From: a bacterium
Lineage (GTDB): Bacteria; Cyanobacteriota; Vampirovibrionia; Gastranaerophilales; Gastranaerophilaceae
Direction of reading: 5' to 3'
Assembly: GCA_017480425.1 (NCBI GenBank)
Contig: JAFVAR010000018.1
Span: 1 to 64,000 of the forward strand
DNA: 64,000 nt
Shown here: piece by piece, positions 1 through 64,000 of the stretch
Layout of the letters: each line of letters opens with the position of its first letter
Position numbering within the stretch: the first letter of the stretch is position 1
Made by a program: the position numbers and the translations under genes
The notes under the pieces: model-generated
Database searches by the model: none
The model's input: the letters and a program-made list of their open reading frames with translations, nothing else
Told to the model about the DNA's origin: nothing

Positions 1-8
1 GAAATAAT

Positions 9-1811
9 TTACTCTTCTCCCAAGCTAAGGACCGCCATGAATGCTTCTTGCGGTACTTCAACTCGTCCGATTGCTTTCATACGCTTTTTACCGCGTTTTT
101 GTTTTTCCAAAAGTTTACGTTTACGTGTTATGTCGCCGCCGGAGCACTTATCGAGTACGCTTTTGCGCAGAGCTTTAATGTTTGTTCTTGCAATTACCCT
201 TCCGCCTATTGCAGCTTGAATCGGGACTTCAAACATTTGTCTCGGAATAATTGTTTTCAGTTTTTCGGTCAGCTTTTGACCAATATAATATGCATTATCC
301 TCGTGACAAATTACAGAAAGCGCATCAACTACTTCTCCTGCAAGCATCACGTCAAGTTTCACAAGTTTTGAGCGTTTGTAGTCCGAGAATTCATAATCAA
401 GACTCGCATATCCTTTTGAACGGGATTTTAGCTGGTCATAAAAGTCTGTAATGACTTCACTCAACGGAATTTCATATATCAAATCAACACGAACTTTATC
501 AAGATAGTTCATATTAATAAATATTCCTCGTTTTGATTGAGCCAAGTCCATTAATGTTCCTACATATTCATTAGGTGTAATTATAGAAACTTTAACGTAA
601 GGTTCTTCGATAAATTCTCTGTATTGCGGAGCGGGAAGATTTGCCGGATTGTCAATTTCAACGACTTCTCCGTTTGTTTTGTGAACTTTGTATACAACGG
701 AAGGAGCCGTTGTAACGATTGATAAATCATATTCACGCTCAAGTCTTTCCTGAGCAATTTCCATATGGAGCATTCCCAAGAAACCGCATCTGAATCCAAA
801 TCCGAGTGCAGACGATGTTTCAGGTTCAAATGTTATTGAACTGTCAGAAAGTTTGAGTTTTTCCAGAGATTCTTTAAGTTCGTGATAATCTTCATTATCA
901 ACAGGATACATTCCTGAAAATACCATAGGCAGAGCTTCTTTGTATCCGGGCAGCGGTTCTGTTGCAGGATTCTCAACGTGAGTAACCGTATCTCCCACGA
1001 ATCTTGTTATTTCTTTTATTGAACCTGCAAAATATCCTACATCTCCGCAAACGAGTTCTTCTACCTGTACTCTGTTAGGTGTAAGATATCCAAGTTCTAC
1101 AATTTCATACTCTTTACCGGATGCCATAAATTTAACTTTGTCTCCGAGTCTCATTTTGCCATCCATTATTTTAAAGAAACATAAAGTTCCCAAATACGGG
1201 TCATATGCACTGTCAAATACCAGTGCTCTCAATGGTTTTTCTGTCGTATCAACAGGCGGAGGCACAAATTCGACTATAGCTTCCAAAACATTATCAATGC
1301 CCTCTCCTGTTTTTGCCGAAACAGGGATAGCCATAGAACAATCTATTCCCAAGATTTCTTCTATTTCTTGTTTAACACGTTCCACATCAGCGGAAGGTAG
1401 GTCTATTTTATTTATAACAGGAATAATTTCAAGGTTTTGTTCTATTGCCATATAGACATTAGCAAGAGTTTGAGCTTCTACTCCCTGAGTTGCATCAACA
1501 ATTAATAATGCTCCTTCACATGCTGCAAGTGAGCGAGAAACTTCATATGAAAAATCAACGTGTCCGGGGGTATCAATAAGGTTGAAAACAAATTTTTCGC
1601 CGCTTTTAGAAGTATAGTTCATTCTCGCGGCATTAAGTTTTATTGTAATTCCACGTTCACGTTCTATATCCATGGTGTCTAAAAGCTGTTCCTGCATATC
1701 TCTTTGGGCAATTGTTCCGGTTGCTTCAAGAAGTCTGTCCGCAAGTGTAGACTTTCCGTGGTCAATATGTGCGATTATACAAAAGTTACGTACGTTGTTC
1801 CTGTAGTTCAT
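9..1811 (-). CDS. lepA: Elongation factor 4 (LepA), ribosome back-translocating GTPase
   Basis: Translational GTPase that acts on the ribosome and promotes back-translocation or recovery of stalled complexes. The 600-residue product has G1 motif AHIDHGKST at about residues 14-22, G3 DTPGHVD at about 80-86, an NKID box, and the LepA-specific C-terminal end [18 protein letters not shown], so it is LepA rather than EF-G. The frame stays open 31 codons further upstream, but that extension is unlike any LepA and the GTPase domain begins directly after MNYRN. The ATG at 1811 has no Shine-Dalgarno; a TATAAT box ends 6 nt before it, suggesting a leaderless mRNA. It is transcribed away from the next gene. 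Identification is secure. Confidence 0.97.
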
Positions 1812-1817
1812 ACAAGG

Positions 1818-1823
1818 ATTATA
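1818..1823 (-). promoter_or_regulatory. -10 box of lepA, predicted leaderless start
   Basis: TATAAT read on the minus strand, followed by CCTTGT and then the lepA ATG. A possible -35 (TTTACG) lies 17 nt upstream. With the box 6 nt from the ATG, transcription should begin at or next to the start codon. Confidence 0.6.
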
Positions 1824-1962
1824 ACTAAAACAATAGTCATCGTAAAGAAAATAAATTTTAGAAATTATGTAATAAAACTTAATAAAAAGGTGTAAAATTG
1901 GCAATTTTATTTACTTTTGATACTTTATATTTATGTAGCAGGTTAAAAATGCAGGAATAATT

Positions 1963-3318
1963 GTGTCTATTCAGAATGGTTGTAATATGAATAATACTTA
2001 CCGGTATTTGCCGAATTTCAAAGCCGATGCAAGCGGTGTGTCTAAACTTGTTACAAAACCGATTGATAAAGTTGAAAGTGCAGTAAGTACTGTTACAGAT
2101 ACATTTGAACCTGAAAACGAAGAACATAAAAAGTCATACAAAACTGCTGTAAGAGTTGGTAGTACAGTACTTGTTTTGGGTGCGATACTGGCAATTTTTA
2201 ACCCTAAATTTTCTTCTAAATTTATTGAAAAATTAAAGACAAAATCGACAAATGCTGCTAATAAAGCAAAGACAGATAATTCATTATCAGGAAAATGGAA
2301 CAGATTTAAACAGTTTGTTTACGGTTCAACAGTTAAATTTTTTGGTATTGTAAATAACGGGAATTCAGCCAAAGATGAGGGTTTTAAATGGTTGTGCAAA
2401 AAATCTAAATTTTTAGAAAAGCCTCATTCAAAAATAACACAATTTTTTGATAACATCAGTAAGCATACAGTTTTATCAAAATATAAAAAAGTGAATAAAA
2501 GATTAGAAAGATTTGACAAAGTTTTGGAACATTATCGAGATAGGCTTACAGAATCTGAAAAAAAGGCTTTTGATGCAAAATTAGCGGAAATAAAAAAAAC
2601 ACGAGAATATATTTCCGAATCTAATATAGTTTTAAGGTTGCAGCAGCAAGAACAGGAAATGGCAAATTTGGAAAAAGATACTGTTGCCAGAATGGATAAG
2701 TTTAGAAAAAATATTTTAGACAAAAGTGTTAAAAAGGAAGACAAGTTTAATGATGTTGCAACGTTTTGGGCGGAAGATTCTTTGAAACAAAAAAAAGAAA
2801 AACTTGTAGAAAACGGACAAAATTTTGTGTCAAAAATTACGGGTGATGACAAAGGTTCAAAAGGTTTATATACAGAGATTGTAGAAATTTTATCACCGCA
2901 TCTTAAGCAAGAAGAAAAATTAGCGTTAGAGGGAGTAACAAAAAAATCTGCTAAAAAGTTACGTAATGCAAATAAGAGTGAAACAATTGAATATTTTGAT
3001 AAAAAGCGTGATTTAATATTGGGAAGTGCACCGACAGATATTCTTACAGCTCTGTTTAGTTTGGCTGCTTGCGGTGTTGCTCTCGGTACGGCAGATTCTA
3101 AAGAACAAAGACTTTCCAGAACCGTTTCAGGTGTTGTTCCGACTGTTTGCGGATTTGGCACAAATATCGCACTTACTGCAATGCTTGTTTCAGGAAGTTT
3201 AAGTCTTGTCTTAGGAGCATTGTCAGGTGCTATATTGAGTACAATAGGCAGTGTAACAAGCAGATACCTATTCCCGCAAGATACAAAAGTTCCTACAAAG
3301 GAGGTTAGAAGTGTTTAA
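1963..3318 (+). CDS. Hypothetical membrane-associated coiled-coil protein
   Basis: No family recognised. The 451-residue product starts at GTG, with AGGA 6 nt upstream; an in-frame ATG at 1987 is the alternative. It has a hydrophobic segment at about residues 65-80, a long lysine/glutamate-rich helical middle likely to form coiled coil (about 150-300), and a C-terminal region (about 350-435) of small, hydrophobic residues with several glycines that could form two membrane hairpins. Near its N-terminus it carries LPNFKAD, matching the short phenylalanine motif shared by other hypothetical proteins in this window. It converges with the next gene and the two stop codons overlap. Membrane location is inferred from hydrophobicity only. 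Confidence 0.8.
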   Translation: MSIQNGCNMNNTYRYLPNFKADASGVSKLVTKPIDKVESAVSTVTDTFEPENEEHKKSYKTAVRVGSTVLVLGAILAIFNPKFSSKFIEKLKTKSTNAANKAKTDNSLSGKWNRFKQFVYGSTVKFFGIVNNGNSAKDEGFKWLCKKSKFLEKPHSKITQFFDNISKHTVLSKYKKVNKRLERFDKVLEHYRDRLTESEKKAFDAKLAEIKKTREYISESNIVLRLQQQEQEMANLEKDTVARMDKFRKNILDKSVKKEDKFNDVATFWAEDSLKQKKEKLVENGQNFVSKITGDDKGSKGLYTEIVEILSPHLKQEEKLALEGVTKKSAKKLRNANKSETIEYFDKKRDLILGSAPTDILTALFSLAACGVALGTADSKEQRLSRTVSGVVPTVCGFGTNIALTAMLVSGSLSLVLGALSGAILSTIGSVTSRYLFPQDTKVPTKEVRSV

Positions 3319-3830
3319 CTTAATTTTGCAGCAATTGCTAAAACGTTTTTCTTTAATGTTTCGTAATCCTTGTTATTGTCGATTAGAAAATCCCAATCCT
3401 GAATATTATCTAAATCAACTTCGGTAACGTCATCTTCTCCTACGAGTTTACCTCCTCTGGTTTCTCGTAAATTTCTTGATGTTTCAACTCTGATAGAAAT
3501 TGCACCTGCGGATTTGAAAACTTCATATTCGTGTTTTATTCTAACATCCGTTACGACAATATTACCATCTTGTGCAATAATTTTTTCCAGCCAATAGTCA
3601 GGGCTTTGCTCTCTCCCCCAATTTCCCAAATCTATTAAACCCTGTCTGTATTTAGGTTTATTGGCTTCAATTTCTTCATAGGTAATGCCGTTACGTTTTC
3701 CGTATTCAATTTTTATAATATCACCCATTGCACAACGTTTAAATTCCGGCATGGCATCCATTAGAATTTTTGCAGCCGTGTCTTTTCCTGAATATTGTTT
3801 TCCTGAAAAAATAATTATTTTATCTGCCAT
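3315..3830 (-). CDS. P-loop kinase, phosphomevalonate kinase/dNMP kinase-like
   Basis: Small nucleotide-binding kinase of 171 residues. The P-loop FSGKQYSGKDT lies at residues 8-18, with a Walker-B-like IVVTDVR near residue 92. The layout (SGKQYSGKD start, an arginine-rich lid, then a DVTEVDLDN..DWDFLIDN end) resembles the animal-type phosphomevalonate kinase and deoxynucleotide monophosphate kinase folds. The substrate cannot be told from sequence. The start is supported by AGAGG upstream of ATG. It sits 8 nt downstream of yidD and is probably co-transcribed with it. Nothing in the sequence proves a mevalonate role, so only the fold-level call is firm. Confidence 0.75.
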   Translation of the reverse strand: MADKIIIFSGKQYSGKDTAAKILMDAMPEFKRCAMGDIIKIEYGKRNGITYEEIEANKPKYRQGLIDLGNWGREQSPDYWLEKIIAQDGNIVVTDVRIKHEYEVFKSAGAISIRVETSRNLRETRGGKLVGEDDVTEVDLDNIQDWDFLIDNNKDYETLKKNVLAIAAKLS

Positions 3831-3838
3831 ACATACCT

Positions 3839-4048
3839 CTAAGGAACAGGGTCATATCCGCCTTCATTCAGCGGATGACATTTTACTATTCGTTTAATTC
3901 CAAGCCAGGAACCTTTTAATGCTCCATATTTGACTATTGCCTGACGGGTATACTCTGAACATGTCGGGTAGAATCTGCATCTTTTAGGTGTGTATGCAGA
4001 AATCTTTTGATATATCCAAATTATCCCGAGTAAACAATTTTTTACCAT
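3839..4048 (-). CDS. yidD: Membrane protein insertion efficiency factor YidD
   Basis: A 69-residue YidD protein, an inner-membrane-associated factor that helps YidC-dependent protein insertion. It shows an amphipathic N-terminus, the diagnostic [18 protein letters not shown] block at residues 21-38 and the ending [13 protein letters not shown]. Length is typical. Usually yidD sits beside rnpA and yidC; here it heads a two-gene unit with a P-loop kinase. The start codon has no Shine-Dalgarno and lies 6 nt after an extended -10 box, so it is another predicted leaderless gene. Confidence 0.95.
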
Positions 4049-4054
4049 AAAGAA

Positions 4055-4063
4055 ATTTTATCA
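4055..4063 (-). promoter_or_regulatory. Extended -10 box of yidD, predicted leaderless start
   Basis: On the minus strand the sequence reads TGATAAAAT (TGn extended -10 plus TAAAAT), then TTCTTT, then the yidD ATG. Confidence 0.6.
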
Positions 4064-4200
4064 TGGAAGGCATATTCAGCACAAAAAATTTAATTTATAT
4101 TGTTGATTTCTGAATATAATTTTTCAAAATAATTTTTTAATGTAAAGTCTATCTTTTTTAATAAAACATTTGTTAATACATTGTTAAGATAATTTTAAAC

Positions 4201-4236
4201 AAAAAAGATATGGCCGGTTAAGCCATACCTTTTTTT
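4201..4236 (-). terminator. Rho-independent terminator of the rubrerythrin gene
   Basis: An 8-bp stem (GGTATGGC with GCCATATC on the minus strand, one mismatch) and 7-nt loop, followed by a T-run. T-runs flank it on both strands, so it may work in both directions. Confidence 0.8.
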
Positions 4237-4252
4237 GTTAAATAAATTTTGT

Positions 4253-4795
4253 TTATGAAAAATATCTTGCCAGAAGTCCGTCAAAACCTTTTCCGTGACG
4301 AGCTTCATCTTTTGCCATTTCATGAACCGTGTCATGAATAGCGTCTAAGCCCAATTCTTTTGCTTTTCTTGCAAGTTTCATTTTACCGTCACAGGCGCCA
4401 AACTCAGCTTCTGCTCTAAGTTCAAGATTTCTTTTTGTAGAATTTGTAAGAACTTCGCCTAATAATTCTGCAAATCTTGATGCGTGGTCAGCTTCTTCGA
4501 AAGCATATCTTTTGTATGCTTCCGCAATTTCAGGATATCCTTCTCTATCTGCTTGTCTTGCCATTGCAAGGTACATGCCAACCTCTGCACATTCTCCGTT
4601 AAAATTAGCTTTCAAACCTTCCAAAATTTCTGCGTCTACGCCTGCTGCTATACCGACTTTGTGTTCGTCAGCGTATTGTTTATTTCCGTCTTCCATTTTT
4701 GTAAAAACTTCTCTGACAGCACCGCAAACAGGGCATTTTTCAGGTGCTTCACCTTCAACAGTGTAACCGCATACCGAACATACGTATTTTGCCAT
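4253..4795 (-). CDS. Rubredoxin-rubrerythrin (reverse-type) peroxidase
   Basis: Peroxide-scavenging diiron protein typical of anaerobes. The 180-residue product has an N-terminal rubredoxin-like iron site (CSVCG at about 6-10 and CPVCG at about 21-25) followed by a ferritin-like four-helix domain with diiron ligand motifs ([25 protein letters not shown]). The order rubredoxin then diiron is the reverse of classical rubrerythrin and matches the clostridial oxygen-response reverse rubrerythrins. The start [10 protein letters not shown] at 4795 is preceded by GAGAGGA; 22 upstream codons in frame are not protein-like. It is monocistronic with its own terminator. It probably takes electrons from NADH via a rubredoxin reductase, which is not present here. 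Confidence 0.93.
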
Positions 4796-4880
4796 AATAT
4801 TATCCTCTCTTTTCAAAATGATACACAAGTAAATTATATCATGCATAAAAAAGAGGTGCAATTTTTATTTGTGTATTTTG

Positions 4881-5141
4881 TCAGCCATTGTTAATCCTAA
4901 ACCAATTAACGAACTTATTAAACATACTGTCCTTTGGGATATCTTCTTCGGGGATGTCTGATTCAAATTTAATTTCGTTTTCGGTTTTGTCTTCACTGCG
5001 TTCAAACAAATCATCTTCCGGCTGGTCTTTGCGTTTTTTGCCTTGTTTAAAGTACATACCGCCGCCGCCCATACCGCCGCCGTCTTTGTATGCTGCTTGT
5101 GCTTTTAATGGTGGGTTGATATTTCCGAAATCAAAAGACAT
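4881..5141 (-). CDS. Small acidic, glycine-rich hypothetical protein
   Basis: No family recognised. The 86-residue product begins MSFDFGN, has a glycine/methionine-rich stretch (GGGMGGGGMYF), then a charged acidic tail and ends FVNWFRINNG. The start at 5141 is preferred because GAGG lies upstream; the frame continues to an ATG at 5186 that has no ribosome site. The low-complexity middle suggests a disordered linker. It is transcribed in the same direction as its neighbours but is separated from them. Confidence 0.6.
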   Translation of the reverse strand: MSFDFGNINPPLKAQAAYKDGGGMGGGGMYFKQGKKRKDQPEDDLFERSEDKTENEIKFESDIPEEDIPKDSMFNKFVNWFRINNG

Positions 5142-5229
5142 GTCCTTTTGCCTCTGATTATACATTGCATGTATATTATAACTCATTTTTGGAAAATTTC
5201 TACCCTTTTATAATGTCGGTTTAATATTT

Positions 5230-5742
5230 TTAGTCATTTATCATATTTCTTGCATTTTCAAATTTTGATTCACCGCCTGTCAGTCTGCAGTCTGCAATTG
5301 ATTTGCATTTACCGTCGGAATCATATAATGTAAGTGAGTAATTTTTGCCTTGTCCTACTTTTATACGTAAAATTCCTGACTTATAAAATTCTCCTTCTAA
5401 TTCTTTACCGAAAATATTATGGTAAATTTTTTCAGTCATAACACCGTTTTCATACTTTATAGTTTCTCGTTTATATCCAAAAGTTCCAATATTTCTTTTT
5501 ATAGTTCCTGTAAATTTTTCACCGGTTGCTTTTATTATTGCAATACCGTCCTTTAGTTCCGCTCCTTGTTTTTTTAGTGCAGTTGCCAGTGATTTAACTG
5601 ACAATGTACCCCTGAGTATAATAGCACCACCTGCTGCAAGTACTGCAGCTGCGCCGATTTCTGCCGTTCTTTGTGTATTATCTGTTCTTGTTTTAATATT
5701 TTCTGTATTTTTAAAATTTATACTCATTGGTTTAATGCTCAT
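5230..5742 (-). CDS. Hypothetical protein with one N-terminal hydrophobic segment
   Basis: No family recognised. The 170-residue product starts MSIKPMSINFKN after a good AAAGGAG site. A small-residue hydrophobic stretch (AAAVLAAGGAIIL, about 32-44) could be a membrane helix. The C-terminal half looks like a beta-rich domain with repeating strand patterns (GKKYSL-type turns). The SINFKN segment matches the short N-terminal phenylalanine motif of other hypotheticals here. It starts 13 nt after the end of the HExxH gene upstream, so the two are probably co-transcribed. Confidence 0.75.
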   Translation of the reverse strand: MSIKPMSINFKNTENIKTRTDNTQRTAEIGAAAVLAAGGAIILRGTLSVKSLATALKKQGAELKDGIAIIKATGEKFTGTIKRNIGTFGYKRETIKYENGVMTEKIYHNIFGKELEGEFYKSGILRIKVGQGKNYSLTLYDSDGKCKSIADCRLTGGESKFENARNMIND

Positions 5743-5755
5743 TGAGAATTCTCCT

Positions 5756-6739
5756 TTAATTTCTAATTATAAGTTGATTTCTCTTATCAAGTTTATTTGT
5801 AACTGATTCAAAAAAACATGAGATGCCATTCATTATATTTGCTCTGATTCCGCCTTTTTCCTGAGCGCGTTCTGTTGCTACTTGAATAGAAACAGGAACT
5901 TTTATACCATCCAGTTCGGCTAAATATTCTTCTACTTTTCCTGCGGCATTAATGGCTTCTTCTATATCGCCATTCCATACTTGTTGTGTAAAATAGTCTA
6001 AATAAGCTTGCGGTTGGGAATATCTATATCCCCATTTTCTGCTGAATATATCCGAATAACCTACATCTATAGTTTTATTCTTAGACCAAAATTCTTCTGT
6101 GATACCATGGCAAACATCTTGTGCAATACGTTCTGCCATAAATTCATTCATACCGCCAGCTTTATCAAGTGCATAATTACCAAGTTTGAATCTTGTAATT
6201 AGCCTGCCAATTACAGTAGGAACTTGCGTGTACCTTAATTTTTCCATTATAGAACTGCCAAAGTAATGGTTATGATTTAAATTAGCATGATGTGCACTAT
6301 GGGCAAATTCATGTACATGTGTATGTGCCGGATGCAATGAAGAAAAGTCATTTGGAATAATAAAATTTCTACCTTTTTTAGCAAGAGATTTAAGCCCCTT
6401 GGTTGAACGCATTTCGTTTAATGCATAATTAAATTCTACTTCTCTTGTCCAAATGTCGTATTGTCCTAAAATATCTTTTGGCAAATTGTTGTATTCTATT
6501 GAACTTGGAAGGGCGGATTTATCAAATAAATTTTCAAATAAATCAACTATTTGTTCAGCACATCGTGCAAAAAAATCATTATTATGAAATTCTGTTCTGA
6601 TTCCTTTTCTTGCAAGTTCACGACTAATACTTGATGCTGATGTAAAATTAACAGATTTTTTTATATTACTATTTGTTTTGGCAATAGAGTTTCTTTTTGC
6701 AACACAAAACATTTGTGTTTGATTAATAAACACTTTCAT
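5756..6739 (-). CDS. Hypothetical protein with HExxH zinc-protease-like motif
   Basis: The 327-residue product carries HEFAH at residues 143-147 inside a histidine-rich patch, and NEFMAE about 50 residues downstream that could supply the third zinc ligand. This is the arrangement of gluzincin-type metalloproteases, but no known peptidase family is recognised. There is no signal peptide; the N-terminus has KSVNFTSASS, the phenylalanine motif shared with other lineage hypotheticals. The start is supported by AAGGAG. It heads a likely two-gene unit with the gene at 5230-5742. Protease activity is inference from the motif. Confidence 0.75.
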   Translation of the reverse strand: MKVFINQTQMFCVAKRNSIAKTNSNIKKSVNFTSASSISRELARKGIRTEFHNNDFFARCAEQIVDLFENLFDKSALPSSIEYNNLPKDILGQYDIWTREVEFNYALNEMRSTKGLKSLAKKGRNFIIPNDFSSLHPAHTHVHEFAHSAHHANLNHNHYFGSSIMEKLRYTQVPTVIGRLITRFKLGNYALDKAGGMNEFMAERIAQDVCHGITEEFWSKNKTIDVGYSDIFSRKWGYRYSQPQAYLDYFTQQVWNGDIEEAINAAGKVEEYLAELDGIKVPVSIQVATERAQEKGGIRANIMNGISCFFESVTNKLDKRNQLIIRN

Positions 6740-6844
6740 ATATACTCCTTAAAAGACCGATTTTATGTATATATTCTAACATTTACGCTTCTGAAAATCA
6801 ATATATTGTGCAAATCAAAAATATAATAAAATCAAATTCAAACT

Positions 6845-6872
6845 TTGTGATAACTTCGTTTTATGCTAAAAT
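6845..6872 (+). promoter_or_regulatory. Promoter of the secreted phosphoesterase gene
   Basis: -35-like TTGTGA at 6845-6850 and extended -10 TGCTAAAAT at 6864-6872, with 16 nt between the hexamers. The ATG is at 6895 after an AAGGAG site. Confidence 0.55.
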
Positions 6873-6894
6873 AATTTGGTTAAGGAGTATAAAA

Positions 6895-7671
6895 ATGAAA
6901 AAATTAGCACTTTTAATATTTAGTTTTATTTTGTTTTCGTCGTCTGTTATGGCAAAAGATATAAGATTTGTTCAGATTACTGATGTAAGGTATTCAAAGA
7001 ATTCGGAAGAAAATATTTTAGCAAAAGTTATTGCTGATGTAAATAAAGAGAGCGGGGTTGATTTTGTTATATTTACAGGTGATAATATAAACCGTCCGAA
7101 TCCTGATGATTTGAAGGCATTTATTAATGAAGCAAAAAAACTGAATTGTCCGTTTTATGTAGCAGTAGGCGACAGAGACGTTAATAAGAGAAAAGAGCTA
7201 AGTAAAAAGCAATACGCTTCATTTGTAAAAAAATATGCAAGACACTATAAACCTTCAACAACGAATTATGTTTTTGAAAAACAAGGTGTTGTATTTATTG
7301 TAGCTGACGGCTCAAAGGATGTTATACCAAACACAATCGGATATTATAAAGATGAAGTTCTTGAGTGGATTGATGCTAATTTGGAAGTTTATAAAAAGAA
7401 ACCTGTTGTGATTTTGCAGCATTTTCCTTTGATTCCTCCCTGCGAGAGAGAAACATATAATACTTATAAAGCAGAAAATTATTTAAACATGCTCAAAAAC
7501 CATAAGAATGTTAAAGCTGTCATAGCGGGACATTTTGGTGTAAATAAAGAGGAAACGGTTGACGGAATTGTTCACATATCAACTGCTCCTGTGCCGAATT
7601 ACAGAGTTATAGATATTTTGAATATTGAATCAGAACCTGTAATTTGGGCTCAAGTTAAAAAAGCGGAGTAG
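6895..7671 (+). CDS. Secreted calcineurin-like metallophosphoesterase
   Basis: A 258-residue exported phosphoesterase. The start at 6895 is set by AAGGAG and by a signal peptide (MKKLALLIFSFILFSSSVMAK); the 29 codons open upstream are not used. The mature part has the metallophosphatase pattern QITDVRY, FTGDNINRP, VAVGDRDV, LQHFP and AGHFG. The first block is usually D-x-H, but here it reads TDVR, and GNHD is replaced by GDRD, so two common metal ligands differ. Activity may therefore be altered or specialised. It converges with the next gene, leaving 3 nt between them. Confidence 0.82.
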   Translation: MKKLALLIFSFILFSSSVMAKDIRFVQITDVRYSKNSEENILAKVIADVNKESGVDFVIFTGDNINRPNPDDLKAFINEAKKLNCPFYVAVGDRDVNKRKELSKKQYASFVKKYARHYKPSTTNYVFEKQGVVFIVADGSKDVIPNTIGYYKDEVLEWIDANLEVYKKKPVVILQHFPLIPPCERETYNTYKAENYLNMLKNHKNVKAVIAGHFGVNKEETVDGIVHISTAPVPNYRVIDILNIESEPVIWAQVKKAE

Positions 7672-7674
7672 TCC

Positions 7675-8034
7675 TCAGATATTAATTGAACGCAAAAATT
7701 CTTTTATAAACCCTTTTGTTCCTTGAATCCAAGGGTGAGCAATTCCTTTGTAGTATTCTTCATAATCTTCAATTATGTTTCTCGGCAGTTCTTTGCCTTC
7801 GCTTAGTGTTTGTGCAATGAATTCCAAATAGTCATCCTGCTCTTCTCTATATTCAATATCGGCATATCTCATTTCTTCATCTGCTTCATAGTGGACAAGA
7901 GCGTGATATGCACATTCAATGTTTTTGTCCTGTGAATCAGGAAACAATGTTATTGCCTCACGAACACTTCTTCTTTCTGTGAGGACAGAATAAACCAATC
8001 TTCCGACAAATTTTCTGTTATTTATATCTTCCAT
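7675..8034 (-). CDS. Hypothetical acidic helical protein
   Basis: No family recognised. The 119-residue product is rich in glutamate, aspartate and tyrosine and predicted mainly helical (YADIEYREEQDDYLEF). No signal peptide or membrane segment. It follows the putative lipoprotein gene by 5 nt and is likely in the same transcript. There is no clear Shine-Dalgarno, so translation may be coupled to the gene before it. Confidence 0.7.
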   Translation of the reverse strand: MEDINNRKFVGRLVYSVLTERRSVREAITLFPDSQDKNIECAYHALVHYEADEEMRYADIEYREEQDDYLEFIAQTLSEGKELPRNIIEDYEEYYKGIAHPWIQGTKGFIKEFLRSINI

Positions 8035-8039
8035 ACAAT

Positions 8040-8288
8040 TTAATAAGGATCAACTATTTTGATATCAAAATTTATATTCTGAGGCCCGAGATTTCTGTCA
8101 TAATTTTGCCTTGGCCCTTCTGATAAATCAATTGTTCCGGTAGCATTAGTATTGCCGGATTGAGGTTCAACATACTTGGCAAAACGGCGTTGGGATTGTA
8201 CCATATTGGGCTTTTTCTTATGAGTACAAGCAGTAGTGCCGGTTAAAATAAAGGATACCATTAGGAGAAAAATGCAGAATTTTTTCAT
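8040..8288 (-). CDS. Small putative lipoprotein
   Basis: An 82-residue product with a signal sequence (MKKFCIFLLMVSFILTGTTAC) ending in a cysteine that could be lipidated. The lipobox is imperfect, with threonines where leucine and serine or alanine are usual. The mature part is short, polar and probably disordered (NTNATGTIDLSEGPRQNYD). GAGG lies 9 nt before the ATG. It is the first gene of a two-gene unit with 7675-8034. Function unknown. Confidence 0.65.
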   Translation of the reverse strand: MKKFCIFLLMVSFILTGTTACTHKKKPNMVQSQRRFAKYVEPQSGNTNATGTIDLSEGPRQNYDRNLGPQNINFDIKIVDPY

Positions 8289-8375
8289 GCTAAAGACCTC
8301 ATTTTATTTTCATTATAACATTTTTTTGTAAGGTTTAATCATGCTAAAGAATGATTCTCGGTTAAAAACTTTATT

Positions 8376-9200
8376 TTAAACACCGGAATTTTTTTTGATA
8401 TCGATTTTTTTAAGTCTTTGTTCGATTCTTCTGTACCATTTAAGTTTTTGCTGGAATAATGTATTATATCCTTTAAACCTTGCATGACTTATATCCTGAA
8501 ATTGATTATCGCAAAGTTTTTCAAGATTTTTAGCTAAATCTTCCGTAAATATTTTTCTGTCAATCTTATCTTCTGCTTTAACTTCAATCCTTTTTCCAAG
8601 TTCAACAAATACCTCAGGACGATTGTCACGCAGGAAGAAGTAGTTAACCGCAACAGGAATTAAACCGACTTTACCGTACCTTTTAGCAGCTTTTTCAACC
8701 ATATATGCAAGTCCTGATTGAAATTCAATAGGTCTAAAATTCGGTGGTTTGATTATTCCTTGCGGATATAAATACACGTTGCAATTACGATTGGAAAGTT
8801 CATGAATGGCGTACTTTAATGCTTCCATAGAGGCTTGAGGAGATTTTTTATTAATACTAAAACAACCTGCATGTCGAAGTATTGGAAATCTTTTAAGCTC
8901 CTCTACCATTAGTCTCAGTTCCTGATGACAAATCCCATGGCAAATGGCATACGATACAATACCGTCCCACCAATTTGAGTGAGGAGCGTACATAATAATC
9001 GGCATATCATCAGGTTTTGAGTGAAAATTTTCTTCCCCTTTATAACGAAATGCATAAAAACGTCTTTTTAGCATGTTATAAAAAACAAAATCTCCAATTA
9101 TTTTCCAAAATTTTGATGTTGCTGCCGGACAAAACTTTTCATCTATGTTTCTTAACTTTGTCGGCGGTACTTCCGAATATAAATCCTCTAAGTTAACCAT
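8376..9200 (-). CDS. PlsC-like lysophospholipid acyltransferase
   Basis: Membrane-associated acyltransferase likely acting on lysophosphatidate or a related lipid. The catalytic HxxxxD motif is HSNWWD, and the second block is YPQGIIKPPNFRP, the PQG variant of the usual FPEGTR box. The basic C-terminal tail has arginine/lysine-rich helices. The ATG at 9200 has no Shine-Dalgarno and lies 6 nt after TATTAT; the GTG five codons upstream would overlap that box. Predicted leaderless. Acyl donor and exact acceptor are unknown. Confidence 0.85.
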   Translation of the reverse strand: MVNLEDLYSEVPPTKLRNIDEKFCPAATSKFWKIIGDFVFYNMLKRRFYAFRYKGEENFHSKPDDMPIIMYAPHSNWWDGIVSYAICHGICHQELRLMVEELKRFPILRHAGCFSINKKSPQASMEALKYAIHELSNRNCNVYLYPQGIIKPPNFRPIEFQSGLAYMVEKAAKRYGKVGLIPVAVNYFFLRDNRPEVFVELGKRIEVKAEDKIDRKIFTEDLAKNLEKLCDNQFQDISHARFKGYNTLFQQKLKWYRRIEQRLKKIDIKKNSGV

Positions 9201-9206
9201 ATAAAT

Positions 9207-9235
9207 ATAATACACATTTGAACTTTGTTTGTGAA
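9207..9235 (-). promoter_or_regulatory. Promoter of the PlsC-like gene, predicted leaderless
   Basis: Minus strand: TTCACA (9230-9235), 17 nt, TATTAT (9207-9212), then ATTTAT and ATG. Confidence 0.55.
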
Positions 9236-9304
9236 CAATTATTTTATTATTTTTAATTAAACTTTACAATCGTTAACAATTGTTTTAGATAAAGCCGTAC
9301 AAAA

Positions 9305-9336
9305 TAAAAAAGCCTCAATAAATTTTTATTGAAGCT
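9305..9336 (-). terminator. Terminator downstream of the pseudopilin gene
   Basis: A 12-nt inverted repeat (AGCCTCAATAAA at 9311-9322 against TTTATTGAAGCT at 9325-9336, one mismatch), followed on the minus strand by a T-rich run. Confidence 0.75.
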
Positions 9337-9357
9337 CTTTTATTTTTATATTTCTTA

Positions 9358-10143
9358 TTAATTTTTTTTCATAGCTTGTTCGATTGATTCACTTCCTCTA
9401 TTAATTATTCTACCATCACCTACTTTACCGCCACTTATGCCTCCGCCAGCATTGGCGCCGGTACCGGTGCCATTACCATTACCATTCCCGCTACCATCGT
9501 CACTATTCGCACTTGCATCTGCCAATGCATTTCTATAATTTCTCATATTAAATCTGTTGGCTATCATTACACCTATACAGCCACTATGTGCATCATCTGC
9601 CTTACAGTTACCTGCATATGTATCTGTACTTCTATTAGCAAACTTAGTTCCTACTTTTCCGTCTCGTCTTATATACATAGTCAAAGTATCTTCACCAAGT
9701 CTGTTAGGCGTCCTTCTTCCGTTTACATCTACTGTAACTTTCCACATGTTGTCCGATGCTTCTATGCTAAAGACTGAACCATCTGGCAAATTATAAACAG
9801 GTGGGTTTTCTTCAGCTAGTAATGCTGTGAATGGATTATCTACAGTAGTTCTGTCTATATTTGTATATGTAGTTCCTACATCACCACTAGTTGCGTGGCC
9901 TCCTGTATTCATAAGACCAATAAATTCATTTAAATTAAGTCCGGAAGCTAAAGTATCTACTTCGTGCTGAGCTTTATATAAATCAACGGCATCAGTTAAC
10001 TGAGAATAAAACTTAAGAATTTGTTTTTCCAAAACTGTGTCATTAACATTTGTATTTAATGCAGGCAGTGTAAGTGCGGCTATAACACCTAATATTGCAA
10101 GTGTTATAAGAACTTCTGCAAGTGTGAATCCTTTTTTTAACAT
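9358..10143 (-). CDS. Type IV pilin / type II pseudopilin-like protein
   Basis: A 261-residue prepilin-type protein. The N-terminus MLKKGFTLAEVLITLAILG has the prepilin peptidase site (G|F with glutamate at +5) followed by the hydrophobic assembly helix. The C-terminal domain has four cysteines, and a low-complexity glycine/asparagine/threonine linker (GNGNGNGTGTGANAGGG) near residues 220-236 precedes a basic tail. It lies 39 nt downstream of comM and is probably co-transcribed, suggesting a role in DNA uptake or a pilus minor subunit. The start has GAGAGGG upstream. Confidence 0.9.
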   Translation of the reverse strand: MLKKGFTLAEVLITLAILGVIAALTLPALNTNVNDTVLEKQILKFYSQLTDAVDLYKAQHEVDTLASGLNLNEFIGLMNTGGHATSGDVGTTYTNIDRTTVDNPFTALLAEENPPVYNLPDGSVFSIEASDNMWKVTVDVNGRRTPNRLGEDTLTMYIRRDGKVGTKFANRSTDTYAGNCKADDAHSGCIGVMIANRFNMRNYRNALADASANSDDGSGNGNGNGTGTGANAGGGISGGKVGDGRIINRGSESIEQAMKKN

Positions 10144-10182
10144 ACTATCCCTCTCTTTCTTATTTATATTCTATCAAATTTT

Positions 10183-11706
10183 TTATGCTATATCAACACG
10201 ATACTGTAAAGCTTGGCTTAAGTGTTCTACAGTAATATTTTCCTGATGATTCAGGTCTGCAATTGTTCTTGCAAGTTTTAGAATTCTGTCATATTTTCTT
10301 CCTGACAGTTGATATTTTTGTGCTGCAACTTTCATAAAATCAGAACACTTTGTGTCAAGTTTGCAGAATAATTTAATTTGTTTGGAATTCAGCTCTGAGT
10401 TTGTGAGAATTCCCTCGTTTTCATACCTTTTTGCTTGAATTTTTCTTGCTTTTACAACTCGTTTTCTAATTTCATAAGAAGGTTCTGCTTTTGTTTTGGT
10501 ATTTATTAATTCTTCCGTTGTAAGTCTCGGAACATTCACAATCAAGTCAATTCTGTCCAGAAGCGGACCGGACAGTTTTGAACGATATCGCTGAATTTGA
10601 AAATCAGAGCAGGTACAATCTTTTTCTTTATCACCTAAAAACCCGCACGGACATGGATTCATAGCTCCTACGAGCATAAATTTTGCGGGATATTTGATAG
10701 AATTTTTTGCTCTTGATATAACAACTTCACCATCTTCAAGAGGTTGTCGTAAAACTTCCAGTACTTGCCTCGGGAATTCTGCTATTTCATCTAAAAATAG
10801 AACTCCTCTGTGCGCAAGAGTTATTTCTCCCGGTTTTGGGTTTGAGCCTCCGCCAATGATGCCATTTTGTGATGCTGTATGATGAACCGAACGGTACGGA
10901 CGCTTTGTCATAAGCGGATTGTCACTTTGAAGCAGTCCGCTTATACTGTATATTTTTGTAAGTTCCATTGCTTCCTGAAGTTCTAACGGAGGAAGAATTG
11001 ATGCCATACATTTTGCCATTAAAGTCTTACCGGACCCCGGTGAACCTGACATCAGAATGTTATGACCTCCTGCGGCTGCAATTTCAAGTGCTTTTTTTGC
11101 TTTTTGCTGCCCTTTAACGTCTTTAAAATCATATGAATATTCCGTTTGAGAATTTTCTTCCAGATATTTGTTTATATCGACCGTTGTTTTAACAATAGGT
11201 ATTTCTGCAAAATGATTAACAATATCTCCAAGATGTTTTGCGCCGTAAACATTTATATCCTGTACAAGAGCTGCTTCTTTGGCGTTTTCATAAGGTACAA
11301 AGACTGTTTTAATGCCGCAATTCTTTAGACCGCTGACTAACGGCAATACACCGTTAATTTTTCTCAGTGAACCATCCAGAGAAAGTTCTCCTAAAAATGC
11401 AATTGTTAAATCATCAGGAATTAGTATGCCCTGTTCTTTCAAAATACCTATTGCAATAGGTAAATCAAAATTTGTGCCTTCTTTTCTGATATCGGCAGGT
11501 GCAAGATTAACGATTACTTTTCCTGTCGGGAATGTGAAGCCGGAGTTTTTTATTGCCGAGTGAACTCTTTCCTTCGCTTCAGATACGGCACTATCAGGAA
11601 GCCCGACGATACTTATATTCGGAAGAGAATTTGTTACATCCACTTCCACTTCAATCTTGCATGAATTTATTCCTATTGTTGCTGCTGTTATTGCTTTTGT
11701 GACCAT
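10183..11706 (-). CDS. comM: ComM/YifB family Mg-chelatase-like AAA+ ATPase
   Basis: A 507-residue ATPase; ComM homologues are hexameric helicases driving branch migration during natural transformation. It has the N-terminal ChlI-like domain (IVGLPDSAVSEAKERV), Walker A GSPGSGKT, the Mg-chelatase core with Walker B GVLFLDEIAEF, a CPCG zinc-type cysteine cluster (NPCPCGFLGD..CTC) and the C-terminal lid. Length is normal. It is divergent from comF, and both are competence-linked families. ATG 11706 has no Shine-Dalgarno and lies 7 nt after TATAAT. Confidence 0.94.
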   Translation of the reverse strand: MVTKAITAATIGINSCKIEVEVDVTNSLPNISIVGLPDSAVSEAKERVHSAIKNSGFTFPTGKVIVNLAPADIRKEGTNFDLPIAIGILKEQGILIPDDLTIAFLGELSLDGSLRKINGVLPLVSGLKNCGIKTVFVPYENAKEAALVQDINVYGAKHLGDIVNHFAEIPIVKTTVDINKYLEENSQTEYSYDFKDVKGQQKAKKALEIAAAGGHNILMSGSPGSGKTLMAKCMASILPPLELQEAMELTKIYSISGLLQSDNPLMTKRPYRSVHHTASQNGIIGGGSNPKPGEITLAHRGVLFLDEIAEFPRQVLEVLRQPLEDGEVVISRAKNSIKYPAKFMLVGAMNPCPCGFLGDKEKDCTCSDFQIQRYRSKLSGPLLDRIDLIVNVPRLTTEELINTKTKAEPSYEIRKRVVKARKIQAKRYENEGILTNSELNSKQIKLFCKLDTKCSDFMKVAAQKYQLSGRKYDRILKLARTIADLNHQENITVEHLSQALQYRVDIA

Positions 11707-11713
11707 CAGTCAT

Positions 11714-11719
11714 ATTATA
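11714..11719 (-). promoter_or_regulatory. -10 box of comM, predicted leaderless
   Basis: TATAAT on the minus strand, then a 7-nt spacer ATGACTG and the comM ATG. The spacer itself holds an ATG in another frame. Confidence 0.45.
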
Positions 11720-11767
11720 TTATGAAAACGGTTTAAATAGAAGATGTTAATTTAAAACGGAGTAATA

Positions 11768-11776
11768 TGATATAAT
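11768..11776 (+). promoter_or_regulatory. Extended -10 box of comF, predicted leaderless
   Basis: TGATATAAT (TGn plus TATAAT), then TTTTCT-type 6-nt spacer and the comF ATG at 11783. No Shine-Dalgarno can fit. Confidence 0.6.
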
Positions 11777-11782
11777 TTTTCT

Positions 11783-12421
11783 ATGATAAAGTTTTTTCAA
11801 TCACTTCTGGATTTAATCTATCGTAAGAAATGTTATTTTTGCGGAAAGTCAAAAGAATCCGTAAAGATGTGTTCAGAATGCTATCAGGAACTTAATTTTT
11901 CGGAAGTTAAGCCAAATCGAATTATAAATGGTGTAAATATATATTCTTGCGGAATTTATGAAAAAAATCTTCAAAAACTTATCAGAGGGCTAAAATATCA
12001 TAAGCAAAAGGGATTGGCTTTTTATCTTGCGAAGTTTATGAATGAATATTTTGAGCAGATAAATTTGGAAGGTAAATTTCAAGTTGTACCTGTACCTTTG
12101 CACAAAAACAGAGTAAAAAAGCGTAAGTATAATCATATGGAGATTGTGGCGGAAGAATATTGCAGGATGTCGGGGAATATTCTTAATGTAAATTTGATAA
12201 AAAGAATCAAGGATACGAAACCTCAATACAAATTATCCCGTCCGGAGCGGATGAAAAATCTTGCAAATGCATTTGTTGTTGAAAAAGAAAATGATTTAAT
12301 GCTGCCTGTACTTATTATTGATGATATATGTACAACAGGGACAACATTTGAAGAAATGATAAATGTATTGAAAGCGAACGGTATTAATGATATTGTTTGC
12401 CTTGCATCTTCAAGTCCTTAA
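11783..12421 (+). CDS. comF: ComF family phosphoribosyltransferase-like protein
   Basis: A 212-residue ComF protein needed for late steps of DNA uptake in transformable bacteria. The N-terminus holds a four-cysteine zinc finger (CYFCGKS..KMCSECY, residues about 14-36). The C-terminal phosphoribosyltransferase domain has VPVPLHKNRVKKRKYN and the PRPP loop LIIDDICTTGTT near residues 180-191. It is divergent from comM-pilin and followed 40 nt later by a SIS gene with its own promoter. It starts directly at a predicted transcription start. Confidence 0.93.
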   Translation: MIKFFQSLLDLIYRKKCYFCGKSKESVKMCSECYQELNFSEVKPNRIINGVNIYSCGIYEKNLQKLIRGLKYHKQKGLAFYLAKFMNEYFEQINLEGKFQVVPVPLHKNRVKKRKYNHMEIVAEEYCRMSGNILNVNLIKRIKDTKPQYKLSRPERMKNLANAFVVEKENDLMLPVLIIDDICTTGTTFEEMINVLKANGINDIVCLASSSP

Positions 12422-12426
12422 ATTTA

Positions 12427-12435
12427 TGGTATAAT
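12427..12435 (+). promoter_or_regulatory. Extended -10 box upstream of the SIS gene
   Basis: TGGTATAAT at 12427-12435; the ATG at 12462 gives a leader of about 20 nt with GAGAAAGAG as a ribosome site. Confidence 0.5.
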
Positions 12436-12461
12436 CTAAATGTTAAGAGAAAGAGCTACTA

Positions 12462-13541
12462 ATGTTTGGTAAAAAAATAAAAACAAATATGGAACAGGAA
12501 ATTGCGGAACAAACAAAAATAATTCCGTATATATTGATGAAATATATTAAACCTGAAAACGGTGAGATAAAAATAGATTTACCGCAAAATATAAGGAAAA
12601 TTATTCTTGTAGCAAGCGGCTCTTCATATCATTGTGCAAGATTTGCGGTTGATTTATTGGAAAAATTTTCAGGTATAGAATCCAGAGCAATATATTCAAG
12701 CGAATTTCTTTTGAAAAGTGTTATTCCGCATGATGAAAATACTTTGTATATTTTTATAACCCAGTCTGGCGAAACGAGCGATACTGTAAAATCTGTCGAA
12801 AAAGTTAAACAGACTGCAAATCTTGCTACACTGTGTATCACAAATAATGATGAATCAACAATTTGGAAACTTTGTGATTATAAAGTGGCTTGTTTTGCAG
12901 GTGTTGAACATGGAATAGCCGCAACAAAATCATTTACGGCACAAATGCTTTGTTTAATACTTATTTCGCTTAAGCTAGTTGAAAATGTTCACGGCTCTGA
13001 TGCAACCAAACATTATAAAGAGTCTCTTATGCGTTTGCCAATAGTGCTTGAACGTGCGCTTGCAAAAAGAGATGAAATTAAAAGACTTGCAAACATTTTG
13101 GCGAAAGAAAATACAATTATTATGATTGCAGATGGGATTTCTTATTCGCTTGCAAAAGAAGCTGCGCTTAAAACAAAAGAAACATCTTATAAAAATATTA
13201 GTGCTGCCATATTGGGTGAGTTTATGCACGGGCATGTTGCGGTTCTTAATAACAGGTCAACGCTTGTTTATATTAATGTTGACAAAATTATGCCTCGTTC
13301 AATATCGAACTTGAATAAGATTAAAGCTGACTATAATCCGAAATTGATAATTATAGGCCCATCTTCGGAGGAAATTAAGCCGGATTATAATATTACTGTT
13401 CCATGCGAGAATGAAATTCAACAGATGTTCGCAAATGTACTTGTAATGCAGCAGCTTGCGCTTGAAATTGCACTTAAGCTGAAACGAAATGTTGACCATC
13501 CGAGAGGTTTGCATAAAGTTGTTATAGATAGTGTTAAATAA
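12462..13541 (+). CDS. Double-SIS sugar-phosphate isomerase-like protein (GlmS isomerase domain)
   Basis: A 359-residue protein with two SIS domains. The first has VASGSSYHCARFA and FITQSGETSDTV (phosphosugar loop); the second has AKEAALKTKETSYKNISA and the end HPRGLHKVV, which matches the C-terminus of glucosamine-6-phosphate synthase. The N-terminal glutaminase half of GlmS is absent, so it resembles AgaS/FrlB-type deaminase-isomerases or a stand-alone GlmS isomerase domain. Substrate is unknown. The first ATG is preferred because it has the purine-rich site upstream. A strong hairpin follows. Confidence 0.85.
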   Translation: MFGKKIKTNMEQEIAEQTKIIPYILMKYIKPENGEIKIDLPQNIRKIILVASGSSYHCARFAVDLLEKFSGIESRAIYSSEFLLKSVIPHDENTLYIFITQSGETSDTVKSVEKVKQTANLATLCITNNDESTIWKLCDYKVACFAGVEHGIAATKSFTAQMLCLILISLKLVENVHGSDATKHYKESLMRLPIVLERALAKRDEIKRLANILAKENTIIMIADGISYSLAKEAALKTKETSYKNISAAILGEFMHGHVAVLNNRSTLVYINVDKIMPRSISNLNKIKADYNPKLIIIGPSSEEIKPDYNITVPCENEIQQMFANVLVMQQLALEIALKLKRNVDHPRGLHKVVIDSVK

Positions 13542-13550
13542 AAACGAATA

Positions 13551-13573
13551 GGGCTTGGTTATTCACCAAGCCC
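13551..13573. terminator. Hairpin between convergent genes
   Basis: Perfect 9-bp stem GGGCTTGGT/ACCAAGCCC with a 5-nt loop, between two convergent genes. T-runs are weak on both sides, so it could act in either direction. Confidence 0.6.
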
Positions 13574-13599
13574 GCAATTACTTATTATCTATCAGCACC

Positions 13600-13836
13600 T
13601 TAAGCAATTTCTTTGTTTTTATATCTTGCTGCCTTTGCATTTATTGCGTAGCACGTTGTAAACAATTTTTGAGAGAGTGCAAACATATTTTTCTGTACTG
13701 TTGCAACGTCATTCATAGCTTCCAGCATTTTTTGAGGGTCAACCATAGATTCCATTGCATCGTGGTTGTCTACTTTTTCGTCAGCATACTTTTTGACTAA
13801 TAATTTGTCGATGTAATCCCTTGCTCCGACTGCCAT
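13600..13836 (-). CDS. Small helical hypothetical protein
   Basis: No family recognised. A 78-residue, probably all-helical product (MAVGARDYIDKLLVKKYADE) with a methionine-rich middle (DAMESMVDPQKMLEAMNDV) and a basic end. No signal peptide. A GGAG ribosome site precedes ATG 13836. It stands alone: a hairpin lies downstream and a 244-nt gap upstream, which holds only AT-rich sequence with promoter-like TATAAT boxes for the divergent gene pair. Confidence 0.7.
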   Translation of the reverse strand: MAVGARDYIDKLLVKKYADEKVDNHDAMESMVDPQKMLEAMNDVATVQKNMFALSQKLFTTCYAINAKAARYKNKEIA

Positions 13837-14080
13837 ATTAAATTCTCCGTTCCTAAAATTTCCCTATATATTAATAAAGACTTTTTATAATCAAAAATTG
13901 CTCTTTAGGAATGAATTGTAAAGAAATGTAAATAAAAAATTGTTTATAATTTAATCAATATATTAAATATTAATTGCAATAAAATTTTTTAGTTATACAA
14001 TTTTTGTATTAGATTCAGGTTGGTGTTTAAAATCTAACAGTGTGTGAATTACAGATATATTAAGATTGAAAGGAGTACAT

Positions 14081-14701
14081 ATGGTAACGGGTATTTCAGC
14101 GATTAATGCTGTACAATCAGCTGCAAAAAAAGTAGGGAATATTGTTAAAGAAAATAAAGAAGGCGTAATAGGTGCTGCCGGTATGGCCGCAGGAATAGGT
14201 TTGTATGCTGCAGCTTATGATAGTTTTGTCCATAGCAATGATGGTGAAACCGTTGTTTCTGCGATGCAAGGACAAGATATAGCAGAAAAACAAGGTTTTA
14301 TTCAAAAATTTGCAGAACAACTAAAAGAAAAATTTGCAATTGATATAAATAATCCTCCGGATGGTATTGATGTCAGTGAACCATTTATGATGGATGGTGC
14401 AGGACACTATATTATGGATGAATATGGTGCAATCATTAATCCTTGGTATAATCCGGATTTATTGAAAGAAAGCACAGATATTATACCATCTCCGTTCGAA
14501 TCAACTCATTTCCCTGAAATTAGTATGGATTCCTTTTTACAAAAAGCTGCTGAAAATGCAGATGCTGCTTCGGTTGCAGCAGGACATATATTAGAAGGTG
14601 CAAATATTGATGTCCCTGATGGCACAATTGATGAAAACTTTATCCAGATTGTTGGAAAGGGTATTAAACATGCCTTAGAAATAATTGCAGATAGCTTATA
14701 A
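14081..14701 (+). CDS. Hypothetical protein with glycine-rich hydrophobic segment
   Basis: No family recognised. The 206-residue product starts at ATG 14081, fixed by AAAGGAG 5 nt upstream; five further codons are open before it. A glycine/alanine-rich hydrophobic stretch (GAAGMAAGIGLYAAA, about 32-46) could insert in a membrane. The rest is polar, with aspartate/proline-rich segments (NPPDGIDVSEPF). It is followed 13 nt later by the gene at 14715 and is probably co-transcribed with it. Confidence 0.75.
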   Translation: MVTGISAINAVQSAAKKVGNIVKENKEGVIGAAGMAAGIGLYAAAYDSFVHSNDGETVVSAMQGQDIAEKQGFIQKFAEQLKEKFAIDINNPPDGIDVSEPFMMDGAGHYIMDEYGAIINPWYNPDLLKESTDIIPSPFESTHFPEISMDSFLQKAAENADAASVAAGHILEGANIDVPDGTIDENFIQIVGKGIKHALEIIADSL

Positions 14702-14714
14702 CAAAGGATATTTT

Positions 14715-16148
14715 ATGAAAATACAAAAAATTTCATCTTATTATTCACAACCCAATATTCTTCCTCAAAAAAATATTAATAGTATTTATAAAATGCACAA
14801 AACTTGTACGGATTCTGTTTGTTTTAAAGGTATCACAACATCTTTAATAGTTTTAGTTGCAAAAGAAGGATTGGAAGGTTTAAAAAGTGATATTAAGAAA
14901 GCCAAATTCAAAGCAGATATTGTTGAGCAAATAACATCTCCGAATATAAAAAATGATGCTGAGAAATTGGTCAATGTTTTATTTGCATTATCAAGAACAA
15001 GAGGATATGATGAACCAAAAACATATACTTATTCTGTTGAAGATGATTATGAATTCGGTTTAGATAAAATTAAAATGGTAGCAATGCGTAAGTTGTTTCC
15101 ATTGATTCCGGAAATGAAAAGTGATAAAAATTCCGGCAACGCCGCAAAAATTGCTATATTAAATAGTGCTTTTGATTCTGCTGAATATATATATAATACA
15201 GATTTCTATCACGTATTCAATAATTTAACTTCTTTTTATGAAAAAGAAAAAGAAGATTTATTGAAAAAAGCTTTTCATGATAAAAATATACAAGTAGTAA
15301 TTAATAAACATTACATAGATAAAAAAGCTGCTAAAAAAACCGGATTATCAATTGATGACAATGAAGATCTTAGTTTTATAAGACCTGCTTATAATATATT
15401 TGCAAGACCAATTATAAATCATAGATCTAAAAAATATAAAAGTGATTGTTCAAGAGAAGTATATTCTTCAAAAATTATTGCCGATGCTGCATTAATATTG
15501 ACGATGAACCCTCAAATACATAGGAATTTCTTTATACAATATGAACCGGATATTAGAGAAACCCTTATGCTTGCAGGTTCAGAGATAAAACGACGATTAA
15601 CCACAAATAATGGTGTTGAGAAGGCAAATTCTTTTTATGATTTTTATAAAAATGGTTTTATTAATTTCAGCAATACAAATATATACGAACAAGTTTTAGC
15701 ATATAAATATTTTATGAATGATATGAAATTATTGCAGAACAATGTTAGTGATATAGCTAAAACCTTCTTAGTTGATGAAAAATATGCCGAAGATTTAATA
15801 AAAGATTATAAACTTTTAGAATTATCGAGTTCTGCAAGTGATAAAAAAGAACTTATACCTTTATATAAACAAAGAATAGAAGAAAAATTAAAAAGTGAAG
15901 ATGAAAATATTAGAAACAGTGTAGCTGGCTTGTTATACTTGTCAGATAATGAAAATATCATAAAACGAGATACTGACTTTTTAGATAATCCTAAATGTAA
16001 AGACATAAGAGAATTATTGGGAAAAATAAATCGTTACCATAGTTTTAAAAATAAGAATTATGGACTAGCTATTCCTTGTAAACCACAAGGCACCGACATT
16101 AAAGACGAATTAACTCTATGGGAACAAATGGAATTATTATCCGGTTAA
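14715..16148 (+). CDS. Large hypothetical helical protein with N-terminal VCFKG motif
   Basis: No family recognised. The 477-residue product begins at ATG 14715, with AAAGGAT upstream; the frame is open ten codons earlier. Near residue 36 it has DSVCFKGITT, the short phenylalanine-glycine motif shared with several hypotheticals here. The rest is a long lysine-rich, mostly helical chain with no clear membrane segment or catalytic motif. It converges with fliI and has no obvious terminator between. Second gene of a pair with 14081-14701. Confidence 0.75.
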   Translation: MKIQKISSYYSQPNILPQKNINSIYKMHKTCTDSVCFKGITTSLIVLVAKEGLEGLKSDIKKAKFKADIVEQITSPNIKNDAEKLVNVLFALSRTRGYDEPKTYTYSVEDDYEFGLDKIKMVAMRKLFPLIPEMKSDKNSGNAAKIAILNSAFDSAEYIYNTDFYHVFNNLTSFYEKEKEDLLKKAFHDKNIQVVINKHYIDKKAAKKTGLSIDDNEDLSFIRPAYNIFARPIINHRSKKYKSDCSREVYSSKIIADAALILTMNPQIHRNFFIQYEPDIRETLMLAGSEIKRRLTTNNGVEKANSFYDFYKNGFINFSNTNIYEQVLAYKYFMNDMKLLQNNVSDIAKTFLVDEKYAEDLIKDYKLLELSSSASDKKELIPLYKQRIEEKLKSEDENIRNSVAGLLYLSDNENIIKRDTDFLDNPKCKDIRELLGKINRYHSFKNKNYGLAIPCKPQGTDIKDELTLWEQMELLSG

Positions 16149-16181
16149 TATAACATCATTCATAAAATCTTATTTATTATT

Positions 16182-17510
16182 CTATCCTGCACCAGCTAAT
16201 TGTCCGAGTTCTTCAAGTGCTTTTACGGTTGTTTCGTAATCAATTTTCTCTGTTGTCGATTGAATTAAGAATTCATTAATTCCGTCCATCATAGCGATAG
16301 CCTTGTCGCAAGAAGGATCTGAGCCTTTTACGTATGCTCCGATATTAATCAAGTCTTCATTTTTTCTGTGAACTGCAAGCAGGTTTCTTATTGCTCCGGC
16401 AGCCGTTCTGTGTTCTTTTGTTGTGACATCTCCCATTACACGACTTAAGGATTGCAATACATCGATTGCCGGATAATGGTTCTTGTGCGCCAAATCTCTG
16501 GAAAGCATTATGTGACCATCTAAAATGCTTCTTGCGGTATCTGATACAGGTTCGTTAAAGTCATCACCTTCTACCAAAACCGTATAAAGTCCGGTAATAG
16601 TACCAAATTCATTTGTTCCGGCTCTTTCCATAAGTTTTGGCATAATCGCAAACACAGAAGGTGTATATCCTCTTGTCGCAGGCGGCTCTCCTATAGCAAG
16701 TCCAACTTCTCTTTGTGCCATTGCAATACGTGTAACTGAGTCAAGCATAAATAATACGTCCATGCCTTTATCTCGGAAGTATTCTGCAATTGTTGTTGCA
16801 ACAAACGCTGCTTTGATTTTTACGAGTGAAGGTTGTTCAGAAGTTGCAGCAATTACGATTGAACGTTTCATGCCTTCTGCACCGAGAATTTCTTCAATAA
16901 ACTCCTTAACCTCACGTCCACGTTCTCCAATTAAGGCAATAACGTTTAGGTCTGCAGATGTATTTTTTGCCATCATACCGATGGTTGTACTTTTCCCGAC
17001 GCCTGAACCTGCAAATATACCGACTCTTTGACCTTTTCCGACAGTGATAAATCCGTCTATTGCCCTAATGCCAAGGGAAAGCGGTTCGGAAATTCTTTTC
17101 CTTTTTAGCGGATTAATTGCATCTGCTCTTGTAGAGCGGAATTCTGTAAATCTCAATTCTCCTAATGTGTCTATTGGGTTTCCCAGTCCATCTAAAACTC
17201 TTCCTATAAGCTGATTGCCGACACCGACCTTCATTGCACCGCCTGTATTTACAACAAGTGCTCCGGGGCGGATTCCGTCAGGTGAAGCAAGGGGCATAAG
17301 CAAAATTTTATCTTTCTTAAATCCTACAACTTCTGCCATTGTGGGAGTGTCATTGTAGTTATTATATATGTAGCACAAGTCTCCGATTGATGATTTAGGC
17401 CCGTCAGACTCTATTGTAAGACCGATAATTTCGGTTATTTTACCTATTTCTTTAATTGTATTTGTATTTTTTATTATGTCTAAATATTTACTCTTGTTCC
17501 AGCCCATCAT
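16182..17510 (-). CDS. fliI: Flagellar export ATPase FliI
   Basis: A 442-residue F1-beta-like ATPase that powers early steps of flagellar type III export, binding FliH at the cytoplasmic side of the basal body. It has Walker A AGSGVGKST near residue 162, the type III ATPase signature GEPPATRGYTPSVF and the flagellar/T3SS-typical ALGVRAIDG-like segment SLGIRAIDGFITVGKGQR. Its start overlaps the fliH end by 23 nt, indicating translational coupling. Last gene of the fliF-G-H-I unit; no fliJ follows. Confidence 0.96.
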   Translation of the reverse strand: MMGWNKSKYLDIIKNTNTIKEIGKITEIIGLTIESDGPKSSIGDLCYIYNNYNDTPTMAEVVGFKKDKILLMPLASPDGIRPGALVVNTGGAMKVGVGNQLIGRVLDGLGNPIDTLGELRFTEFRSTRADAINPLKRKRISEPLSLGIRAIDGFITVGKGQRVGIFAGSGVGKSTTIGMMAKNTSADLNVIALIGERGREVKEFIEEILGAEGMKRSIVIAATSEQPSLVKIKAAFVATTIAEYFRDKGMDVLFMLDSVTRIAMAQREVGLAIGEPPATRGYTPSVFAIMPKLMERAGTNEFGTITGLYTVLVEGDDFNEPVSDTARSILDGHIMLSRDLAHKNHYPAIDVLQSLSRVMGDVTTKEHRTAAGAIRNLLAVHRKNEDLINIGAYVKGSDPSCDKAIAMMDGINEFLIQSTTEKIDYETTVKALEELGQLAGAG

Positions 17511-18246
17511 CTGTACCTGTCAGCATTTTTTGAGTAATTTCAGAAATCTGCGAAGAAATTCTTGAGTCCAGTCTTACGTTCGGTGTTTCTACAATAACTC
17601 CATCCGGCGAAAGAGAAACATCTTCCAGAATCTTTAGTGTTTGTAATTTCGGTATTTCCTCTCTAAATTCAGGAATTAGTGCGTTTATATTTTCTACAAG
17701 CTCAGGATTTACAATAATTGAAATTGTTTCCTTATCATTAAGCTGTTTGATTGCATCCAGCGTAATTTTATGCAAAACTTCGTCATCAAATTGCTGGTGG
17801 CAAACTTTATCTGCAATTACAGACACCAAATCAACAATATCACGTGATGCAGAATCAATGATATTTTTTTTCATATCAAAACTGCTGCTTGCAAGAGTTT
17901 CAAGAGATTTTAAACCTTCAATTGCATCATTGTGAAATTTATCAAGTCCGTCTTGTTCTCCTTTTGAAAAACCTTCTTGATATGCTTGTTGTTTGATAGA
18001 TTCATATTCAGCTTCTGCTTTCTTTTTGGCTTCTTCTATAATGCGTGTAGCTTCGGTATTAGCAGTTTCTGTTATAATTTGAGATTTATTTTCCGCTGCA
18101 GATATAATTTTCTGTGCTTTTGCATCAGTTTCTTCCAAAATCTGCTGAACTTTTGCTTGAGATTTTGTAACGCGTGACTGTTCAATAGGCAGTACAAAAC
18201 TGTCACCAACTTGAATTTCTTGACCTTTGATTCTGTTACTACTCAA
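17488..18246 (-). CDS. fliH: Flagellar assembly protein FliH
   Basis: A 252-residue FliH, the regulator and stator-like partner of FliI. It has a long charged coiled-coil region (about 25-110, rich in alanine, glutamate and lysine) and a V-ATPase subunit E-like C-terminus (SPDGVIVETPNVRLDSRI). Position between fliG and fliI, with overlaps of 8 nt and 23 nt, confirms the call. The proline/glutamine export-apparatus signature at the N-terminus is not obvious. Confidence 0.92.
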   Translation of the reverse strand: MSSNRIKGQEIQVGDSFVLPIEQSRVTKSQAKVQQILEETDAKAQKIISAAENKSQIITETANTEATRIIEEAKKKAEAEYESIKQQAYQEGFSKGEQDGLDKFHNDAIEGLKSLETLASSSFDMKKNIIDSASRDIVDLVSVIADKVCHQQFDDEVLHKITLDAIKQLNDKETISIIVNPELVENINALIPEFREEIPKLQTLKILEDVSLSPDGVIVETPNVRLDSRISSQISEITQKMLTGTDDGLEQE

Positions 18247-19288
18247 TTAATTCATCCTCAACACTAGCACGAGTAATTGTAATTTCTCCGGTAGCTTCAA
18301 GATTTCTGATAGAATTAACAACAGCAGTTTGTGCTTCTTGAACTTCTTTTGCACGAACAGGTCCAAGGTATTCCATATCATCCAGAAGCATTTGTCTTGC
18401 TCTTTCTGACATGTTGCGGAATATTTTATCTTTAATTTCTTCTTTTGTACCTTTAAGTGCTGTTGCAAGTTGTTTAGTATCAATTTCTCTAAGCAGCCTT
18501 TGAATAGCTCTGTCGTCGAGGATAATAATATCTTCGAATACGAACATCAAATCTCGGACTTCTTGAGCCATTTGTTGATTTTCTATATCGAGCCATTCCA
18601 TAATATTTTTTTCTGTTCCTCTGTCGCAGCAGTTGAGAATATTTGCCAGAGATTCAACACCGCCGGCATTTGAAAAGTCTTGAACCAAAAGGGCTGAAAA
18701 TTTCTTTTGTACAATATCTTCAATTGTTGTCAAAATTTCAGGGTTTGTAGGTGTCATATCGGCAATTTTCATTGATACAACCGCTTGAACATCAGGCGGC
18801 AAAAACGCCAAAACTTGTGCTGCGAGCTCAGGTCTTATATATGCAAGGATTAAAGCCAGAAGCTGCGGATTTTCAGATGCAAATGTATTTGCTAATTGGG
18901 ATGGATCTGCTTCGTTCAAGAAATAAAACGGGTTTGTGTTAACCATTGAGTTAACTTTTTCAAGCATCTTAGATGCTTCATTATCACCGTATGCTTGAGA
19001 AAGCAGTTGTTTTGCATATCCGACACCGCCTAAAGCAACGTAATTTTTTGCCTGGAATACGGCTTTAAATTCAACTAAAACTTCATTTAAATCTTCATCC
19101 GAGACTTTACCAAGGTTTGCAATATCAAGTGTAATTTGTTCAAGCAAGTCCTCGTCTTTTATATTTTTAAGTATCTCCGAAGCTGTTGTAGGTCCAAGCG
19201 CAATAAGAAGAGCCGCTACCTTTTGGCTCGGTCGTGATATTATCTTTTTGGCTTCTTCTTTAGCCTTTTTTATTTCTTCTATACCCAT
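18239..19288 (-). CDS. fliG: Flagellar motor switch protein FliG
   Basis: A 349-residue FliG, the C-ring protein that contacts the stator and carries torque. The order is an N-terminal domain binding FliF, a middle domain (NTNPFYFLNEADPSQLAN, with its EHPQ-like surface replaced by ENPQ) and a C-terminal torque domain with alternating charges (LDDRAIQRLLREID). ATG 19288 has no Shine-Dalgarno; GTGAAT repeats occupy the leader, and a strong AAAGGAGGAAA lies about 80 nt upstream, separated by that repeat. Second gene in the fliF operon. Confidence 0.96.
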   Translation of the reverse strand: MGIEEIKKAKEEAKKIISRPSQKVAALLIALGPTTASEILKNIKDEDLLEQITLDIANLGKVSDEDLNEVLVEFKAVFQAKNYVALGGVGYAKQLLSQAYGDNEASKMLEKVNSMVNTNPFYFLNEADPSQLANTFASENPQLLALILAYIRPELAAQVLAFLPPDVQAVVSMKIADMTPTNPEILTTIEDIVQKKFSALLVQDFSNAGGVESLANILNCCDRGTEKNIMEWLDIENQQMAQEVRDLMFVFEDIIILDDRAIQRLLREIDTKQLATALKGTKEEIKDKIFRNMSERARQMLLDDMEYLGPVRAKEVQEAQTAVVNSIRNLEATGEITITRASVEDELIE

Positions 19289-19293
19289 AATAT

Positions 19294-19325
19294 AAGTGAA
19301 TAAGTGAATAGGTGAATAAGTGAAT
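19294..19325 (+). repeat. Tandem 8-bp GTGAAT-type repeat in fliF-fliG gap
   Basis: Four consecutive units of AAGTGAAT (one is AGGTGAAT), followed by related AT-rich sequence containing TTAATAAG-type repeats up to about 19352. The same word recurs in other intergenic gaps of the window. Confidence 0.9.
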
Positions 19326-19368
19326 AAGTAATTATTCTTATTAACTTATTAACGTTGCTCTTATTGAC

Positions 19369-19379
19369 TTTCCTCCTTT
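19369..19379 (-). promoter_or_regulatory. Stranded Shine-Dalgarno of fliG
   Basis: AAAGGAGGAAA immediately after the fliF stop on the minus strand. No ATG, GTG or TTG is at a usable distance; the fliG ATG is about 80 nt away behind the repeat. Confidence 0.6.
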
Positions 19380-19381
19380 CA

Positions 19382-20962
19382 CTAATCTCTGATGAATGAT
19401 GTTATTAATTTTGCTGCTTCTTCAGGTGAAGCCATTACAGCTTCGTTCAGCTCATTAATATTTTGGTCTTTTTTGGACCGTATTTCTTTTTTGTTTAATT
19501 CAATTTTTGGAAGTTCTTCTTCTTGTTCAAATTCTTCTTGTTGAACTTCAGGTATTTCTTCATGAACTCTGACTCTTTCCTGACGTTTTACTGTAGGCAT
19601 TTTTGATACAAAGTTTTTAAGTATCAACAATGCAAAACCGCCTAATAACAGTACAATAATCAGAGGTATTACTGAAGAAGTAATAAAGTAGAACAGTTGT
19701 TCTTGCTGATATTGTTTAGAGAAGTCCTCCTGATTCATTTTATCAATTGAAGCTCCTTCAAACTGTAAACCTGAAACTGATATTACGTCACCTCTTGAAT
19801 AATCAACTCCTGATGCGGATAATACAAGATTTTTTATTTCATCTTTCTCTGCATCGGTGAGAACCTTATTAATTGCAACAGCAATTGATAAACGTTTTAC
19901 GGTTCCAGGTGCATATACTACTTGTTTAACTTCTTTTGTTACGTTATAGTTAATAGCCGTTTTTTGTTTAGAATAGTTTAAATTTCTGTTGTTAACTATT
20001 GCGGGAGTTAAATTTGCACCATTAACAATATTTGGATTTGTTGTTATATTATTCGGGTTCTCATATGTTTCCACTTCTGTTTGAGAACTTGTAATGACAC
20101 CGGTACCTTTGTCGTTTACAGGTGTATAGCTTTCAATTGTGGATTTAGCTGAATTAAAATCTATATCAGCATTTACTTGAACGGAAACATTACCTTTTCC
20201 TACGATTTTTTCCAATACATTTGAAACTTTTTTTGCAGTATCTTTTTCTAAATTAGATTTAAAACTTTCCATATCTGTTGAATTTTTGGAAGTTTCGTCA
20301 GACAACGTATTTCCTTTTTGGTCAGTGATGAATACTTGCTCAGGTGATAATCTGGGTATAGCATATGCAACCAAGTTTTTGATAGCTTTAACCTGTGAAC
20401 TCTTAATTTTATAACCCGGTTCAAGAACTAAAACAACTGATGCACTCGGTTTTTCATCATTATCTTCAAAGATTGAACGTTCAGGTTCTGCAAGTTGAAC
20501 TCTTGCATATTTTACGCCTTGTATTTTTTCAATAGAACGTGTTAATTCACCTTGAAAAATTCTTTGTTTGGTGAGTTTGTTTTTGAAATCGGTAGAGCCA
20601 AGCTGTAAGTCGTCTAAAAGCTCAAAACCTTTGTCATCATTTTTAATTAAGTCGTTTTCTGCGACAAACACACGCATATCTTCACGTACATTAGAAGGTA
20701 CCAAAATTGATTTATGGTCTTCTGAAACTTTGTATCTGTATCCGTTCTTCTTCATACCTTCTACAATACTGATGGCATCAACTTCGTTTAAATCAGAATA
20801 TAAAACAACCCAGTCCGGCTCCATTGCTTTACTCAGGAAAAAAGTTGCGGCAATAATTGTAACAACAATTAAGGCCAGCATTCCGAGTTTCTGGTTTCCG
20901 TCTAAACCGTTCCAGAGTTTCTTCATATCATTAGCTAATAGTGCAAAATAATTATTTTCCAT
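19382..20962 (-). CDS. fliF: Flagellar MS-ring protein FliF
   Basis: A 526-residue inner-membrane ring protein that nucleates the basal body. It has an N-terminal membrane helix (about 21-40), the ring-building domains (WVVLYSDLNEVDAISIVEGM, QLAEPERSIF), a periplasmic loop with variable repeats, a second membrane helix (about 430-450) and a cytoplasmic acidic tail that binds FliG. ATG 20962 with GGGGAG just upstream is preferred over a TTG eight codons earlier. First gene of fliF-G-H-I. Confidence 0.95.
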   Translation of the reverse strand: MENNYFALLANDMKKLWNGLDGNQKLGMLALIVVTIIAATFFLSKAMEPDWVVLYSDLNEVDAISIVEGMKKNGYRYKVSEDHKSILVPSNVREDMRVFVAENDLIKNDDKGFELLDDLQLGSTDFKNKLTKQRIFQGELTRSIEKIQGVKYARVQLAEPERSIFEDNDEKPSASVVLVLEPGYKIKSSQVKAIKNLVAYAIPRLSPEQVFITDQKGNTLSDETSKNSTDMESFKSNLEKDTAKKVSNVLEKIVGKGNVSVQVNADIDFNSAKSTIESYTPVNDKGTGVITSSQTEVETYENPNNITTNPNIVNGANLTPAIVNNRNLNYSKQKTAINYNVTKEVKQVVYAPGTVKRLSIAVAINKVLTDAEKDEIKNLVLSASGVDYSRGDVISVSGLQFEGASIDKMNQEDFSKQYQQEQLFYFITSSVIPLIIVLLLGGFALLILKNFVSKMPTVKRQERVRVHEEIPEVQQEEFEQEEELPKIELNKKEIRSKKDQNINELNEAVMASPEEAAKLITSFIRD

Positions 20963-21055
20963 ATCTCCCCGCGGACAATTACTCAATAATAATATATCCT
21001 ATTATTAAAAGTATTTCAAATGATTAAGATATTTTAAGGTAATTTGTACACTTAA

Positions 21056-22384
21056 TTATTCATAGTAATGTGAAATAACATTATTCAAATCTTTCAAAAT
21101 ACTTTTAAACGCTGAAATTATGACTTTTTCGTCAATATAAAATATTGTGTCAAGTTCTTTTTTACATTTTTGTTCAAATTCGTAAATTTTACTGCCTTTA
21201 ATGCCAATCTCTTTTGCTTTTTCAGCAACATATTCAATAAGTACGGAAATGAGTTCCTTTTTATTTTTACCTTTCCCCCATCCCCACTCTGATTTATCAA
21301 TTTTTGTAATTATGCTTGAAATGTTGTCGTACAGCATCATAAGAACATATGATTCGTCTTTATTTTTGAAAAAATTCTTTAACTTACTTAGCTTTTCTTG
21401 CTTGTCTTTTGTATCTAAAATTTTATTCAATTCTTGAAAAAATTGTCGTTTTTGGTTTTCTATGTTAACAGTATTTTCATTTCTGCATTTTTCGTGTTCC
21501 TCTTGTTTTGTAAAATCACATTTTTCAGTATTATGTGTTTTTGATTTATTTCCTGTTTTAGAATCTTTCCATACTATTAGTGTTGCAGCATTAGTAATTA
21601 TTTCGTAAGCGCTTTTTTTAATTTCTTTTGAGCTGTCCCAAGGATTTGTGAGCACTATTATTGTGTGTCCTTTTCTGTCAGTTTCGATTCTTTTTATGCC
21701 ATACGCATGGTTTGATTCAAGTCCTATAGAGTTTCCATTTTTGAAGCTAATCTGCATAATATATTTATCATTATTATTTTTAAAATCTTCCAGAATACCT
21801 TTTGCATCCGCACCTGACCAAATTGGGATGTATTGATTTTTGTATTCGGAATCAAAAAGATTTATTATATCCGGTACATTATTCAAAGTTCGATTCATTT
21901 GTGCAAAGCATTTTTCAATAGCAACTTCAATTACAAGGAGTTTGTCGTCTCCTGTAGAATATTTATGTAGTCTTGCGTATTCGTTGTCGTATTTTTCCTT
22001 GCCTTTTATAGAATTCATATTGTAAGTTTTTGAATCAGGAAGTTTTTTTTGGTCTTCTCTTATTTTTGCAATTTCTTCAACACTTACTCTGAAAGTTTTT
22101 TGCGTGGTTGGTGCTCCGTTCAGGTAGATTATATATCCGCCCATTCCGTCTGGTTTTATATGTTCTTTGAGAATTTCTTTTCCCCAAGAAGTTCTGTTAA
22201 GTCCGTATATTTGTATTAAAAGAGCGCAGTCATTGACGTTTCCTTGCCTAAAATTCCGAATAATGGTTGTTTGATTATATTCTGTACCGATAGTCTGTTG
22301 AAAAACTTTTGTGGCATTCTGGTTTACCTGTCTCAGAGCAGGCTGTTTTTTTGTATTAACTTTTGTTGAAACTCTAATTTCCAT
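21056..22384 (-). CDS. Calpain-like cysteine protease (C2-type) candidate
   Basis: A 442-residue protein with a calpain-type catalytic core. It reads RQGNVNDCALL with Gln47 and Cys53 six apart as in calpain (QGxxGDC), SNHAYGI with His226, and LTNPWD with Asn247, matching the Cys-His-Asn triad and the NPW motif. The C-terminal third (about 270-442) is lysine/glutamate-rich, helical and unlike any known domain. There is no signal peptide and no calcium-binding EF-hand is visible. The N-terminal segment before the core is short and polar. It lies upstream of fliF in the same direction, with a 93-nt gap. Enzyme activity is inferred. Confidence 0.75.
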   Translation of the reverse strand: MEIRVSTKVNTKKQPALRQVNQNATKVFQQTIGTEYNQTTIIRNFRQGNVNDCALLIQIYGLNRTSWGKEILKEHIKPDGMGGYIIYLNGAPTTQKTFRVSVEEIAKIREDQKKLPDSKTYNMNSIKGKEKYDNEYARLHKYSTGDDKLLVIEVAIEKCFAQMNRTLNNVPDIINLFDSEYKNQYIPIWSGADAKGILEDFKNNNDKYIMQISFKNGNSIGLESNHAYGIKRIETDRKGHTIIVLTNPWDSSKEIKKSAYEIITNAATLIVWKDSKTGNKSKTHNTEKCDFTKQEEHEKCRNENTVNIENQKRQFFQELNKILDTKDKQEKLSKLKNFFKNKDESYVLMMLYDNISSIITKIDKSEWGWGKGKNKKELISVLIEYVAEKAKEIGIKGSKIYEFEQKCKKELDTIFYIDEKVIISAFKSILKDLNNVISHYYE

Positions 22385-22461
22385 CGTGTTTAATCCGGAT
22401 AAATATATAAAGTATTTTTTTTGAAAAAAATTGCGTTTTTACTTATGATTTTGCAAGTAAA

Positions 22462-22487
22462 AAGGCGGACTTAATTAAGTCCGCCTT
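22462..22487 (-). terminator. Strong bidirectional terminator downstream of glgP
   Basis: Perfect inverted repeat AAGGCGGACTTAA/TTAAGTCCGCCTT, flanked by T-runs on both strands. It follows the phosphorylase gene on the minus strand. Confidence 0.9.
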
Positions 22488-22508
22488 TTAAATTATGCAT
22501 TTAATATC

Positions 22509-24203
22509 TTATTTGATATTAGAATATGTCCAAGCATCAAAAGTAGGTGTTTCAGAAATATTCAATTCTTTTTTCTTTTCTCCTGCAGAGCAGTCATCGT
22601 GTGCTATAGGAGCATATAATCTGTTATAGTATTCGATAACCATTCTGTCTGAATTGAAGTATGCTTCACTTGTTCTGATTGCTTGTCTCATTAATCTTGC
22701 CCATTCTGCCTTATTGTTATAATAAGTAGGAATGATTTGGTTTTCGATAATTTCCATTACGCATTCGTGGTCTTTCCAATGTCTTTCTTCCCAAGGCATA
22801 TCGTCATCTAAACCCGGATATTCAACAGTATACCCGTTAATTCCGTTAAACGTACCTTCAACTGTCCATCCGTCGTAGATAGATAAGTGTAATGCACCGT
22901 TCATGTTAGCTGACATACCTGAAGTTCCAGATGCTTCAAACGGTCTTAACGGAGTATTCAACCAAATATCAGAACCACGTTTTAGCATTCCTGACAATTG
23001 AAGTTCATATCCGGGAAGAACTACAACATTCTTTAATGAGTGTGAACGGTTTAGCAATTTGTTAAACATTTCTTTACCCATAACATCATCAGGGTGGAAC
23101 TTACCTGCAAAGATAATTTGAACTTTATCTTCGTCTAACAGTTTGCCGATTCTGTCTTTATCCATCAAGATTAACCAAGCACGTTTGTAATCTGCAAATC
23201 TTCTTGCCCATGTGATTGTTAATACATCAGGATTAAATCTCTTACCTGCAACGTTTGCAATGTACTTGAATAATTCCGATTTCATTTCACGTTTTACGTC
23301 AAGCAATGCTTGAGGGTCATTTTGAGCTTCAGCAACTCTCTTATCTTGCCAGTATTGTAAGTTAACAGCGTTTGTTATTGCTCTAATAGGGCATCTGTCT
23401 TCAACCCATTCCCACATCTTATTTGCAACAAGGCCGTGAAGTTGAGAAACTGCGTTTGCAATTCTTGACATTCTTAGTGCAGCAACAGTTAATGAGAAGT
23501 TTTCTCCGCCTAATTGTATTGCACGTTCTCTTGATGCACCGGCAAAGAAACCGCCTTCAAGCAATGTATCAACCCAATGTACTTCGTTACCTGCTGCAAC
23601 AGGTGTGTGAGTTGTAAATACAGTTTTTCTTCTGACTTCTTGCAAGTCACCATTATATTGTCTTAAAAGTTCAAATGCCGCAGGAAGTGCGTGTCCTTCA
23701 TTCATGTGGATTACGTCAAAATTGTAACCTGCTGCTTGAAGAACTCTTACACCTGCAATACCGAGAACTGTTTCTTGTGCAATTCTGATTTTTTCATTTC
23801 CGTCATATAATTTGTGTGAAATACTCTTAGCCCAATCGCTGTTACCGTCAATGTCGGTTGTTAATAAGTAAACAGGGCAAGTTCCGAATAATTCCGGGTT
23901 TACTTTGTAAGCTTTGACTTTAACTTTTTCTCCGAATGTTTCAACATCAACAACTATTCCGGTGTCTTCTAAGTAGTCATAATATTTCCTTATATAAGCT
24001 ACTTCCACGTTGCCGGAATGGTCAATTCTTTGGTCATAATAACCGTATGACCACAGAATTGTCACACCAACCATAGGCATTTGCAGATACCCTGCCGATA
24101 ACATATGTGAACCTGCTAAAAATCCTAAACCGCCGGAATAGGTGCTTAGTGATTGGTCCATTGCAATTTCCATTGAGAAATAAGCTACGTTTGGTAATGT
24201 CAT
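22509..24203 (-). CDS. glgP: GT35 alpha-glucan (glycogen) phosphorylase, short form
   Basis: A 564-residue GT35-family protein that would release glucose-1-phosphate from glycogen or maltodextrin. The N-terminus (YFSMEIAMDQSLSTYSGGLG), ARRFADYKRAW, FAGKFHPDD and RPFEASGTSGM are family signatures of the short phosphorylases. The lysine that binds pyridoxal phosphate normally follows GTSGM; here residue 431 is serine (GTSGMSANMNGAL). It has its own terminator. A small hairpin in the leader (GGACTTTTATAGTCC, about 24240) is the only regulatory hint. Substrate and activity are uncertain because of the missing lysine. Confidence 0.85.
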   Translation of the reverse strand: MTLPNVAYFSMEIAMDQSLSTYSGGLGFLAGSHMLSAGYLQMPMVGVTILWSYGYYDQRIDHSGNVEVAYIRKYYDYLEDTGIVVDVETFGEKVKVKAYKVNPELFGTCPVYLLTTDIDGNSDWAKSISHKLYDGNEKIRIAQETVLGIAGVRVLQAAGYNFDVIHMNEGHALPAAFELLRQYNGDLQEVRRKTVFTTHTPVAAGNEVHWVDTLLEGGFFAGASRERAIQLGGENFSLTVAALRMSRIANAVSQLHGLVANKMWEWVEDRCPIRAITNAVNLQYWQDKRVAEAQNDPQALLDVKREMKSELFKYIANVAGKRFNPDVLTITWARRFADYKRAWLILMDKDRIGKLLDEDKVQIIFAGKFHPDDVMGKEMFNKLLNRSHSLKNVVVLPGYELQLSGMLKRGSDIWLNTPLRPFEASGTSGMSANMNGALHLSIYDGWTVEGTFNGINGYTVEYPGLDDDMPWEERHWKDHECVMEIIENQIIPTYYNNKAEWARLMRQAIRTSEAYFNSDRMVIEYYNRLYAPIAHDDCSAGEKKKELNISETPTFDAWTYSNIK

Positions 24204-24425
24204 AATCTTAATACCTTCTTATTCATGTGTGTACTACTAAAGGACTATAAAAGTCCATGTGAATTCTACCAATAAAATAACACATAATCAATCTTTTTAT
24301 CAAAATGCTAGCTCTTTGTAATTATATAAAACCTTAAAATCCAATGAAATTATGTATCACGCCGATTGTTAAGAAATGTAACAAATAATACTTTAGAATT
24401 AATTCTCTATGATAATGATTCGAAA

Positions 24426-25127
24426 TTAAATTTTTAATGCTCCGGAATATCCTTTTAAATTGTGGTTTTTAGGGTAATGTACTTGTTGAATGCCGCTATT
24501 TTCATTGATTCTTTTGTTATATATGTCCATGTTTATTTTTTGATAATATGATGCTGAGTAGTTTCTCAGAATCGGTGAAATTAGTGCGGTAGATATAATG
24601 CTGCCTACAGTTGTCGTGATAGCGGATGTTGAATCACATATATTGTCAAATGAGTTAAGTGCATGGCGATGTTTTTCTATAAGTTTTTCTCTTTCTATTT
24701 TTGAAGTATTTATATATTTATCGGATTTTTCAATTTTATTTATAACTTCTTCTATATTTTCTCTAACATTAAAATTTAATTTCCCACGTTTATCAATTAA
24801 ATTTTGTTTAGTTAAGTATTCGGTTAACTCTTTTGATAATATTTTGCCTGTTTTTGTATAATTTTTTGTAATTTTTTGAATAGGTTTTGTTATTAAAAAC
24901 ATTGAAAGTACTGTAATACATCCTTCTGTCAGTTCCTGCGGAATCATAAAAGCTTTTTGTTTAGGGGAGTACTTGTCGTTAAACCAAATTGCACCTGTTT
25001 GTGCAATAGATGACATAGCAATTCCAAGCATGCTTGTTGCAAGAATCATAGCTCCGGAACCGCTTTCAAGGTGTTTATATACTTTATCGGCAAAAAATTT
25101 TGCCGGTTTTGAAATCCAAGAGCTCAT
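24426..25127 (-). CDS. Hypothetical membrane protein
   Basis: No family recognised. The 233-residue product has two or three hydrophobic segments (about 28-45, 70-85 and 168-185) around a charged lysine/glutamate-rich helical middle (INKIEKSDKYINTSKIERE). No signal peptide. Its ATG overlaps the stop of the upstream gene as ATGA, so translation is coupled. The pair is followed by a 222-nt gap before glgP's start that holds promoter-like AT-rich sequence only. Confidence 0.75.
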   Translation of the reverse strand: MSSWISKPAKFFADKVYKHLESGSGAMILATSMLGIAMSSIAQTGAIWFNDKYSPKQKAFMIPQELTEGCITVLSMFLITKPIQKITKNYTKTGKILSKELTEYLTKQNLIDKRGKLNFNVRENIEEVINKIEKSDKYINTSKIEREKLIEKHRHALNSFDNICDSTSAITTTVGSIISTALISPILRNYSASYYQKINMDIYNKRINENSGIQQVHYPKNHNLKGYSGALKI

Positions 25128-25690
25128 GCAGCCTCGCTTTCTTGTGAGGCTTTATATTTTTTGTGCAGGTTTATAAGCGTGTTTGCGCCTTTTGTAGTAA
25201 GAGGAGCATCAAGCAAAAAATTTGTGAACAGCATGACAACCAGTGCGGTAACTGTAGAAAGGGTATTTTTGTGCAGTTTTAGCTTGCTCTTTTTAACTTC
25301 TGTATTTTTTTCTTTAAGAATTTCTAACGGAGTAAGTAATGTCGAACCTTCTTTCGCAGAACCGTGCGCAAATTTCTCAACAAGCTTGTATGAGCATCCG
25401 CGCACGCAAAATCCTACGAAAGTACACGCACATATTTTAGCGATAGTTCTTAAAGCGGATGTTGTAGCAGTATCCCTATCAACGTTTGGATTGTAGTAAT
25501 CAATTAATGGTTGAGTTGTGATAGCTGCAGCACCCAGTGCAAGGCGATTCCAATGCGGACTGGCAAGCGCCTGTCCTGTTTTATTGTATTTAGCAGCATT
25601 TTTAAGCTCTTTGTTTGGTAACGATTTATAGAATTTGTCGTAAAAAGAGCCAAAACAAACGCTATTATCTATAGAAGCTTTTGTTATCAA
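25124..25690 (-). CDS. Hypothetical membrane protein with N-terminal VCFGS motif
   Basis: No family recognised. The 188-residue product starts at TTG 25690 behind a GGAAGG site; no ATG is available in frame. Near residue 12 it reads NSVCFGSFYD, the shared phenylalanine motif. Hydrophobic segments at about 50-65, 85-100 and 143-160 suggest a multi-pass membrane protein. It ends in TGA, overlapping the downstream ATG. Cysteines at about 88, 90 and 97 may be paired or metal-bound; this is not tested by sequence. Confidence 0.72.
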   Translation of the reverse strand: MITKASIDNSVCFGSFYDKFYKSLPNKELKNAAKYNKTGQALASPHWNRLALGAAAITTQPLIDYYNPNVDRDTATTSALRTIAKICACTFVGFCVRGCSYKLVEKFAHGSAKEGSTLLTPLEILKEKNTEVKKSKLKLHKNTLSTVTALVVMLFTNFLLDAPLTTKGANTLINLHKKYKASQESEAA

Positions 25691-25921
25691 AATACGCCTT
25701 CCATATTTCTGTTAAATTGTATCAGGGATATATCCTACTATACTCCTTGCTAGTATATAATATAATATTTCATTTTGATTTACAAGTAAAATTTATGCAA
25801 ATATTTTTTGTTTTAATTTATTTGTTTCCTCCGTATGGTGTATTTTATTTTTTAAAAATCCATCTTTTGATTGATGTCGATTGATAGGATAAATAATATA
25901 TTGTAGTTGTAGACTTGGGTA

Positions 25922-25954
25922 GAGTGTAAATATTCACTCAAAATGGTAAGTAAA
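25922..25954 (+). promoter_or_regulatory. Hairpin followed by ATGGTAAGTAAA in flagellar leader
   Basis: GAGTG/CACTC hairpin with an 8-nt loop, then AAAATGGTAAGTAAA, just upstream of the SLT gene. A similar hairpin and the same 12-mer occur in the flgA-flgI gap. The ATG inside it opens a short extension in frame with SLT but lacks a ribosome site. Confidence 0.4.
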
Positions 25955-25972
25955 AGAGAGAGGGTACGTAAG

Positions 25973-26524
25973 ATGAATCTTACGAGTATAGATGCAGCTT
26001 TGCAGAGAATACAATCTATAGAACGTCAGTTTCAATCATTAATGTCATATGGCGTTGAACCTGATAGTGATTTTCAAAAAATACTAAACAGCAAGGTTGA
26101 ACAGGGCAAAGACAGTTCATCTGTGAATAAGTCGGAAATAAATGAATTAATAGACAAATATGCATACAAAAACGGTTTAGATGCAGATTTTGTAAAAGCG
26201 GTAATTAATCAAGAATCAGGCTTTAATCCTAATGCAACTTCAAAATGCGGTGCTATGGGATTAATGCAATTAATGCCGGGAACTGCTCAAGGACTTGGGG
26301 TAATTGATGCTTATGACCCAGAACAAAATATAGAGGGCGGAACAAAGTATCTAAAAGGGCTGATGGACAGATTTAATAATAATAAGTCATTAGCACTGGC
26401 AGCTTATAACGCAGGCCCAAATGCAGTCAAAAAATATGGCGGTATTCCTCCATATCAAGAAACCCAAAATTATGTAAAAAGTGTAATTAGTCAATATGAC
26501 CGTATGAAAGGAGGTAAGGGGTAA
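25973..26524 (+). CDS. Lytic transglycosylase (SLT/GH23), flagellar operon
   Basis: A 183-residue SLT-domain muramidase. The catalytic glutamate is in VINQESGFNPNA, followed by GAMGLMQLMPGTA and the AYNAGPNAV motif. Start at ATG 25973 follows GAGAGGG; ten upstream codons are open but lack a site. No signal peptide is visible, so it may be exported through the flagellar apparatus or act in assembly. As first gene of the flagellar operon, it probably opens peptidoglycan for the rod, replacing the muramidase half of enteric FlgJ. Confidence 0.9.
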   Translation: MNLTSIDAALQRIQSIERQFQSLMSYGVEPDSDFQKILNSKVEQGKDSSSVNKSEINELIDKYAYKNGLDADFVKAVINQESGFNPNATSKCGAMGLMQLMPGTAQGLGVIDAYDPEQNIEGGTKYLKGLMDRFNNNKSLALAAYNAGPNAVKKYGGIPPYQETQNYVKSVISQYDRMKGGKG

Positions 26525-26577
26525 ATGTTCGGACTTTGGTTTTATTCCTTTCATAAAAACATCGTAGGAGGCCAGCT

Positions 26578-27399
26578 ATGATAGTAAGAGGTTTGGAATC
26601 TTGTGCTAACGGCATGCTTGCATTAATGGATGCAAATGACAATACTGCAAATAATTTGGCTAACGTTAATACGGTCGGTTATAAAAAAGGATCTTTAAGA
26701 TTTAAAGATGTAATGCATTCTGCAGTTTATACTCAGGCAGAATCAGTATTGCGTAATGATTCTACAAGATATTTGGGCTCTTTAAGTACAGGCAGTGAAT
26801 CATATACTTATACTCATGACTTTACTCAAGGAGCGTTGACAAAAACTGATAATCCGTATGATTTGGCTATTGAAGGTGACGGATTTTTTAAACTTCAAGA
26901 CGTAGAAGGAAAAATTTCTTATACAAGAAACGGTTCTTTTATTGTTAATAATGATGATTATCTCGTAACAAAACAAGGTGAATATGTACTTGATGTTCAA
27001 AACAGACGTATAAGAATGGTTCCTGAAGATTTAGATCCTGATTTGATAAGAGATAAGGTGGAAATTATTGTTGCAGAAAACGGAAATATAGAGATGAATG
27101 CAGGAAATCAAAAAATTCCTATGCAAACTATAGGATTGTTTGATTTTTCGGATAAAGATGATCTTTTTGAAATAAGCGATACAAGATTTATTCCAAAAAG
27201 TCCTGATACGAATTTAGAATTGAGAGCAGAAAAATATTCGGTTCAACAAGGAATGCTTGAGCTTTCAAATTCTAACGTCATCAGAGAAATGATTAGTACA
27301 ATTAATACAACGAGAAACTATGAAAGTTTAGCAAAAATAGTTACAACGAATAGTCAAATGCTTGATACTGCGGTATCAGTAGGAAGATTAAGAGTATAA
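26578..27399 (+). CDS. flgF: Flagellar rod protein FlgF-like
   Basis: A 273-residue rod/hook-family protein. The N-terminus has the family motif NNLANVNTVGYKK and the C-terminus the matching helix (NVIREMISTINTTRNYES), which assemble the rod. It precedes flgG as in canonical flgFG pairs, so it is called FlgF; the family motif alone cannot separate FlgF from other rod proteins. The start follows AGGAGG. Confidence 0.88.
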   Translation: MIVRGLESCANGMLALMDANDNTANNLANVNTVGYKKGSLRFKDVMHSAVYTQAESVLRNDSTRYLGSLSTGSESYTYTHDFTQGALTKTDNPYDLAIEGDGFFKLQDVEGKISYTRNGSFIVNNDDYLVTKQGEYVLDVQNRRIRMVPEDLDPDLIRDKVEIIVAENGNIEMNAGNQKIPMQTIGLFDFSDKDDLFEISDTRFIPKSPDTNLELRAEKYSVQQGMLELSNSNVIREMISTINTTRNYESLAKIVTTNSQMLDTAVSVGRLRV

Positions 27400-27434
27400 C
27401 AAACTTTAATATAAACCAGACGAGGAGAGGATAA

Positions 27435-28220
27435 ATGTTAAGAGCACTAACAACAGCAGCGACAGGCATGATAGCACAACAAAACTATCTTGATGTTATT
27501 GCAAACAACGTAGCAAACGTTAACACTACAGGCTACAAGCAATCAAGAATTGAATTCCAAGATTTGCTTTCTCAAGCGGCAAGAACTCCGGGTGCTTTAA
27601 TGAACCAAGGAACTTATCAACCGGTTGGTATTGAAATCGGTCTTGGTGTTAAAACTGCCGCAACAACAAGAGTATTTACGCAAGGTGTTGCAATCTCTAC
27701 CGGCAGACAGCTTGATATTGAGATTGAAGGTGAAGGCTTCTTGCAGGTAATGAAGGAAGACGGTTCTCTTGCTTATACACGTGACGGCTGTTTACAGGTT
27801 GATTCTCTTGGCCAATTGTGTACAAATGACGGTCTTTTAATTCAACCTTCTGTTTCAATTCCTCGTGACGCAACAGAAATAACAATTACGCAAGACGGTA
27901 ATATCTCTGTCACATTACCTGGGCAAACTCAGCAATCAACAGTAGGCTCTTTGCAGCTTGTAAAATTCCAAAATCCCGCAGGTCTGTTATCGATAGGACA
28001 CAATTTGTATCAGGAAACACAAGCTTCAGGTAACCCCGTGCAGGATACTCCGGGACAAAACGGTTTAGGATTAATTCAACAATGTATGTTGGAGGGTTCT
28101 AACGTGCAAATCGTTGACGAGCTTGTCGGATTGATTAAGGCAGAGCGGGCATTTGAATCTAACTCAAGATTGATTACCGCATCAAGTAATATTCTGCAAG
28201 TTACAAATAATATGACTTAA
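27435..28220 (+). CDS. flgG: Flagellar distal rod protein FlgG
   Basis: A 261-residue FlgG forming the distal rod that passes through the P and L rings. It has DVIANNVANVNTTGYKQSR near the start and the FlgG-type C-terminus (LVGLIKAERAFESNSRLIT). Length is typical. Start is supported by GAGGAGAGGA. Third gene in the plus-strand flagellar operon. Confidence 0.95.
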   Translation: MLRALTTAATGMIAQQNYLDVIANNVANVNTTGYKQSRIEFQDLLSQAARTPGALMNQGTYQPVGIEIGLGVKTAATTRVFTQGVAISTGRQLDIEIEGEGFLQVMKEDGSLAYTRDGCLQVDSLGQLCTNDGLLIQPSVSIPRDATEITITQDGNISVTLPGQTQQSTVGSLQLVKFQNPAGLLSIGHNLYQETQASGNPVQDTPGQNGLGLIQQCMLEGSNVQIVDELVGLIKAERAFESNSRLITASSNILQVTNNMT

Positions 28221-28253
28221 TAAAATGAATAGTGAGTCTTGAATTGTGAATCG
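28221..28253 (+). repeat. Degenerate GTGAAT intergenic repeat at flgG-flgA junction
   Basis: The 25-nt gap contains AGTGAGTCTTGAATTGTGAA, close to the AGTGAATTGTGA word of the accB-accC gap. No ribosome site is left in front of flgA. Confidence 0.6.
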
Positions 28254-28998
28254 TAGTTATTTAACGGAAAATAAAATATCAAAAATCAGAATAAAAATTG
28301 CAGGCTGCTTTATTGCAGCTCTGCTATTATTCGCTGTTCCGACAGTTCAAGCTCAAGTTCTTACATCTAATCAAGTGAAAACAGATGTTGCACGTCTTTT
28401 TGAAAATAATTATAAAAAAACTATTAGCGGGGATGTTGAAGTAAAAATTACAGGAACTCAATTTGCGGAATTGCAGCTGCCTGACGGTAAAATAACTTAT
28501 AAAATTGTATCAGGCGGTGACAGAATTATGCCCCGTGATATTAAAAGAGTTGATGTGTATGTGAACGGAGTTTTTATAAGGACTTTAAATCTTCCGGCTC
28601 AGACTGTTGTTATGAAGGAGGTTCTTGTTGCTTCTGATTTTATTAACAGAGAACAAACTCTTACAAAGGAGTGTACTCAGGTCAAAAAAATTGATGTTTC
28701 AATGAAGATGAATTATGTTCTTGAAGAGTCTATGCTTGAAAAGGAAATAACAACCAAAAAGACATTTCAAAAGGGAGAAATAATTGATAAACGTTTTGTA
28801 AAAATGCGCCCTGATGTTGCAAGAAATTCAGATGTAAGAGTATTTTTCATATCTAATGGTGCCGTAATGATTTCCATAGACGGGACTGCGATACAAGATG
28901 GCATGATAGGTGATTATGTCAATGTAGAAAACAAGAATTATAAAAGAGTTTATAACGGAAAAGTTATTGGTGAAAACAAAGTACTCGTAAATATTTAA
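28246..28998 (+). CDS. flgA: P-ring chaperone FlgA
   Basis: A 250-residue periplasmic FlgA, which helps FlgI form the P ring in the cell wall. It has a signal peptide (IAGCFIAALLLFAVPTVQA) and the SAF/FlgA C-terminal half (VMKEVLVASDFINREQTLT, VFFISNGAVMISIDGTAIQDG). Only a GTG without Shine-Dalgarno precedes the signal peptide in frame. It belongs to the flgG-flgI segment. Confidence 0.9.
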   Translation: MNRSYLTENKISKIRIKIAGCFIAALLLFAVPTVQAQVLTSNQVKTDVARLFENNYKKTISGDVEVKITGTQFAELQLPDGKITYKIVSGGDRIMPRDIKRVDVYVNGVFIRTLNLPAQTVVMKEVLVASDFINREQTLTKECTQVKKIDVSMKMNYVLEESMLEKEITTKKTFQKGEIIDKRFVKMRPDVARNSDVRVFFISNGAVMISIDGTAIQDGMIGDYVNVENKNYKRVYNGKVIGENKVLVNI

Positions 28999-29087
28999 AC
29001 TCAACAAAATATACATTTTGCTGGATTTAAAAGTTCCTCCTTTTGAATGATGTCTGATTTAGAAAATATATTTATAGTATTAGTGGG

Positions 29088-29129
29088 GAGGGGTGAATGT
29101 AATTTTAACCCTCGAGGATGGTAAGTAAA
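29088..29129 (+). promoter_or_regulatory. Hairpin followed by ATGGTAAGTAAA in flgA-flgI gap
   Basis: GAGGGGT/ACCCTC hairpin (one bulge) at 29088-29113, then GAGG and ATGGTAAGTAAA, within the 197-nt gap before flgI. It matches the hairpin element at 25922-25954. The rest of the gap holds further imperfect pairing (GTTAAGT with ACTTATATAAC) and no ORF. Confidence 0.4.
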
Positions 29130-29195
29130 TATAGTTAGAAGTTAAGTCTTTTGGACGAATACTTATATAACGGCTTTTAAAAAAAGGGGAGAGAA

Positions 29196-30284
29196 ATGAA
29201 AAAGCTAGCAGCACTGATAATATTGTTGTTAATGGGATTTATGCCGGTTAATGCAGCCGTTGTCAGAATTATGGATATCGCTCATATTCAAGGAGTCAGA
29301 GAAAACCAACTTGTGGGATATGGTGTTGTTGTAGGTCTTCCCGGAACCGGTGATAACTCACGTTCAACACAAATTACAAATAAAATGATGTTAAGAAACT
29401 TGGGTACAGTAATTGAGCAAGAAAACTACATCCAAAAAGGTGCTTCAGCGGCTGTAATTGTAACTGCAACAGTGCCTCCATTTGCCAAAAACGGTGACAA
29501 GATTGATGTAACGGTTTCGGCTATGGCTGACTGTAAAAGCTTAGAAGGCGGTGTGTTAGTACAAACTATACTAAAAGCCCCTAACGGTGAAGCAGTTGCG
29601 GTAGCTCAAGGACCTTTAACAGTTGGCGGTATTAATAAAATTGCAGGCGGTTCTTCTGCTCGTAACGCAATAACAACAACAGGAAGAATCCCCGGCGGTG
29701 CAATTATTGAACGGGATATTTACACTGAAATAGGTGATGAGAATTCTATAACTCTTTCCATTGACCACTCAGATTATACAATGGTATCAAGAATTGCAAA
29801 TACAATTTCTCAAATAGCACCAGCTCGTGCATTGGACGGAAGCTCCGTAAGAGTTCAAATCCCTGCAAAGTTTATTAATGACAGAGTAAGCTTTCTTGCA
29901 ATTTTGGAAAATCTGGAAGTAACACCGACAAAAGAACGGGCAAAAGTAGTTGTTAATGAAAGAACCGGAACGGTTGTAATAGGTGCTGATGTTAAACTTA
30001 TGCCTGCTGCGGTTGCGCATGGAAACATAACGGTTACAGTTTCAACCCACAATGATGTTTCTCAACCAAACGGATTCTCTAACGGTGCGACAGTTGGATT
30101 TGAGAATGCGGATATAGAAATTAATAAAGCTCCCGGAAGCTTGATAGAAATGCCTGCTAACAGCAATTTAAATGACCTTGTAAGGGCGCTGAATTCTATC
30201 GGGGTTGCTCCTGTGGATTTAATATCAATCTTGCAGGCACTTAAAAAATCAGGAAGTTTACAAGCAGATTTAGTAATAATTTAA
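29196..30284 (+). CDS. flgI: Flagellar P-ring protein FlgI
   Basis: A 362-residue FlgI forming the ring in the peptidoglycan layer. It has a signal peptide (MKKLAALIILLLMGFMPVNA), the diagnostic VRENQLVGYGVVVGLPGTGD and the C-terminal LNDLVRALNSIGVAPVDLIS. Full length. Start follows GGGGAGAG. Together with flgH it shows a diderm envelope. Confidence 0.97.
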   Translation: MKKLAALIILLLMGFMPVNAAVVRIMDIAHIQGVRENQLVGYGVVVGLPGTGDNSRSTQITNKMMLRNLGTVIEQENYIQKGASAAVIVTATVPPFAKNGDKIDVTVSAMADCKSLEGGVLVQTILKAPNGEAVAVAQGPLTVGGINKIAGGSSARNAITTTGRIPGGAIIERDIYTEIGDENSITLSIDHSDYTMVSRIANTISQIAPARALDGSSVRVQIPAKFINDRVSFLAILENLEVTPTKERAKVVVNERTGTVVIGADVKLMPAAVAHGNITVTVSTHNDVSQPNGFSNGATVGFENADIEINKAPGSLIEMPANSNLNDLVRALNSIGVAPVDLISILQALKKSGSLQADLVII

Positions 30285-30296
30285 TGGGGAATAAAA

Positions 30297-30668
30297 ATGA
30301 CAATTTCTCAAACATCAGACATAACAACACCTACACTGGATTTAATTAAACACGGTTTGAATCATGCAAGAACCGTGAACGGTGATCAGGAATTGTATAA
30401 CAGAATAAAAGAATCAGGGGATTCCAAAGAACAGTTAAAGAAAGCGGCAACGGAATTTGAGTCAATTTTTATAACAAAAATGCTGCAAGAAATGGATAAA
30501 ACTGTAGAGAAAGACGAAAACGGATTATTTGGTAATGATAACAAATATGAAGAAACGTTTAAGTCAATAGTATTCCAACAAATGGGCAGAGACTTGGCTA
30601 ATAATCCGAGAACAAGCTTTGGATTTGCTGATTCAATATACAGACAGATGGAAAAATACGTAAATTAG
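30297..30668 (+). CDS. flgJ: FlgJ-type rod-binding protein (single domain)
   Basis: A 123-residue protein equal to the N-terminal rod-binding half of FlgJ: KKAATEFESIFITKMLQEMDKT and FKSIVFQQMGRDLANN..FGFADSIYRQM. The muramidase domain is absent; a separate SLT gene at the head of the operon may fill that role. Placed 12 nt after flgI. It probably caps the growing rod. Confidence 0.9.
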   Translation: MTISQTSDITTPTLDLIKHGLNHARTVNGDQELYNRIKESGDSKEQLKKAATEFESIFITKMLQEMDKTVEKDENGLFGNDNKYEETFKSIVFQQMGRDLANNPRTSFGFADSIYRQMEKYVN

Positions 30669-30680
30669 TGAGATAAAAAA

Positions 30681-30950
30681 TTGAGAGTAGAACAAAACAA
30701 TTCAGTACAACAATTTAGTGCATTAAATGCGTTTAAGAGTAGTAAAAATATTAGACCTGCTGAAAAAGAAGAGCAGATTTTGCAGTCGTCAGAAGACAGA
30801 ACGCCAAAAATAATGACTTTGAGCGACAGAATTGATGTTGATGAAGTAAGAGAATGCGCAAAATACGTTGGTGAATTTAATATCACTGACGATGATATAA
30901 GATATGGACTATTATACGGCAGAAGTGTTATAGCGGAATTTCTGTGTTAA
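30681..30950 (+). CDS. Small flagellar-operon protein, possibly FlgM-like
   Basis: An 89-residue product starting at TTG; a GTGAGA site lies upstream. It lies between flgJ and flgH, spaced 12 and 18 nt, so it is co-transcribed. The N-terminal 40 residues look disordered; the C-terminal half is helical (RIDVDEVRECAKYVGEFNIT, IRYGLLYGRSVIAEFLC). FlgM, the anti-sigma-28 factor, has the same size, layout and often sits beside flgN, which is two genes downstream. The FlgM signature is not clear, so this is only a suggestion. Confidence 0.6.
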   Translation: MRVEQNNSVQQFSALNAFKSSKNIRPAEKEEQILQSSEDRTPKIMTLSDRIDVDEVRECAKYVGEFNITDDDIRYGLLYGRSVIAEFLC

Positions 30951-30968
30951 GAAATTTGCGGAGGCGAT

Positions 30969-31589
30969 ATGAGAAAAATTTTAGTATCAATGTTTATATT
31001 AATATTAGGACTTTCAATTAGCGGCAGTGCTAATGCAGAGTCTTTGTTTACTTTAGGAGCAACGCAAAATTATCAGGGTGTTCCTCGTTCTTTGTTTGGC
31101 GGGGTTCAAGCTCATCAAATAGGAGACTTAATCTCAATAAGGATGACAGAAAATATTTCTTTGAGTGATAACCTTACATACGCTTCGGAAAAATCATCAA
31201 ACACAACAGATTCGTTTACATCTTTTATAAAAGATTGGCTGCACTTGTCATCACTTAAAGGCTCAAACGGATACGGCGGTTCAAATGAAGTCTCTAATAC
31301 TGCAACAGGAGCAAGGGCTTTATCTATAGGTGACAGAATTGCAGTACAGGTTGTGCAGCAGCTTCCTAACGGCAATCTTGGAGTACAGGGCAAAAAGACT
31401 CTTGTTAACGGAAATGAAAGAATGGATTTTATTATAACAGGTGTAGTAGATCCAAGGTGGCTTAATGTAGACGGAGAAGTATATTCTTATAATGTTGCAA
31501 ATCTTCAATTTGCTCTATCAGGCAGAGGCTCAATTTCAAGAAGTCAAAACGAAGGTATATTCAACAGGTTTATCAGGTATTTGTTCTAG
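30969..31589 (+). CDS. flgH: Flagellar L-ring protein FlgH
   Basis: A 206-residue outer-membrane ring protein. It has the FlgH pattern GDLISIRMTENISLSDNLT, AVQVVQQLPNGNLGVQGKK and the VSGVVDPRWLN-like block (ITGVVDPRWLNVDGEV). The signal peptide ends SANA|ES with no cysteine; most FlgH proteins are lipoproteins, so this one appears not lipidated. Start supported by CGGAGG. Confidence 0.93.
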   Translation: MRKILVSMFILILGLSISGSANAESLFTLGATQNYQGVPRSLFGGVQAHQIGDLISIRMTENISLSDNLTYASEKSSNTTDSFTSFIKDWLHLSSLKGSNGYGGSNEVSNTATGARALSIGDRIAVQVVQQLPNGNLGVQGKKTLVNGNERMDFIITGVVDPRWLNVDGEVYSYNVANLQFALSGRGSISRSQNEGIFNRFIRYLF

Positions 31590-31615
31590 TGATATAAAGA
31601 TTTTGGGAAAAGGAT

Positions 31616-32113
31616 ATGGATAAAGTACAATTTCACAGTTTAATAGAAATTCTCGACGAAGAAATTCGGGCATATACAAATTTAAAGGATTTATTTGCCG
31701 AAAAACGGGAAATATTAAAGAAAGCCAAAGCAGATGACTTGGGGGTACTTGACAATAAGATAATTGCACTAAATAATAATATTGTTGAGCTAAATAAATC
31801 ACGTCAGGAACTTGCGATGAAAATGCTCGGAAAAGATGCCAACATGTCAGAATTTATAGAATATGCCGAGAACGTAGCTCCTGAATTTGCAGAACCTTTA
31901 AAAGAACGAAAAGTAAAGATTTGTAAAATTATTCCTGAAATAACGTTATTAAATAACCAAAATGTGGAATTACTGAAGCATGGTATTATAATTTCTAACA
32001 AGATGTTGGAAACAATTATAAATGCTTTTGCACCTCAAGGAAGTTATTATAACGGTGCAGGAAAAACAGATACACATGACATGGACATGTGGACAATAAG
32101 TGAAGAAATTTAA
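31616..32113 (+). CDS. flgN: FlgN-type chaperone
   Basis: A 165-residue helical protein with the FlgN layout: an N-terminal segment FHSLIEILDEEIRAYTNLKD followed by a long charged helix bundle. FlgN keeps FlgK and FlgL soluble before export, and both genes follow directly. Sequence identity in this family is low, so the call leans on position and helical pattern. Confidence 0.82.
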   Translation: MDKVQFHSLIEILDEEIRAYTNLKDLFAEKREILKKAKADDLGVLDNKIIALNNNIVELNKSRQELAMKMLGKDANMSEFIEYAENVAPEFAEPLKERKVKICKIIPEITLLNNQNVELLKHGIIISNKMLETIINAFAPQGSYYNGAGKTDTHDMDMWTISEEI

Positions 32114-32126
32114 ATGAGGTAGAAGT

Positions 32127-33770
32127 ATGAACCTGTTATCATCATTAAATATAAGCCAAGGTGCTTTATCAGTAAACGAAAAAGCAATCAGTGTTGTTTC
32201 GCACAACGTTGCAAATATGAATACAGAAGGGTACCACAAGCAGAGAGTTAACCTTGCCGCAAGAAATATTGCAGGTCAAATCGGAGATAACCCTCTTAAT
32301 CAGGTACGTGCAAACGGCGGTGTAATGATAGCAAATGTTATGAGATATAACGATGACTATCTTAACAATTACTACAGACAACAGTTGGCACAAAGAAATA
32401 TGTATGAGCAGCAGCTAGGCAACTTGGATGATTTGGCAAATATATTCAATGATTTGGACGGAACCGGTATAGACAGTGCACTAAGTGATTTTTATGATGC
32501 ACTTAATAACTTAAACCAATATCCGGCAAGCTCTACCGCTCGTGCAAACTTTATTGAAAGAGCTAAGTCTTTAGCTTCAATAATGAATTCAAAGAGTGTT
32601 GAATTAAGTAAATTAACAGGTCAGGCTCTCGGAACCGGCGATTCAGCGGAGGCTTTGGCAAATTCAAGAATTTATGCTCAATATAGAGACCTTAATAATT
32701 CTCTGGAAGAGCTTGCAGCAGTAAACAAAGCTCTTCAAACAACTCAAACAGGAACATTAACTGCAAACAATTTGTTAGACAAAAGAGACTTGATACTGCA
32801 CGATATTTCTCAATATTTGGATATAACAGTTGATGAAAAACAAAACGGTACTGTTAATGTATATGTAGGAGATGTTCCTCTTGTTAAGGGCTCAACGGTT
32901 ACAGGTTCTTTAGAAGTTCAGACTGCGAAAGACTATTGTGCAAACCACGAACCGCCAATAGGAACTCCTGATGATTGGTCTGATATATGGTATAACCAAA
33001 TGCATGGTGAAGCTGCAGTTATCAGTATTGTTGATAAAAGCGGTGATTCATACAGTGTTATTTATGATAATGCAAACGGAATTATTCAAGGCGGTGCGTT
33101 GGGCGGATTAATCCACTCTGCAACAGACTACGATGACGGTGTAACTAATGCAGGTACAGTTCAAGCTGCCTTAGATACTTTAGCATCAACAATAGCTGAT
33201 GTGTTCAACACATTAAACACAAGGGAAGGTGCTTATTGCATAAATCCAAATGATACTAATTTATTAACCGAAACAAATGCAAATAATACAATATTCCAAA
33301 GTAGTGACGGCGGCCCGATTACAGCTGCTAATATTACAATCAGTGATAATTTAAGGTCAAATGACGGTATTTGGAACATTGCTTGTGCATATTTTGAAAA
33401 TGAAGCAGACAGACCGAGCGCAACAAATCCGGATGCATATAATGCAGTTGGTAACGCTTTCAACGTTGTCGATATGATGGCAACAAGAAACGCAAAACAA
33501 GGCGGTGAAATGAAGGGTATGTCATTTGAGGATTTTTATTCTAATATACTCGGTAAAGTAGCTTCAGCAGGTGACACAGCAAAATCGCTTTATGAAACTC
33601 AATGTGATGTGGTTGATTCATTGGAAAACCAACTTGATTCGGCTTATGGTGTTGACTTAAACGAAGAATTAGTTGACCTTGTTAAATACCAAACTGCTTA
33701 TGCGGCAGCAGCCCAAGTGTTTAATACAGTAAACGCTTGTCTTGATACTTTAATGACATTAGGAAGGTAG
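32127..33770 (+). CDS. flgK: Hook-filament junction protein FlgK
   Basis: A 547-residue FlgK (HAP1). It has the axial-protein N-terminus SVVSHNVANMNTEGYHKQRV, a variable middle and the C-terminal helix EELVDLVKYQTAYAAAAQVF. It is secreted by the flagellar apparatus and sits at the hook-filament junction. flgL follows 4 nt later. Start supported by GAGGTAGAAG. Confidence 0.95.
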   Translation: MNLLSSLNISQGALSVNEKAISVVSHNVANMNTEGYHKQRVNLAARNIAGQIGDNPLNQVRANGGVMIANVMRYNDDYLNNYYRQQLAQRNMYEQQLGNLDDLANIFNDLDGTGIDSALSDFYDALNNLNQYPASSTARANFIERAKSLASIMNSKSVELSKLTGQALGTGDSAEALANSRIYAQYRDLNNSLEELAAVNKALQTTQTGTLTANNLLDKRDLILHDISQYLDITVDEKQNGTVNVYVGDVPLVKGSTVTGSLEVQTAKDYCANHEPPIGTPDDWSDIWYNQMHGEAAVISIVDKSGDSYSVIYDNANGIIQGGALGGLIHSATDYDDGVTNAGTVQAALDTLASTIADVFNTLNTREGAYCINPNDTNLLTETNANNTIFQSSDGGPITAANITISDNLRSNDGIWNIACAYFENEADRPSATNPDAYNAVGNAFNVVDMMATRNAKQGGEMKGMSFEDFYSNILGKVASAGDTAKSLYETQCDVVDSLENQLDSAYGVDLNEELVDLVKYQTAYAAAAQVFNTVNACLDTLMTLGR

Positions 33771-33774
33771 CATT

Positions 33775-34749
33775 ATGTACTCAAACAGAATCTCAACAGC
33801 AGCAAGATACAATTTATTGGCTTCTGATATCAAGAAGAATGAAGAAGCTTTCAACAGACTGACTGCACAACTTGCATCAGGCAAAAAGTTTTCCAGCATT
33901 ACGGAAGACCCTATTGCTGCGGTGAATATTGTAAATACAAACAGGCAGTTAGGTCAAATTGAAACATTCAACAAGAATGTTGAAATGGCAAAAACAGAAA
34001 TTCAAACAATGGATGATTTGTTGGATTTGGCAAACGGATATTTGTCAAGAGCATGGGATAAGGCAGTTCAAGCAAATAACCAAACATATAACGATGATTC
34101 ACTAAAAGCTTTAAAAGTTGAAATTGACGAAATTTTGAATACTGTAGTTGATTTAGCAAATACTGAATTTAACGGTAATTATGTGTTTGCCGGAGCAAAT
34201 GTAAAACTGCCGCCTTACAAGTTTGATGAAAACGGAAATGTAATATATACAGGTACAAAACAGGGAAGTCCGTATATTCGCCAATATGAAGTTGCTGATG
34301 GTGTATATGAAACAATCAACACTACCGGCGACAAAGTGTTTGGCTGGTATGAAGGTGACGGTGAAGGTGAATATTCCGGCTTGATAGGTACTTTAAAGTT
34401 ATTAAGTAACTCAATTCAAGGTGTTGTTGACGGACACGCTGAAGGTGATAATGCAAAAGTTCAAGAATCTTATGAAAAGATGAATTCAACACTTTCCATG
34501 TTCCAAAAATCGCTTGATACAATAACTGCTGAGCAAACAAAATTCGGCGGTGTTTATAACAGATTAGAGATGACGAATAATACACTTGAAACAAATACAG
34601 AAAACTTGACTTCATACTTATCACAACTTCAGGAAGTTGATATTGCTCAAGCTGTTTCTGATTGGTATCAAGCACAGTATGCATATCAAGCAAGTCTTCA
34701 AGTTGCGTCAGCATCAATGGGTATGAGCCTATTGAATTATATGCAGTAA
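33775..34749 (+). CDS. flgL: Hook-filament junction protein FlgL
   Basis: A 324-residue flagellin-like junction protein (HAP3). The N-terminal coiled coil (LASGKKFSSITEDPIAAVN) and C-terminal helix (ALQ-type, QYAYQASLQVASASMGMSLL) are typical. It is the last gene of the plus-strand flagellar operon and is followed by a terminator lying in the first 46-bp repeat. Confidence 0.93.
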   Translation: MYSNRISTAARYNLLASDIKKNEEAFNRLTAQLASGKKFSSITEDPIAAVNIVNTNRQLGQIETFNKNVEMAKTEIQTMDDLLDLANGYLSRAWDKAVQANNQTYNDDSLKALKVEIDEILNTVVDLANTEFNGNYVFAGANVKLPPYKFDENGNVIYTGTKQGSPYIRQYEVADGVYETINTTGDKVFGWYEGDGEGEYSGLIGTLKLLSNSIQGVVDGHAEGDNAKVQESYEKMNSTLSMFQKSLDTITAEQTKFGGVYNRLEMTNNTLETNTENLTSYLSQLQEVDIAQAVSDWYQAQYAYQASLQVASASMGMSLLNYMQ

Positions 34750-34782
34750 AAATATTTATCCTAAGTTTAAATATTAAAAGAA

Positions 34783-34828
34783 TTAATATACTTACCATTT
34801 TAAGGGCATTTTATGTCCTTTTTTATTG
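34783..34828 (+). repeat. 46-bp direct repeat, copy 1, containing a terminator
   Basis: Identical to 35509-35554. It contains the hairpin AAGGGCA/TGTCCTT with loop TTTTA, then TTTTTT, a plus-strand rho-independent terminator placed 34 nt after flgL. Confidence 0.95.
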
Positions 34829-34848
34829 CGCTTGAGAAGATTTTACAG

Positions 34849-35388
34849 TTAATCATCTACATAGATTGTGCCATGAAACATATGCGGAATATCTGCCATC
34901 ATGTTTGTATATTCTTTCACAGAAATAGTATCTCCTTTATCTTTGGCAGGATCTGTTGCTTCATGGTATAACTCAAGGAATGCTACCATATTCTTTGTGT
35001 TAAAACTAGGGTCATCTTTGAGCTCGTCAAAAACATAAAGTTTGAAGCCATGAGTATCAGTAATATCAGGATTCTCTTTTGTTGAAAATTTTTTTATTGC
35101 TTCATATATAACTCGAGTATAACGGTCAGTTTCTATTTTAATAGTTTTGCCATTCAAATCTTTAAAATTAACGTATCTACCGTTGATTTCGGGCAAATTT
35201 GGTTTTGATAAATCAATCGGAGTAGTTTTTTCAATTGTGTCTGTTTTTTCAATTTTTTGTTTTTCAAAACTATCCGATTTATTATTTTGTGCTCCTGAGC
35301 AAGAGCTCAAAGCTTGCGATGCAAGTGCTATACTGCCTGCTACAATCATAGCTTTTATTGATGACATTGGGTTGATAGATAAACTCAT
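34849..35388 (-). CDS. Putative lipoprotein between direct repeats
   Basis: No family recognised. The 179-residue product has a signal sequence (IVAGSIALASQALSSC) with lipobox-like LSSC, followed by a lysine/threonine/aspartate-rich linker and a compact C-terminal domain (NLPEINGRYVNFKDLNG). Two ATGs are possible; the first has AAAGGAAAG upstream at 9 nt. The gene lies wholly inside a 726-bp segment bounded by two identical 46-bp repeats, suggesting it was inserted beside flgL. Outer-envelope location is inferred. Confidence 0.75.
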   Translation of the reverse strand: MSLSINPMSSIKAMIVAGSIALASQALSSCSGAQNNKSDSFEKQKIEKTDTIEKTTPIDLSKPNLPEINGRYVNFKDLNGKTIKIETDRYTRVIYEAIKKFSTKENPDITDTHGFKLYVFDELKDDPSFNTKNMVAFLELYHEATDPAKDKGDTISVKEYTNMMADIPHMFHGTIYVDD

Positions 35389-35508
35389 ATTTATATTCTT
35401 TCCTTTCTCTATATTTTGTCAACTTTAATATAGATAAAACTTGTAAATAATAATTTTGCTAGTTTTAAGAAAATTACTTACAAATATTTACATAACAATG
35501 AAAGAATT

Positions 35509-35554
35509 TTAATATACTTACCATTTTAAGGGCATTTTATGTCCTTTTTTATTG
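35509..35554 (+). repeat. 46-bp direct repeat, copy 2
   Basis: Second identical copy, 726 bp from the first. Here its plus-strand terminator has no plus-strand gene upstream, since both neighbours run on the minus strand. Confidence 0.95.
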
Positions 35555-35555
35555 T

Positions 35556-36446
35556 TTAAATTTTATCCCAACTGTTGTCGCTGCGAAGTCCCTGAAGTTT
35601 GTTGCGTTCAAGCCTGATTTTTTTATATTCCATTTCGCTTAATTGTGTTCCGTCAGAATCAAGCACCATGCATTTTTTGTCTTTTTTGACAACAATATAC
35701 TCTCCCATTTTTTTAATTTTATCAAAGTCGGGTTCTAACAATATTTTACCGAAAGTGCTTGCAAGTCCGTATTTATGATATTTTTTTAGTAATAATGAAT
35801 CGTTTATGAGTGTGATTTTGTCATACTCGTTATCGATAAGAGTTTTGCCGTCCGCATCTAAAACTCCGTAATATCCGTTAAGCTTGGTAATAAAAATGTT
35901 TTCTTCTACACGAAAAACTTTTTGGTATTTTGTTTGAGCAATATTTTTTTCGTGCAAATCGATGATTCCGTATTTTTTATTTAGCCTTACAAGAAGTCTG
36001 TTTGGAACAATTCCTTGCATGCTTGAATATGGGCGTGTTGTAAGCGCTTTGCCTTCAGTATCAATAACTTTGCAGATTTTACCCTGTCTTATTAAAAAAT
36101 AATGTTGTTTATCAAAAATTACGTGCTTTACACTTTGACAATTTGCTTGGATAATACCGCCATTTTTGTTGTAAATTGTGCTGTTTGAATAACTGCGTCT
36201 TGAACCATCTGAATATAGGTATGAAAAAGTTTCAGTCACAATGTAGTGAGAATCACAATCTGCAAATTTTTGTTCTGTTTTTTGGTAATCTCTGTTTATT
36301 AAATAAACAGAAGAACCTCCGCTCGAACCATGATAATAGCTGCCACGGTGATATCCTCCATGCCTTCCGTGATGATGAGAGGCTAAAACCTGAAAGTTAA
36401 AACCTGCAAACAACAGTGCAATAAATAACGCAACGATTTTTTTCAT
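35556..36446 (-). CDS. Exported WG-repeat protein
   Basis: A 296-residue exported protein with a signal peptide (MKKIVALFIALLFAGFNFQ) and a histidine/glycine-rich segment just after it (SHHHGRHGGYHRGSYYHG), which may bind metal. The rest is a series of degenerate WG beta repeats (KKYGIIDLHE, GYYGVLDADGKTLIDNEYDK, HKYGLASTFGKILLEPDFDK). Such repeats usually form a beta-propeller-like scaffold; function is unknown. GGAG precedes the start. In the ancestral arrangement it would face flgL directly. Confidence 0.85.
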   Translation of the reverse strand: MKKIVALFIALLFAGFNFQVLASHHHGRHGGYHRGSYYHGSSGGSSVYLINRDYQKTEQKFADCDSHYIVTETFSYLYSDGSRRSYSNSTIYNKNGGIIQANCQSVKHVIFDKQHYFLIRQGKICKVIDTEGKALTTRPYSSMQGIVPNRLLVRLNKKYGIIDLHEKNIAQTKYQKVFRVEENIFITKLNGYYGVLDADGKTLIDNEYDKITLINDSLLLKKYHKYGLASTFGKILLEPDFDKIKKMGEYIVVKKDKKCMVLDSDGTQLSEMEYKKIRLERNKLQGLRSDNSWDKI

Positions 36447-36649
36447 TTTTTCTCCAACTCTATACCATTATTATAACGATTTTTTTATAAATTTGTTCAA
36501 AAATATTAATTCAAATAGTTTAGTAGAAGATTTCCGCTATGTAAAAAAATCTTTGAATTAAACAGAAAATTTAAATATCGTAATATAAGTCTTCGGTTTA
36601 GTTGACATTGGTTTAATGGTTTAAATATAATTAATTTCGGAGGTATGTG

Positions 36650-37762
36650 ATGCCTAAGAATTTAATAGTTGGTGCCGGAATTTCAGGTGCGGTGCTTGCA
36701 AATTTAATAGCCGAAAAATCAGATGAGAAAGTTGTTGTAATAGACAGAAGAAAAGAATTAGCCGGCAATATATATGACTATAAGGATAAAGAAACCGGTA
36801 TAACGGTTCATAAATATGGACCGCATATTTTTCACACAAATAACAAAGAAGTTTGGGATTTTTTATCAAAATTTACAGAATGGCATTTTTTCTTTTTAAA
36901 GCCAAATGCTGTTTTTGAAGGAAATATTTGCACAATTCCTTTTAATTTAACAACTCTTTACGAAGTTTTTTCAGAGTCAATGGCTCAAAAAATTGAAGAA
37001 AAATTAATAAAAAATTACGGGTACGGCAAAAAAGTTCCGATTCTTGAATTGAAGGAAAATAAAGATGAAGATTTAAAATTTTTGGCTCAATATGTTTATG
37101 AGAATATGTTTAAAAACTATACGACTAAACAATGGGGGCTAAAGCCTGAAGAAATTGATCCTTCGGTCACGGCAAGAGTGCCTGTGTATATCAGTCATGA
37201 TAACAGATATTTCCAAGATAAATATCAAGGAATTCCTATGCACGGTTATACGGAGATGATTAAAAATATGCTTAATCACAAAAACATAACCGTGAAAATG
37301 AATACGGATTATAAAGATATTAGTGAAAAATATGACAGAGTATTTTATTCAGGTGCAATAGATGAATATTTCGATTATAAATACGGAGAACTTCCGTACA
37401 GAAGTTTGAAATTTGATGTTCAAACTATTAATAAGGAGTATTATCAAAAAGCTGTAGTTACAAATTATCCGAACAATTATGATTTTACAAGGATTACGGA
37501 GCACAAATACTTTTTAGATGAAAAATCCGATAAAACGATTATATCTGTTGAGTATCCGGAAAAATTTGAATTAGGTAAAAATGAAAGGTATTATCCGATA
37601 TCAAATCCTGAAAATCAAGCTTTGTATAACAAATATAAAACGGAAGCTGATAGTACGAAAGGTTTGTATTTTATAGGCAGATTAGGCGATTACAAATACT
37701 ATAATATGGATTTGGCAGTCGAAAAAGTGTTTAAATTTTACAATGAGGAGCTTAAAAAATGA
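36650..37762 (+). CDS. glf: UDP-galactopyranose mutase
   Basis: A 370-residue flavoenzyme that converts UDP-galactopyranose to UDP-galactofuranose. It has the FAD motif VGAGISGAVLANLIAE, KYGPHIFHTNNKEVW and the C-terminal IGRLGDYKYYNMD. ATG 36650 follows GGAGGT by 5 nt; a GTG one codon upstream also exists. The stop TGA overlaps the galE ATG. It heads the glycan cluster; a 203-nt AT-rich gap upstream holds its promoter. Confidence 0.96.
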   Translation: MPKNLIVGAGISGAVLANLIAEKSDEKVVVIDRRKELAGNIYDYKDKETGITVHKYGPHIFHTNNKEVWDFLSKFTEWHFFFLKPNAVFEGNICTIPFNLTTLYEVFSESMAQKIEEKLIKNYGYGKKVPILELKENKDEDLKFLAQYVYENMFKNYTTKQWGLKPEEIDPSVTARVPVYISHDNRYFQDKYQGIPMHGYTEMIKNMLNHKNITVKMNTDYKDISEKYDRVFYSGAIDEYFDYKYGELPYRSLKFDVQTINKEYYQKAVVTNYPNNYDFTRITEHKYFLDEKSDKTIISVEYPEKFELGKNERYYPISNPENQALYNKYKTEADSTKGLYFIGRLGDYKYYNMDLAVEKVFKFYNEELKK

Positions 37763-38748
37763 TTTTAGTAACAGGCGGTGCTGGATATATAGGAAGTCAC
37801 ACGGTAATTAATCTGTTAAATGCAGGAAAAGAAATCGTTGTGTTTGACAGTCTTGAAAACGGTCACATTGAAATTATTCAGGCTTTACAAAAAATTGGTG
37901 ATGTAAAATTTGTTAAAGGTGACTTGCGGAATATAGAAGATATTGAGGGCGTTTTTAAAAATTATAAAATTGATGCGGTTGTTCATTTTGCAGCATTTGC
38001 GCTTGTCGGCGAATCTGTGGAAAATCCTGCAAAATACTACAGAAACAATACTTTTGGTACATTAAATCTGTTAGATACAATGATTAAGCATGGATGTAAA
38101 AAGATTGTATTTTCATCAACCTGCGCAACGTATGGAAATCCGAATTATGTGCCCGTAGACGAAAAACACCCGCAAAATCCTGTCAGTCCTTATGGTTCAT
38201 CAAAACTAATGGTAGAGATGATAATGAATGATTACGATAAGGCATACGGATTAAAATCAATTAAACTCAGATATTTTAATGTCGCGGGGTGTGATAAGGA
38301 TTGCCGAGTCGGAGAATGGCATGAACCGGAGACTCACTTGATTCCGAATATTATTAAATCCACTTTTGGAGAAGGTAAAACGTTTAAGATATTCGGAGAT
38401 GATTATAACACACCTGACGGCACGTGTATTAGAGATTATGTTAATGTAGAGGATTTAGCCGAAGCTCACAGACTTGCTTTAGAATATTTGGAAAAAGAAA
38501 ATAAATCTAATGTATTTAATTTAGGAACAGAAAAAGGCGACAGTGTAAAAAACGTTTTTGATGTTTGTGAAAAAGTTTTGAACCAAAAAATTCCTGTAGA
38601 AGTTGTGTCCAGAAGGGATGGTGATGCAGAAGCTTTGTATGCAAATGCGAATAAGGTTAAAACTGTTTTGGGATGGAAACCTCAAAGAACAATAGAAGAC
38701 AGTATCAAAACGGCATACAGGTGGGAAGAAAAGATGGAGACTAAATAA
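37759..38748 (+). CDS. galE: UDP-glucose 4-epimerase
   Basis: A 329-residue SDR epimerase supplying UDP-galactose for glf. It has the NAD motif TGGAGYIGSHT, the catalytic YGSSK (serine in SSTCATYG, YxxxK at about residue 145) and RDYVNVEDLAEAH. Overlaps glf by 4 nt (ATGA) and is followed 1 nt later by the glycosyltransferase, so the three are one operon. Confidence 0.96.
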   Translation: MILVTGGAGYIGSHTVINLLNAGKEIVVFDSLENGHIEIIQALQKIGDVKFVKGDLRNIEDIEGVFKNYKIDAVVHFAAFALVGESVENPAKYYRNNTFGTLNLLDTMIKHGCKKIVFSSTCATYGNPNYVPVDEKHPQNPVSPYGSSKLMVEMIMNDYDKAYGLKSIKLRYFNVAGCDKDCRVGEWHEPETHLIPNIIKSTFGEGKTFKIFGDDYNTPDGTCIRDYVNVEDLAEAHRLALEYLEKENKSNVFNLGTEKGDSVKNVFDVCEKVLNQKIPVEVVSRRDGDAEALYANANKVKTVLGWKPQRTIEDSIKTAYRWEEKMETK

Positions 38749-38749
38749 A

Positions 38750-40627
38750 GTGGCAAAGGTTTCGGTAATAATACCCGTATATAATGCGGAAAAAACATTG
38801 GAAAGATGCTTGGATGCTTTAATAAATCAAACATTCAGTGATTTTGAAGTTATTTGTGTAAACGACGGTTCTAAAGATAATTCTTGGGAAGTTTTGGAAA
38901 AATACAGCAATAAGGATTCAAGAATAAAAGCTTTTAATCTGGAAAACCACGGTGTTGCATACACAAGGAATTTTGCAATTTCAAAAATGAGCGGAAAGTA
39001 TTTGATGTTCTGTGATGCGGATGACTGGTATGAGCCTTCTATGATTGAAGAAATGGTTAATACCATAGAAGAGCGGAATGTTGATGTTGTAATGTGTGAT
39101 GCTAATGTTATTGACATTGCAAATGGCGAAATTCAAAAAGAAGGCGATAAAAAATATGTTGGCATTAATTTATTAGGAGATTATAACTTAAATACCGAAA
39201 TAGTTGAAAAAATTAATGTAGTTTTATGGAATAAAATATTTAAAAAAGAGTTAATAGATAAATATAAAATCAATTATCCTAATAAATATGAACATGACGA
39301 TATGGGTTTTGTTTATATGTATTTAGCTATTGCAAAAACATATTTTGGATTAAATAAAAAGCTTTATAATTATATTATCGGCAATGAAAAGTCCATTATG
39401 GGAAAAAATCTTACAAGTACAAATTATGGTAAAGAGTTTGATTTTATTTATGCTTTTAAATTTGTTTTTGATTTTATACAAAAACTTGAAAAACCGGAAT
39501 ATGATTATTTTATTAAAAAAAGATTTAGGGATTATTTCCTTCATTATATACAATTTTTAAATAATAAGCAGCAAAAAGAAGCCTTATCTATAATCCAAAA
39601 ATATATTTTGGAATCAGGATATTTTAAAGATAATAATCCTAAAGAAATAGAGTATATAAAAGAAGCAAAAAACGTAAAACGATGTAAAGAATTGCTAAAA
39701 TATGGTAAGTTGAATCCGCTTGAAAAAATTTTTTCTGTAAAAAATAACGGTAACAAAAAAGTTATACGTTTATTTGGCTTAAAGTTAAAAATCAAAAGAA
39801 AACAATTTTGTAAAAGTACAAAAATCTTTATTGTATATCATAAGCCTTATGCATTATTTAGGAATGATATTTGCACTCCGATTAATGCAGGTCGTTATAA
39901 TGTGAACGATATTAATAATCATTATTTAACAGAAGAAGAAAAACAATGGATGAAGAAGAGTACAATAGGTGATGATTCTGGGGAAAACATATCAGAATTA
40001 AATAAGTTTTTAAGTGAATATACTGCAATTTATTGGGTATGGAAAAATTATGAAAAAATAGGAAATCCTGACACAATAGGCTTTATGCATTATAGAACCC
40101 TCTTTATGCTGCACAGATATCCGCAATATGATGATAATTATTTGGATAGTTGCGGTTATAAAGAAGGTTATATATGTTATTTGATGTATATATACAGAGC
40201 AATTACGGGTGGTTGGGTGCGTAATATAAAATCTCAATATGAATGCTATAAAGGTGTTCCAGGTGGGCATAATATCATATTTTATGATGCGCTTTTGGAT
40301 ATATTTAAAACAAAATTCAAAAAGGATTATAAAAGTTTTTATAAATGGAGTATGACACCTAACAAAGGCGGTCCGTTTAAAAATATGTTTATTATGCGTA
40401 AAGAAGACTTTTTTAAGTTATGTGAGTGGATTTTTCCGATTTTATTTGAACTTCTGGATAAATTTAAGAATTATGCATATCAGGATGGTTCTGAAAAGCG
40501 TAACTTTGCTTGGCTGACAGAACTTTTAACTGCATATTGGATTGATAAAAATATTGGTCAAAAGAATTGTCATGAAACCTCAGCTTTTCGCCCGATTGCG
40601 GAAAGTAGAGAGTTAGTTGAGGTGTAG
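38750..40627 (+). CDS. Two-domain glycosyltransferase (GT2 + DUF4422)
   Basis: A 625-residue fusion. Residues 1-230 are a GT2 enzyme (VSVIIPVYNAEKTLERCLDA, FCDADDWYEP with DxD). After a hinge ending in LFGLKLKIKRK, residues 361-610 are a DUF4422 capsular-polysaccharide transferase domain (VYHKPYALFRNDICTPI, GFMHYRTLF). It starts at GTG with GGAG 10 nt before. Probably adds two sugars to the surface glycan. Acceptor and donor are unknown. Confidence 0.9.
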   Translation: MAKVSVIIPVYNAEKTLERCLDALINQTFSDFEVICVNDGSKDNSWEVLEKYSNKDSRIKAFNLENHGVAYTRNFAISKMSGKYLMFCDADDWYEPSMIEEMVNTIEERNVDVVMCDANVIDIANGEIQKEGDKKYVGINLLGDYNLNTEIVEKINVVLWNKIFKKELIDKYKINYPNKYEHDDMGFVYMYLAIAKTYFGLNKKLYNYIIGNEKSIMGKNLTSTNYGKEFDFIYAFKFVFDFIQKLEKPEYDYFIKKRFRDYFLHYIQFLNNKQQKEALSIIQKYILESGYFKDNNPKEIEYIKEAKNVKRCKELLKYGKLNPLEKIFSVKNNGNKKVIRLFGLKLKIKRKQFCKSTKIFIVYHKPYALFRNDICTPINAGRYNVNDINNHYLTEEEKQWMKKSTIGDDSGENISELNKFLSEYTAIYWVWKNYEKIGNPDTIGFMHYRTLFMLHRYPQYDDNYLDSCGYKEGYICYLMYIYRAITGGWVRNIKSQYECYKGVPGGHNIIFYDALLDIFKTKFKKDYKSFYKWSMTPNKGGPFKNMFIMRKEDFFKLCEWIFPILFELLDKFKNYAYQDGSEKRNFAWLTELLTAYWIDKNIGQKNCHETSAFRPIAESRELVEV

Positions 40628-40628
40628 T

Positions 40629-40890
40629 TTGTCAAGTTCCGTTTCAGAAGAAAAAAATAAAACTGTTATAAAGTCATATTTTCAAGGAAGTTCGATTCCT
40701 GTCATTTTTGGGTGTGACGGAAATTATGTACATTGTCTTAGTGTTGCAATTATGTACAAGAATTAATAAACCAAAAATAAGAAAGTTAAAATGTTTTTTA
40801 CAAAATATATTTTCAGCAGTAAACAAAACAGAAAGTAATAAAAAATATAAAGTAATAACTATACTAGGATTTAAAATAAAATTTGTATAA
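40629..40890 (+). pseudogene. Remnant of a GT8 glycosyltransferase
   Basis: The 5' part (40629-40766) translates to 45 residues ending in a stop and includes IPVIFGCDGNYVHCLSVAI, the characteristic N-terminus of GT8 enzymes. In a different frame, the following stretch reads KYKVITILGFKIKFV and a stop at 40890, like the tail of the neighbouring transferases. The two ends are joined without the roughly 250-residue middle, so an internal deletion plus frameshift is the simplest reading. It lies directly after the GT2-DUF4422 gene and before an intact GT8 gene. Confidence 0.7.
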
Positions 40891-40970
40891 GATAGTAAAT
40901 AAAAAGAATGGAAAAAGAGAAATTTAATAACAGTTTAGGTTAAAAGTTTCTAAAATGAGAAAGTGTATAT

Positions 40971-42038
40971 ATGAATATTGATAAAAAAAATGCATTGTTA
41001 CTTATGGCAGTTACAGGAAATTATTTATTTTCTGCAGCGAATGTGTTGCTTGGTATAAAAAAATATTCGCCAAATATGTTCGACCATATTGTTATATATA
41101 CGGATAAACAGGCCAAAGAGTGTGACAAGCAAGCAATCTCAAAGATTTTTGATGTTGAATTTAAGATATATGATTTTCAGTTAGATTCTCAAAAGGACAG
41201 ATTACGTTTAATTTATTATTCAAACATGACTTATGCAAGATTTGAAGCTTTTACGTATTTGAATGAGTATAAAAAAGTTTTCTGGTTAGATTCAGATTTA
41301 CTTATAACGGGAGATATTTCAGGGCTTTTAAATTATGGCGATAAGTGCGGGCTTTCAATGTCGTTGGACTTGTATCCATACCCTAAAGGACATTCAATTA
41401 GGGCATTCTTTGTAAACCCTGTTCCTGACTATGATATGAGTGCTACTGCTTATGCAACAGGTATTATCATATTTTCAGACAAATTACCTAATCCTTTAGA
41501 ATTAAGGGAATATTTATATAAACAAACCAATAAATATTCTTCATATTTAAAATATGCAGAACAAGGTATTTTGCACATGATGGCTCAAGATTACAATATT
41601 GAAATTGAAGAATTTCCTAAGACAATATATCATGAATTTGTCGGTGATAACTATAAAGATGCAAAAATAACACACCTCCTTGGTACATCAAAGCCATGGC
41701 AGCAATATGAATTTGGAGCATTTGATGAATGGTATGAAAATCATATAGAGTGGATTAATCTTGGTGGTAGTGAATGTGAAATTTTTGAAAATTTGCTTTG
41801 TAGTGTTTCTTATAGAGAAGTATTTCACGGTAAAACACGTTACCAGAATATAATGCAAAAAGTGCTCTTTAGTTGTCATAATTTATCAAAGTTAAAAAGG
41901 CAGTTTTTAAAATATAGAATCTTGTCTAATTTTAAATTTTTACCAAAGCATGAGTGTTATGTCAAACGTAAAAAATTGATAAATACAAAAATAAGTATAG
42001 TTAAGAATTATTTAAAATCAGAGGAGAAATATGACTAA
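40971..42038 (+). CDS. GT8-like glycosyltransferase
   Basis: A 355-residue retaining glycosyltransferase of the GT8/glycogenin fold. It has a start similar to that family (LLMAVTGNYLFSAANVLLG), the DxD metal site VFWLDSDLLITGD near residue 105 and the later GIIIFSDKLPN and ATYATG-like patterns. The C-terminus is basic. It overlaps uxs by 8 nt. Sugar donor is unknown; the neighbouring uxs would make xylose available. Confidence 0.85.
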   Translation: MNIDKKNALLLMAVTGNYLFSAANVLLGIKKYSPNMFDHIVIYTDKQAKECDKQAISKIFDVEFKIYDFQLDSQKDRLRLIYYSNMTYARFEAFTYLNEYKKVFWLDSDLLITGDISGLLNYGDKCGLSMSLDLYPYPKGHSIRAFFVNPVPDYDMSATAYATGIIIFSDKLPNPLELREYLYKQTNKYSSYLKYAEQGILHMMAQDYNIEIEEFPKTIYHEFVGDNYKDAKITHLLGTSKPWQQYEFGAFDEWYENHIEWINLGGSECEIFENLLCSVSYREVFHGKTRYQNIMQKVLFSCHNLSKLKRQFLKYRILSNFKFLPKHECYVKRKKLINTKISIVKNYLKSEEKYD

Positions 42039-43014
42039 AACAATCTTAATAACAGGCGGAACAGGTTTTATAGGTTCAAATCTTTGTAAAAGACTTATAA
42101 AAGATGAAAATAACAGAATTATTTGTGTAGATAATAATTACACAGGTACTTTAGATAACGTAAGTGAATTATTGGATAATCCGCGTTTCAAATTCATTGA
42201 ACACGATATTATTGAGCCTTTAAATATTGATGAAAAAATTGATGAAATATACAACCTTGCGTGTCCTGCGTCTCCTCCTGCTTATCAGGGAGATAAAGCC
42301 GTATTTACGACAAAAACTTGTGTATATGGTGCTGTAAATATGCTGGAGCTTGCAAGAAGAAACAATGCCAAAATTCTTGAATCTTCTACAAGTGAAATCT
42401 ATGGCGAACCTCTTGTTCATCCTCAAATTGAAACTTATAGAGGGAATGTTAATCCTATAGGAATTCGCTCATGTTATGACGAAGGCAAAAGATGCGCCGA
42501 AAGCTTGTTTTTTGACTATAACAGAATCTATGGTGTAAAGATAAAAGTTATTCGTATATTTAACACCTATGGCCCTATGATGGATCCAAATGACGGAAGG
42601 GTGGTATCCAACTTTATCTGTCAGGCGCTCAGAGGTGAAGATTTAACAATATATGGTGACGGCTCTCAAACTCGCTCATTCTGTTACGTTGATGATTTAG
42701 TTGAAGTAATTACAAGAGTGATGGCATCTGAAGATGATTTCCTTGGGCCTGTAAATACGGGAAATCCCGGAGAATTTACAATTAAAGAACTTGCAGATTT
42801 AGTCAGAGAAAAAGTAAATCCTGAGTTAAAGGTTATATATAAACCACTTCCGTCGGATGATCCGACTCAAAGAAGACCGGATATCACGCTTGCAAAAACA
42901 AAATTCGGCTGGGAACCGAAGGTAAAATTGAGTGAAGGTTTAGATATGACAATAGAATACTTTTCAAAAAGAATAAATAGACCAGTTAAAAATAAAGAAT
43001 TACAAAGAGTATAA
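42031..43014 (+). CDS. uxs: UDP-glucuronate decarboxylase (UDP-xylose synthase)
   Basis: A 327-residue SDR enzyme making UDP-xylose from UDP-glucuronate. It has TGGTGFIGSNLCKRL, the decarboxylase-type IYNLACPASPPAYQ and TTKTCVYGAVNMLELARR, and RIFNTYGPMMDPNDGRVVSN. Preceded by GAGGAG inside the GT8 end, and followed 13 nt later by ugd, which makes its substrate. Distinguishing UXS from dTDP-glucose dehydratase rests on the ACPASP block. Confidence 0.92.
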   Translation: MTKTILITGGTGFIGSNLCKRLIKDENNRIICVDNNYTGTLDNVSELLDNPRFKFIEHDIIEPLNIDEKIDEIYNLACPASPPAYQGDKAVFTTKTCVYGAVNMLELARRNNAKILESSTSEIYGEPLVHPQIETYRGNVNPIGIRSCYDEGKRCAESLFFDYNRIYGVKIKVIRIFNTYGPMMDPNDGRVVSNFICQALRGEDLTIYGDGSQTRSFCYVDDLVEVITRVMASEDDFLGPVNTGNPGEFTIKELADLVREKVNPELKVIYKPLPSDDPTQRRPDITLAKTKFGWEPKVKLSEGLDMTIEYFSKRINRPVKNKELQRV

Positions 43015-43027
43015 AGGAGAAATATAA

Positions 43028-44353
43028 ATGAAAGTTTGTGTAATCGGCACAGGATATGTAGGATTAGTTGTAGGAACCTGTCTTGCTGAAATGGGTAATG
43101 ATGTTATTTGTATAGATAATAATGAAGCAAAATTAAATGATTTAAAAAGGGGAATCGTTCCTATTTATGAACCCGGTTTGGATGAACTTATTAAGGTTAA
43201 TGTTTCAGAAAACAGATTGTTCTTTTCTTCGGATTTAAAAACTGCGGTCGAAAAATCTGAGATTTGCTTTATTGCAGTTGGCACTCCCCAAGGAGAAGAC
43301 GGAAGCGCTGATTTAAAATATGTTTATCAAGTTGCAGAAAGTATTGGCGAATCAATTAACGGATATAAAGTTATTGTTGATAAATCGACCGTTCCTGTCT
43401 GAACTGCCGAAAATGTTACTGCAATAATACGCAGTAAGACAAATCATCCGTTTGATGTTGTATCAAATCCGGAATTTTTAAAACAAGGTGCTGCAGTGGA
43501 CGACTTTTTAAAACCGGACAGAGTTGTAATAGGTTCAAATTCGGACAGAGCAACAAAAATTATGCAGGAGCTTTATGCACCGTTTTTGAGAACAGGTAAT
43601 CCCGTAATTATAATGGATGTTAAGTCTGCTGAAATGACAAAGTATGCTGCAAATTCATTCTTGGCGGTAAAAATTTCTTACGCAAACGAAATTGCAAACA
43701 TATGTGAAAAAGTCGGTGCAGATGCTGAGATGGTAAGAATCGGGATGTGTGCTGATAAGCGAATTGGTTCACAATTCTTATTCCCGGGGTTGGGTTATGG
43801 CGGAAGCTGCTTCCCGAAAGACGTAAAAGCTCTTACAAAGACTGCAATTGATAACGGTTGTGATTATACAATGCTTAAGGCGGCTGATGATATCAATAAA
43901 AAACAAAGACAAATTTTTATAGACAAGATACTTTCAAGATTTGGTTCTAACCTTTTAGGAAAAACATTTGCTGTTTGGGGCTTGGCTTTTAAACCAAAAA
44001 CTAATGATATGAGAGAAGCTCCCGCAATTACAATTATTAATGCATTGCTGGAGCATGGTGCAAAGATTCAGGCATATGACCCCAAAGCATATGATTGTGC
44101 AGAATTTTATTTCGGAAACAGTATATCATATGCAAAATCTTCTTATGAAGCACTTCAAAATGCAGATGCTCTTTTGCTTTTGACTGAGTGGAACGAGTTC
44201 AGAAGACCTGATTTTGACAAGATTAAAGATATGTTAAAACAGCCTGTAATCTTTGACGGTAGAAATCAATATGATGCAAAAAGGCTTTCTGAAAGAGGAA
44301 TTGAATACGTATGCGTCGGCAGACCTACAGAAAGAGAACTTTTAACTGTATAA
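43028..44353 (+). pseudogene. ugd: UDP-glucose 6-dehydrogenase with in-frame UGA
   Basis: The reading frame covers 441 codons of UDP-glucose dehydrogenase, making UDP-glucuronate. The N-terminal part has GTGYVGLVVGTCLAEMG and DKSTVPV; the C-terminal part has NPEFLKQGAA, GYGGSCFPKD with the catalytic cysteine, and the GRNQYD end. Codon 125 (43400-43402) is TGA where the family has the glycine of STVPVGT; GGA to TGA is one change. No other defect is visible. Either a fresh nonsense mutation, a sequence error or readthrough; UGA ends other genes here (glf), so it is not a general reassignment. Confidence 0.85.
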
Positions 44354-44365
44354 AAAGGAAAATAA

Positions 44366-46189
44366 ATGAAACTTAATGCGACAACCGCTCAAAATTCTTT
44401 TAAATACGGATGGTTATTATCAAGAATAATGCCTTATATAAAACCGTACTGGTTTAGAATATTTTTAGGATTTGCTATCGCAATTCCACTGGGGCTTTTG
44501 GACGGCGTTACAGCTTTTGCGCTAAAACCTTATATGGATTATGTAATCGGAGGAAAAGCATTTGAATTTACACTCCTGAATCATAATTTTGTAATAACAA
44601 GCTTACAAATGTCTTATATATTGCCGATAGGTGTAATTTTATTTGCGGCATTTCAAGGTGTATTAAGATATTTAAACGGATATCTTTCAAGTTGGACGAG
44701 CGCTCATATTACTAATGACGTTAAGTTTGATTTATTTGAAAGATTAATACATATGCATCCGCAGTTTTTTGATGAAAATTCGTCAGGTATAATCATTTCA
44801 CGTTATATGGGCGATCCGGGAACGGCTTCAGCAGGAATTGTTGATAATATTAAAACTATAACAACCAGTTTTTTTGGTGCTCTTGGACTTATTGCGGTTA
44901 TGATATACAGTTCTTGGCAGCTTGCAATAATCGGAGTTGTGGTTCTTTGTGTTGCGTTTTTACCGGTTGCACTGATAAGAAAGCGTATTAAAGAAGCTTC
45001 AAATAAAAATATGGTTATTGGCGGAAATATTACTACTAATATTAACGAAACATATAACGGTAACAAGGTTATGGCTGCGTATGGTTTGCAGGATAGGCAG
45101 AATAAGTATTTTCGGGAACAAGTCTGGAAGTCATATAATATCGGAATGTCTTTATACAAGCGTTCCGGTTGGATGTCTCCGCTTATGTACTTAATTGCAT
45201 CTTTTGGTATTGCAACAGTGCTGGGAGTCGGAACATACTTGATAAATTCAGGTCAGATGACAGCCGGAGCGTTTGCATCTTTTGTAACCTCTTTACTTTT
45301 GTTATATAAGCCTGTTAAAACTCTTGGAAATACACTTACGGGGATTCAAAATATATTTGTTGCAATGGGCAGAGTTTTTGAACTTTTTGATTTAAAGCCT
45401 GAAATAGTAGATTCTCCGAATGCAAGAAAACTTGAAGGTTTGAATAGTTCTATAGAATTTGACCATGTTTATTTTGAATATATTCCGAATCATTTGGTAT
45501 TAAAGGATTTAACTTTATCGGTAAAAAAGAATGAAACACTTGCAATAGTCGGTAATTCCGGCGGAGGAAAATCAACTCTTGTAAATCTTATACCGAGATT
45601 TTATGATATCAAATCAGGTTCAATAAAATTTGACGGTGTTGATATTAAAGAATATACGATTGAATCTTTAAGAAAAAATATTTCAATGGTATTTCAGGAT
45701 AACTTTTTATATTCAGGTTCAATTCGTGAAAATATTATGATGGGTAATCCGAATGCTAGCGAAGAAGAACTGGATATGGCAATTCGGTCGGCGCATTTGC
45801 AGGATATGATAAAAGAGCTTCCTGATGGGCTTGAAACGATTCTTGGAGAAAGAGGATTAACACTTTCAGGCGGTCAAAGGCAGAGAGTTGCAATTGCAAG
45901 GGCAATGCTCAGAAATTCACCTATTGTAATTTTGGATGAAGCAACATCGGCTCTGGATAATGAGTCTGAGGCAATTGTTCAAAAAGCAATGGATAATTTA
46001 ATGAAAAACAGAACAGTGTTTATTATTGCTCACAGACTTTCAACTATTAAAAATGCTGACAGAATTGCGGTAATAAATGAAGGTGAACTTGTTGAACTCG
46101 GTACTCATGATGAATTAATGAGAATTCAGGATGGTCAATATAAAGCACTTTATGATATGCAATTTAAAAGACAGGAATTGAAAGTTTAA
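44366..46189 (+). CDS. ABC exporter, MsbA-like (membrane and ATPase fused)
   Basis: A 607-residue half-transporter. Six membrane helices fill about residues 20-330, then the ATPase has Walker A GNSGGGKST, signature LSGGQRQRVAIARAM and Walker B IVILDEATSALD. It resembles MsbA and other lipid/oligosaccharide-flipping exporters. Its place directly after ugd suggests it moves a lipid-linked glycan made by this cluster. AAGGAAAATAA precedes the ATG. Exact substrate unknown. Confidence 0.88.
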   Translation: MKLNATTAQNSFKYGWLLSRIMPYIKPYWFRIFLGFAIAIPLGLLDGVTAFALKPYMDYVIGGKAFEFTLLNHNFVITSLQMSYILPIGVILFAAFQGVLRYLNGYLSSWTSAHITNDVKFDLFERLIHMHPQFFDENSSGIIISRYMGDPGTASAGIVDNIKTITTSFFGALGLIAVMIYSSWQLAIIGVVVLCVAFLPVALIRKRIKEASNKNMVIGGNITTNINETYNGNKVMAAYGLQDRQNKYFREQVWKSYNIGMSLYKRSGWMSPLMYLIASFGIATVLGVGTYLINSGQMTAGAFASFVTSLLLLYKPVKTLGNTLTGIQNIFVAMGRVFELFDLKPEIVDSPNARKLEGLNSSIEFDHVYFEYIPNHLVLKDLTLSVKKNETLAIVGNSGGGKSTLVNLIPRFYDIKSGSIKFDGVDIKEYTIESLRKNISMVFQDNFLYSGSIRENIMMGNPNASEEELDMAIRSAHLQDMIKELPDGLETILGERGLTLSGGQRQRVAIARAMLRNSPIVILDEATSALDNESEAIVQKAMDNLMKNRTVFIIAHRLSTIKNADRIAVINEGELVELGTHDELMRIQDGQYKALYDMQFKRQELKV

Positions 46190-46211
46190 TTTTTAAATAT
46201 AAAACAAATAA

Positions 46212-46239
46212 TTGACCAGTTTAAAAATATTGATAAAAT
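46212..46239 (+). promoter_or_regulatory. Promoter of the GH35 gene, predicted leaderless
   Basis: TTGACC (46212-46217), 16 nt, TAAAAT (46234-46239), then 6 nt and the ATG. The surrounding word GATAAAATAGTAAT recurs in the promoter at 59354. Confidence 0.65.
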
Positions 46240-46245
46240 AGTAAT

Positions 46246-48663
46246 ATGAATATTACTTATGACAGGTATTCTTTAATAATAGACGGAGAACGTGTTTTTA
46301 TAAGAAGCGGAGCTTTTCATTATTTTCGTACCCCTGGAGAAGAACTTGCCAGAGACCGTTTTATGAAAATGAAATCCGGCGGATATAATGCTGTCGACAT
46401 ATATTTCAATTGGAACTATCATAGTTCTGCTCCGGGAGAGTATGATTTTAGCGGAATTAAAGATGTAAGAAAAGTTTTAAATGCGGCTAAGGAAGCAGGT
46501 TTGTTTGTTATTGCCCGTCCGGGACCATTTATAAACGCAGAAGTTAATGCAGGCGGTCTCCCGTTTTGGTTGTTAAGGATGGAAGATGTTGTTCCAAGAA
46601 ACAGAGTAGGCACTGAATATCGGTATTCGCCTAAATATATGCAGTATATTTCCGAATGGTACGACCATATAATACCGATTATAAAAGAGTTTGATAATGT
46701 AATTCTTTTTCAGATAGAAAACGAGTATGCAACGGATACTATGGAAGAAGATTATATGAAAGAACTCTATAAAATGGTAAGAGACAGAGGTATTACATGC
46801 CCAATTTTCCATAATGATGCGTATTTTGCAGGTTTATGGGCTGATTGTATTGATATTTATGCGTTGGATTTATATCCGTACATAAATCCTAATCAAAACT
46901 GGAAACAAGATAGTTTTTGTTTCGATACTCTGGATAATGTTGAAGAAATATTTCGTTCTGCAAAAGAGGATTCGCCTCCGTTTATAGCGGAAATGCAATC
47001 AGGTTGGTTTGATAAGTGGGATGGTTCGGGATACAAGCATATAAGAGATGCTTTGGGAGATGAGCATATTAATATAATGACAAAAACTGCTTTATCGCAA
47101 GGCGTCACGCTATTTAATCATTATATGACAGTCGGCGGCACAAATTGGGGAGACTTGGCTTGTGATGAAGTTTATACAAGTTATGAATTTACCGCTCCTA
47201 TTGATGAATACGGTGTTTTACAAAATAATTTTTATAAAGCAAAAGAAATTAATTATTTTATAGATTCGTTTGGTTTTTCATGCACAGAGCCGAAAGATAT
47301 TGATTTTTATGAAGAAAATATTTATGCCAAAATGCGCCACGATAATTCTAATGATTGTGATTGGCTTTTTGTGCGGAATATGAATGATGAATTAAAAGAA
47401 ATAAATCTTCCCAACGGTAAAAAAGCTACACTTAAACCTTATGACATGAAAATTTGCCCTGTTAATTTGAAGCTCAAAGGGTGTGAAATAGAGTTTTCTG
47501 ATGTGGAAATTTTTGCAAAACTTGAAAATGAAAAAGAAGATGCAGTATTTATGATTGCGGACAAAAATGCAAAAATTTTTATTAAAGACGGCGGTATTAT
47601 AGACGGTGATAAAAAAGATTTTACAAATTACATATTTGAAAAAGACGGAAAGAAAACTCAAATAGTATTCTTAACAAAAAATATGGCAGACAGAAGCTGG
47701 CTGTTAAATAACAAGATGATATTTAATGCTGATTATGTTCTTCCAAACGGAGCAGCTGCAGTTGATAAAAATACAGAGATTGGATATTACGATTTGAAAT
47801 ACAAGTTCTCGAAGAAACCTTGCATTGTTAATGAATTCAAGAATTATTCAAAACCTGAAAAATTAAAAATATCCGAGATAGAATTTTGCGCTCCGGAAAT
47901 TGATTCGGATTATGATTATTCTTCGTGGAAAACAGTTAAGGATAAAACGGACTCACTTTCTTGTGAGTTATATGATGAATTTGTTTGGTACAAGTGTAAA
48001 ATTCCGGATAATTTAACGGAAATTACTTTAAGTGCAAGGCATCTTTTTGCCGTATATATTAACGGAAAAGAAGTTTTGAACAGAAACAGTTATAAACTTG
48101 AAAAGCTTCAAGAAGTGCCAGAAACGATTTCTATTCCGTTAAATAATAAAATCCTGTCAAAAAAATTAAATGAGCTAACGATACTTGTTCAAAATATTGG
48201 TTTTGATAAAGGTTTTTCAGGAGATACTAATAATCCAAGGGGGCTTGTTTTATTTGAAACAGAACCGAAAATACCTGTTGAATTCAAGGTTTGTGAAAAA
48301 CTTTCAATCGAGAGAAGTAAAAAGTATGAGAGTGAAAATCCTTATTTAACAAAAATCACCGCACATTTTGATGTCGAATTTAAACAAAATGTGTTTTTTG
48401 CGAAATATTTATCACTGGAAGATTTTAAATATCGCAGAGCTACAATATATTTAAATGGTGTAAAAATAGGGCGTTACATAAAACGAACTCACGTACAGGA
48501 AAAATTTTATTTGATAAATGAGTTCTTAAAACCTCATAATACCTTGGAAATAGTTGTATGGGAAAAAGATAAAAATGTAAAATCCCCTTGGGGCTTTAAA
48601 TTTGACATGAAAAATGTTAAAATGGTAATAGGTACAGAGAAAATGTACCAGCTGTTTAAATAA
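46246..48663 (+). CDS. GH35 beta-galactosidase, cytoplasmic
   Basis: An 805-residue GH35 enzyme. The TIM barrel has RSGAFHYFRTPGEELARDR and RPGPFINAEVNAGGLP; the acid/base glutamate is in FQIENEY (about 156-160), and the nucleophile in FIAEMQSGWFD (about 249). The C-terminal half holds beta-sandwich domains with an ending like PWGFKFDMK. No signal peptide, so it acts in the cytoplasm. It follows the exporter with its own promoter and lacks a Shine-Dalgarno. May recycle galactose-containing glycan. Confidence 0.92.
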   Translation: MNITYDRYSLIIDGERVFIRSGAFHYFRTPGEELARDRFMKMKSGGYNAVDIYFNWNYHSSAPGEYDFSGIKDVRKVLNAAKEAGLFVIARPGPFINAEVNAGGLPFWLLRMEDVVPRNRVGTEYRYSPKYMQYISEWYDHIIPIIKEFDNVILFQIENEYATDTMEEDYMKELYKMVRDRGITCPIFHNDAYFAGLWADCIDIYALDLYPYINPNQNWKQDSFCFDTLDNVEEIFRSAKEDSPPFIAEMQSGWFDKWDGSGYKHIRDALGDEHINIMTKTALSQGVTLFNHYMTVGGTNWGDLACDEVYTSYEFTAPIDEYGVLQNNFYKAKEINYFIDSFGFSCTEPKDIDFYEENIYAKMRHDNSNDCDWLFVRNMNDELKEINLPNGKKATLKPYDMKICPVNLKLKGCEIEFSDVEIFAKLENEKEDAVFMIADKNAKIFIKDGGIIDGDKKDFTNYIFEKDGKKTQIVFLTKNMADRSWLLNNKMIFNADYVLPNGAAAVDKNTEIGYYDLKYKFSKKPCIVNEFKNYSKPEKLKISEIEFCAPEIDSDYDYSSWKTVKDKTDSLSCELYDEFVWYKCKIPDNLTEITLSARHLFAVYINGKEVLNRNSYKLEKLQEVPETISIPLNNKILSKKLNELTILVQNIGFDKGFSGDTNNPRGLVLFETEPKIPVEFKVCEKLSIERSKKYESENPYLTKITAHFDVEFKQNVFFAKYLSLEDFKYRRATIYLNGVKIGRYIKRTHVQEKFYLINEFLKPHNTLEIVVWEKDKNVKSPWGFKFDMKNVKMVIGTEKMYQLFK

Positions 48664-48677
48664 TATGAGGTATGAGA

Positions 48678-49043
48678 ATGGCAATTGTCCCCGAATTTTT
48701 AATTAAGCGCATTTACCAAAAGGGTTCTCTTAAAAAACTTGATGACGGTGCAAGCGTTGTTTTGAAAAATGTTTTAGGCCCCGGTTTTATAAGTGGTTTT
48801 AATTATGTAAAAATAAATGATACTGTTTTTGAGCCTAAAGATGTAAAATTTGTAACTAACGGTCAAGAATTATCGGGGATTGAGGTATCAGAGGAACATC
48901 CTATAGCATTCAGGCTCGGGCAAAGCGGAACTCTGATTATGTCAGGCAAAAGCTGTATCATTGAAGGAATTAACAAAATTGTTATAGAAGCAATGAATCC
49001 TGAGGCTGGCAGAGTTGAGTTAAAAATAGAAGATGTTGCCTAG
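48678..49043 (+). CDS. Hypothetical beta-rich protein
   Basis: No family recognised. The 121-residue product is mostly beta (VVLKNVLGPGFISGFNYVKI, GTLIMSGKSCIIEGINKIVI), like a jelly-roll or Ig-like sugar-associated fold. ATG 48678 is 7 nt after GAGG and is chosen over one 6 nt earlier that would lie too close. It follows the GH35 gene by 14 nt and probably shares its transcript. It ends 4 nt inside the convergent gene. Confidence 0.7.
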   Translation: MAIVPEFLIKRIYQKGSLKKLDDGASVVLKNVLGPGFISGFNYVKINDTVFEPKDVKFVTNGQELSGIEVSEEHPIAFRLGQSGTLIMSGKSCIIEGINKIVIEAMNPEAGRVELKIEDVA

Positions 49044-49972
49044 TTCTTTGTTTTGAACATTATAAGGGATGCGCAACATAAGATGGTTGCTCCGATAAAA
49101 ACTTCTATAGGAAAAGTTAATATCAGTGTTTCATCTAATATCATTGGAATAAGCAGTATTGCACCTGCAGGAGGAAAATTAATTTTAATTTTATTGAGTG
49201 CAATGAATAAAATTATACATGCAATTCCCGTGCATAAAGATAAGGGAAGTCCAAATGTGATATTAATAAGATATCTTACAAGACACCCGGTGAGGGCGGA
49301 AAATGTCATCAAACCTACTATATAGTGAGGTTTTTTTCTTGCAGGACTTTTTGTATTTGCAAGCTCTGTATACATAACTATCAGCGGAGGTGCAAGAAAA
49401 TATATTTGGTGGCTTTTAAATGGTATCAGAGCTATTAAGCCGAATACCAATAAAAGTTTTAGCCATTTAATGATTTGTTTTTTGATATCAAACATGCAGG
49501 GAATGAATTTATTTACCGGCCTCAGATGAAATTTTTCCATAATCCATTGTGCTAATATAATAATCAATGCCATAAAAGACACCGAAATCGGGTATATCCA
49601 ACTCTTTGTACCTAAGTATACAGGCAGAATGCAGGCTGAAATTATCGGAACAAAATTTGTTTCAAATAAGGTTAGAATAACACCGGTGAATCCAAAGCAT
49701 ATACATACTTGAAAAAACATTGGCAGATTTATATACCTTACAGTCAAAACTCCAAATAAAGCTGCTGCGGACATAAGAATAAATATACGTCTTTTATTGG
49801 TTTTCCAAGGTTGTTTCTCTGAGATCCAGGCACCAATTGTAAGAGCACAAATTTCGGGGAAAATTATTTCTTTTTCTCCGCTTAATTCTGCAACAAAAAC
49901 CATGACAAGAGCCATAAGGATTCCGAAAATATACCTTTCGACTCTCACTCTTTTAAGTATTTCGGCATTCAT
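49040..49972 (-). CDS. Multi-pass membrane protein, HPP-like
   Basis: A 310-residue protein with about eight hydrophobic segments. The C-terminal half has INFPPAGAILLIPMIL, similar to the HPPAGA signature of HPP-family transporters, and INITFGLPLSLCTGIA. Transport of a small anion is possible, but no substrate can be named. The start has no clear ribosome site. It converges with the gene before it and is divergent from the NSS gene. Confidence 0.75.
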   Translation of the reverse strand: MNAEILKRVRVERYIFGILMALVMVFVAELSGEKEIIFPEICALTIGAWISEKQPWKTNKRRIFILMSAAALFGVLTVRYINLPMFFQVCICFGFTGVILTLFETNFVPIISACILPVYLGTKSWIYPISVSFMALIIILAQWIMEKFHLRPVNKFIPCMFDIKKQIIKWLKLLLVFGLIALIPFKSHQIYFLAPPLIVMYTELANTKSPARKKPHYIVGLMTFSALTGCLVRYLINITFGLPLSLCTGIACIILFIALNKIKINFPPAGAILLIPMILDETLILTFPIEVFIGATILCCASLIMFKTKN

Positions 49973-50064
49973 ATAACTATGCTAAAACAATAATGCGTAA
50001 TATTCAAATATTCTTCTTTTTATATTATAATTTAGTTAACTTAAATAAGAAGAGTTAATGTTGT

Positions 50065-51369
50065 ATGGAAAATAACAGACCAAGCTGGACATCAAGATGT
50101 TCATTTATACTTGCGGCAGTTGGTTCTGCTGTCGGGTTAGGAAATATTTGGAGATTTCCTTATATAATGGGGCAAAATGGTGGCGCCGTTTTTCTTCTGA
50201 TTTATTTATGTTTGATTCTGACACTATGTTTTATACCGTTGGTAGCAGAGTTGGCATTTGGAAAATTTACAAAAAAAGAATGTATTGGTGCGTATGAATC
50301 TGTAAATCCAAAGTTTAAGTTTTTGGGAATGCTGAATCCATTAACAGGAATTTTAATTTCTTCATTTTATTTTGTTGTTGGCGGATGGATAATAAATTAC
50401 ATATTAATTAATTTTTCTTTTTCGCAAATAACAGATTTTTCCGGATATTTTTCTGATTTTATTCAAAATTCTTACGCTGTTTGTGTGTATACTTTATTAT
50501 TCTTGTTTTTGTGTATATTTTTTACGGCGAGAGGAATAAAGAAAGGAATAGAATTTGCGAATAATATACTAATGCCTTTGTTTGCAGTAATTATGGTATG
50601 TTTAATCAGTTTTTCTCTGACTCTTCCCAATGCGTATCTGGGCTTAGAATATATGTTTAAGCCGGATTTTTCTAAAATAAACGGTCAAATGTTTTTGGCA
50701 GCACTCGGTCAGGCTTTATTCACGTTGAGTATCGGAATGGGAGCGCTGCTAACATACGGAAGCTACATTAAAGATGATAAAGGTATAACAAAATCGGCAT
50801 ATACAATAATTTTATCGGATACGTTTTTTGCTTTAATGGCAGGTATAATGATTTTTCCTGCAATATTTTCTTTTGGTTTGGAGCCGAATTCCGGCGCAGG
50901 TTTAGTTTTTGTGACACTTCCTTATATATTTGCTCAAATCCCAAACGGTAACATTGTTTCTGCGGCTTTCTTTATACTTCTTCTGGCTGCTGCTATTACG
51001 TCAGGTATAAGTATTCTTGAAGTTGATGTCGCCGCTTTTTCCGAAAGGTTAAAAATTTCACGTAAAAAAGCTTGTACTATGCTTTTTGGAATTATATCTC
51101 TTATAGCAATTCCTGCATCGTTGTCTTTTGGGGTATTGAAAGATTTTACTCTGCTTAATAAAACGATTTTCGACTTTTTGGATTTTATAACTTCAAGTTT
51201 TCTAATGCCGTTAAACGCTTTTGTTCTTTGTATAATAGCAGGTTGGTTTTTACATATAAAAGGTATCTTATTTACAAGAAGCAAGTTTCTGGGCTGGTTA
51301 TTTGATATAGGTTTAAAATTTGTCGTACCTGCGATTATGCTTTGCTTGCTTTATGTCGGACTTAAGTAA
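50065..51369 (+). CDS. Sodium:neurotransmitter symporter (NSS, LeuT fold)
   Basis: A 434-residue sodium-coupled transporter for amino acids or related small molecules. The N-terminal motif GSAVGLGNIWRFPYIMG (about 17-33) holds the family sodium and substrate site. It has about eleven hydrophobic helices, matching the short bacterial NSS subfamily. It converges with cstA, the two coding regions abutting with no gap. Substrate unknown. Confidence 0.93.
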   Translation: MENNRPSWTSRCSFILAAVGSAVGLGNIWRFPYIMGQNGGAVFLLIYLCLILTLCFIPLVAELAFGKFTKKECIGAYESVNPKFKFLGMLNPLTGILISSFYFVVGGWIINYILINFSFSQITDFSGYFSDFIQNSYAVCVYTLLFLFLCIFFTARGIKKGIEFANNILMPLFAVIMVCLISFSLTLPNAYLGLEYMFKPDFSKINGQMFLAALGQALFTLSIGMGALLTYGSYIKDDKGITKSAYTIILSDTFFALMAGIMIFPAIFSFGLEPNSGAGLVFVTLPYIFAQIPNGNIVSAAFFILLLAAAITSGISILEVDVAAFSERLKISRKKACTMLFGIISLIAIPASLSFGVLKDFTLLNKTIFDFLDFITSSFLMPLNAFVLCIIAGWFLHIKGILFTRSKFLGWLFDIGLKFVVPAIMLCLLYVGLK

Positions 51370-52800
51370 TTAATTCTTTTGCCATTTTTTTCTGATGTAT
51401 AAGAATGTTGCAAGTGTGAGGCAAGCTCCGATTATTTCTGCAATATTCAGCGGCAGGTTAAATCCGATTTTTTCGGTGAATATAAATGACATTGTTATAA
51501 ACACATAGAAAAGTGCCGGAAGTAGTGTTACATAGTGATTCTTTCCGTTTTTAGCCAAATAAATTGTCCCGCATAATAATGTAGGAATAGCAATAAGCTG
51601 GTTAAAGAAAGTGAAGTATCGCCATATTAATCCGAAACTGTTGGCATTTGTTTTTGCCCAAACAAGAATTGACAAAACGCATATTACAATAGGAATAACA
51701 ATAATGAGCCTGTTTATAATTTTTTTCTGTTCCAAACTTAATGCGTCAGCAATTGTAATTCTCAATCCCCTTAAAGCCGTGTCTCCTGATGTAATAGGAA
51801 GGATAATGATTGCAAGAGTTACAATGAAAGCCAAATTAAACGGTACAAATTTATTTGCAATGATATTAACTACGTTTGCAGTTCCGATGATATTTTGCGG
51901 AACAAGATTTAGTGAATATACATCCATTGCAGCGGCAGCCCAAATTATAGCTATCAAAGATTCCATACACATCATTCCGTAAAATATTCTTTTTCCGTCT
52001 TTTTCATTTTTGACAGTTCTGGAAATTATTGTTGCCTGAGTTGAATGAAATCCTGACAAAAGACCGCAGCTTACTGTCATAAAGAACATAGGAATAATAG
52101 GAAGATTATTTGGGTGCATGTTGTACTTTGCAAGGCTGAAATTTTCCAGATTTACTCCGTTTGTGAAGAATCCAATTAATACAAGTCCCGTGCCCAAAAT
52201 TAACATTGCTCCGAGAACAGGATAAAATTTACCTATGATTTTGTCTATAGGGAAAAGTGTCGCAAATACAAAGTATAAAAGAATTACAATGTAACTTCCC
52301 AAAACTTTCGGGTCAGAGATTACAAAATCTTTAACTCCGAAAAACCTTTCGACAAAGATGTCTCCTGCCGTATATACAAAAACTGTAGCGAGCAAAAGCA
52401 GCATTATTGAAACTATAAAAATAAATATTTTAAATGCGTTGTGCCCTATATATTTATCTATAAGCCCGGTTATTTGAGCTCCGTTATTCCGCATTGAAAG
52501 CATTCCTGCAAAATAGTCATGCACGCCGCCTGCAAAAATACACCCCAGAGGGATAAGGAAAAATGCAATAGGACCAAAAAGAATCCCTTGTACTGCACCG
52601 ATTATAGGCCCCATTCCGGCAATATTCAGTAAATGTATTAAAGCATTTTTGCCTTTTGACATTGGTACATAGTCTACGCCGTCATTCATTGCTTGTGCCG
52701 GAGTTTTTCTGTCATCAGGGGAAAACAGTTTTTCTATATATTTTGAGTACAAAATGTATCCACAAAATAAAATTAAAATTCCAAAAATAAAGCTTCTCAT
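51370..52800 (-). CDS. cstA: Carbon starvation protein A (CstA)
   Basis: A 476-residue CstA-family membrane protein, known for pyruvate or peptide uptake. It has ALIHLLNIAGMGPIIGAVQG near the start, the GGVHDYFAGMLSMRNNG motif and FHSTQATIISRT. This is the short form common in anaerobes. The ATG has no Shine-Dalgarno and follows TGATATAAT by 6 nt, so a leaderless mRNA is predicted. It may supply peptides or pyruvate beside the NSS transporter. Confidence 0.94.
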   Translation of the reverse strand: MRSFIFGILILFCGYILYSKYIEKLFSPDDRKTPAQAMNDGVDYVPMSKGKNALIHLLNIAGMGPIIGAVQGILFGPIAFFLIPLGCIFAGGVHDYFAGMLSMRNNGAQITGLIDKYIGHNAFKIFIFIVSIMLLLLATVFVYTAGDIFVERFFGVKDFVISDPKVLGSYIVILLYFVFATLFPIDKIIGKFYPVLGAMLILGTGLVLIGFFTNGVNLENFSLAKYNMHPNNLPIIPMFFMTVSCGLLSGFHSTQATIISRTVKNEKDGKRIFYGMMCMESLIAIIWAAAAMDVYSLNLVPQNIIGTANVVNIIANKFVPFNLAFIVTLAIIILPITSGDTALRGLRITIADALSLEQKKIINRLIIVIPIVICVLSILVWAKTNANSFGLIWRYFTFFNQLIAIPTLLCGTIYLAKNGKNHYVTLLPALFYVFITMSFIFTEKIGFNLPLNIAEIIGACLTLATFLYIRKKWQKN

Positions 52801-52806
52801 AGTTAG

Positions 52807-52815
52807 ATTATATCA
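52807..52815 (-). promoter_or_regulatory. Extended -10 box of cstA, predicted leaderless
   Basis: Minus strand TGATATAAT, then CTAACT and the ATG of cstA. Confidence 0.65.
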
Positions 52816-52881
52816 TATAAAATAAATTACAAGTAATAAAAAATTGTGTTAAAATATTTAAAGGAATTAAAGGAGGAAGCT

Positions 52882-53391
52882 ATGATAGACAAAAAATTAG
52901 AAGAAGCATTTAATGACCAAATTAATAAAGAATTCTATTCTGAATATTTATATTTGGCTATGAAAACAAAATTTATGGAATGGAATTTGCAAGGTTTTGT
53001 AAATTGGTTTAACGTTCAAGTTCAAGAAGAACATGCTCATGGAATGGGAATGTTTGACTATTTGGATGAAAGAGGCGGAAACATCGATTTGCGTGCAATT
53101 GACAGACCGGAAGTTAAAGGTAACACACCTCTTGAAATTTTTGAACACGTACTTGAACACGAGCAATATGTAACTTCAAGAATTAATCATCTTGCTGATG
53201 TGGCTGAGGAAGTTAAAGACAGAGCAGCTCTGCACCTTTTGGACTGGTATATTAAAGAACAAGTTGAAGAAGAAGCTAATGTTAGCGGACTTCTTGCTAC
53301 TTTAAGACTTATCGGAGATGATAAAAAGGCATTGTTAATGCTTGATAAAGACTTGGCAGCAAGAACTTTTGTACAGCCTGTAATCGGTTAG
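52882..53391 (+). CDS. ftnA: Ferritin (bacterial non-heme)
   Basis: A 169-residue iron-storage ferritin. Diiron ligands sit in EFYSEYLYLAM, EEHAHGMGMFDYLDERGG and EEEANVSGLLATLRLIG. ATG 52882 is fixed by AAAGGAGG 5-6 nt before; twelve upstream codons are open but not protein-like. It has its own terminator and, with the rubrerythrin, indicates management of iron and peroxide in an anaerobe. Confidence 0.95.
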   Translation: MIDKKLEEAFNDQINKEFYSEYLYLAMKTKFMEWNLQGFVNWFNVQVQEEHAHGMGMFDYLDERGGNIDLRAIDRPEVKGNTPLEIFEHVLEHEQYVTSRINHLADVAEEVKDRAALHLLDWYIKEQVEEEANVSGLLATLRLIGDDKKALLMLDKDLAARTFVQPVIG

Positions 53392-53417
53392 TATAGATAA
53401 TAATCAGTTAATAAATG

Positions 53418-53450
53418 AAGTGCACAACTATAAAATTGTGCACTTTTATT
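53418..53450 (+). terminator. Terminator of the ferritin gene
   Basis: Perfect 10-bp stem AAGTGCACAA/TTGTGCACTT with an 8-nt loop, followed by TTATTATT. Confidence 0.9.
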
Positions 53451-53473
53451 ATTGTTACAAAATACCTGTCAAG

Positions 53474-53502
53474 TTGCGCTTAGGATTTATTTATGTTAGT
53501 AT
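53474..53502 (+). promoter_or_regulatory. Promoter of efp
   Basis: TTGCGC (53474-53479), 17 nt, TAGTAT (53497-53502) preceded by TGT (extended -10); the ATG at 53540 has AAGGAG. Confidence 0.55.
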
Positions 53503-53539
53503 CAGAAAAAAGTAGAATATATACAATTAAGGAGTTACT

Positions 53540-54097
53540 ATGATTTCAGTAAACGATTTAAAGAATGGCTTAACATTAGAATTAGATAACGGACTTTGGA
53601 CTGTTGTTGAATTTTTGCATGTAAAACCCGGAAAAGGTGCTGCTTTTGTTAGAACAAAACTTAAAAACGTTGAATCAGGAAACGTTGTTGAAAAAACATT
53701 CAGAGCAGGTGAAAAGGTTGCAAAAGCAATGTTAGACAGACGTGAAATGCAATATCTTTATAAAGAAGGTGCTGATTACGTTATGATGGATAATGAAACT
53801 TATGAACAAATTCAAATAACAGAAGATCAAGTCGGAGACGGTAAAAAATATCTTAAAGAAAATATGATAGTTCAAGTTTTAAAACATGATTCAAGAATTA
53901 TTGGTGTAGATATTCCGGCTCACGTTGAACTTCAAGTTGTTGACACTCCTCCTGCTGAAAAGGGTAATACTGCTCAAGGCGGTTCAAAACCTGCTACACT
54001 TGAAACAGGTGCAGTTGTTCAAGTTCCGTTCTTTGTATCAAACGGTGACATGATTAGAGTAGATACAAGAACTAACGAATATTTAGACAGATGCTAA
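53540..54097 (+). CDS. efp: Elongation factor P
   Basis: A 185-residue EF-P that relieves ribosome stalling at proline runs. It has the KOW-like N-terminus with the modifiable loop KPGKGAAFV (lysine at the tip), the two OB domains (PAHVELQVVDTPPAEKGNT, FVSNGDMIRVDTRTNEY). AAGGAG precedes ATG. It is followed by accB-accC, a common arrangement. Confidence 0.96.
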   Translation: MISVNDLKNGLTLELDNGLWTVVEFLHVKPGKGAAFVRTKLKNVESGNVVEKTFRAGEKVAKAMLDRREMQYLYKEGADYVMMDNETYEQIQITEDQVGDGKKYLKENMIVQVLKHDSRIIGVDIPAHVELQVVDTPPAEKGNTAQGGSKPATLETGAVVQVPFFVSNGDMIRVDTRTNEYLDRC

Positions 54098-54111
54098 GGA
54101 AGTAATTTGGC

Positions 54112-54144
54112 GGTGAATAAGTTATTATTAATTACTTATTCACC
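54112..54144 (+). repeat. GTGAATAAGT inverted repeat in efp-accB gap
   Basis: Perfect 11-bp arms GGTGAATAAGT and ACTTATTCACC around an 11-nt AT loop. The arm sequence matches the fliF-fliG tandem repeat. No T-run follows, so it is not a normal terminator. Confidence 0.85.
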
Positions 54145-54164
54145 ATCCTTATAAAGGAGATATA

Positions 54165-54617
54165 ATGAAACTGGAACCAGAATATATAGAAAAATTAGCC
54201 AAAATAATTACTGATAACGGATTAACCGAAATATCGATGGAAGATGGCGACCAAGCAATAACAATAAGAAAAGACTTGCCGGAAGTTATGATGGCACCTG
54301 CAGCAGCTTCAGTGTCACCTGCGGTTGTGCAATCTGCTCAACCTGCAAAAACGACGGAAGAAGCTCCGGCTGCTGAAGTTCAGGGCAAGGCAATAACATC
54401 GCCAATGGTGGGAACTTTCTATTCCGCTTCTTCGCCTGAAGCAGCGCCGTTTGTAGAAATCGGCAGTGAAGTCGCTGTAGGTGACGTTGTTTGTATTATT
54501 GAAGCAATGAAGTTAATGAATGAAATCAAGTCTGAGCAGACAGGAAAAGTGGTTAAAATTTGTGTTAAAAACGGCGACCCTGTTGAGTTTGGTCAAGTCT
54601 TGATGTATGTAGAGTAG
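54165..54617 (+). CDS. accB: Biotin carboxyl carrier protein of acetyl-CoA carboxylase
   Basis: A 150-residue BCCP. The biotinyl lysine lies in CIIEAMKLMNEIKS near the C-terminus, preceded by an alanine/proline-rich linker (about 48-78). AAGGAG sits before the ATG. It carries carboxyl groups for malonyl-CoA synthesis with accC, located next. Confidence 0.95.
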   Translation: MKLEPEYIEKLAKIITDNGLTEISMEDGDQAITIRKDLPEVMMAPAAASVSPAVVQSAQPAKTTEEAPAAEVQGKAITSPMVGTFYSASSPEAAPFVEIGSEVAVGDVVCIIEAMKLMNEIKSEQTGKVVKICVKNGDPVEFGQVLMYVE

Positions 54618-54633
54618 TACGTAAATTGTGATT

Positions 54634-54670
54634 AGTGAATTGTGAATAGATTGATGAATCACAAGTCACT
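54634..54670 (+). repeat. AGTGAATTGTGA inverted repeat in accB-accC gap
   Basis: AGTGAATTGTGA (54634-54645) faces TCACAAGTCACT (54659-54670), one mismatch in 12. Related to the repeat ahead of flgA. Confidence 0.8.
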
Positions 54671-54696
54671 GTTTATAATTTATGGCAAGGATAATT

Positions 54697-56046
54697 ATGT
54701 TTAAACGAGTATTAATAGCAAATAGAGGGGAGATTGCAGTAAGAGTTATAAGAGCTTGCAGAGAACTCGGAATTCCTACTGTAGCGATATATTCACAAGC
54801 TGATGCAGAATCACTGCATGTAAGGTTGGCAACGGATGCCTTTTGTATAGGCCCTGCGCCAAGTATTGACAGTTATTTGAATATTCCTTCGATAATTTCA
54901 ACCGCATTAATGGCAGGATGTGATGCGATTCATCCAGGGTATGGGTTTCTGTCTGAAAGAGCAGAATTTGCCGAAATTTGTGCAATGTATGGCATTAAAT
55001 TTATCGGCCCTACTGCAGAATCAATGCGCAAAATGGGTGACAAAGCAACTGCAAGAAAAACAATGATAGAAAATAATGTTCCTGTCACTCCGGGAACCGG
55101 TATTATACGCTCTGTTCAACAAGCAAATGATTTTGCGAAAAGTGCCGGGTATCCTATTATCCTTAAAGCAACAGCAGGTGGCGGCGGGAAAGGTATGAGG
55201 GTCGTCAGAAGTGATGATGAATTGGAATCAAGTTTAAATTTATGCCGCCAGGAAGCTCAAAATTTCTTTGGAAATCCTGATGTATATGCAGAAAAATTCC
55301 TTGAAAATCCAAGACATATAGAAGTGCAAATTATTGCAGACTCATATGGTAACGTTATTCACCTCGGTGAACGTGACTGTTCTATTCAAAGACGTCATCA
55401 AAAATTGTTGGAAGAAGCTCCTTCTCCTGCAATTGATGAAGAAACTCGTAAAGAAATGGGTGCGGCTGCGGTTAGAGCTGCAAAAGCCGTTAATTATGAA
55501 GGAGCAGGAACTTGTGAATTCTTACTTGATCATGACGGAAAATGGTATTTTATGGAAATGAATACCCGAGTTCAGGTTGAGCACTGTGTATCTGAAATGA
55601 TATCTCAGATAGATATTGTAAGAGAACAAATTCTTGTCGCATCGGGAGAAAAACTCGGTTATACGCAAGATGATGTTAAGTTAAGAGGACATGCTATTGA
55701 ATGTCGTATTAATGCCGAAGACCCTGATAATGATTTTATGCCTTGTCCGGGTAAGATTGACGGATATTTTGCTCCGGGTGGATTTGGTATAAGAGTTGAT
55801 TCTCACGTGTATCCGGGGTATTCGATTCCTCCGTATTATGATTCAATGATAGGAAAATTAATTTGCTGGGGTGAAAACCGTAAGCAGGCAAGACGCAGAA
55901 TGTATCAAGCTTTAAAAGAATATGTTGTTACCGGTGTAAAAACAACTATTCCTTTCCATCAGGAAATTATTGAAGATGAAGTATTTAAAAGCGGAGAATT
56001 CAATACCGGATTTATTGAAGAATTTTATAAGAGAAAAGAAAAATAA
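54697..56046 (+). CDS. accC: Biotin carboxylase
   Basis: A 449-residue ATP-dependent biotin carboxylase. It has ANRGEIAVRVIRACRELGIP, the glycine-rich ATP loop KATAGGGGKGMRVV, and EMNTRVQVEHCVSEMI. ATG 54697 is behind AAGGATAATT; an earlier ATG five codons upstream would give MARII but lacks a site. Full length. Operon with accB. Confidence 0.96.
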   Translation: MFKRVLIANRGEIAVRVIRACRELGIPTVAIYSQADAESLHVRLATDAFCIGPAPSIDSYLNIPSIISTALMAGCDAIHPGYGFLSERAEFAEICAMYGIKFIGPTAESMRKMGDKATARKTMIENNVPVTPGTGIIRSVQQANDFAKSAGYPIILKATAGGGGKGMRVVRSDDELESSLNLCRQEAQNFFGNPDVYAEKFLENPRHIEVQIIADSYGNVIHLGERDCSIQRRHQKLLEEAPSPAIDEETRKEMGAAAVRAAKAVNYEGAGTCEFLLDHDGKWYFMEMNTRVQVEHCVSEMISQIDIVREQILVASGEKLGYTQDDVKLRGHAIECRINAEDPDNDFMPCPGKIDGYFAPGGFGIRVDSHVYPGYSIPPYYDSMIGKLICWGENRKQARRRMYQALKEYVVTGVKTTIPFHQEIIEDEVFKSGEFNTGFIEEFYKRKEK

Positions 56047-56049
56047 ATC

Positions 56050-56289
56050 TTATTTTTTAGGTTGGTTTAAAAATTCATATCCTATTTTTGTTGTATAGAT
56101 ATCAATGTTGTCAATAATTTGGGATTGTTTGTCTCTGATTTCGGTTAATATATGAGAAACCATTGGTGCCGGTATAGGTTCGTCAATTTTATGTTCACAA
56201 TATCCTAATAAAATTTCTATTTTATAAAAAATATCCCAAGCCTGTTCAAACAGTTCATTTGATAATTCGGAAAATTCGTTAAAATTCAT
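56050..56289 (-). CDS. Small helical hypothetical protein
   Basis: No family recognised. A 79-residue product of two or three amphipathic helices (MNFNEFSELSNELFEQAWDI, ILTEIRDKQSQIIDNIDIYT). GGAGGA lies upstream of the ATG. It converges with accC (3 nt between stops) and is divergent from the RHH gene, about 110 nt away. The divergent pair could be functionally linked, as in antitoxin-like modules, but nothing shows this. Confidence 0.7.
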   Translation of the reverse strand: MNFNEFSELSNELFEQAWDIFYKIEILLGYCEHKIDEPIPAPMVSHILTEIRDKQSQIIDNIDIYTTKIGYEFLNQPKK

Positions 56290-56389
56290 ATTTATCCTCC
56301 ATAGTATAATTTTAGCATAATGTATTCAAAAATACAAATATATAAAATGAATACAAAAATAAAATATATAAAAATATTTGATTATAGAA

Positions 56390-56395
56390 TATAAT
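56390..56395 (+). promoter_or_regulatory. -10 box of the RHH gene, predicted leaderless
   Basis: TATAAT, then TCAAAT and the ATG at 56402. No Shine-Dalgarno is present. Confidence 0.5.
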
Positions 56396-56401
56396 TCAAA
56401 T

Positions 56402-56575
56402 ATGAAAAGTTTTAAGCCATTAAAACAAACAAAAACAAAGGAGAAATCAGTTATCAGTATAAGAATAGATACTGAAATGTTATCAAAGGTTGACCAATTA
56501 GCTGCAAAGACGGATATTAGCCGTAATGAGTTTTTGGTTCAATGTATAGAATATGCACTCAAGAATTTGGGCTAA
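56402..56575 (+). CDS. Ribbon-helix-helix (CopG-like) DNA-binding protein
   Basis: A 57-residue protein with one RHH domain: strand SVISIRIDTEML, helix SKVDQLAAKT and helix SRNEFLVQCIEYAL. Such proteins bind DNA as dimers and often repress their own promoter or act as antitoxins. The ATG at 56402 is chosen over a TTG eight codons upstream because it lies 6 nt after TATAAT. It ends just before a tRNA gene. No toxin gene is adjacent on the same strand. Confidence 0.82.
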   Translation: MKSFKPLKQTKTKEKSVISIRIDTEMLSKVDQLAAKTDISRNEFLVQCIEYALKNLG

Positions 56576-56584
56576 ATTATAAGT

Positions 56585-56656
56585 GCGGACGTAATTCAGT
56601 GGTAGAATGCAACCTTCCCAAGGTTGACGTCGGGAGTTCGAGCCTCCTCGTCCGCT
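56585..56656 (+). tRNA. tRNA-Gly (CCC)
   Basis: Acceptor GCGGACG/CGTCCGC, D arm ATTC..GAAT, anticodon stem CAACC/GGTTG with loop TTCCCAA (anticodon CCC), and T arm GGGAG-TTCGAGC-CTCCT. The 3' CCA is not encoded; a T-run follows and may end transcription. Confidence 0.95.
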
Positions 56657-56666
56657 TTTTAATATT

Positions 56667-58253
56667 TTACTTTTTATTTGTTACGGAATCTAATAATTGT
56701 TTTTTATCTTTTTCCAGCTTATCTTCTCTTTCCTTGTTGCCAAACAATTGTACGGTACAAGCAGTAAGCGTTTCACTGCATCCCTGAAGCCCGAATGAAA
56801 TGTTTTGTATATAAGGATTTGAGTGTGTAAATAAACCCATACCGCCGCCGATTGCGCCGATTGTCGGATCACCTTTTGCAATACCATCCCATTTACCGTA
56901 GTATGCTTCGTATTGCATCATATTATCAGTTGCCGATTTTGAGCTATTTTCTTCCTCGGTAATGATATTCTTTTGTTCTAAATCGTTGCCTTTTTTCCCG
57001 AATAGCCATCTTGTACCTGCCATAGATGTCCAACTTGAACCGGAAGAACATGCAGCAATTATAACACCGAGTCCTGCCCATATGCCGCCCTTTTTAAGCG
57101 TGCTTCCTATTTTATTTAAGCCTTTGAGTTTCGGAAGAATGCCTTCTTTTCTTAGCATTTTTTCTGCCCTGTTAAAATTAATATGTTCATCTATAGTAGG
57201 TGCAATAAATGCACTTGACAATACACCCATAATTGCTGACGGAATAGCTATTGCTGTACCCCAGCCAAGACCAAAGTTGTCAGTATCTTGAATAAAATCT
57301 TTGCCGGCACCGGACAAATCATCAGCACTGCCTAAAAGAGTTTTCCACAAATAACTTGCTAAAACAGTTCCACCAACTAATGCTGCAGCACCTTTTCCTT
57401 TAGCTCCTTTAAATGCTTCTTTATACGCTTTTAGCGGATTAACAAACTTAGGTCTTCCGCCGTTATAAATTTCTTTCATTTGGGTTATATCTTTTAGTGC
57501 TTTTGCATTTTCTTTGGTTTCTTTGTATCCTCTGTACAGAGAGCCTCCCATAATTGCCATAACTACCGGTGCAAGATATCTTGACCATTTGCCGGCTTCT
57601 GACAGTTCTGATGCTTTAATTTCTTTTTTTGTAAATTCTGTTGAAGTTTTTTTAATATTTTCATGTTCTTTTTCAATAAATTGAGCCAATTGAGGGTTAA
57701 TTTCCTCTAATGCTTTTTTGTCCTCATTTTTAAGATTTAATAAATCTATTTTTTTACCTTTATACTCTGCTTCTATTTTGTAATAACTATCAAACATTGA
57801 TTTTAATTTAATAATTTTTGTTTTATCTTCGTCAGAAATTTTCATTTGTTCAACTCTTGCAGTAACTTCATCAGGTGTTTTTGCAAGTAAATTAAACATG
57901 TCATTTACTCTTGCTTGATAAATTTCCTTTCTTACATATTTTAGCAATTCCTTGTATTCTTTTGAAAATTCATTCGGACTGGAAATATTAATTTCAAAAC
58001 CGCTTGGAAGTTCAATTCCTTCTGCCTTTGCCTTATTTTCAATATATTGTTTTAAGAAAATATTTTTTTGAGTATTTGTAATATTCGCATCGGATTGATT
58101 AAATGCAATCGCAGGAGCAGAATCTGTGCATTCTTGCGGTTGCTGATTACTTAAAATTTCTGATAAATTTTGTTCATTACTTGTTTTTGGGGTAGGGTTA
58201 GTTTTTGTATAATACTCTTGTTTATTTACTTTTGTAACCTCAAAATTTCCCAT
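56667..58253 (-). CDS. Large hypothetical membrane protein
   Basis: No family recognised. The 528-residue product begins MGNFEVTKVN after AAGGAG, with a disordered asparagine/glutamine/threonine-rich N-terminus (about 15-65), a charged helical part (about 70-220) and a C-terminal half with about five hydrophobic, glycine/alanine-rich segments (GKGAAALVGGTVLASYLW, WAGLGVIIAACSSGSSW). It resembles the other lineage hypotheticals in layout: polar helical section plus small-residue membrane segments. The start lies across from a 302-nt gap before the next gene. Confidence 0.78.
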   Translation of the reverse strand: MGNFEVTKVNKQEYYTKTNPTPKTSNEQNLSEILSNQQPQECTDSAPAIAFNQSDANITNTQKNIFLKQYIENKAKAEGIELPSGFEINISSPNEFSKEYKELLKYVRKEIYQARVNDMFNLLAKTPDEVTARVEQMKISDEDKTKIIKLKSMFDSYYKIEAEYKGKKIDLLNLKNEDKKALEEINPQLAQFIEKEHENIKKTSTEFTKKEIKASELSEAGKWSRYLAPVVMAIMGGSLYRGYKETKENAKALKDITQMKEIYNGGRPKFVNPLKAYKEAFKGAKGKGAAALVGGTVLASYLWKTLLGSADDLSGAGKDFIQDTDNFGLGWGTAIAIPSAIMGVLSSAFIAPTIDEHINFNRAEKMLRKEGILPKLKGLNKIGSTLKKGGIWAGLGVIIAACSSGSSWTSMAGTRWLFGKKGNDLEQKNIITEEENSSKSATDNMMQYEAYYGKWDGIAKGDPTIGAIGGGMGLFTHSNPYIQNISFGLQGCSETLTACTVQLFGNKEREDKLEKDKKQLLDSVTNKK

Positions 58254-58555
58254 GTTAAATCTCCTTATATCTTTCTATTTGCAATTGTTCTGTCTCTTAT
58301 AAACAATTAGATTTAATTACTAATAATCCCCATTGTCTTACATGAATATAAAGTTTTTTTTATGCAGAAAATTGTTTATTTTAATTTACAAGTTTACAAA
58401 AATTAACAAAGAAATTAAAATTTTTAAAATTTTATTAAAGTTGTAAAAGAATTATGAAAATGATAGAATTTTCAAGTAAGGCAAATAATTTAAAAACCTT
58501 ATTTAGACTTTGTTTTGGCATATTTGATTAAAACTGTTGCTAAGAGGATTACGTT
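58254..58555. other. Divergent intergenic gap
   Basis: AT-rich, with ribosome sites for both flanking genes and promoter-like words. A 26-codon ORF from ATG 58454 lacks a ribosome site and is not supported. No repeat or strong hairpin seen. Confidence 0.6.
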
Positions 58556-59239
58556 TTGAATATAGAAAGTAGTATTTTTTCAAGATACACACCCGATTTT
58601 AAAAAAATTAAAAACTACGGATTTAAACTTAAAAACGACGAGTATTATATTGAAAGACAAATAAAAAACGGTGAGTTTAAAGCGGTTATAAAAATTAATA
58701 ATTCAGGACAAATTACAGGAACTGTATATGACGTTGAAAATAATGAAGAATATTTACCGCTCAGACTTGAAAATCAACAGGGAGCTTTTGTAGGCGAAAT
58801 AAAAACCGAATATGAGTCAGTTTTGATTGATATAAGGGAAAAATGCTTTAACCAAAACTATTTTGTTTCCAAACAGGGGAACAGAATTGCGCAATTGATA
58901 TTAAAAAAATATGGAGACAGTCCTGTTTTTATGTGGGAAAAATTTCCGACTTTCGGAGTTTACAAAAATCCTGAAAATAACAAATGGTACGGATTGATTA
59001 TGAATATTGAGAGATTCAGGCTGGGTGAAGAGAGCGAAGATTTTGTTGAGGTTATGAACTTAAAGCTTGATAAAGACAAGATTCCTGACTTAGTAAAAAA
59101 GGACGGGTTCTATTCTGCTTGGCATATGAACAAAAAATATTGGGTTAGTTTAAGTTTGGATGATACATTAAGTGATGCTGAAGTAATGAAGTGTATTGAA
59201 GAAAGTCATTCATATACTGAAAAAAAGGTAAAAAAATAG
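58556..59239 (+). CDS. MmcQ/YjbR-like (DUF419) two-part protein
   Basis: A 227-residue protein whose second half is a YjbR/MmcQ domain (MWEKFPTFGVYKN, WYGLIMNIE, FVEVMNLKLDKDKIPDLVKK, AWHMNKKYWVSLSLDD). These bind DNA or other ligands with a cyanobacterial phage-like fold; role is unclear. The N-terminal half (GFKLKNDEYYIERQIKNGEF) looks like a separate small domain. TTG start with AGAGG 7 nt upstream. It ends in a strong terminator. Confidence 0.82.
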   Translation: MNIESSIFSRYTPDFKKIKNYGFKLKNDEYYIERQIKNGEFKAVIKINNSGQITGTVYDVENNEEYLPLRLENQQGAFVGEIKTEYESVLIDIREKCFNQNYFVSKQGNRIAQLILKKYGDSPVFMWEKFPTFGVYKNPENNKWYGLIMNIERFRLGEESEDFVEVMNLKLDKDKIPDLVKKDGFYSAWHMNKKYWVSLSLDDTLSDAEVMKCIEESHSYTEKKVKK

Positions 59240-59261
59240 AAAGGGCCTCTTCGGCCCTTTC
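59239..59261 (+). terminator. Terminator of the YjbR-like gene
   Basis: Perfect 9-bp stem GAAAGGGCC/GGCCCTTTC with TCTTC loop, starting at the last base of the stop codon, then CATTCTTTT. Confidence 0.85.
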
Positions 59262-59353
59262 CATTCTTTTAATGAACTAAGGTGCAGTGTTTTTAACTGC
59301 TACTATTATTATAACGTATTTTTTATCCTTTTCAATCCTACAGTACAAAAATA

Positions 59354-59362
59354 TGATAAAAT
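59354..59362 (+). promoter_or_regulatory. Extended -10 box for the 59395 operon
   Basis: TGATAAAAT followed by AGTAATAAAGG; leader of about 25 nt to ATG 59395, with TAGGAG as ribosome site. Confidence 0.5.
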
Positions 59363-59394
59363 AGTAATAAAGGATTAGAATTATAGGAGTATAT

Positions 59395-60075
59395 ATGAAA
59401 AAGGTTTTTGTTGTTTTGAGCTTGTTGTGCATTTGTAATCCTTGTGTTGCGGATTTAACAGGTGATACGTACGTTCAAGGAAGAGTTGATAATATTGGTG
59501 TTAAACTTTTGAATGCTAATCGAATTCAAAACAGGATGATTTTTGTTTATACAAAAGAGCAAAAGCAGAAAGAATTATCTTTAAGCAAGTCGCTTACAAG
59601 CAGGCAGATTATTGTTTATGACGGCTTATACCAATCTGTTCAAACAGATGATGAGTTGGCAGCAATGCTTGCCAGAGAAATTTCTTCTGCGGTAAAATCT
59701 TATAGCGGGATTTGGGGCGGAAAACTTGATGCTGCTCAGGTAACGCTGGGCTCTAAAAAATTTGAAACAGTTGCAGATAAAAGAGCGGTTGATTATATGG
59801 TTAATGCAGGTTATAACCCTCTTGGTTTAATTGTATATATTAACAAAACTTGTCCCCAAAAACGGGGAGATAAAATAGGCAGGCACAACCTTACGTCTAA
59901 AAGACTTGCCAGAATTTATGAGTACATAACTTATAAATATCCTTCTTATCTTGAAAATAACGAATACATAAATAATGAATTTTATCAGAATTTTCTTTTA
60001 ACTTCAGTAGAGAATCGCAAAAAGCTTGAGCAAAAAATAAAAACAGGTTCAAAAGAGGAAATAGATTATGAATAA
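59395..60075 (+). CDS. Exported M48-like protein with degenerate active site
   Basis: A 226-residue exported protein (signal peptide MKKVFVVLSLLCICNPCVA). It aligns in pattern with M48 zinc peptidases: VYDGLYQSVQTDDELAAMLA, then ETVADKRAVDYMVNAGYNP as the third-ligand helix. The HExxH is replaced by residues 94-98 REISS, so both zinc histidines are gone while the glutamate stays. It is therefore likely a non-catalytic scaffold or inhibitor. First of two overlapping genes (8 nt) with 60068-60568. Confidence 0.78.
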   Translation: MKKVFVVLSLLCICNPCVADLTGDTYVQGRVDNIGVKLLNANRIQNRMIFVYTKEQKQKELSLSKSLTSRQIIVYDGLYQSVQTDDELAAMLAREISSAVKSYSGIWGGKLDAAQVTLGSKKFETVADKRAVDYMVNAGYNPLGLIVYINKTCPQKRGDKIGRHNLTSKRLARIYEYITYKYPSYLENNEYINNEFYQNFLLTSVENRKKLEQKIKTGSKEEIDYE

Positions 60076-60568
60076 AGTTTTTCTCACATTTATAATGTTT
60101 TTATTTTCATTTATGCAAGTAAATGCGCTTTCGTACAACTATTCTTCAACAAAAAGTGTGCCTATAAAACTAAAAATAGTAAAAGAAATAGATTCTGAAT
60201 CAGAAATTTATGAAGGTCAAAAAATAAATTTTATAACAATTTCAGATGTCCAATATAACGGAAAACTCGTTGTTGCAAGAGGAGAAATTATTCCGGCAAA
60301 AATTGAGACCATTGTAACGTCAGGGATGAACGGATTTCCGGCGGAAATAATAGTTGATGAATTTGAAATTCCTGGGATTAAGAGTTCTCAACTCGTAGGT
60401 ACTTCTGTTAAAAAAGGGCAAAATCGTGCTCTTTGGGTATATCCTCTAAAATGGGCATTAACTCCTATTCCTTTTGTGGGTTCGCTTACAAATCTTATAA
60501 TGGGCGGGCATGCAAAAATCAATTCGACAGATATTTTTACGGTTTATTACTATCCTGAATGGAAATAA
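60068..60568 (+). CDS. Exported hypothetical protein
   Basis: No family recognised. The 166-residue product has a signal peptide (VFLTFIMFLFSFMQVNA) and a beta-rich mature part (SVPIKLKIVKEI, GKLVVARGEIIPAKIETIV). Near the end a hydrophobic segment (LTPIPFVGSLTNLIMGG) could be membrane-associated. It overlaps the M48-like gene by 8 nt, so the two are translated together and probably act together. Confidence 0.75.
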   Translation: MNKVFLTFIMFLFSFMQVNALSYNYSSTKSVPIKLKIVKEIDSESEIYEGQKINFITISDVQYNGKLVVARGEIIPAKIETIVTSGMNGFPAEIIVDEFEIPGIKSSQLVGTSVKKGQNRALWVYPLKWALTPIPFVGSLTNLIMGGHAKINSTDIFTVYYYPEWK

Positions 60569-60608
60569 AATTTATTATTGACAAAACTTGTATAATCAAA
60601 TTTAATAA

Positions 60609-60617
60609 TGGTATAAT
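60609..60617 (+). promoter_or_regulatory. Extended -10 box for the 60636 gene
   Basis: TGGTATAAT; ATG 60636 follows after AAAAAAGG. A second TATAAT lies about 20 nt earlier, so two starts are possible. Confidence 0.5.
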
Positions 60618-60635
60618 CAGAAAAAAGGTTTTTAT

Positions 60636-61067
60636 ATGAGAAAATTTATTTTATTAACTTGTTTATTAATTCCACTATCAGTTTTAGCACAGGAAGATTA
60701 TTCTTTAAACGGGGTTGATGAGCCTCAATGGAAAAGTTTTGCTCCTCCTGCGTACATAGATGTTAAAGCTCCGAGAGGTTTCGGAAAATTTAATGACACT
60801 GCTTCATATTGGTATAAGCGTCGTGTAGAATTTGAAAACGGTATAGAAAAATGCCGTGAAGTAGAAAAAACGGAAGCAAAAGTTAGTTGCTATCAAGAAC
60901 TTAAAGTTAAACAATACCAAAAAAACAGTGACTATAATGCACGTTTAGAGGCTATAGAAAGAGCAAAGCACCTGCCTCAGGAAATGCAGGATCCTACAAA
61001 CAACATGGTTCCGATTGGCGGTTATTTGAACAATATGATGAAATATATGCCTAATGAATTTCGGTAA
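60636..61067 (+). CDS. Exported hypothetical protein
   Basis: No family recognised. The 143-residue product has a signal peptide (MRKFILLTCLLIPLSVLAQ) and a charged, helical mature part with two cysteines (KCREVEKTEAKVSCYQELK) that may form a disulphide. It overlaps the 3' end of rdgB by 17 nt on the opposite strand. A promoter with an extended -10 box lies upstream. Confidence 0.75.
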   Translation: MRKFILLTCLLIPLSVLAQEDYSLNGVDEPQWKSFAPPAYIDVKAPRGFGKFNDTASYWYKRRVEFENGIEKCREVEKTEAKVSCYQELKVKQYQKNSDYNARLEAIERAKHLPQEMQDPTNNMVPIGGYLNNMMKYMPNEFR

Positions 61068-61644
61068 TAAGTAAATTTGTTTTAATGTAATTTAAAATCT
61101 GTCTGAGGGCGACTGAGCGGTGGGAAATTTGATTTTTTTCATCTTCGGAGAGTTCTGCGATTGTTTTGGTATAATTTCTCGGTAAAAAAATCGGGTCGTA
61201 ACCGAATCCGTTTTTACCTCTTGGCTCTCTTATTATTGTACCTTCACATCTGCCTTCAAAACTGTATTCGACTTTTCCTTGCGGGTTAATAAGAGTCATT
61301 GCGCAAGCAAAGTATGCTTTTCTGTCAGCAGTTCCGTTGAGTTCGTTTAAAACACGTTTTATGCGTAATTCCGGAGTATCGGCATATCTGGCAGAATATA
61401 TCCCCGGAGCTCCGTTTAGGGCATCAATACACAAACCGGAGTCATCCGCTAAAATCCAAGATTTTGCGAGTTTCCAAGCTTCTCGTGCCTTTATGTATGA
61501 ATTTTCTTGAAATGTTTTTCCGTTTTCTATCGGATTAAAATTATTAGGCGGCAAAATGAATTTCACGTCTATCCCGTAGTCTGCGGCTATTTCATTAATT
61601 TCCTGAACTTTATGTTCGTTTGATGATGCTAAAACAATTTTCAT
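61051..61644 (-). CDS. rdgB: Non-canonical purine NTP pyrophosphatase RdgB/HAM1
   Basis: A 197-residue house-cleaning enzyme that hydrolyses ITP, dITP and XTP to monophosphates. It has ASSNEHKVQEI, ILADDSGLCIDALNGAPGIY, GKNGFGYDPIFLP and SHRSVALRQIL. Full length. The ATG lacks a Shine-Dalgarno and follows TGATAAACT by 6 nt. It is the only gene of its unit. Confidence 0.95.
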   Translation of the reverse strand: MKIVLASSNEHKVQEINEIAADYGIDVKFILPPNNFNPIENGKTFQENSYIKAREAWKLAKSWILADDSGLCIDALNGAPGIYSARYADTPELRIKRVLNELNGTADRKAYFACAMTLINPQGKVEYSFEGRCEGTIIREPRGKNGFGYDPIFLPRNYTKTIAELSEDEKNQISHRSVALRQILNYIKTNLLITEIH

Positions 61645-61650
61645 AATTTG

Positions 61651-61659
61651 AGTTTATCA
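61651..61659 (-). promoter_or_regulatory. Extended -10 box of rdgB, predicted leaderless
   Basis: Minus strand TGATAAACT, then CAAATT and the ATG. The hexamer TAAACT is weaker than the other boxes. Confidence 0.4.
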
Positions 61660-61692
61660 TAATGAGAAATCTAAAACAATAAATAATAGAAA

Positions 61693-61720
61693 TCGCCGAT
61701 AAGAAATTTCCAATCGGCGA
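61693..61720 (-). terminator. Terminator of hpf
   Basis: 8-bp stem TCGCCGAT/ATCGGCGA with a 12-nt loop, followed on the minus strand by TTTCTATTATTT. Confidence 0.75.
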
Positions 61721-61758
61721 ATTTTGATAAATCTCATTATTTAGTTTTTATAAACTTA

Positions 61759-62112
61759 TTAACTTTCTACAGCTTCTTCAGCAACTTCAGTGTTTCTGAT
61801 TGTTGTTTTATCAGAACCTAAAGCTTTGTCCTTAAACTTTTTAACCTGTCTGTCAAGCTTGTCTGCCAATAGGTCAATGCTTGCATACATTGAATCGTCT
61901 GATTCTTCGCAATGAACAACGCCTGTGTTCATTTTACATGATACTTCTGCAACGTGCTTACCTGTTGCGGCAGGGTTCTTAATAACAGAAAGAATTACGT
62001 CAATACCTGTAATTTGGTCATAGTGATTTGCGACTTTTCCTATTTTTTCTTTGACGTAAGCCTTGATAGCATCGGTAATTTCAATATTTTTACCGGTAAC
62101 GTGTATATGCAT
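61759..62112 (-). CDS. hpf: Ribosome hibernation factor HPF (short)
   Basis: A 117-residue HPF/RaiA protein that stops translation by blocking the decoding centre. It has MHIHVTGKNIEITDAIKAYV and the basic helix LLADKLDRQVKKFKDKA. The C-terminal dimerising domain of long HPF is absent. The ATG has TAGGAGG upstream. It lies alone between hairpins. Confidence 0.92.
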   Translation of the reverse strand: MHIHVTGKNIEITDAIKAYVKEKIGKVANHYDQITGIDVILSVIKNPAATGKHVAEVSCKMNTGVVHCEESDDSMYASIDLLADKLDRQVKKFKDKALGSDKTTIRNTEVAEEAVES

Positions 62113-62200
62113 GTAAACCTCCTATATACTACTTCTTTATTGTACTACATTTTTCATGCTTTTTAAAGAGGGCAAATAACTAAACAAAATATAAATGCAC

Positions 62201-62242
62201 AAAGTTACCACATACTTTGTATGTACAAACGGTAGTGACTTT
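62201..62242. terminator. Large near-perfect hairpin, likely terminator of 62270 gene
   Basis: Nested arms AAAGT/ACTTT, TACC/GGTA and ACATAC/GTATGT around TTT. It lies downstream of the minus-strand gene at 62270; a following T-rich run on the minus strand supports termination. Confidence 0.6.
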
Positions 62243-62269
62243 ATGTAAACTTATACAAAAGTGAAGTAG

Positions 62270-62488
62270 TTAAGATTCTATAACTTGAGGCATTTCAACT
62301 TTAGGAGCGCCAATAGTTCTGACTAATTCTAAAACGGCAGCTTTCATTTGGCATTTTTGTGCAGTTGCGCTAAAAAAGTCGCTATAAAAACATCCGTCAC
62401 ACACACAACCTCTTTTATAGCATTCTAAAGCAGTAGGTGTCCATCTCTTAACTGCTATAGCTCTCCCCATATCACGACTTTTAAACAC
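62270..62488 (-). CDS. Small cysteine-rich protein
   Basis: A 72-residue product with five cysteines, four in CYKRGCVCDGCFY and one later in KCQMKAAVLELV. This is a probable zinc or iron-sulphur site. The start is GTG, supported by GGAGG with 6 nt spacing; an ATG six codons later lacks a site. Similar short proteins occur in several anaerobes as far as I recall, but I cannot name a family. No neighbour on the same strand is close. Confidence 0.75.
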   Translation of the reverse strand: MFKSRDMGRAIAVKRWTPTALECYKRGCVCDGCFYSDFFSATAQKCQMKAAVLELVRTIGAPKVEMPQVIES

Positions 62489-62589
62489 TTATATCCTCCG
62501 AAAATTATTTTCAAAATATTATCTTACAAACAATAAAACTGAGAGTACTCCCCTTTGCTCTCAATCTATATTTCTATTATATTGACTAA

Positions 62590-62765
62590 GTTCGCTTTTA
62601 CAAGCCGTTTTAAGCCAAATGTAAAGTTTTTTAACGACATGTTTTATGCCCAATATTGCTGCAATATGGGCGTTTAAGACATGCCAATTTACCACGAATA
62701 CATGATTGCGGCGAAAAAAAACATGAAAACGCATGTCTTGAGCATGTTTTCATGTATTTTTATAT
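62590..62765 (+). ncRNA. Candidate structured RNA ending in a terminator
   Basis: Within a 309-nt gene-free gap. A possible promoter is TTGCTC (62555-62560), 17 nt, TATATT (62578-62583). Downstream a compact hairpin (GCCC-ATATTGC/GCAATAT-GGGC, 62648-62671) extends through partly pairing flanks, followed by a 10-bp stem ACATGAAAAC/GTTTTCATGT (62721-62755) and T-run. The terminator loop GCATGTCTT (62731-62739) is complementary to AAGACATGC at 62676-62684. No ORF lies inside. Family unknown. Confidence 0.4.
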
Positions 62766-62797
62766 ATATTAAGTTTTGTAACGATGTTGGCATGGTT

Positions 62798-62956
62798 TTA
62801 TTTTTTATAAGAATTTTCAATTTTAGATTTAATCATTTTCATTTCTTCACGGGTTAAAAAAGCTGAAAATCTTATAAATTCATACATTGCATCATCATAT
62901 GAATATTGTCCTCTTTCAACTTTTTGCATCCATTCTCGGACTTCTCTTGTAATCAT
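62798..62956 (-). CDS. Small hypothetical helical protein (52 residues)
   Basis: An ORF too short for usual calling: MITREVREWMQKVERGQYSY start, then ending KSKIENSYKK. It overlaps the stop of the DUF1653 gene by 1 nt (TAATG), the classic sign of coupled translation. Charged, helical, with no membrane segment. Its product may act with the DUF1653 protein. Function unknown. Confidence 0.7.
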   Translation of the reverse strand: MITREVREWMQKVERGQYSYDDAMYEFIRFSAFLTREEMKMIKSKIENSYKK

Positions 62957-63165
62957 TATTCAATGACCTCAGTAAATCTTAAAGTTCCTTTGTTATCGAC
63001 AATTTCGTTCCACATGTAGGCGGGTCTAACCCATGTATCACCTGTTTTAAGCGATTTGTATACAATCATGTCTTCAACTGTCTCAGAATGCTTTGCAAAG
63101 TCTATAACTTTATATAAATTCCCTTTGTAGTGGCGATAAATTTTACCTATTTTTATTTCTTGCAT
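62956..63165 (-). CDS. DUF1653 protein
   Basis: A 69-residue DUF1653 protein: GKIYRHYKGNLYKVIDFAKH, SETVEDMIVYKSLK and TWVRPAYMWNEIVDNKGTLR. The family is small, widespread in bacteria and functionally uncharacterised. The stop codon shares a base with the next start. First gene of a two-gene unit. Confidence 0.9.
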   Translation of the reverse strand: MQEIKIGKIYRHYKGNLYKVIDFAKHSETVEDMIVYKSLKTGDTWVRPAYMWNEIVDNKGTLRFTEVIE

Positions 63166-63215
63166 ACGCTTATGGTATCATAAAATTATAAATGGTACAC
63201 AGTTTGGGTGAATAA

Positions 63216-63845
63216 ATGTCGAGATATATAGCAATAACGGATATTCATGGTGAGTTAGATAAGTTAAACAGTCTGTTAGACAAAATAGAAGCCGGACCTA
63301 ATGATATTTTTGTATTTATGGGTGATTATATTGACAGAGGTCCAAACTCTCGTGGTGTAGTTGACCGAATTATAGAGCAAGGCAAAAAATATAAATGTGT
63401 TTATCTTATAGGTTCCCATGAGTATGCTTTACTGCATTGCAAGCAAGATGATTATTATCAGTTTTTGTTTGATAATTATGGGGGTCCTGCAACGTCCGGA
63501 AGTTATGGCGGATTTGATAATATTTTTAAAATCCATGGTGAGTTTTTCAATAGCTTAAAGTTTTATTATTTAACTGATAAGTATTTGTTTATTCATGCCG
63601 GAATTAATCCTGCTTACCCGTTAGAAAAGCAAAATGAAGTCGATATGGTATATATAAGAGGTAAATTCATCTATTCAAAACATAATTTACCTCAAAAGAT
63701 AATTTTTGGGCATACAGAGTTTGATAAGCCGTATGTGGATGAAGGTAAAATAGGGATTGATTTGGGATGCGGAAAATATAAGAACGCTCATTTGTGCGGG
63801 CTTATATTAGATAACGGAAAAGAAGAATTTATTTATTCTGATTAG
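63216..63845 (+). CDS. PPP-type serine/threonine protein phosphatase-like
   Basis: A 209-residue metallophosphatase of the bacterial PrpA/PP1-like group. It has TDIHGELDKL (residues 8-17), GDYIDRGPN (about 36-44) and IHAGI. The GNHE box reads GSHE at 66-69, so asparagine, a metal ligand in most members, is serine; the others are intact. IFGHTEFDKPYV and GIDLGCG form the C-terminal block. The ATG follows GGGTGAATAA. Dephosphorylation of proteins or nucleotides is likely, with activity perhaps altered. Confidence 0.88.
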   Translation: MSRYIAITDIHGELDKLNSLLDKIEAGPNDIFVFMGDYIDRGPNSRGVVDRIIEQGKKYKCVYLIGSHEYALLHCKQDDYYQFLFDNYGGPATSGSYGGFDNIFKIHGEFFNSLKFYYLTDKYLFIHAGINPAYPLEKQNEVDMVYIRGKFIYSKHNLPQKIIFGHTEFDKPYVDEGKIGIDLGCGKYKNAHLCGLILDNGKEEFIYSD

Positions 63846-63877
63846 CAAAAATTTTATTTAGAGATTTTATATAAAGT

Positions 63878-64000
63878 ATGAATGTTTTTGGAATACATAG
63901 GAATAGGATAAACCCCGTATTTGGGACTTGTATGAGAAGTTATAAAACTAATAATTCTGAAGTGCATTTAAAAAAAAATGTTTTGACAACAACGTTTTTA
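63878..64000 (+). CDS. Partial ORF running off the window end, FxG-type hypothetical
   Basis: Open for 41 codons to the end of the window. It starts MNVFGIHRNRINPVFGTCMR and continues polar; no ribosome site is clear. The N-terminus includes NPVFGT, like the phenylalanine motif of other hypothetical proteins here. Without the rest, coding is plausible but unproved. Confidence 0.45.
   Translation, partial: MNVFGIHRNRINPVFGTCMRSYKTNNSEVHLKKNVLTTTFL

Follow-up and report, generated by a model that had tools for sequence, protein, structure and literature searches.

A duplicated 3' UTR element of the flgKL operon in Gastranaerophilales and its proposed role as an antisense RNA to a histidine-kinase message

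The direct repeat described here, found in the window (the whole stretch of 64,000 nucleotides that was analysed, on contig C10 of the assembly), is a duplicated 3' UTR and terminator element of the flgKL operon. Comparison of this element with its counterparts across the genus gives strong evolutionary support, as read from the sequences, to a pairing between the element and the coding region of a histidine-kinase gene. The flgKL 3' UTR therefore probably acts in trans, as an antisense or small RNA, on the mRNA of the kinase operon.

The repeat is made up of two identical 46-bp copies at positions 34783-34828 and 35509-35554, with a start-to-start distance of 726 bp, and the likeness of the copies reaches left to AAAGAA (34777 and 35501) if one 2-nt indel is allowed. 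A sequence-only reading had reported the two copies, the minus-strand lipoprotein gene that they enclose and the terminator hairpin in each of them, and all three observations hold: the coordinates are exact, a 179-aa open reading frame lies between the copies, and the terminator scan found the same terminator-like plus-strand hairpin, AAGGGCATTTTATGTCCTT, with its U-run in both. An exact 46-bp repeat is far beyond chance in the window, where a 20-nt part of it at ≤3 mismatches has an expected count of 0.03 and was observed twice. The genome-wide search for further copies that the same reading had suggested, made with a 36-nt pattern at ≤3 mismatches, returned only these two in the assembly (1.54 Mb, 70% complete). 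To the left of copy 2 the consensus AATTTTAATATAC is kept, and copy 1 is without two T of it. Directly upstream of copy 2 there is no plus-strand gene, and the search for a promoter of its own gave one promoter-like match, which is within background and from which the start would fall inside the seed. Copy 2 may have arisen by crossover at the element or by template switch, or it may be an older duplication kept by selection. Read-through past copy 1 could be stopped by copy 2, and a second dose of the seed could come from copy 2 if it is transcribed.

Table 1. Features of the flgKL locus and the duplicated element (positions in the window)
Feature	Position	Strand	Evidence and remarks
flgK	32127-33770		just upstream of flgL
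flgL (hook-filament junction protein), to which the 3' UTR element belongs	33775..34749	+	ORF; Pfam Flagellin_N and Flagellin_C
Copy 1 of the element	34777..34828	+	flgL 3' UTR; repeat, terminator scan, counterpart after flgL in 59 genus genomes
Copy 1 seed, TTAATATACTTACCATTT	34783-34800	+	
Copy 1 intrinsic terminator hairpin	34802-34820	+	U-run next
Lipoprotein-like ORF, 179 aa	34849..35388	-	signal peptide ending LSSC; between the copies
Copy 2 of the element	35501..35554	+	identical over 46 bp; repeat, terminator scan
WG-repeat protein	35556..36446	-	PF14903, E=4e-13; stop codon abuts copy 2

The DNA 3' of flgL was compared across Ca. Gastranaerophilales genomes of the same genus; among named contigs, those with FlgL protein matches belong to Candidatus Gastranaerophilales and rumen MAGs. 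In 59 genomes of the genus the element lies downstream of flgL, no more than about 130 nt away, as AATTTTAATATACTTACCATTT, a hairpin and a U-run, two of the 59 (G025 and G032) being assigned by hand on a partial flgL match. The layout common to these genomes is a leader resembling CTACAATTTTAATATACTTACCATTT, followed by AAGGACAT-loop-TGTCCTT and the U-run, and the 13-mer TATACTTACCATT is present in 62 of 65 genus members. Since the element is conserved after flgL and the gene past the flgL terminator is different in most genomes, the repeat is the flgKL operon's own 3' end. Its seed, AAUUUUAAUAUACUUACCAUUU, is AU-rich and predicted to be unpaired, and the intrinsic terminator follows it. One genome, G014, has a complete flgL without the element. 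A scan of the element against Rfam gave no family above the gathering score. We also considered a dispersed terminator family and rejected it, as the scans of this genome and of the genus placed the terminator-type element at flgL only, with one possible exception in G057. In that genome an intergenic TATACTTACCATT followed by the hairpin AACCCAATATACTATTGGGTT lies away from flgL (G057:C10:17936; L277, around 936), and this may be a second element of another kind.

Scanning this assembly with AATATACTTACCATTT at ≤1 mismatch found, beyond the repeats, one place only, which lies antisense in a histidine-kinase gene (G000:C48:9565, locus L071), and the same kinase gene was matched in six other genomes (G006, G007, G011, G021, G027 and G031). 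The kinase belongs to an operon that has the same gene order throughout the genus (response regulator, kinase, flgB, flgC, fliE; supported by Pfam), and the site falls in the ATPase domain, where it reads NGKYIKLK in this genome. Reverse-complemented, the element matches coding sequence of the kinase; its orientation is antisense wherever a match was found, and the likeness between the two runs for 22-33 nt, into the species-specific terminator loops. The kinase site is more variable than the element, with codons inserted in G013 and G069, and the element is intact even in genomes with a disrupted kinase site. As the NGKY codons read AATGGTAAGTAT, the core word is fairly common antisense to coding sequence, so that the length of the match alone is weaker evidence than base composition implies. 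Other 13-mer matches are mostly antisense inside genes, several of them at NGKY codons, and were treated as chance rather than as extra targets. In four genomes the seed 13-mer is antisense to one long gene (..CLENGKYNNDVI..; L280, L284, L290 and L293), where the likeness continues as TTTTCAAGGCA; this match is possibly an NGKY coincidence as well. An aim of the seed at flagellin start codons (ATGGTAAGT) was set aside, since the flagellin genes that were read have other starts.

Evidence of co-evolution comes from comparing partners within and between genomes. The element aligned with the kinase of its own genome at a score of 23.9 versus 20.5 with the kinases of other genomes (z=12, p≤5e-5; 56 genomes), and control segments taken elsewhere in the kinase stayed at |z|<2.6 in the same test. 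An earlier run on 29 genomes had the same outcome, both by alignment and by duplex energy. For a sister-pair test, the kinase tree was built without the site and partners were swapped between sister genomes. Of 25 informative pairs, 22 scored lower after the swap (p=8e-5), as did 17 of 22 for the part downstream of the seed alone (p=0.008) and 7 of 8 for the seed and upstream part alone (p=0.035); the summed effect was 86, versus a mean of 2.6 (sd 9.6, max 24) over 34 control segments. At one A/T position, 49 of 56 genomes show agreement between element and kinase, the other seven having an unmatched T. For all 11 elements with T at this position, the facing letter in the kinase is T as well (Fisher p=2e-7, relatedness not corrected for). 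This agreement is not a single event, because both sides have changed in three sister pairs that differ at the position (G064/G059, G001/G057 and G072/G032). Among the mismatches, G-U-compatible transitions are the more frequent kind (52 vs 31, p=0.03), a weak tendency drawn from counts that are not independent.

The kinase also shows frozen synonymous codons at the site. Lysine is encoded by AAG in 98% of cases at the site versus 2-37% at other conserved lysine columns; of two further lysine columns, the second, inside the site, has AAG in 51% and the third in 10%. Glycine is GGT in 96% at the site versus 10-47% at conserved columns elsewhere in the kinase, and tyrosine is TAT in 98% versus 57-87%. 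At the lysine column where AAG reaches 98%, the codon AAA occurs in one genome only, G014, the same genome whose flgL has no element. Four genomes (G005, G030, G065 and G066) have the complement, TACTTACCA..TCAAG, in another reading frame, where it encodes different amino acids.

It is possible that the element is merely a conserved flgKL terminator, perhaps with a binding site for a factor that acts in termination, processing or stabilisation, that was duplicated once, and that its match to the kinase is a chance product which constraint on the protein has preserved. The resemblance of the NGKY codons to the core and the intact element opposite disrupted kinase sites both speak for this explanation. 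So does the situation in other families of the order, where a related motif (TACCATCTC / CCTACCRTCTCA, or CCTACCRTCT) is found just before the flgL terminator (L318-L334) and no match between this motif and the kinase genes of those families was found. However, protein constraint explains neither the frozen third positions nor the own-genome effect in a variable protein loop nor the shift of the complement to another reading frame, and we consider the explanation unlikely. The related motif kept in other families without a kinase match does indicate that kinase pairing is not the sole role of the element, which also has an older one.

The sequence-only reading had proposed that the repeats flank mobile or recombination-acquired cargo, or a switchable stretch that is deleted when the repeats recombine. 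In its favour, a rare gene sits between exact direct repeats, two terminator-type copies are known in this genome only among the genus genomes read, and acquisition by crossover at the element is conceivable. The lipoprotein-like ORF has no Pfam match, no phage or plasmid match in searches of both, and no match in a scan of named genomes; it has just two relatives, both distant, in G004 and G026, and both beside housekeeping genes. No recombinase gene was seen at the locus in the ORF list, and the repeat itself is a host element conserved genus-wide at the end of the flgKL message and is not the footprint of an insertion. The same reading predicted an empty site with one copy in relatives, and a single copy after flgL is indeed what the relatives have, but the order flgL-terminator-WG protein that a deletion was supposed to restore was seen in none of them. 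Orthologues of the WG-repeat protein (47-53% identity) occur in three relatives only (G008, G014 and G016), on contigs other than those of flgL, and the element is absent from their 3' ends in those three genomes. A mobile cassette was thus rejected as the leading view, with no recombinase seen at the locus, no dispersed copies in this assembly and no relative with an empty site between these flanks. Recombination between the two copies is possible in principle, though cargo or a switch strikes us as quite improbable. The genus-wide conservation of the element and its co-evolved complementarity to the kinase message argue instead for a regulatory antisense RNA rather than the mark of a mobile segment.

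Co-variation without mutual pairing could also arise if the element and the kinase site were both targets of a single protein that binds DNA or RNA and shifts its preference over time. Such a protein would account for similar sequence in two places, and the core that is found order-wide could be its site. However, the likeness extends through the terminator loops to a length that exceeds the usual protein site, its orientation is constant with respect to the kinase mRNA, and the mismatches lean, if weakly, to changes that G-U pairing would tolerate, all of which makes a common binding protein very improbable. The matched short strings that occur in both places in single species (e.g. G020, G071 and G025) might point to recurrent gene conversion or copying from one locus to the other, with no regulatory role, but this is hardly credible, given that the stretch in common is short by the standards of homologous recombination and that copying would change amino acids and not fix synonymous sites genus-wide.

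We return to the antisense RNA as the preferred reading. As in 3'-UTR-derived trans-acting sRNAs, the element lies at an mRNA 3' end with an intrinsic terminator and has a conserved seed, predicted to be unpaired, that is complementary to a distant mRNA. Once flgKL is transcribed, its 3' end would pair as RNA with the kinase coding region, the active molecule being either a 3' fragment processed from the flgKL mRNA or this mRNA as such. The pairing would lower expression of the kinase and the rod genes (the regulator/rod operon), and this lowering could serve as feedback from the hook-filament stage onto the early operon. We hold with moderate confidence the wider proposal of a genus-wide antisense-RNA feedback loop that freezes synonymous codons and shapes a variable kinase loop, and whose unit is duplicated in this strain.

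CsrA may participate as well. A(N)GGA is the established CsrA consensus, and 38 of 59 genomes have, between the flgL stop codon and the seed, a hairpin whose loop contains or adjoins A(N)GGA (e.g. L049, L055 and L061). The stem of this hairpin is strongly co-varying, with 29 different 5' arms, and in shuffled sequence such hairpins appeared in a mean of 0.84 genomes. The hairpin fits a putative CsrA site, and csrA is present in 22 of 22 genus members searched; the genome described here is without the hairpin. Flagellin leaders (L145 and L148) contain ATGCAAGGATGCAT, a small hairpin with AAGGA in its loop upstream of the ribosome-binding site, which resembles CsrA control of hag in Bacillus.

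In the literature that we searched, no base-pairing small RNA was described for Gastranaerophilales or Melainabacteria, and the closest known systems are FlgO of E. coli and FlmE of Campylobacter. FlgO is processed from its parent mRNA, derives from the flgL 3' UTR and ends in the flgL terminator region (eLife 2023, PMC10578931). It is part of the flagellar hierarchy and shows strong Hfq binding, few targets and no overexpression phenotype in published assays, and a kinase target is not reported for it; MotR and FliX, described in the same study, pair inside coding sequences (PMC10578931). Both FlgO and the element come from the 3' end of flgL, terminator included, and no sequence relation between them was found. 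The element differs from FlgO in having a clear co-evolving kinase partner, and its RNA is a prediction from sequence. In Campylobacter jejuni, FlmE (CJnc230), described together with FlmR (CJnc170), is processed from the 3' side of the flagellar mRNA flgE, acts in trans on flagellar regulator mRNAs and represses flgM (Nat Commun 2024, PMC11187230). The origin at a flagellar-mRNA 3' end and the trans targets are as proposed for the element, but the parent gene and the targets (flgM, Cj1387c) are others. SR1 of Bacillus subtilis is a base-pairing sRNA whose pairing with ahrC is promoted by CsrA, and it also represses a kinase mRNA, kinA (PMC8501984). Base-pairing with the help of CsrA and a kinase mRNA as target are what we propose for the element too, although SR1 does not come from a flagellar 3' UTR, and for the element a role of CsrA is suggested by hairpin loops only.

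The element and its kinase site offer a specific, genus-wide and testable RNA-mRNA pair for the flagellar hierarchy of Gastranaerophilales, the genus being one of gut-dwelling, non-photosynthetic relatives of the Cyanobacteria. The case is unusual in that the synonymous codons of a target and a loop of the protein that this target encodes both appear to be under constraint from an antisense RNA. With FlgO in E. coli as the other example, the flgL 3' UTR may have turned into a regulatory RNA independently in distant phyla.
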